Shown: piece after piece, positions 1-21,734 of the stretch
Layout: every line of letters starts with the position of its first letter
How positions within the stretch are numbered: position 1 is the stretch's first letter
Origin: a virus
DNA: 21,734 nucleotides
Strand: one strand, 5' to 3'
IMG/VR virus record: IMGVR_UViG_3300008116_000345
Span: 1-21,734 of that record
Position numbers and translations under genes: made by a program
Notes under the pieces: model-generated
Databases searched by the model: none
Told to the model about the DNA's origin: nothing
What the model saw: only the letters and a program-made list of their open reading frames with translations

Positions 1-2362
1 TAGCCTTGTTGCCGATGCTGTTGATGCCTTGGAACGAGTTGTTGTAGGTTACGATTACGTTTCCGTCTACGTGGAGCTTTTCGGAAGGACTCGTCGTCCC
101 AATGCCTAGACTACCACCCGACGTAAGGGTCATAAGCGAAACAGCATTTGTGGCATCCGAGGCTAGATACCAGTTGTGAATTCCGCCCGAATAGTATGCC
201 AATGTATTGTTGTGAATACCAAAGCCTCCAAGCCAGCTGCCATCGTATAGCGTTATCTTATTTGGCCCTCTTGCTACATCGTTATAGTCATTATTAAATA
301 TCAAACGATTAGCTGATGTATATGGCGAACTGTTAATTGGACCAAGACCCCCATCTATATATTCACTACCCCCAACTAGGTGCAATTTGTAAGATGGGCT
401 CGTCGTCCCAATGCCGACGTTGCCATCACCGGAAATACGCATACGCTCGGTATTCGTGTAGAAACGAATCGGTCTGCTTGAACTATCTGTTCCAACGATA
501 ATACCAGTGTCGGAATTCCCGAGATACCAACCAGCGACGCCAAAGAATGCGTTTGCTACACCATTCTGATAACCAAGCAAGCCACCGCCGCCAGTAGTGC
601 CAGTATTGCGAGCAGTAAACGATGCGTAGGAACCGCCTGATGAAACTCTTATCTCATCAGTAACCTCAAGCTTTGCCCCAGGACTTGTCGTACCAATGCC
701 GACGTTGCCGTTGTTGTAAACACGAAGCCCCTCAGCAAAAGTTGTTAGTCCACTCTTGTAGTTAAGAGCTATATAAGAAGTATCAGTTGTGGTTTCTACC
801 AAGTCGGTAGATATGAATGCAAGAACTCCATATTGCTTTCCAAGCGCAAGCTTCGTTGGTACGCTGCTATTCCAATCTGCTCTTGAAACAATAGCCGAAT
901 ATGTATCTGACTTGTATACGTGAAGAGGAGCTCCCGGGGCCGTCGTACCAATACCGACGTTGCCAGATGAGTTTATGAATAATCCAGTATTGCCATTGAC
1001 AACAGCTTGTATTTGGACATTATTCTCTCCGTATATGTATGTATTTCCCCCCCATTTTAATGAAGCGCCAATGCTAAAGCCAATGTCTCCGTTTACTTCT
1101 AGTTTATACCCTGGACTCGTCGTGCCAATGCCGACGTTGCCATTCGGAAAACAGAATGAGCTTCCATCCCATTGATATACAGTTCCACCTAGTGAGTTGT
1201 CTTGTAGTCTGAAGTGACCACTAGAGTTATAGATTCCATTTACATACTCTCTAGCGAAGTTGTAAACTATCTGCTGGTCTGTGGCTCCCCCACCCTTTAA
1301 AACAACCTGACCTCCTGATACGTGAAGCTTTCCTTCTGGCGTCGTCGTGCCAATGCCGACGTTTCCGTTTGCTAAGAAAGTAGTATAAGTACTTCCATTC
1401 CCAGACGTTATATATGTAGTTCCAGCTCCACTACCGTTAGCAAGATTACCTACATAGGTATCTCCACCTACACTTTGAAGTATAGACTTTCCACCTGCAT
1501 TATTACCCCATATCTCTACGTTGGCTCCATTAACTGTATCAGCTACAACCAATGTTCTTCTGCTTGGTGCGTGTGACACAGGACTCGTCGTCCCAATGCC
1601 GACGTTGCCTGCGCTGGTGATGCGTATACGTTCAACATCATCACTACCTAAAAGTAAAGCTCCTCCTCCTCTTGCGTATAATAGGTAATTGTTTCCACTA
1701 GTAATCTGGTAGTAGTTACCGTGGTATAGAATACCGTTGTCGTAAGTTATATTTACCCCGGATGTTACAGCATTAAATCCTCCAAATACATCCAATTTAT
1801 ACGATGGACTCGTCGTACCAATACCTACGCTACCCTCAATAGCAGCTCCATTAGCTGGAGCATCTGAGCCTTGATAGTTTCCTCCAACAAGAATACCTCC
1901 AGTACTATCTACAGTAAATCTTTTGACATCATCTTGGAAGATAGATGCTCCCCAATATGTAGATTGGGCATCAACACCAAGTCCAACACTGTGTGTTGGG
2001 TAATCAGCTGTTATGAATCTTGCTATCTGAGTGTTAACACTTCCGCCAACAACCTCTAGTTTATAGGTTGGACTAGTCGTACCAATGCCGACGTTACCTG
2101 CGGCAGTGATGCGCATTCGTTCGGAGTTATTAGTTCCGAAATACATATAATCTCCATTATGTGCATACCCAATCCATCCATTGTCGGCAGTATTGTCACC
2201 AAAATACAATTCACTAAATCCTGTTGCACTTGTTGACTTGATGCTGAATTGTGGATTTGTTGCTGAGATTTCTAATAGTCTTGTTGGACTAGTCGTACCA
2301 ATGCCTACGTTACCACCATCAGTGATTACTACTTTACCGTTATGGTTAAAAGTGTTTGCCAT
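1..2362 (-). CDS. Giant repeat-built tail fibre protein, 3' end cut by the window edge
   Basis: Reading from ATG at 2362 the frame stays open for 787 codons to base 1, so the C-terminus lies outside the window. The protein begins MANTFNHNGKVVITDGG and carries ten copies of a repeat near NVGIGTTSPxxKLxV, often preceded by ERMRIT(S/A)AG. Between copies lie variable Gly/Ser/Thr/Asn-rich beta segments of about 50-100 residues. Such repeats are common in phage tail fibres and appendages from Bacteroidota and aquatic metagenomes; the likely role is host recognition. The start lies 3 bases after the stop of the 1351-aa fibre gene, so the two are probably co-transcribed. Many fibres of this type end in a self-cleaving S74 chaperone domain, but none is seen here because the end is missing. 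Fibre role: fairly sure. Receptor: unknown. Confidence 0.85.
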   Translation of the reverse strand, partial: MANTFNHNGKVVITDGGNVGIGTTSPTRLLEISATNPQFSIKSTSATGFSELYFGDNTADNGWIGYAHNGDYMYFGTNNSERMRITAAGNVGIGTTSPTYKLEVVGGSVNTQIARFITADYPTHSVGLGVDAQSTYWGASIFQDDVKRFTVDSTGGILVGGNYQGSDAPANGAAIEGSVGIGTTSPSYKLDVFGGFNAVTSGVNITYDNGILYHGNYYQITSGNNYLLYARGGGALLLGSDDVERIRITSAGNVGIGTTSPVSHAPSRRTLVVADTVNGANVEIWGNNAGGKSILQSVGGDTYVGNLANGSGAGTTYITSGNGSTYTTFLANGNVGIGTTTPEGKLHVSGGQVVLKGGGATDQQIVYNFAREYVNGIYNSSGHFRLQDNSLGGTVYQWDGSSFCFPNGNVGIGTTSPGYKLEVNGDIGFSIGASLKWGGNTYIYGENNVQIQAVVNGNTGLFINSSGNVGIGTTAPGAPLHVYKSDTYSAIVSRADWNSSVPTKLALGKQYGVLAFISTDLVETTTDTSYIALNYKSGLTTFAEGLRVYNNGNVGIGTTSPGAKLEVTDEIRVSSGGSYASFTARNTGTTGGGGLLGYQNGVANAFFGVAGWYLGNSDTGIIVGTDSSSRPIRFYTNTERMRISGDGNVGIGTTSPSYKLHLVGGSEYIDGGLGPINSSPYTSANRLIFNNDYNDVARGPNKITLYDGSWLGGFGIHNNTLAYYSGGIHNWYLASDATNAVSLMTLTSGGSLGIGTTSPSEKLHVDGNVIVTYNNSFQGINSIGNKA

Positions 2363-5300
2363 ATCTTAGAGAGCTGTTACAGTTATAGTTTCTGAGCCAC
2401 CACCAAGGAATACGGTGGCTACGATGTTACCAGAGTTTGTTGTGCTGTTGTTTGTCACAGTAGCCTTCGTGCCAGCGCTGCCATTTGAGTCAGCAAACAC
2501 AACATCAAAGTCATTTCCAGAATACGCACCAGTATCTACAATCTTGTTGTACACTGGCGAGCCTCCATATCCGTGAACGACCTCGTATGTTTTTGCCACT
2601 GAATAACCACTTGTGCTACACACAAAGGTAACCCTGAACGCTTGGGCTCCGTGGGAGTTTGATATACTAAAGAAGTCAGAGGTGGCTGATGTACCTACTG
2701 TCTTTGAGAACACATAGATGCCCGCCTGCTTATTCATATTCAGGCGGTCAACAGTTGCCGTTACTGTACTTCCGTTGTCTGTGATGGATGAGTTCGTAAT
2801 GGTATCCGTATCGCTCCACTTAGCAACGTAGTTAGCCGTACCGGTTCCGTCTACTCCTGTGATTTCAGAGAGGCTCACCCAGTCGGTGCCTGAGCCTGTA
2901 GAGCTCAGCACCTGCCCTGATGAGCCTGCTGAGTTGTTGGAGTCGTAGTAGGCTCCGGTTACCCGGATGTTGCCAGATACGTGAACACGTTGTGTTGGAC
3001 TATCAGTACCTACACCAAGATTTCCTACCGACCCAGCGCCAGATGGCATAAGAGAAAAGCTAGTGTTGGTATACCAAGTAGATACAGTAGCGCTTTGGTA
3101 AAACGCCATTACTTGCGTTCCATTGCCTATAGCAATGTCATTACCCGAATATCCACTCGAGCCCGTCGAGCCAATCTGAAGCTTATTATTTGGACTGGTT
3201 GTCAAAATACCTACATTGCCTCCAGCGGTAATGTTTATTACAGCATTTCCACCGTTGTAAAGTCTTAATTGGTTTGAAGCACCAACTAAGTACATACTAT
3301 TTACTATGTCAAGAGTTATTGCTTGACCTGCGTCTACTCTTATTTCTCCACCTGATACGTGCAATTTAGCCCCTGGGCTCGTCGTGCCAATACCGAAGTA
3401 GCCAGAGCTTGTGATTCGAACTGCTTCTGTTGTACCGGGAGAGAATATAAGATTGGTACTAGAGTATAAAGTAGTTCCATTAGAATCAACATTTAATGCT
3501 CCAGCTCTTGTTCCGTCACCAAAAGCTAAACCATTTCCAACGCTATATCCAGTTGAGCCTACGCTACCTATTTGCAATGCAGAAGCTGGACTCGTAGTAC
3601 CAATGCCGACGTTGCCGGCGCTGGTGATTCGCATACGTTCGGTACCGCTATTGTAAAACAATGTTGGTATTGCATCACCAGTATATAAGTATTGTCCAGT
3701 TGCGTTAATGCCAAACAATGCACTTCCTAATGTGCTTTGAGCTAGAAAATAAGCATCATCTGTATTGAATGTATTTCTAACTCTTACAGCAACCCCTGCC
3801 GCCGCTTGAACATCTAAACGATATGCTGGACTTGTAGTACCAATTCCTATGTTTCCTGCGCTATTGATGCGCATTCGTTCTCCTCCATTGGTCTGGAAGC
3901 CCATATAGTTATCACCGTGGTAATACCATATCTGACCAACATAGGTGTCAGCACCAGCCCCATCACCAAATAGAATGTATCCATATCCAGTGGTGGACGT
4001 TAGGATGTTTAATCCATTCTGAACGTCGGATGTATTACCTACTTGGAGCTTTGTGCCAGCATAACCAACAGTAGTTCCGCCAACGATAAGCTGTCCGCCT
4101 GTAGTAAGGCGCATCTTTTCGGTGGCTCCGTTTGTAGCAAACAATATCTCATTTGCTGCACGAATACCCAATTGATTTGCGGTACCACCAGATATTGATG
4201 TTCCAGAGCCAAATATTCCTGTGTCTCCATCATATCTATAGAAATTTGTTGTGGAAACGTTTGTGCTTCCGGCAACATCAAGCTTAGATGAAGGAGTAGC
4301 AGTCCCAATACCCACATTCGTTCCATTATCATAGATAATAGAATTAGTAATCGTATCAGTATCACTCCACTTGGTAACATAGTTCGCAGTACCGTTTCCG
4401 TCTACTGGTCCTGAGCCAATGGGTATCTCAATGACGTTACCGCTAGCGTCAACAGCAAGACGCTGGGTGGCGGTTCCGGTATTTGAACCGGAACCATAAG
4501 CATTTAGTTTGAGTGCTCCTACAGATGAAATACGCATTCGCTCTGAACCGTTGACATACATAGTCATTGGGTCGGAATCAGAGGCTATTCTTAGGTCTGT
4601 GCCGCCATTGGCTTGGATGTATCCACTTCTACCGGTTGCATTATACACAGATATGAATCCACTTGCAACGCCACCAAATCTTGACTCCGTACCTACAACG
4701 TGGATTTTAGCTCCAGGAGTCGCAGTGCCAATGCCGACGTTTCCAGTATTGTTTAACACTATGGCATTTGGGTCAGTAATTAAGCCAGTATTATAGCTGT
4801 TTACAATGTGAAGACTTGTGCTATTTGCCGGTGAACCAATGTGAGCAGAAGCTACACCGTCCTGCCACAAAAATAAACTCGTTGCTTGCCCACCATTATT
4901 TTGCAAAGAAAGCCCATTTGAGTATGACCCCCTTGATGTGGTCATAGTTCCAAATATACCAGTTCCAATAACATCAAGCTTAGTACTAGGACTCGTCGTC
5001 CCAATGCCTACGTTGCCATTTGACTCTACACGGAGACGTTCGGAACCGTTTGTATTAAACGTAATAGGATTAGCGCCTGATGCGTAAACATATAATCCAC
5101 CTACAGTACTAGTTATAGCACCAGCTCCACCACCGGCTCCAGTTAGATTAATTCTAGCTGTTCCAGCTGAAGTGGAGTCTATAATTAAAGTTGTTTCTCC
5201 GGAAGAAGATACGTGCAGTTTAGATGACGGACTCGTCGTGCCAATACCGACGTTAACGCTGAATATTGCTCTATCGCTTTTAAAGTAAACTGCGTTGGTA

Positions 5301-6353
5301 CCGTTACTGTAGAAGTACATAACGTCACCAGAGTCATATCCTCTAATATATGTTGAGCCACCATAATCGTATGCTCCAAAGAATAATGAACCTCCATCAG
5401 ATAATGTTACATCTCCAGAACCACCAACTATAAGCGCCTGGCCGGAACCATTTCCTACTCCATTATCAACCCTAATTTGCCCACTTACGTCTAACTTATA
5501 CGAAGGACTAGTAGTGCCAATACCAACGTTGCCTGAACTAGTTATTGACATAATGCTACTTCCGGCGGAGTAGCTATAGAAATCAAACCTGCTGTTGCCT
5601 CCAGCGTTTGTAAGGCCCCAGCTTGCATTTCCGTTATATCCATAAACCAAACTAGTCGTAGTGTTAGATGAATATGGATATAAGTAAAAAGTATTTGATA
5701 GTATTCCTACAGCATTAGAGCCACTACCACTACTTATTTGAACAGTAGTTGAAGCCCCAAAATAATCAGATGTCAGATTTAAGTATGTGGTTCCAGCTAC
5801 TGTAAGTTTCGCAGCCGGACTCGTGGTTCCAATGCCGACTTTTCCAAATGGGTCAATTACCATTCCGGTTGTGGCTCCACCAGCATTTGAATTGGTGCGA
5901 AAAACCAATCTACTATCCCAAGATGCGGCAGCTATTGAATCAATAAATGTTTCAATGTATGGGTAATTATACTCTGTTGAAATTCGACCATAGTATCCGG
6001 AACTACCTGCAAATGTTGTAACGGAATTTAAAAATCTTCCGTTTCCATTCACATCAAGTTTTTCACTTGGTGAAGTAGTTCCGATACCCACGTTGCCTGC
6101 GCTAGTGATGCGCATTCGTTCTGCCGTATCGGTGTAAAGCGTAATAAAGCCACCCCAGCTTGAGTTCCTTCCGTTTGAGATTCTAAATTCTCCAGTTTCA
6201 GGAAGCTGCTTTATCTCAGCATCAAGCGCACCACCATTTCGAAATTCAATTCCGTGAAACGATGAATTTAGAGATGATGAAATTCTAAAGATTGGAGTTG
6301 CTGAAGATACTTCTAAAATGGTGCCCGGACTCGCCGTACCAATACCTACTCGG
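88..6353 (-). repeat. Dispersed coding repeats of the NVGIGTTSP type (about 23 copies)
   Basis: On the minus strand the core reads close to AACGTCGGCATTGGNACG followed by ACGAGTCC, and it recurs at intervals of roughly 150-350 bases through both large fibre genes. I count ten copies in the left-edge gene and thirteen, including weaker ones such as NVGILTTSP and NLGVGTDSP, in the 1351-aa gene. Several copies are almost identical at DNA level, including silent positions, while others have drifted. The unit is protein-coding, not intergenic. Confidence 0.9.
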
Positions 6354-6421
6354 TTATTTACGTCATCAACAACCAGCGTATTGCTGTCTACGTTTACTCC
6401 TGATAAAAATCTCACGCTCAT
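2366..6421 (-). CDS. Tail fibre protein, 1351 aa, NVGIGTTSP repeats
   Basis: The ATG at 6421 overlaps the stop of the upstream HNH gene by ATGA. Residues 1-24 are a short leader, then thirteen repeat units near NVGIGTTSPxxKLDVxG run to about residue 1170, separated by variable beta-rich segments. A different spacer, DG(N/T)GTANYV(T/A)KWSDTDTITNS, occurs twice, near residues 670 and 1188. The last 130 or so residues carry no repeat; their alternating hydrophobic pattern suggests a folded beta tip ending in GGGSETITVTAL. By family this is a virion fibre or appendage, trimeric by analogy, with a C-terminal receptor-binding tip (inference). It is followed at 3 bases by a second repeat-built fibre gene. 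Composition is Ser/Gly/Thr/Asn-rich with almost no Cys. Confidence 0.88.
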   Translation of the reverse strand: MSVRFLSGVNVDSNTLVVDDVNNRVGIGTASPGTILEVSSATPIFRISSSLNSSFHGIEFRNGGALDAEIKQLPETGEFRISNGRNSSWGGFITLYTDTAERMRITSAGNVGIGTTSPSEKLDVNGNGRFLNSVTTFAGSSGYYGRISTEYNYPYIETFIDSIAAASWDSRLVFRTNSNAGGATTGMVIDPFGKVGIGTTSPAAKLTVAGTTYLNLTSDYFGASTTVQISSGSGSNAVGILSNTFYLYPYSSNTTTSLVYGYNGNASWGLTNAGGNSRFDFYSYSAGSSIMSITSSGNVGIGTTSPSYKLDVSGQIRVDNGVGNGSGQALIVGGSGDVTLSDGGSLFFGAYDYGGSTYIRGYDSGDVMYFYSNGTNAVYFKSDRAIFSVNVGIGTTSPSSKLHVSSSGETTLIIDSTSAGTARINLTGAGGGAGAITSTVGGLYVYASGANPITFNTNGSERLRVESNGNVGIGTTSPSTKLDVIGTGIFGTMTTSRGSYSNGLSLQNNGGQATSLFLWQDGVASAHIGSPANSTSLHIVNSYNTGLITDPNAIVLNNTGNVGIGTATPGAKIHVVGTESRFGGVASGFISVYNATGRSGYIQANGGTDLRIASDSDPMTMYVNGSERMRISSVGALKLNAYGSGSNTGTATQRLAVDASGNVIEIPIGSGPVDGNGTANYVTKWSDTDTITNSIIYDNGTNVGIGTATPSSKLDVAGSTNVSTTNFYRYDGDTGIFGSGTSISGGTANQLGIRAANEILFATNGATEKMRLTTGGQLIVGGTTVGYAGTKLQVGNTSDVQNGLNILTSTTGYGYILFGDGAGADTYVGQIWYYHGDNYMGFQTNGGERMRINSAGNIGIGTTSPAYRLDVQAAAGVAVRVRNTFNTDDAYFLAQSTLGSALFGINATGQYLYTGDAIPTLFYNSGTERMRITSAGNVGIGTTSPASALQIGSVGSTGYSVGNGLAFGDGTRAGALNVDSNGTTLYSSTNLIFSPGTTEAVRITSSGYFGIGTTSPGAKLHVSGGEIRVDAGQAITLDIVNSMYLVGASNQLRLYNGGNAVINITAGGNVGILTTSPNNKLQIGSTGSSGYSGNDIAIGNGTQVMAFYQSATVSTWYTNTSFSLMPSGAGSVGNLGVGTDSPTQRVHVSGNIRVTGAYYDSNNSAGSSGQVLSSTGSGTDWVSLSEITGVDGTGTANYVAKWSDTDTITNSSITDNGSTVTATVDRLNMNKQAGIYVFSKTVGTSATSDFFSISNSHGAQAFRVTFVCSTSGYSVAKTYEVVHGYGGSPVYNKIVDTGAYSGNDFDVVFADSNGSAGTKATVTNNSTTNSGNIVATVFLGGGSETITVTAL

Positions 6422-7158
6422 TGTTCTTGATATTTTCCGCCTTTAGCTAAATTGTCGAACCACCACATCGGCCGGAGATTAGTGTAGTGATTCAATGTGA
6501 AAACGTCTTCTTCTGTCTTTGCTGTGCAAAGTGGCTTTGTGTGGTCAATGGACCACTTGCCTTCGCCGTGCCCATAGTTATTCCAAGTCATACCTTCAAC
6601 AAAGTGTGACTCAATATATATCTTAAACTCATCTTGTGTGATGCCGAGAGCATCAAATGTCTTAAACTTCTTGTTCAAACTCATCGCTCTACAAGACCTA
6701 TATATACTTGTTCTCATATTGCAAATCAATTTGAATACTGGGTTTGACTCCTTTCGTTTCTTTTCGTACTCTCTCTTCTTGACAGCAATAGATTCTTTAT
6801 TAGCTATATAGTGCTTCCTAGTTCTTGAAATGTAAGAGTCTCTAGTTTTTTCATAATGCTCACGTTGCTTAATGGATATAGACTCTTTGTTCTTTAGATA
6901 GTATTGTCTCTTATATTCCTTTAATAACTCTTTATTATTTTGCGAGTATATTTTCTTTTTTTCAGCTAGGCGCTCTTTGTTTCTTTCGTTGTATTCTTTT
7001 TTCTTAGCCGCAACAACATCCCTGTTTTCTTCGTTGTATTTTCTGTCAGCAACCTTCTTGCAGGGTTTGCAATGAGATGATAGGCCATCTTTGTGCGACT
7101 TGCACTTATGGAACTCTTCAAATGGTTTCTCAGTTTTGCATTTACCGCACAGCTTCAT
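6418..7158 (-). CDS. HNH-type homing endonuclease with N-terminal zinc finger
   Basis: The start is ATG at 7158 (MKLCGKCKTEKPFEEF, 246 aa). A TTG further upstream would place the N-terminus across a terminator and is rejected. Cys4, Cys7, Cys30 and Cys33 form a zinc finger. Residues 40-138 are about six 15-residue Lys/Glu/Tyr-rich repeats (pattern Y-x3-NKE-x6-K-x-E), probably helical and DNA-contacting. The C-terminal core has WSIDHTKPL (residues 202-210, Asp205-His206) and NHYTNLRPMWW (223-233), the usual His-Me finger layout of phage free-standing HNH nucleases. The gene sits between fibre genes, after a terminator and with its own -7 box. Its stop overlaps the next fibre start by ATGA, so fibre expression may depend on it. 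Nuclease class is confident; DNA target is unknown. Confidence 0.88.
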   Translation of the reverse strand: MKLCGKCKTEKPFEEFHKCKSHKDGLSSHCKPCKKVADRKYNEENRDVVAAKKKEYNERNKERLAEKKKIYSQNNKELLKEYKRQYYLKNKESISIKQREHYEKTRDSYISRTRKHYIANKESIAVKKREYEKKRKESNPVFKLICNMRTSIYRSCRAMSLNKKFKTFDALGITQDEFKIYIESHFVEGMTWNNYGHGEGKWSIDHTKPLCTAKTEEDVFTLNHYTNLRPMWWFDNLAKGGKYQEQ

Positions 7159-7162
7159 ACTA

Positions 7163-7170
7163 CAAAGATA
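7163..7170 (-). promoter_or_regulatory. -7 box TATCTTTG, near-leaderless promoter for the HNH/fibre genes
   Basis: On the minus strand TATCTTTG matches the Bacteroidota -7 consensus TAnnTTTG and ends 4 bases before the HNH ATG. With the usual placement, transcription would start one base before the ATG. No TTG lies at the right -33 distance (the nearest is 25 bases away). The box overlaps the T-tract of the terminator just upstream, so it could partly reflect that tract. Confidence 0.5.
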
Positions 7171-7206
7171 AAGAAAAGCGGTGGAAAGCTTACGCCAACC
7201 ACCGCT
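7168..7206 (-). terminator. Rho-independent terminator after the 495-aa fibre gene
   Basis: A perfect 8-bp stem, AGCGGTGG pairing with CCACCGCT (7199-7206 with 7177-7184), closes a 14-base loop. On the minus strand it is followed by TTTTCTTTAT. It lies 21 bases past the stop of the 495-aa gene and should end that transcript before the HNH gene. Confidence 0.75.
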
Positions 7207-7227
7207 GCTCAAATATGTTACACGTGT

Positions 7228-8715
7228 CTACGAAACCCTTTGGATAACGACCCTGTAGGCGTTGCTTGCGGGTGCTGTAGCAAATGTTACAGTGACAACA
7301 TTCACGCTAGTACGGATAACATCGGTGTATACAGTGTCATACGTAGCATTATCGTACACCTGCACAATCACGTCACGGCTATTGAGGTTGTGAGTGATGG
7401 CGTAAGAGGTATTGCTTCCATCACCTACGTTAGCAACAGCTCCGCTGCCGTCAATGATGGCCTGAACAGCACTAGTGAAGTCAGTGACCTGCGATGCCGT
7501 GATAGCAATTGTTACAGAGCTTGCGCTCGTAGCACGTCCCTTAGCGTCAAACGTAACCTGAGCAACGCTAGAAGCGCTACCATACGTTCCGGCAGTAACA
7601 CCAGAGTTAGCGAGCGTAAGACCAGAGGTTACGTTAGCTGTTCCGTCAAACGTTACCGTCCACGTGGCGTCTCCCGTGATGCTGATGGTGCGGGCCGTCT
7701 GAAGTGCAGTAGCAGTAGAGGCGTTACCAGTTACATCACCAGTTAGGTTAGCAACAAGGCGACCAACAGTAAGGCCACTAACGGTAGACGTTGGCTCAGT
7801 TGATGTCTGGCCAAGAGTAAAGACAGCCTCACTTACAGAGCTTACAGAAGCGTCGTAGAAGAACGTAGCGTACTTCGTTCCGCTGTTGACGTAGTTTCCG
7901 TAGAAACCAATGTCGACGCTGTTGGCCACGTTAGCGTTGGCGTACTGCATCATATTGTCACCAATAGATACAATCGTGCTGTCGATGGTCGTCGTCGTTC
8001 CGTTTACGTCGAGGTTGCCAGCAATCGTTACCGTTGAACCGTCGTCCGTAATGATGGAGTTAACAAGCTGGCCGTTGGACGAATCCCACTTGGTTACCGC
8101 GTTGTTGTTTAGGCTTCCTGCGTTCTTAAGGGCTACGTCGTCAGCGTTGACCGTGATACCCGTTCCAGCACCAACGGTAAGCGTAGCGCTTGAACCAAGA
8201 GCAACAGTTCCACCACCCGTCAAACCAGCACCAGCGGTGTAGGTTACACTTGAGTTCGTGAGTGAACTATTGGGGATAGAACCAAGCTGAAGGGTCGTAC
8301 CGCTGATATTGATACCCGTAGCGGTAGATACCTCAAGCCACTGAGAAGCACCTGCTGAGTCGTCCCAGAAGAAGATTCGGTCAGCGTTAGGGTCGGTGAG
8401 GTTCTCAAGACCAAGGTGGTACAGCTGTACGTTGTCTGGGTTAACCAAGATACCAGTACCCTGACCTACGTTGATGGTAATGTCACGAGTACCAGTCTGG
8501 GTAAGACCAGCTCCTGCGGTTACGCTTCGGATGTCACCACCTACGTCAATCCACTGGGTTCCGTCCCAGAAGTAAATTGACTTATCACCCGCGGAGGAGT
8601 CGTAGTAAACTTGTCCCTCTACCGGACTCCCTGGAGGAGAAGCCAAGTTCTGAATGACCGCATTTTGCAGCTCATTCTGGTTGAGGTTAATGGACGATAC
8701 AAACTTAATAGCCAT
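7228..8715 (-). CDS. Phage tail fibre/appendage protein, 495 aa
   Basis: The ATG at 8715 overlaps the stop of the preceding gene (TAATG). The N-terminus, MAIKFVSSINLNQNELQNAV followed by GSPVEGQVYYD (about residues 29-39) and YFWDGTQW (about 48-55), is a pattern common at the start of phage fibre proteins. The body is beta-rich, with motifs such as AGAGLTGGG (about 162-170) and VTKWDSSNGQLVNSIITDDG. The end carries an SYAITHNLNSRDVIVQVYD segment resembling the HNL module of the neighbouring 108-aa protein. Likely a virion fibre or adaptor; no enzymatic motif is seen. The transcript is probably ended by the hairpin at 7168-7206. Role class is fairly sure, exact position in the virion is not. 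Confidence 0.8.
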   Translation of the reverse strand: MAIKFVSSINLNQNELQNAVIQNLASPPGSPVEGQVYYDSSAGDKSIYFWDGTQWIDVGGDIRSVTAGAGLTQTGTRDITINVGQGTGILVNPDNVQLYHLGLENLTDPNADRIFFWDDSAGASQWLEVSTATGINISGTTLQLGSIPNSSLTNSSVTYTAGAGLTGGGTVALGSSATLTVGAGTGITVNADDVALKNAGSLNNNAVTKWDSSNGQLVNSIITDDGSTVTIAGNLDVNGTTTTIDSTIVSIGDNMMQYANANVANSVDIGFYGNYVNSGTKYATFFYDASVSSVSEAVFTLGQTSTEPTSTVSGLTVGRLVANLTGDVTGNASTATALQTARTISITGDATWTVTFDGTANVTSGLTLANSGVTAGTYGSASSVAQVTFDAKGRATSASSVTIAITASQVTDFTSAVQAIIDGSGAVANVGDGSNTSYAITHNLNSRDVIVQVYDNATYDTVYTDVIRTSVNVVTVTFATAPASNAYRVVIQRVS

Positions 8716-9041
8716 TAGTTAAAGAATGCTTTGCCGCTGAAAGCTCCAGCGAAAGTTAGGGTTACTTGGTTTACTGAATTATATAATACTTCTCCAAATA
8801 CAATGTTGTCGGCAGAGTCAACAACACTTACAGAAGGATATTTTGCAAGGTTGTGCGTAACAACCCATACGGCGGAAGGAGACGACTGAATGTAGACGTA
8901 GTTAGCGTCAAGGCTGACGCCACCTATTACTCCAGTAACGGTTACCGTGTTATTCTTTTGTTTTAAAACAATAGCAGAGGTCTCGACTTCGTTTACAACG
9001 ACCGAGGTGGTTACTTCGTTTACTACTACTGAAGAACTCAT
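8715..9041 (-). CDS. Small virion appendage protein with HNL beta module
   Basis: The 108-aa product starts at an ATGA overlap with the upstream gene (9038-9041) and ends in a TAATG overlap with the downstream fibre gene. Its N-terminus has a tandem copy, SVVVNEVTT then SVVVNEVET. The C-terminal half reads VWVVTHNLAKYPSVSVVDSA, then NQVTLTFAGAFSGKAFFN. This is a small beta module often found alone or at the ends of phage tail and baseplate proteins. The same kind of segment closes the next gene's product. I infer a connector or fibre-tip role; there is no enzymatic motif. Confidence 0.7.
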   Translation of the reverse strand: MSSSVVVNEVTTSVVVNEVETSAIVLKQKNNTVTVTGVIGGVSLDANYVYIQSSPSAVWVVTHNLAKYPSVSVVDSADNIVFGEVLYNSVNQVTLTFAGAFSGKAFFN

Positions 9042-9406
9042 GAAACGACGTCCTCGTTTACGTTAAAGGTTCCGTATATCCACGTCTTTACAACGCCACC
9101 ATCGGTACTCTGAAGTCCGTAGATGTAAACTCCACCAGCAATGGTAGACATCGTAGCAGCGCTGGCTGCTACGTATAGTGTTCCAGTGCTATTTCCCGTG
9201 TAGGTAAATGCAGTATCGTCAAGTACAGGAGCTACGTTATCGCTAACAGAAACGTCCATCTTCCAAGTGTAACCAGTTAGGTTGATTGGGTTTCCGTTAG
9301 GGTCGTAAAAGTTAATCTCTAGCGTAAATGTATCTCCACGACGGCAGGTAATATCTACCTGCTTCGCGTTGTCTAAGTTTACTGAATTGGAGGAACAACT
9401 GCTCAT
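9038..9406 (-). CDS. BppU-like baseplate/appendage protein (putative)
   Basis: The 122-aa product starts at ATG 9406. Residues 16-45 read VDITCRRGDTFTLEINFYDP followed by GNPINLTGYTWKM, the DLTG-type pattern of N-terminal domains of baseplate upper proteins (BppU) and similar adaptors. The latter half, with GGVYIYGLQS and a GTFNV ending, fits the same beta-sandwich. The assignment is by pattern only. It is the first gene after the portal and has a -7 box 4 bases upstream; its stop overlaps the next start by ATGA. A structural role is likely, exact homology moderate. Confidence 0.65.
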   Translation of the reverse strand: MSSCSSNSVNLDNAKQVDITCRRGDTFTLEINFYDPNGNPINLTGYTWKMDVSVSDNVAPVLDDTAFTYTGNSTGTLYVAASAATMSTIAGGVYIYGLQSTDGGVVKTWIYGTFNVNEDVVS

Positions 9407-9410
9407 ATCA

Positions 9411-9418
9411 CAAAGTTA
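9411..9418 (-). promoter_or_regulatory. -7 box TAACTTTG overlapping the portal stop codon
   Basis: TAACTTTG fits TAnnTTTG; its TAA is the portal stop codon. The box ends 4 bases before the ATG at 9406, so a transcript from here would be leaderless or nearly so. No -33 TTG is seen. The geometry matches the box before the HNH gene. Confidence 0.45.
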
Positions 9419-11851
9419 AACATTCATTAGTGCTTCGCCTAGGTCGGGCTGCATGGCGCCCTCTTCCCCTTTGCGTTGTGCAATCAGCTTAGACTGCGCT
9501 TCTGCCTGCTTGTTGATACGAGCGTCCTTGCGGTTCTCCTTCATGTTGTCAAGGCTTTCTTGCGTCTGACCTTTGACCATCTGTGAGCCCACAACAGCTT
9601 CGTTCTTGAGCTTCTGAAGCTCCATGTCGTACTGGTGCTGCAGCTCCATGAGCTGCGCCTTGGCCTGGGTCTCAAGCTGAATCTTCTGAGCCTCAAGCTG
9701 AGCCTTCACCTGGTCTGCCTGCATCGTTGACTGAGCAGCTACCTGTGAAGCCTGAGCGTTGGCCTCAGCTTGGAACTGAGCCTGCTGCTGAGCCTCTTCC
9801 ATCCGCTGCTTCATGCGCTTCTTACGGCGCACCACAAGCAAGCGCTCTGCCTGCTCCGGGTCTCTTAGCTGTCGGATAGCAATCGCATCTTCAAGGTCAA
9901 TCTCCTTTTGAGAAAGGGCCATGTTGATGTTCTGCTCAAGGTAAATCTTAGAGCGGTCATCCATCTCTCCCATGACCACCACGCCGAAGTTGTACATCGA
10001 CAGGTTATCAAACGATGTTAGAACAGACATATTGGTCTCACCAATGGCGTTAGTGTATACCTTGTAGATGATGCTCTTTGGCGGAATGACCTGAAGGCAT
10101 CGTACGATGTCGTCGCATACCTTCTTGTAGAGTACCTGAGCAGCGTGCGTGATGTCGTAGGTAGCGTTGTTCGAAGCGGCGATAGCCTGCTCACGAACAC
10201 CAACCAATGCCTCCGACTTAGGAGTGCTGGCATCAACGACTTCGTTGATTCCCGTAGCGTCACGAATCATGCGCAGGTAGTGGTTGTACAAACCAATCAG
10301 CTGCTCTACGTTACGAATAGCGTTTCCGATTTCGCGCACAGGCGGGTTTTGGAACCCGCCCTCTGGATTCTTAGAGCGGTAGTAGAATACACCCGTCTGC
10401 TCATAGATGTCTTGAATCTCCAAAGGCTGGAGCTCACCACCACGACCGAGCTGTACGTTCTCCAGTCCTTCGATGTCGATGATAAGACCATCAGGCTTAG
10501 CCTTGGCGATAGACTGCTGAAGCTTCAGGTGCGTGATTTGAAGCATATCACCAAAGCCGATGATGCTTGACACCATTGACTTTGGAATCATGCCACGCAG
10601 GTTGGTGGCCACGCAAGAGTACGAAAGACGAGCACGAGCGATGTCGTGTACGTTCTTCGGGATGTTCTTCTGAACTCCGTAGTTGAACATGAAGTCTGTG
10701 CCCACAATGTAGATACCGCCGTAGACGGTGGCGTTCTTCATGTACACTGCCTCGCGGTCAAACACCGACTGCTGCGGAGCGTTGTAGGTGCTGCCCTTGT
10801 AGTAGAATCCTACGTTGCCAAACTTGGACTCCTTCTTCTCGAATACGATGTCGTCAACAGACATGAACTCAAAGTCCATAATCTGCACCTTGAACTCATC
10901 GTATCCGTAGCGGTAGCGATTGCTGATGGTCTCGTAGTTGTACCCTTGAGTGCTGTAGCGCAGCGGGTCGTTTCCGTAGCGGTTCATAACCGTCTGAGCA
11001 ATCTGCTGGTACTGCTCTTCCGTAAACTGATTGCCAGCCAAACGCTTGAGCTCCATGATGGTCACCGTGCGGAAGTGTCCAGCGTAGGTGAGGTCCGCCA
11101 TGTTGGGGTCATCCGTGTAGTTATGGATGAAATATGCAGGGTCTACATATTGCTCACGGATTCCGTAGTTAGGGTCGTTGGTACGCTTGGTAACAGCGAT
11201 ACCGCAGGTAACCAAGTCCTCCACGCAACGACGGTAGATGCCGTCGTCAAAGTCATTCCACGTGAGGGTCATCTCCGTGGCGAGCTGCGCAGCGATTTCT
11301 GCGTCAGTCTTGACGTTGGTGTCCAGGAAGATTTCCGTTTCCTCTGGGGTGTCGGGCAAAGCGTCCGGGTCTACCTTCAGCGAAAGACCAAGCGACTTAG
11401 CCTCCTGAAGCATCGACTTGTTTTCGATGCGCAGGACAGCTGAATTTTTCTTCTTGTCTTTCTCGGAACGAGACAATGGGTCAATAGCCTGTACCTGTGG
11501 GTACGGCTTACGAGAAAGAATCTTGTTTACTACGATGCGAACAAACTTCGGGATGATGGGCACTGGAGTATAGTCCAGCGTAAGCATCGTTCCGTCACCG
11601 TTGTTTGCATCAAGAGAACTTAGGATTTGTCGGTAGATTGACGTATCCTGAGTACCCTGTGCGTAGTCGCGGTTGTTCTGCATCTCATTGAACCGACGAC
11701 CGTAAAGTGAATTGTTGTAGTCAACGCCAATCCACTGTGCATACATGGCCTTGGCATATTGAAGGCCATAGCCTTTTGCCATTTTTTCCTCCGTACTCGC
11801 TAACGGGTCGGGGAATGTAGACTGGCCTTTTGCTGTATAATCTCTTTGCAT
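9416..11851 (-). CDS. Portal protein, about 811 aa, with long Gln/Ala-rich coiled tail
   Basis: The portal is the dodecameric channel through which TerL pumps DNA into the head. Several stretches fit a portal core: YTPVPIIPKFVRIVVNKIL (about residues 94-112); a segment near 205-270 with YRRCVEDLVTCGIAV, REQYVDPAYFI and an ATIMEL-like stretch; and REIGNAIRNVEQLIGLYNHY before a helix-rich region. From about residue 660 the chain becomes a charged Gln/Ala-rich coiled coil (RRKKRMKQRMEEAQQQAQ onward), as in portals of several Bacteroidota podovirus-like phages. The gene directly follows TerL, which supports the call. I chose ATG 11851; a GTG two codons upstream (11857) is possible. Length is large for a portal but within the range seen in such phages. 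Confidence 0.82.
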   Translation of the reverse strand: MQRDYTAKGQSTFPDPLASTEEKMAKGYGLQYAKAMYAQWIGVDYNNSLYGRRFNEMQNNRDYAQGTQDTSIYRQILSSLDANNGDGTMLTLDYTPVPIIPKFVRIVVNKILSRKPYPQVQAIDPLSRSEKDKKKNSAVLRIENKSMLQEAKSLGLSLKVDPDALPDTPEETEIFLDTNVKTDAEIAAQLATEMTLTWNDFDDGIYRRCVEDLVTCGIAVTKRTNDPNYGIREQYVDPAYFIHNYTDDPNMADLTYAGHFRTVTIMELKRLAGNQFTEEQYQQIAQTVMNRYGNDPLRYSTQGYNYETISNRYRYGYDEFKVQIMDFEFMSVDDIVFEKKESKFGNVGFYYKGSTYNAPQQSVFDREAVYMKNATVYGGIYIVGTDFMFNYGVQKNIPKNVHDIARARLSYSCVATNLRGMIPKSMVSSIIGFGDMLQITHLKLQQSIAKAKPDGLIIDIEGLENVQLGRGGELQPLEIQDIYEQTGVFYYRSKNPEGGFQNPPVREIGNAIRNVEQLIGLYNHYLRMIRDATGINEVVDASTPKSEALVGVREQAIAASNNATYDITHAAQVLYKKVCDDIVRCLQVIPPKSIIYKVYTNAIGETNMSVLTSFDNLSMYNFGVVVMGEMDDRSKIYLEQNINMALSQKEIDLEDAIAIRQLRDPEQAERLLVVRRKKRMKQRMEEAQQQAQFQAEANAQASQVAAQSTMQADQVKAQLEAQKIQLETQAKAQLMELQHQYDMELQKLKNEAVVGSQMVKGQTQESLDNMKENRKDARINKQAEAQSKLIAQRKGEEGAMQPDLGEALMNV

Positions 11852-11871
11852 ATCCACTGCGGGCTAATATG

Positions 11872-11879
11872 CAAATATA
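11872..11879 (-). promoter_or_regulatory. -7 box TATATTTG before the portal gene
   Basis: On the minus strand TATATTTG lies in the 38-base gap between the TerL stop and the portal ATG. The predicted leader is about 11-17 bases, depending on GTG or ATG start. No -33 TTG is present. It may be an internal late promoter. Confidence 0.4.
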
Positions 11880-11889
11880 CTTATTTGAT

Positions 11890-13986
11890 TCAGCGTAAGA
11901 TGACGCGACCCGGACGAAAAAACTTTTTCACGTTAAAGTCGGTTTTTTCTTTCTTTGCCGTCGCTCCTTGCGCTGCCAAAAGCGCAAGTCCGCTGGAGAT
12001 TGACAAGTCAAAAGCGGTACGGTCATCGACCTTGAAGTTAATCCAATCCTCTAATGTCCTCTCAAAGTACATCTTACCAAATTGCAGCGTCTCTTCGTTA
12101 AGGCCTACGTGTGCATGGATGTATGCTTCGATTGCCTGTGCGTGAGCCTGAATAATGTCTTGTGAGTTTGACGGAATACCCTTTGTTTTTGTCGTGCTGC
12201 CGTAGCCTGAGCTTAGGTGCTCAGGCCTACCCATCAGATAATGGTCGTATCCACGCTGTTCAAAATAGCGAGCAATTCCATATTTGTTGTTCTCAATAAG
12301 AAGGCTGTAGCCGTAGAACTTTGCAGCCATCAGCACATCCTCGTAGAATATTTTGGCGAGAGGCGGACGTGATGCGTACTCCGCCACAAACATATTGGCT
12401 GGGTACTGCAGGTTGAACTTATTGTAAATATGGCAGGCGCCCTTTGAGCTCCTTGCGTCAACAGTTACGTCAATGTCGTAGGAGTCAACGCCTCCTACTC
12501 CTAGCCAATCATTCTGAGGACCTTGCTTGTTTCTGAGCTCATGCGGCGGCATCCATACCACGCGCCATCTCCCGTTTGGGTCTGGCTTGAAATACACCTC
12601 CGTATCTTGCTTTCCATCCTTCCAAACGAAGTTCCCAACGAGCACAGGATTTGGGTACAGTTCTTGATTGTGCTGGATTTGCTCGTATATCTTCTGCACG
12701 TTGAAGAGCGACGCCTTAGAGCTGTCGCGAAACGCTTCTGCTGTGGTGAATGGGAACTGACGTATGACCTCGTTGAGTTCGTAGCTGTCGTTTGCCAGCG
12801 CTTTACGCTCGTTCTTTAGGAATGTGCGTGCTCCGATGGTAATCTTCTCTCCGTCTATACCAAAAACTGGTACCTCTGGGTCATCAACAATGGGCTGACC
12901 GTATTTGTCAAAGAATCCTTCCAGTGCTTCGTATGCTGGTATGAAAATTGAGTACAATCCGCTCTTGGTGCGTCCGTTTTCGTTGCGCTCCGCTGGGTTG
13001 CTGGCTTCATACAGGTCTCTGAACTGTCGGCCGCCGCGGTCAAGCGGGTTTACCGTAGAACCAACGATGGCCTTTCCTACAATCTTACGACCAACGAGCA
13101 GACAGGTGCGGTGAATGCGCCACGATTCACGGATGTCGGTAGGCTTTTCCCACTTGCCGGCCTCATCTAAGTACAGGACGTGCAGCTTTTCACCGTCATA
13201 GGCGTTGTTGGTGGTGTTCTTCCAGTTGACTACCGTGTTGAGGGCCTCGCCGCGCTGCGATGTCTTGTTGGTCTTGGTGATTCGCTTCGATGGCTCGCGG
13301 AAGGCGAGCTCCATCCGTGGGTTGGTGGTACCATCCTGGATTGGCTTGAAGAAAAACGGCAGTGATTTGTAGATGGGGACTATCTTCTTCATGAAGATGT
13401 TCTCCTGTGCGTCGCTACCTGTCTTTGACATCACACCCAACAGCCTCTCTTTCACCTGAGTAGCCTCGTTGATGATGGTAGAGGCGCTCATGTTGGTATA
13501 TCCAGAGCGTCGGCACTTGACGTACACCTGCCCTAGAGACCTCGGGTCTACATTGCAGGCTTCAAGATGTATGAATAGCTCTCGCTGGAACCCAAGGTAG
13601 GACGGGTAACCCACGTCAATCTTGGCCCATTGCAGAAAAAAGTAGTGGTTTCCGGTGATGTAAGTAGGTACTCCGTTGTTGAAGAACCATAGTCCGGTGC
13701 GTCTGCGCTCATACTCTTGTTGGATGTAGTTGGTGTATTTCTTTCTAAAGGATTCAGGCATAGTCATCCACTCCTCCATTGAGTTGATGCGACGAAGCTC
13801 GTCAGGCATCTCCTGACGCGCCCACATCTGCTGCTCTTTAGGCTTATCGTGGAATAAGATGTCTTGCTTTCTTGGTTGCTTGGGAAGCTGGATGGCTAGG
13901 TCTCCATAGGTAACAACGTCCCCGGCCGTTCCTCGCGGACAGATGTTGACGATTACCTCGTCTTCTATTTCGACTAATCCAGCCAT
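11890..13986 (-). CDS. terL: Terminase large subunit (TerL), 698 aa
   Basis: TerL is the ATP-driven motor and nuclease that packages and cuts phage DNA. Residues 155-164 (YVKCRRSGYT) sit where a Walker A variant is expected. LHVLYLDEAGKW (268-279) is a clear Walker B with Asp274-Glu275, and GSTVNP (309-314) fits the coupling motif. The nuclease half shows GVGGVDSYDID (497-506, Asp501), FVAEYASRP (533-541, Glu536) and VDDRTAFDLSISSGLALL (653-670), the usual order of the three RNase H-fold acidic sites. The length is typical of TerL proteins of large Bacteroidota phages. The gene starts at ATG 13986 and is followed by the portal gene. No classical small terminase is recognised nearby; the 98-aa helical protein just upstream is one candidate. 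Confidence 0.92.
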   Translation of the reverse strand: MAGLVEIEDEVIVNICPRGTAGDVVTYGDLAIQLPKQPRKQDILFHDKPKEQQMWARQEMPDELRRINSMEEWMTMPESFRKKYTNYIQQEYERRRTGLWFFNNGVPTYITGNHYFFLQWAKIDVGYPSYLGFQRELFIHLEACNVDPRSLGQVYVKCRRSGYTNMSASTIINEATQVKERLLGVMSKTGSDAQENIFMKKIVPIYKSLPFFFKPIQDGTTNPRMELAFREPSKRITKTNKTSQRGEALNTVVNWKNTTNNAYDGEKLHVLYLDEAGKWEKPTDIRESWRIHRTCLLVGRKIVGKAIVGSTVNPLDRGGRQFRDLYEASNPAERNENGRTKSGLYSIFIPAYEALEGFFDKYGQPIVDDPEVPVFGIDGEKITIGARTFLKNERKALANDSYELNEVIRQFPFTTAEAFRDSSKASLFNVQKIYEQIQHNQELYPNPVLVGNFVWKDGKQDTEVYFKPDPNGRWRVVWMPPHELRNKQGPQNDWLGVGGVDSYDIDVTVDARSSKGACHIYNKFNLQYPANMFVAEYASRPPLAKIFYEDVLMAAKFYGYSLLIENNKYGIARYFEQRGYDHYLMGRPEHLSSGYGSTTKTKGIPSNSQDIIQAHAQAIEAYIHAHVGLNEETLQFGKMYFERTLEDWINFKVDDRTAFDLSISSGLALLAAQGATAKKEKTDFNVKKFFRPGRVILR

Positions 13987-14016
13987 CAGCTATCCCAATA
14001 GATAAAGACCCACTCG

Positions 14017-14313
14017 CTATTTTGAGAATTGCTCTGCGAATCCTCCTGAGTAGTCTCGTTCTTCTTTGATTTCTCCACTTTCGTTAAGCTGCTTTACCAG
14101 AAGCTGTAGCTTCTCGCGTTCAACAATTAGTTCTTTAGCGTCAATTGCAGTTTGCTTAATTGCTTGCAGCTCAGCCTTTCGCTGCGAGCCGGACAGCTCT
14201 TGGTCGACAGGCTTCTGTATCTCCTGAATCATGTTCTCGATGGCAATCTCCATCGCGGACATCAAACGGTGTGCCGTTCCTACGTTGTCAAAACTACTCT
14301 TGGACTTGCGCAT
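14017..14313 (-). CDS. Small helical protein upstream of TerL (unknown; possible small-terminase role)
   Basis: The 98-aa product starts at ATG 14313, overlapping the end of the GroES-like gene by 20 bases. Starts further upstream would lie deep inside that gene in another frame and are rejected. The sequence is highly charged and predicted helical: residues 17-78 run through AMEIAIENMIQEIQ and RKAELQAIKQTAIDAKELI to REKLQLLVKQLNES, consistent with a coiled coil. There is no enzymatic motif. It sits directly before TerL, the usual place of a small terminase, but no helix-turn-helix is evident, so that role is only a possibility. Confidence 0.7.
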   Translation of the reverse strand: MRKSKSSFDNVGTAHRLMSAMEIAIENMIQEIQKPVDQELSGSQRKAELQAIKQTAIDAKELIVEREKLQLLVKQLNESGEIKEERDYSGGFAEQFSK

Positions 14314-14932
14314 AGATGTGCGATAACAGGACACGATACAGCTTCTCGCCTTCAATCTCCATTTCGTAGTCGGCATTCTTTTGGATGAATACCTTGTCGC
14401 CCGGCTTGAGGCCGAGCTCCTCCAAACGGTCTGAGCCAAAGCGCACATAGCCATACTGGTTGTATGGCTTCTTGTTTTGAACTAGTTCAAGAACCTTGCT
14501 TGTTAGTTCGTCTTCCTGCTTTGCTGGTACCAGGAATATCCAATGGCCAAGCAGACGTACTTCACCCGTCTCCTTGCTCTTGTATGCGTAGGCCTGACAG
14601 CTATGTGGGTCGTAACCTCCATCCCATCCGACGTAATAAAGGTCTTTGTCTTCAAAGATGAACTGACCTCGTTTGTGTTTTGTTTCATTAAACTGTTGGT
14701 TACCATATACCATGTGGTTTCCACCCAACAGCACGTGATGGTGGAAGTATAGCGTGTCCCCTACGGACACGCCTGTCTTGTATCTTTCCGGCACACCCAC
14801 CACCTCACCTGAAAATGCGCGGTGAGCGAACTCGTTGAAGCGAGTGTCCAGATACATTTCTTGGCCGGCAATCTCAATGGTATCGTTGACGGCTTTGGGT
14901 ACTTTTACAACAAAGAATCTAATCGGTTTCAT
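14294..14932 (-). CDS. Co-chaperonin-like protein with two GroES-type domains
   Basis: The 212-aa product starts at ATG 14932, overlapping the preceding stop (TAATG). The C-terminal part, GLKPGDKVFIQKNADYEMEI (174-193) followed by EGEKLYRVLLSHIYAQV, matches the end of GroES (GD-V, aromatic or basic strand, acidic-Gly turn, I-A-V). The N-terminal part repeats the plan: MKPIRFFVVKVP, GEVVGVPE (42-49), VGDTLYFHHHVLLGG (57-71), then FEDKDLYYVG (93-102). A second opening, LLGHWIFLVPAKQEDE (127-142), begins domain two. So it looks like two GroES folds in one chain. Phage co-chaperonins such as T4 gp31 and RB49 CocO help host GroEL fold capsid proteins. The place among assembly genes fits. The duplication is inferred by eye. 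Confidence 0.72.
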   Translation of the reverse strand: MKPIRFFVVKVPKAVNDTIEIAGQEMYLDTRFNEFAHRAFSGEVVGVPERYKTGVSVGDTLYFHHHVLLGGNHMVYGNQQFNETKHKRGQFIFEDKDLYYVGWDGGYDPHSCQAYAYKSKETGEVRLLGHWIFLVPAKQEDELTSKVLELVQNKKPYNQYGYVRFGSDRLEELGLKPGDKVFIQKNADYEMEIEGEKLYRVLLSHIYAQVQE

Positions 14933-15168
14933 TAGAAGTCGCAATCGTGTTCAATTAAACAAGGCATCTCGTCTATGGTCTTCCAGAGCATAGTGCCCTT
15001 TTCGGAATTGTAAATGTAGACCAGATAACGGCGAATGCCATGCAAAGCTAAGGCTCGCTCGTCTTGAATAATTGAATCGACTACAGAATCTCCTGTCTTT
15101 TGCCCGACAAAGTATGCCATGGCGTCTTTGGGGTTTTGCCCCACGATGATTTTTCTAATAAGTTCCAT
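14932..15168 (-). CDS. Small hypothetical protein, 78 aa
   Basis: The gene runs from ATG 15168 to a stop sharing one base with the GroES-like start. The product begins MELIRKIIVGQNPKDAMAYF and holds RRYLVYIYN and KGTMLWKTIDEMPCLIEHD. There is no membrane segment and no recognisable domain. The mid-part alternates hydrophobic residues, suggesting a small alpha/beta fold. It lies in the assembly operon, 10 bases after the previous gene, so a virion-assembly or accessory role is possible. Function unknown. Confidence 0.65.
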   Translation of the reverse strand: MELIRKIIVGQNPKDAMAYFVGQKTGDSVVDSIIQDERALALHGIRRYLVYIYNSEKGTMLWKTIDEMPCLIEHDCDF

Positions 15169-15178
15169 TTGAATTTCA

Positions 15179-15490
15179 TTATTTGTTTAACCAGTATTCA
15201 ATTGAGTTGGTTGGTAAGTCGTCGTCGTCATCGTCGTCCTTCTGTTCTGACACATAGCTGTGCGCCATTACGTTGAACATGATGTTGAGTTCTTCGGTTC
15301 CGTCTACGCTGTACCCGGCGAGGAACTCGTAGCTCTCAGGGCCGTCTTCGGTTCCCTCGTCACACGCCAGACCGAAGCAGTACGTCGCCATGAAGTCTGG
15401 TCCGGCATTATGGTCTTTTACAATGTCGGCAATCTCGTCCATCTTCTCTCTTACGAGGATGAACATTTCGATTCGCTGCTCTCTAGTCAC
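15179..15490 (-). CDS. Acidic hypothetical protein with poly-Asp run, 103 aa
   Basis: The likely start is GTG 15490, only 2 bases after the stop of the fibre-like gene; ATG 15466 is an alternative giving 95 aa. The N-terminus is helical (REQRIEMFILVREKMDEIAD), the middle carries CFGLACDEGTEDGPESYEFL, and near the end is KDDDDDDDLPTNSIEYWLNK with seven Asp in a row. The product is very acidic overall. No known family is recognised. Its position between a virion protein and the co-chaperonin suggests an assembly-phase gene. Confidence 0.65.
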   Translation of the reverse strand: MTREQRIEMFILVREKMDEIADIVKDHNAGPDFMATYCFGLACDEGTEDGPESYEFLAGYSVDGTEELNIMFNVMAHSYVSEQKDDDDDDDLPTNSIEYWLNK

Positions 15491-15492
15491 GT

Positions 15493-16461
15493 TTACGCTG
15501 GCAATGATAACGTGCCTAAGTTAGTAACTGTAACCGTTGTGTTTTTAGTAAGCGTTGCAGCCGATGTTGCAGAGCATCGCAGGGCTATATCCACTGGAAC
15601 ATCGCCACTTGGTGCATAGTAGAAGTACCTAAGAGTCACCACGTGCTTTCCAGTCTTGGTGGCTTCGATGTCTTCTATGAGCACCACGCTGCTTGCTCCA
15701 TCGTTAATGTAGAGCTGTACGGTGATGTCCGGGGTTCCTGAAGAGATAGTATATTCTACGCAAGCAGTAATGTCGTACATACCTTCCGAGCTGAGTCGGA
15801 TGTTGTCTCGGATGTTTGTTGCGTCAACCAAAGAGATGCTTGCCGTTGCTCCGCCGTAGGCTACTGAAGAGGTGGCCTCTGTAACCATTCCAGTTGCTGC
15901 AGCGCTGTAAAGCTCTGCGAAGCTAATCATTGTAGCCGCGGTACCGAGTGCTGCGGTAGCCTGTGGCTTGGCCACAAACATATTAGGCACAACAGTAGCT
16001 CCGGTATTGACCACATAGTCGGACAGCTCCACAAGAGTAATGTACTTGTATGAGCTTGCTGACTCGTCCCAAATCAAGAACTTATCTGCGTTTGCAGCGG
16101 TCGCCTCCGTAAGTGGGGTCAGCGAGCTGGCAGGAAGTACGCCGATGGTGCTTCCTGTGGCAGAGAGCGGTGAGTTGGCCGTTACCGACGTTGTTCCGAT
16201 TGGATTGGTGCTGAGGTTGCGCTTTACAAACACACCCGTTGAGCTCAGCATCAACGCCTCCACGTCCGTGGTGGACGTGGTGACGGCTCCAGTGCATTTG
16301 AAGTCACCCGTAGACTCTACCGTGTCTGTGGAGAGCTTAAGAGCTGTGTTGGTTCCTTCGCCATCCTGTACGACTTGCTCAGACGCAGACACCGTAGAGG
16401 TGGCGAGCTTCAACAGCAGCCCGAAGGTGTCTTTAATTTTAGTTCCGCTAAGACTTCCCAT
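15493..16461 (-). CDS. Fibre-like virion protein, 322 aa, first gene of the late operon
   Basis: The gene starts at ATG 16461. The N-terminus, MGSLSGTKIKDTFGLLLKLA followed by VVQDGEGTNTALKLST (about residues 30-45), is a module repeatedly seen at the head of phage fibre or appendage proteins. Near residue 127 is KFLIWDESASSYKYITLVEL, a companion motif that is also found, as RIFFWDDSAGASQWLEV, in the 495-aa fibre protein here. The C-terminal 130 residues form an alternating beta pattern (MYDITACVEYTISS, KHVVTLRYFYYAPSGDV), like a jelly-roll tip. It is the promoter-proximal gene of the minus-strand assembly block. Structural role is likely; exact virion location is unknown. Confidence 0.75.
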   Translation of the reverse strand: MGSLSGTKIKDTFGLLLKLATSTVSASEQVVQDGEGTNTALKLSTDTVESTGDFKCTGAVTTSTTDVEALMLSSTGVFVKRNLSTNPIGTTSVTANSPLSATGSTIGVLPASSLTPLTEATAANADKFLIWDESASSYKYITLVELSDYVVNTGATVVPNMFVAKPQATAALGTAATMISFAELYSAAATGMVTEATSSVAYGGATASISLVDATNIRDNIRLSSEGMYDITACVEYTISSGTPDITVQLYINDGASSVVLIEDIEATKTGKHVVTLRYFYYAPSGDVPVDIALRCSATSAATLTKNTTVTVTNLGTLSLPA

Positions 16462-16466
16462 ATTAG

Positions 16467-16474
16467 TACTTTTG
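16467..16474 (+). promoter_or_regulatory. -7 box TACTTTTG for the winged-helix gene
   Basis: TACTTTTG fits TAnnTTTG and ends 16 bases before the ATG at 16491, giving a predicted leader of about 13 bases. It lies 3 bases from an oppositely oriented box for the late operon. No -33 TTG is visible. Confidence 0.5.
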
Positions 16475-16477
16475 AAA

Positions 16478-16485
16478 CAAAGATA
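16478..16485 (-). promoter_or_regulatory. -7 box TATCTTTG for the minus-strand late operon
   Basis: On the minus strand TATCTTTG fits TAnnTTTG and ends 16 bases before the ATG at 16461, a mirror image of the plus-strand box at 16467-16474. The whole element, TACTTTTGAAACAAAGATA, is nearly palindromic around AAA and could also serve as an operator. Confidence 0.55.
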
Positions 16486-16490
16486 CTGAT

Positions 16491-16955
16491 ATGCCGAAAA
16501 GTAGGGTAAGCCGAAAGAAGCTTTTCAGAGAATTCTCTAAAATTGACCCCAAGTTCATTCAGAGAAACGACCTGAAGAACATCACCTTCCTATATATGGA
16601 CGCTGAGCTCAACTACGGGCTCAACTCCACAGATATAGAATTTCTATTCTTTGTCTATGACCTTGAGTTCTGGACAATGGACTACGTAGGGAAGGCAATG
16701 ATGCGCAGCAAGGAGCAGCTGCGGAAGAAACAGCTATACAAACTCAAAGAGCTTGGACTGGTGTACAAGCACTTCGACAAGCTGTCCCCAAGCAACGCCG
16801 AGCAGGATATGTTTTTCCGCGAAGAGAACAAGTTCAACTACCGAGTGCGCTATGCTCTATCGCAGAAAGGGCGACTTTTGGTCGCCCGTCTCTATAGAAA
16901 GATGAATGGAGAAGAACCCTTTAGGCTTTCTTTGCCTTCATCAGAGCACCAATAG
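16491..16955 (+). CDS. Winged-helix (MarR-like) DNA-binding protein, putative regulator
   Basis: The 154-aa product starts at ATG 16491. Residues 40-137 resemble a MarR-type winged helix: NSTDIEFLFFVYDLEFWTMD (helix 1-2), YVGKAMMRSKEQLRKKQLYK then LKELGLVYKHF (recognition helix and wing entry), and YALSQKGRLLVARLYRKM near the end, the usual T/S-x-K-G-R closing helix. The basic N-terminus (MPKSRVSRKKLFREF) may add DNA contacts. It is the only gene transcribed away from the late block, from a promoter that overlaps the late promoter, so a role in controlling late transcription or itself is plausible but inferred. Its 3' end overlaps the opposite-strand small-gene chain by 35 bases and contains that chain's terminator hairpin. 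Confidence 0.72.
   Translation: MPKSRVSRKKLFREFSKIDPKFIQRNDLKNITFLYMDAELNYGLNSTDIEFLFFVYDLEFWTMDYVGKAMMRSKEQLRKKQLYKLKELGLVYKHFDKLSPSNAEQDMFFREENKFNYRVRYALSQKGRLLVARLYRKMNGEEPFRLSLPSSEHQ
16869..16887 (-). terminator. Terminator of the small-gene chain, inside the winged-helix gene
   Basis: GGGCGAC (16869-16875) and GTCGCCC (16881-16887) form a perfect 7-bp stem with a 5-base loop. On the minus strand it is followed by TTTCT, weak but T-rich. It lies 33 bases beyond the stop at 16921 and is encoded within the codons for KGRLLVAR of the opposite-strand gene. Confidence 0.5.
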
Positions 16956-17148
16956 CCATCTGCTCTTTAGCTGTTGATGGCTTATCGTGGGTCACTAGGC
17001 GGAACGGAGCCTCGAGGCTTGCGCCTGGATGCTTGACGAACTTACCAGAATGCTTCATCAGGTAGAAGCGACCGCTTCCGTCGTTCATCCAGTGGTGGCC
17101 TTCTGGGGCTTTCACCATGATGTTCTTATCTAGCTTCTTGAGTTTCAT
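16921..17148 (-). CDS. Small basic protein, 75 aa, last gene of the small-gene chain
   Basis: The ATG at 17148 overlaps the previous stop by ATGA. The sequence starts MKLKKLDKNIMVKAPEGHHW, then MNDGSGRFYLMKHSGKFVKH and ends AIGALMKAKKA. It is rich in Lys and His and shows a compact strand pattern around WMNDGSGRFYLM. No family is recognised. It belongs to a tightly overlapping set of six tiny genes. The 3' end overlaps the opposite-strand winged-helix gene by 35 bases. Confidence 0.65.
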   Translation of the reverse strand: MKLKKLDKNIMVKAPEGHHWMNDGSGRFYLMKHSGKFVKHPGASLEAPFRLVTHDKPSTAKEQMAIGALMKAKKA

Positions 17149-17258
17149 TTCTTCTTCTTTACACGGACGACCCTAAGCTTTCCGTCCTTTTCATATACGC
17201 GCATCCCGGCCTCCTCCGCTTGACGCTTCATGGAGTTGTACTTCTGGGTTACGGTCAT
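17145..17258 (-). CDS. Very small basic protein, 37 aa
   Basis: ATG 17258 lies 4 bases after the previous stop, and the TGA overlaps the next ATG by ATGA. The product reads MTVTQKYNSMKRQAEEAGMR, then VYEKDGKLRVVRVKKKK: one helix followed by a beta strand and a poly-Lys tail. The close fit between neighbouring stops and starts is the main support. Function unknown. Confidence 0.6.
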   Translation of the reverse strand: MTVTQKYNSMKRQAEEAGMRVYEKDGKLRVVRVKKKK

Positions 17259-17262
17259 CTTT

Positions 17263-17367
17263 TTAGCTACCGCAGGCTTCACAGTCCTCTGGGTTTTCGA
17301 TGTTGCAGGTTGGCTGCTTTGCTTCTTCTAGCTCCTCGAGCCAGTCCTCAAATTCAATTCCGGTCAT
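17263..17367 (-). CDS. Very small acidic, Cys-containing protein, 34 aa
   Basis: The ATG at 17367 overlaps the stop of the preceding gene (ATGA). The product is MTGIEFEDWLEELEEAKQPT, then CNIENPEDCEACGS: an acidic helix and a short tail with three Cys, two as CEAC, which could bind a metal. It is acidic while both neighbours are very basic. Support comes from the overlaps and an intact frame; function unknown. Confidence 0.55.
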   Translation of the reverse strand: MTGIEFEDWLEELEEAKQPTCNIENPEDCEACGS

Positions 17368-17480
17368 TTGCTTAGTTTGTTTAGTAGTTCGTAGTTTGTC
17401 TTTCCTTGTGCTGCACGCTCTTTGCTGACCTTCTTCTGGCCGACAACAGCTCCTGCTCGCTTCTTAGTGCTCTTAGCCAT
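17364..17480 (-). CDS. Very small basic protein, 38 aa
   Basis: The ATG at 17480 shares a base with the preceding stop (TAATG) and its stop overlaps the next ATG (ATGA). The product is MAKSTKKRAGAVVGQKKVSK, then ERAAQGKTNYELLNKLSK. It is highly basic, with a MAKSTKK-like start seen in several tiny phage proteins. It may bind nucleic acid, but that is inference from charge only. Confidence 0.6.
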   Translation of the reverse strand: MAKSTKKRAGAVVGQKKVSKERAAQGKTNYELLNKLSK

Positions 17481-17698
17481 TACTTCTTTGCTCTGTTGCG
17501 AGAGGCCGGAATCATCCGGCGCTCGTCGTGGTCATAGTCTTCACCGTCTCCGTTACCGTAGGTTCCGGCATCACGGTTCTTCTTATTTAGGAACGCACGG
17601 TATTTCTTGCGCTCTTTGGTTGAGTGATACTCGGTATCGTATTCAGCCTTCTTAGCGCGAGCCTTTGCGTTGCTAGCGTAGTACTTACTAGTCTTCAC
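17480..17698 (-). CDS. Small basic phage protein, 72 aa
   Basis: GTG 17698 is the only reasonable start and overlaps the preceding gene by 11 bases; no ATG occurs until late in the frame. Residues 1-40 are Lys/Arg/Tyr-rich (KTSKYYASNAKARAKKAEYD, STKERKKYRAFLNKKNRDA). The end reads DGEDYDHDERRMIPASRNRA. Proteins with a basic KAEYD...R-KKR helix followed by a Gly/Asp segment and an S-x-N-R closing box are common small unknowns in aquatic phages. No function is assigned. Confidence 0.65.
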   Translation of the reverse strand: MKTSKYYASNAKARAKKAEYDTEYHSTKERKKYRAFLNKKNRDAGTYGNGDGEDYDHDERRMIPASRNRAKK

Positions 17699-17873
17699 TT
17701 TCGGAGTAGTAGCAAGCTTTGATTTTGTAGTGGGCCGGGGCCATACCTGTTGCCTTAACGGCTGCCTGTACTTGCTTGACGGCCATCATCAGGTCGGGGT
17801 TCATGACCTCGATTTCCTGCTCTGACTCCATCTCGCCCCCTTCGTTGTAGGACTTAACTCGATACTTTTTCAT
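17688..17873 (-). CDS. Small protein with MKKYR...YxxGG N-terminus, 61 aa
   Basis: ATG 17873 gives MKKYRVKSYNEGGEMESEQE, followed by a helix (DLMMAVKQVQAAVKATG) and HYKIKACYYSESED. The MKKYR start and YNEGG motif recur in the 78-aa protein at 18442-18678 and, partly, in the 198-aa protein. It is the first gene of the small-gene chain and has a -7 box 19 bases upstream. Function unknown; the shared N-terminus hints at a shared partner or processing. Confidence 0.65.
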   Translation of the reverse strand: MKKYRVKSYNEGGEMESEQEIEVMNPDLMMAVKQVQAAVKATGMAPAHYKIKACYYSESED

Positions 17874-17892
17874 GTCTGTAGACGTTGAATAG

Positions 17893-17900
17893 CAAAGTTA
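17893..17900 (-). promoter_or_regulatory. -7 box TAACTTTG for the small-gene chain
   Basis: TAACTTTG on the minus strand fits TAnnTTTG and lies 19 bases before the ATG at 17873. No -33 TTG is found. It is divergent from the strong promoter at 17949-17978. Confidence 0.45.
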
Positions 17901-17911
17901 CCATATTGGAC

Positions 17912-17945
17912 TTTTGCTTGGTGATGTGAAAAAAATTTTTGCTTG
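17912..17945. repeat. Direct repeat TTTTGCTTG between divergent promoters
   Basis: TTTTGCTTG occurs at 17912-17920 and again at 17937-17945, 25 bases apart, inside the intergenic region between two divergent promoters. This could be a pair of operator half-sites, or chance in AT-rich DNA. Confidence 0.3.
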
Positions 17946-17948
17946 CAC

Positions 17949-17978
17949 TTGCACAATTCAAAACTTTATCTACATTTG
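17949..17978 (+). promoter_or_regulatory. Full Bacteroidota-type promoter TTG-N19-TACATTTG
   Basis: TTG at 17949-17951 and TACATTTG at 17971-17978 are separated by 19 bases, the established spacing for the Bacteroidota primary sigma factor. The predicted start is near 17982, giving a leader of about 28 A-rich bases before the ATG at 18010. It is the only complete match in the window. Confidence 0.75.
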
Positions 17979-18009
17979 TACTACAATTAACTAAAAATTG
18001 ATACCAACT

Positions 18010-18378
18010 ATGAAAACCAACCTCCCCCTTCTCGCTGCCGCTGGCACCACTGTTCTTGCCTTTGGCCTGTACCTTCACTTTAGCCGTCCTTACTTTGAGG
18101 ATACGCCTTCTCGAATCGAGAACATGGAATGCACTCCGTACCAAGGTGTATGGTATGATGCTGAAATCGGAGACTCTGTAGTTTGTACTTTATGGGAGTT
18201 CAAGCCTTCTCAGCTTTCTGAACTAAGTGAAATCATCAGCGAGAGCGACACCACATGGTCATTTTCAAATGAGGAAGGAAAGCACACAGTATACTGGAGT
18301 AAGGACATCACCGTGCAGACATTGCACAAGGCCGATACCTTAAACAACATCATGGTATACTGGTCAGAGCAGTTCTAG
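18010..18378 (+). CDS. Membrane-anchored hypothetical protein, 122 aa (moron-like)
   Basis: ATG 18010 gives MKTNLPLLAAAGTTVLAFGL as the N-terminus. Residues 5-23 form one hydrophobic segment, either a membrane anchor or an uncleaved signal. The rest is a soluble domain rich in Trp and acidic residues (YQGVWYDAEIGDSVVCTLWE, EGKHTVYWSKDI, NIMVYWSEQF) with Cys41 and Cys59, which could pair if exported. The gene stands alone, facing opposite to both neighbours, with a consensus promoter and a strong terminator. That is the layout of phage morons. Possible roles are superinfection exclusion, a lysis accessory or envelope change; none is shown by the sequence. It lies about 1 kb from the endolysin gene. 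Confidence 0.72.
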   Translation: MKTNLPLLAAAGTTVLAFGLYLHFSRPYFEDTPSRIENMECTPYQGVWYDAEIGDSVVCTLWEFKPSQLSELSEIISESDTTWSFSNEEGKHTVYWSKDITVQTLHKADTLNNIMVYWSEQF

Positions 18379-18401
18379 TAGAAACGTCTATAAACAAGAA
18401 T

Positions 18402-18430
18402 AGGGGGCTTATGGCCCCCTTTTTCTTTTA
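18402..18430 (+). terminator. Rho-independent terminator after the membrane-anchored gene
   Basis: AGGGGGC (18402-18408) and GCCCCCT (18414-18420) make a 7-bp stem with loop TTATG, followed by TTTTCTTTTA. This is a textbook strong terminator on the plus strand, 23 bases after the stop. On the minus strand the downstream bases are less T-rich. Confidence 0.85.
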
Positions 18431-18441
18431 GTAGCTGTTGA

Positions 18442-18678
18442 TTAGCGCAGTGAACGCTTCAGGGCTCCGAGGAGTTCCTTGGGCACTCCGGCAACGGCTT
18501 CACCAACTTGCTTAGCGGCTCCCATGTAGTCACCTTTCTTAAGGGCAATTCCGAGGCGCTCGCCTTCGGTCATGTACTTACCTGTTGGCTTCTTGGCTCC
18601 GGTAGCTTTAGCTGCGGGCTTGGTAGGAACAGTCTTACCTCCGTTTTGGTATTTCTTGGCGGTGCGGTACTTTTTCAT
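18442..18678 (-). CDS. Small basic protein with MKKYR...YQNGG N-terminus, 78 aa
   Basis: ATG 18678 gives MKKYRTAKKYQNGGKTVPTK, a Lys/Pro/Ala-rich linker (AAKATGAKKPTGKYM) and an amphipathic helix region, ERLGIALKKGDYMGAAKQVG followed by EAVAGVPKELLGALKRSLR. The N-terminus matches that of the 61-aa protein at 17688-17873. A -7 box lies 18 bases upstream. The product is strongly basic and may be a minor virion or nucleic-acid-binding protein, by charge only. Confidence 0.65.
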   Translation of the reverse strand: MKKYRTAKKYQNGGKTVPTKPAAKATGAKKPTGKYMTEGERLGIALKKGDYMGAAKQVGEAVAGVPKELLGALKRSLR

Positions 18679-18696
18679 CGTTTTGGTTTTGTGTTA

Positions 18697-18704
18697 CAAA
18701 TATA
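18697..18704 (-). promoter_or_regulatory. -7 box TATATTTG for the 78-aa protein gene
   Basis: TATATTTG on the minus strand fits TAnnTTTG, 18 bases before the ATG at 18678, in the 35-base gap after the 198-aa gene. No -33 TTG is found. Confidence 0.45.
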
Positions 18705-18713
18705 TAGTTGTTG

Positions 18714-19310
18714 TTACTTGTTTTTTGGGCTTACGCCGGTGAAGTACATCATGGCTTGGCGCAGGGCTTCCATTTGCTTCTTCGTTGACGGGCTCATGTC
18801 AACAGCGTTAGAGATGTAGCTGTTGTTGTCTTTGGTGTTCTTCATCACACCGCCTTTGGCCATCTTCTTGACTGGGCGCTTGGCCACCATCATGCCTTTA
18901 GCCTTGAGGCTGCGGTCGAATGCTGCAACGGCGTCCGGGTCGGAACTCTTGAGCTGATTGCGCATCTCGGTGAGGTTTTGCATCTCGCGTGCCTTGGCGT
19001 TGCGGTTGAAGGTAGCCTCGGCGTTCTTGAGCTTCATGGCGTCGGCTGCTGCTTCAAGCTTGCGGCGCTCGGGAGCGATTACGCGTCCGTTGCGGTCAAG
19101 CACGTCGGTAATCTTACGAGGTGGTACTTGCTTCTTTTTGCCGCCCATCATTCCTCCGTTTTGGTACATCATGCCCAGCTTACCGCCGCCCATCATGTAT
19201 CCCATTTTGTTACGCACTTCCGTGGGAAGCTTAGACAGTCCAGTCTGGCTGGGCTGTACTGGTTTCAGCGAGCCTCCTTTGGCGTAGCTGGGTTTCTTTG
19301 GGGTTTTCAT
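18714..19310 (-). CDS. Basic, Gly/Met-rich protein, 198 aa, with YxxGG motifs
   Basis: ATG 19310 gives MKTPKKPSYAKGGSLKPVQP. A TTG seven codons upstream (19331) is possible and would leave a short leader like those of other genes here. The region near residues 36-60 is full of Gly and Met (KMGYMMGGGKLGMMYQNGGM). The middle (about 66-140) is a charged helix with ERRKLEAAADAMKLKNAEAT. KKMAKGGVMKNTK follows, and the end is STKKQMEALRQAMMYFTGVS. YAKGG, YQNGG and MAKGG echo the neighbouring small proteins. Lys/Met/Gly-rich proteins of this kind recur in metagenomic phages and may be virion internal or minor proteins. No domain is recognised. Confidence 0.65.
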   Translation of the reverse strand: MKTPKKPSYAKGGSLKPVQPSQTGLSKLPTEVRNKMGYMMGGGKLGMMYQNGGMMGGKKKQVPPRKITDVLDRNGRVIAPERRKLEAAADAMKLKNAEATFNRNAKAREMQNLTEMRNQLKSSDPDAVAAFDRSLKAKGMMVAKRPVKKMAKGGVMKNTKDNNSYISNAVDMSPSTKKQMEALRQAMMYFTGVSPKNK

Positions 19311-19347
19311 AAGTCTTTTTAGCGTTTTCAAACCTAAGTAAGTGAGA

Positions 19348-19355
19348 CAAAGTTA
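19348..19355 (-). promoter_or_regulatory. -7 box TAACTTTG for the 198-aa protein gene
   Basis: TAACTTTG on the minus strand, with a TTA 19 bases further upstream as a near -33 match. It lies 16 bases before a TTG codon (19331) and 37 before the ATG (19310), so it bears on the start choice. Confidence 0.45.
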
Positions 19356-19387
19356 GTAGTTTTACTCCTGAACATAACACCCGAATA

Positions 19388-19528
19388 ATGGCTGGTAAGA
19401 CAGGTAAGTTACAAGCTGTTGCAAAGTTTGTAAGCAAGAGCAAGAAGCGCGGAAAGCACTCTAAGAAGGCTTCTAATAACAAAGGCTCTAAGAACTATTC
19501 CAAACCCTATAACGCACAAGGACGATGA
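19388..19528 (+). CDS. Very small, very basic protein overlapping the endolysin gene, 46 aa
   Basis: ATG 19388 to TGA 19528 gives MAGKTGKLQAVAKFVSKSKK, then RGKHSKKASNNKGSKNYSKP and YNAQGR. About a third of residues are Lys or Arg; there is no membrane segment. The stop overlaps the endolysin start as ATGA, so the two are likely co-translated. No promoter with a full match is seen upstream; TAGTTTTA at 19356-19363 is one base short of a -7 box. It resembles the basic small proteins on the other strand in composition. It is not a holin by its sequence; function unknown. Confidence 0.65.
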   Translation: MAGKTGKLQAVAKFVSKSKKRGKHSKKASNNKGSKNYSKPYNAQGR

Positions 19529-20139
19529 GCTTGAAATCACTACAGGAAAAGATTGGTGTAACACCTGACGGGGCGTTTGGTCCTGGCACCATCAAGGCAG
19601 CGGCAAAGCATTACGGATTGAGTCCAGAGCGCGCTGCTCACTTCTTCGGACAGACCGCGCATGAGACGGGTGGCTTCAAGGCATTCTCAGAGAACCTCAA
19701 CTACTCGGCTAAGGGATTGCTTGGCATCTTCAAGAAGTACTTCCCGACGGAGGCTTTGGCTAAGGAGTACGAGCGCAAGCCGGAAAAGATTGCTAACCGC
19801 GTGTATGCTTCACGCATGGGCAACGGTGATGAGGCATCAGGAGATGGATGGAAGTACCGTGGTCGTGGGGCACTGCAATTGACGGGCAAGGCAAACTACG
19901 AGGCCTTTGCTAAGTGGCTGGGTAAGCCTGAGCTGTTGGAGAAGCCAGATGCTGTTGCTACTGAGTTTGCTTTTGATAGTGCTCGGTTCTTCTTTGATAG
20001 GAACAAGTTGTGGGACATCTGCGACAAGGGCGTTACGGACGAAACCATCCTTGCTCTCACGAAGCGGGTGAATGGCGGCACGCACGGTCTTGATGACCGC
20101 GCTAGCCGCACCAAGCAGTACTACAGCTGGTTGAAATAA
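19525..20139 (+). CDS. GH19-family endolysin (chitinase-like lysozyme), 204 aa
   Basis: The enzyme likely cleaves peptidoglycan sugar bonds to release phage progeny. Residues 2-32 (SLKSLQEKIGVTPDGAFGPG onward) look like a shortened peptidoglycan-binding helix set. The catalytic core follows: HFFGQTAHETGGFKAFSENL (39-58) holds the conserved His46-Glu47 and a second acid, Glu56. YRGRGALQLTGKANYEAFAK (111-130) is the GH19 signature block, and KRVNGGTHGLDDR (180-192) closes the cleft. There is no signal peptide, so a holin or similar is needed for export; none is certain in the window. The start overlaps the stop of the 46-aa gene (ATGA). Length is normal for phage GH19 lysins. Confidence 0.93.
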   Translation: MSLKSLQEKIGVTPDGAFGPGTIKAAAKHYGLSPERAAHFFGQTAHETGGFKAFSENLNYSAKGLLGIFKKYFPTEALAKEYERKPEKIANRVYASRMGNGDEASGDGWKYRGRGALQLTGKANYEAFAKWLGKPELLEKPDAVATEFAFDSARFFFDRNKLWDICDKGVTDETILALTKRVNGGTHGLDDRASRTKQYYSWLK

Positions 20140-20143
20140 GAAA

Positions 20144-20165
20144 AGGGGAGCTTTAGGGCTCCCCT
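20144..20165. terminator. Bidirectional terminator between endolysin and GIY-YIG genes
   Basis: AGGGGAGC (20144-20151) pairs with GCTCCCCT (20158-20165), 8 bp with a 6-base loop, just 4 bases after the endolysin stop. The minus strand continues TTTTCTTATTT, a good T-tract for the GIY-YIG transcript; the plus strand continues CTCTATAAG, weaker. Confidence 0.75.
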
Positions 20166-20212
20166 CTCTATAAGAATTTGTCACAATCCTGCTGGTTGGC
20201 TGTTGGCCTTCC

Positions 20213-20740
20213 TTATGCAAATATAGGGTTTTTCATATTTAGCATATCTGTTGTTTTCAGCCTGGCCCATCGGTGTGTTATCCATAGGTATTTTGGCTTT
20301 TCCCTGAAGTTTGGGTTCTTGTTGTTTTCGTAGTATTCCGTTAGGCCTTTTGAGTTGCCCCCTACGTTGACCCATTTGTTGAATGCATCTACTCCAACAC
20401 CTGCTGCTTTTGCTGCTGACCTAACGCCTACGTAGATGAGTTTCGTCTGCAGGTCCACGTATATGTACTTAGCTCCTCCGTTTCCTCCTTTGCTGATGTT
20501 GTACATCTTCTGTCCCTTGTGTGCATCAATCCATAGTATCTCAAGCTCGTTGAGCTTCTCTATGGTCTCTGCCCAGCATACCAGCTCGGTGATGAAGTTG
20601 TCCCAGCCGTGTTCCTCTAGTGCTTGCCTGAATATGCTACCTGAGCCGCGGTACTTGCGGTCAAAGAAACTGCATTGATGCTGTCCGATGTAGACGAAGC
20701 CGTTTACCTTATTGGTAGTCTTGTAGATGTAACCAACCAT
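20213..20740 (-). CDS. GIY-YIG homing endonuclease, 175 aa
   Basis: ATG 20740 starts MVGYIYKTTNKVNGFVYIGQ, with the GYI (3-5) and YIG (17-19) halves of the GIY-YIG motif. An Arg-rich stretch (RKYRGSGSIFRQALEEHG) follows, then NELEILWIDAH (64-74) with the likely metal-binding Glu67, and YNISKGGNGG (80-89) with the conserved Asn81. Residues 94-125 (VDLQTKLIYVGVRSAAKAAG onward) resemble a NUMOD1-type DNA-binding helix. The organisation is that of free-standing segD-like phage enzymes, which cut intron- or gene-less alleles to spread themselves. It is convergent with the endolysin gene and has a -7 box 22 bases upstream. Confidence 0.92.
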   Translation of the reverse strand: MVGYIYKTTNKVNGFVYIGQHQCSFFDRKYRGSGSIFRQALEEHGWDNFITELVCWAETIEKLNELEILWIDAHKGQKMYNISKGGNGGAKYIYVDLQTKLIYVGVRSAAKAAGVGVDAFNKWVNVGGNSKGLTEYYENNKNPNFREKPKYLWITHRWARLKTTDMLNMKNPIFA

Positions 20741-20762
20741 TGGATGTAGAATTGTGACAGAA

Positions 20763-20770
20763 CAAATATA
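20763..20770 (-). promoter_or_regulatory. -7 box TATATTTG for the GIY-YIG gene
   Basis: TATATTTG on the minus strand fits TAnnTTTG, 22 bases before the ATG at 20740. No -33 TTG is seen. Confidence 0.45.
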
Positions 20771-21194
20771 GTGAATGGATGGAACTCGTTACATAAACTT
20801 ATCTACAATCTTGTTTTCGGTGAACTTAGTTCGGGTTTTGTGAACTAACTTCGCTTAAGCCGAAGGACACCGCGGTAGCACACCCGACATCGCCGACGCA
20901 CTAGCGTCGCCCCTGTCTCAAAACAGGGGCAGAGCAACGAAGGGCACCACGAACGAAGGACTCTGGTACCACTACGCCAGACCACATCAGCGCTACACCG
21001 CAGTAGCACACAGCAAAGAACAACAATACAGGCGCACTATGCTCTGACGTGAGCAGTGGCAATGTGATAGACATGAATTATCTGATTCACAGATACTTAC
21101 GTTGTTTTGTCAAACATATTGAATCCCCCTTTCCTTTTCTCTTTTTTTTCGTCATGTAGCACCAATGCGGTCAATGACAGCTATATTCACGTCC
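20771..21194. other. Non-coding stretch with clustered hairpins and imperfect repeats
   Basis: No frame longer than about 28 codons from an ATG is credible here. The stretch holds a run of inverted repeats: TTAGTTC/GAACTAA (20826-20848), CTTCG/CGAAG around 20849-20865, CGACGC/GCGTCG (20894-20909), GCCCCTGT/ACAGGGGC (20909-20930) and TCTGG/CCAGA (20962-20981). CACCGCGGTAGCACAC at 20868-20883 returns as CACCGCAGTAGCACAC at 20996-21011, one mismatch in 16. CGAAGG(A/G)C occurs three times. A 27-base pure pyrimidine run lies at 21124-21150. The middle is clearly more GC-rich than the flanks. It could be a structured RNA, an origin or a packaging site; none is proven. Confidence 0.5.
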
Positions 21195-21602
21195 ATGAAA
21201 CGCTGTCCTGGCTGCGCTACCCTAAAGCCACTCACAGAGTTCTCCAAGAACAAACGCAAATCAGACGGCCTACAGTCGTCCTGCAAAAGCTGTTCTGCCC
21301 AACGCTCAGCCTCATGGTATGCATCCAACAGCCATACCCGCGTAGCACAGAACAAATCCCAACGTGACCGAAACAGAGCATTCGTAGACCGCTACAAACG
21401 CCTTCACGGTAAATGCACAGACTGCGGTACAACCGACCATCGCGTTCTCCAGTTCGACCACCTGTCCGACAAAAAGAACGACGTCTCATCCATGATTTAC
21501 TGCGGCAACTCCATCAAAGTAATCAAAGCCGAAATACGCAAATGCGAAATCCGCTGTGCCAATTGTCATACAATCATAACAGCTGAACGTCGCTCCAAAT
21601 GA
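21195..21602 (+). CDS. HNH endonuclease with N-terminal zinc finger, 135 aa
   Basis: I chose ATG 21195 (MKRCPGCATLKPLTEFSKNK) over upstream ATGs at 21165 and 21174 because it aligns exactly with the N-terminus of the other HNH protein here. Cys4, Cys7, Cys30 and Cys33 form a zinc finger. The nuclease core has CTDCGTT (74-80), LQFDHLSDKKNDV (85-97) with Asp88-His89, and RCANCHTIIT (120-129) with Cys121, Cys124 and His125, a classical C-x2-C...DH...C-x2-C-H HNH with structural zinc. It is probably a free-standing homing endonuclease. No clear promoter was found in the non-coding stretch upstream. Confidence 0.9.
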   Translation: MKRCPGCATLKPLTEFSKNKRKSDGLQSSCKSCSAQRSASWYASNSHTRVAQNKSQRDRNRAFVDRYKRLHGKCTDCGTTDHRVLQFDHLSDKKNDVSSMIYCGNSIKVIKAEIRKCEIRCANCHTIITAERRSK

Positions 21603-21625
21603 CCACGCAAAATCTCACGCAGGAT

Positions 21626-21727
21626 TTATGGGTTCGGTTTGACCCTTAAAACCGATTGAGAAATGTTTTTGGAGGGGATACTACCACCCCCACAGCCACT
21701 ACCACCGCAACCCGAAGTCATTTCCAT
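21626..21727 (-). CDS. Short Gly/Cys-rich reading frame at the right edge (tentative, possibly partial)
   Basis: From ATG 21727 (or 21721) the frame reads MEMTSGCGGSGCGGGSIPSK, then NISQSVLRVKPNP and a stop. The frame is still open at the window edge, so this could be the end of a longer gene. CGGSGCGGG is unusual and looks selected, but the frame is short. It is convergent with the HNH gene, 23 bases from its stop. Confidence 0.35.
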   Translation of the reverse strand: MEMTSGCGGSGCGGGSIPSKNISQSVLRVKPNP

Positions 21728-21734
21728 TTTGGTA

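Follow-up and report, generated by a model that had tools for sequence, protein, structure and literature searches.

A co-exchanged two-gene cassette encoding a candidate superinfection-exclusion protein in phages of probable Flavobacteriia-like hosts

Genes for superinfection exclusion are, to our knowledge, known mainly from phages of Enterobacteria. A different kind of phage product is represented by the internal proteins of T4, which are packaged and ejected and in which a conserved targeting sequence precedes a variable body. In phages T5 and BF23 the same exclusion role is played by unrelated Llp proteins, the genes of which adjoin different receptor-binding proteins (PMC4728585), and Spackle of T4 binds a basic patch in the Spackle-gp5 complex (PMC7677548). 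The locus described here lies in a 21.7 kb virus record, the whole of which was analysed and is called the window below (Table 1). It comprises a gene for a small envelope-type protein, hereafter the payload, and a convergent gene for a small basic protein, the partner, both occurring in several types (A to D and A' to D', respectively).

By analogy, Llp of T5 and BF23 appears to be the closest functional parallel. As in oad/hrs-llp, a small exported protein would be made in the infected cell, its gene lies beside a late gene, both genes are swapped jointly and no sequence similarity links the different exported types (PMC4728585; PMC9586334). Llp, however, is a lipoprotein, whereas a lipobox Cys was found at the leader end in none of the payload types A to D, and the partner is small and basic instead of being a receptor-binding protein. 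Moreover, the fibre genes are unchanged with payload type in a near-identical pair of phages (G005, type A, and G006, type B; the only pair compared), their fibre regions being mostly 85–97% identical despite the swapped module. Like Spackle, the payload would be made early, act in the periplasm and exclude related phages, the acidic side of the contact being the exclusion protein and the basic side a protein of the virion (PMC7677548). Nevertheless, no sequence relation to Spackle was found in Pfam, PHROG, NCBIfam or PDB sequences, the target of Spackle is a lysozyme domain while the partner is no recognisable enzyme, and the predicted payload fold is beta-beta-alpha-beta4. Since the lipobox, a receptor-binding partner and homology are all lacking, the payload was filed under neither Llp nor Spackle. 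The partner resembles the T4 internal proteins in its conserved N-terminal tag followed by exchangeable basic bodies, although its packaging is putative here.

Table 1. Features of the locus and of its surroundings in the window
Feature	Position	Strand	Remarks
Tail fibre	2366-6421	-	
Portal	9416-11857	-	
Terminase	11890-13986	-	
Gene upstream of payload	17688-17873	-	
Bacteroidota sigma-A-type promoter	17949..17978	+	TTG-N19-TACATTTG, 32 nt before ATG; pattern match
Payload gene, type C	18010..18378	+	122 aa; membrane-anchored at the N-terminus, outer domain acidic and beta-rich (predicted); ATG 18010, stop 18378
Conserved leader/anchor segment	18010..18072	+	Left border of swapped segment; from identity of L004 to window and of L011 to L008
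Intrinsic terminator	18402..18420	+	Hairpin then T-tract; -20.7 kcal/mol, z -3.2
Convergent partner gene, type C'	18442..18678	-	78 aa; basic (pI 10.3); MKKYR..GG N-terminal tag
Codons for conserved N-terminal tag	18637..18678	-	MKKYRTAKKYQNGG; right border of swapped segment
-7-like box of partner gene	18697..18704	-	TATATTTG, without -33 TTG; candidate late promoter
GH19 endolysin	19525-20136	+	

The phage group to which the window belongs is known so far from metagenomes only. The best cultured-phage match of the terminase (47%) is in a spring-water record, and the terminases of Flavobacterium 'elemo' and Cellulophaga phages are near 40% to it; judged from these matches, a Flavobacteriia-like host is likely, though not proven. 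Neither an integrase (PF00589) nor a resolvase (PF00239) was detected in seven related records of 30–66 kb, which may be incomplete, and the phage is therefore likely to be virulent. This bears on the suggestion of the initial annotation that the payload gene is a moron, of which only a part stood; that the product is exported was likewise supported. Similarly to phage morons, the gene has an independent promoter and terminator, as far as sequence signals tell, an orientation opposite to its neighbours and a patchy distribution; unlike them, it travels with a second gene and in a phage with no detected integrase or resolvase. Given that these were not found in records of up to 66 kb, it is probably not a moron in the strict sense of lysogenic conversion, and carriage by a temperate phage with expression from a prophage does not appear to apply to it.

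The payload gene is real. It is read from the + strand between two - strand genes, and the orientation opposite to both neighbours, the single N-terminal membrane segment and the Trp- and acid-rich product with two Cys, all described in the initial annotation, were confirmed: the hydrophobic segment spans about residues 5–24, there are five Trp and the mature pI is about 4.3. The Cys pair is not conserved, for the homologue in L167 has no Cys at all and that in L004 lacks Cys59. By inspection, the hydrophobic segment of type C looks like an uncleaved anchor, and a signal peptide that ends in ..Q is present in types A, B and D. Payloads B, C and D have a pI of 4.3–5.0, and payload A, at 8.8, is not acidic. 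Within types the dN/dS of the mature part is 0.13–0.28 (0.51 in the distant pair of the window and L167), and these low values within types indicate purifying selection and payloads that are working genes.

The same payload gene is found in two relatives (L002 and L003), and homologues of type C were identified in L003, L004 and L167. Between L004 and the window the flank is 86–100% and the leader 96–100% identical, after which DNA identity drops to 56–83%. Other close relatives (L007, L008, L010 and L011) carry different exported proteins of 105–108 aa in the same place and orientation, and further payloads occupy the slot in L167, L169/L175 and L176. When the mature parts were compared by BLASTP, four types could be delineated, namely A, B, C (window, L003 and L167) and D (L176), with no matches between types except one at chance level (E 0.5). 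In four more distant relatives (L138, L144, L153 and L158) the slot is empty, the flanking genes directly adjoin each other and a search of the rest of these loci gave no payload of any of the four types. Presence is hence patchy, the slot being fixed in close relatives and empty in the four distant ones and, judged by this distribution, the payload gene is an accessory cassette. Two further features were seen in the relatives: a gene resembling DNA cytosine methyltransferases (L010, 6442-7614) adjoins the slot where g61 would be expected, and a further variable cluster with small exported and holin-like genes (L235, 1785-2968, in G003) differs between G005 (type A) and G003 (type B).

No other full match to this promoter pattern exists in the window, as the initial annotation had pointed out. 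A lone site is in itself unremarkable, because 22 of 100 shuffled windows also hold at least one such match. Its box agrees with the -7 consensus of flavobacterial sigma A, TAnnTTTG (PMC9723704), and the TTG lies 19 nt upstream. What makes the promoter convincing is the conservation of its architecture: TTG-N18-21-TAnnnTTG precedes all slot genes, 53–67 nt upstream of the payload ATG, and was found in seven out of seven independent slot upstream sequences (chance per sequence 0.1–4.7%) compared to none of the 18 other window genes checked, within 120 nt. The strong hairpin with a T-tract reported after the stop was likewise recovered (Table 1), and almost all relatives have a GGGGGC..GCCCCC-T(n) hairpin 3' of the slot gene. 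In one 4.8 kb contig (L002) about 45 nt after the payload stop, including the terminator, are missing and the C-terminus of the partner is altered, which is either a deletion or an assembly error.

Several - strand genes, including the partner, have the TAnnTTTG box alone 12–30 nt before their start. The host-type promoter on the payload and the TAnnTTTG-only box on the partner point to differing expression programmes, and suggest that host polymerase would read the payload, and a different programme, active later, the partner. In the window there are 22 TANNTTTG sites (13.9 expected in all, on both strands), 20 of them on the - strand, with examples at 18697-18704, 11872-11879 and 20763-20770; several lie 12–30 nt before late gene starts and have no -33 TTG, and these boxes may serve as late promoters of the phage, recognised with another factor.

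The payload gene had been considered to stand alone. Instead, it forms a convergent two-gene module with the partner gene, the role of which had been missed, and the two are swapped together. In each of 13 distinct pairs the body type of the partner (pI 9.7–10.4 across types) agrees with that of the payload (four A, five B, three C and one D); since type D is represented once only and some of the pairs are closely related, independent support comes mainly from A, B and C. The borders of the exchange are best seen between L011 (type A) and L008 (type B), which are about 95–100% identical on both sides of the module: counted from the payload ATG, it drops from about +60 and is restored near +830, so that one border coincides with the leader end and the other with the tag codons of the partner, as in L176 and L169. 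On a larger scale, G006 (B) and G005 (A) are 97–98.6% identical over most of about 38 kb, and the module is one of four replaced segments. Taken from these alignments, the payload and partner genes are a two-gene cassette exchanged as a unit among related flavobacterial-type phages.

The main rival to an exclusion function is that the partner is transferred passively with an accessory envelope protein, which would act on a host target, either a receptor or entry factor, as Llp of T5 does, or some other host function, the crossovers being confined to the conserved flanks. We regard this as rather unlikely, though it is the strongest of the rivals. Inside the module, types A and B lack any homology that would allow a crossover between the two genes, so that close relatives can exchange both only jointly and the co-swapping could be passive. 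To a degree, variation of the partner alone within a type supports this as well: the window and L003 share a 100% identical payload and a partner of 67% aa identity. On the other hand, L132 and L215 have A-A' pairs that are placed differently with respect to the conserved genes, and a B-B' pair is present in L213, with no window homologue within 6 kb, and nothing at such non-syntenic sites in distant phages would force both genes to stay. Although no window protein matches the 12 kb of L213, it is a distant relative and not an unrelated phage, because the rest of its contig encodes a portal of 61% identity. As for a receptor target, the largely unchanged fibre region of G005 and G006 alongside different payloads shows no link to receptor choice.

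The statement of the initial annotation that no known family is recognised was borne out for payload C, for which searches in Pfam, NCBIfam and PADLOC gave no match. PHROGs (E>0.08 only) and PDB sequences yielded nothing significant, and designed 'Cake' repeat proteins among the PDB matches were dropped, as no stretch passed. The payload matched no PADLOC profile of known anti-phage defence proteins and no profile of the lysis families (spanin, holin, antiholin). In cultured phages no match was found for payloads C and B or for partners B' and C', and payload A had chance matches only, inside a mycobacteriophage terminase (E 0.7–1). Types C and B were not found in GTDB contigs of bacterial genomes. 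Profile-profile comparison among the types restricted relatedness to the leaders of A and B (5–8% probability for C versus A or B), which leaves shared ancestry of the mature domains unsupported despite the same order of elements in the models of B (pLDDT 80) and C (pLDDT 62), both predicted as beta-beta-alpha-beta4, with the first strands of C poorly predicted. Structure searches with the two models gave no significant match. The periplasmic lipoprotein DcrB was among the top two PDB matches of both (E 0.03–0.09, TM about 0.3, not significant); this similarity of both folded types, weak and not significant as it is, would favour a host target, but because of the scores DcrB was rejected as a structural relative and retained as a lead only.

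The small exported or anchored payload and a GH19 endolysin 1.1 kb downstream on the same strand might also suggest a lysis accessory, i.e., a spanin subunit, an antiholin or a lysis-inhibition protein. This is very improbable and the least probable of the readings: the payload gene has its own terminator, followed by the partner and another - strand gene before the endolysin, the empty slot in relatives already weakens the idea, the lipobox or coiled coil typical of spanins was not seen, and in G003 holin-like and exported proteins belong to another variable cluster at a different location.

The anatomy of the cassette is well supported, and from it we infer its function. The swap pattern supports, at the sequence level, what is expected of an exclusion factor or another envelope-acting factor. 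As no integrase or resolvase was found, a factor useful in lytic infection is likelier than one of lysogenic conversion, and for an early, envelope-located, lineage-typed protein in such a phage superinfection exclusion is the best explanation. We therefore favour, with a rough probability of 0.42, an early, envelope-located superinfection-exclusion payload with a type-matched late partner as a virion or ejected protein. In its favour are the type matching, the sharp swap borders in a near-identical background, the A-A' and B-B' pairs at other sites in distant phages, the host-type promoter on the payload alone, the purifying selection within types, the parallel with Llp of T5 and BF23 and the combination of acidic payload and basic partner in types B, C and D, as in the Spackle-gp5 complex. 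Against it count the possibly passive co-swapping, the partner varying alone within a type, the non-acidic payload A and the lack of a significant fold match. The payload would be transcribed from the host-type promoter, which makes expression early in infection probable, and would be placed in the cell envelope by its signal peptide (A, B and D) or uncleaved-looking anchor (C). In the periplasm it may then block genome entry of a second, related phage. The partner, a small basic protein encoded among late genes, would be a putative virion or ejected protein, and the exclusion protein might recognise the partner type of its own lineage directly or via a shared host target.

A stricter version, in which the early envelope protein specifically recognises the cognate basic protein, which bears the tag and is packaged in the virion or ejected, and by which phages exclude their own type and diversify via two-gene swaps between the leader and tag borders, is unlikely. 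The opposite charges of acidic payload and basic partner in types B, C and D are only suggestive of binding between the payload and a virion protein. The partner changing alone within a type (also in L169 and L213, with 82% payload and 47% partner identity) argues against a tight lock and key. 

If the pairing is functional, an exclusion group would be changed in one recombination step. Pairs of near-identical phages in which one has module A and the other B are a natural experiment, for which homotypic, not heterotypic, exclusion is predicted, and the candidate cassette is compact, typed and testable in Bacteroidota phages.

Alternatively, the two proteins could be a toxin-immunity or toxin-antitoxin-like pair, in which the basic partner (type C' has amphipathic GxxLG..KKGDYxGA repeats) would damage membranes or competitors and the envelope protein would shield the cell that makes it. 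Type-matched basic and (mostly) acidic proteins, polymorphic types and convergent adjacent genes would be in line with this. We consider it improbable nonetheless, as the tag motif is common to other late-cluster genes, such as that upstream of the payload, which have no immunity gene, no toxin family match was obtained and the four partner types resemble low-complexity basic proteins, unlike known toxins.

The tag is part of a wider motif, K-K-Y-x-x-G-G, which is N-terminal or repeated in several small basic late proteins of the window (17688-17873, 18442-18678 and 18714-19310) and of L138, L153 and L215, and which might be a packaging or assembly tag. Comparison of the partner genes of the window (18442-18678) and L003 (10436-10672), where in a nearly identical background the body alone differs, reveals a hotspot within the module. 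Downstream of the endolysin the window encodes a GIY-YIG homing endonuclease (20213-20740, PHROG match) and an ORF with a zinc-finger/HNH-like Cys pattern (21165-21602). In the 66 kb contig of L003 (G001) the start of the fibre gene is present at both ends, at 1634 and 63973, hence this contig is terminally redundant and the genome is probably about 62.3 kb in size.
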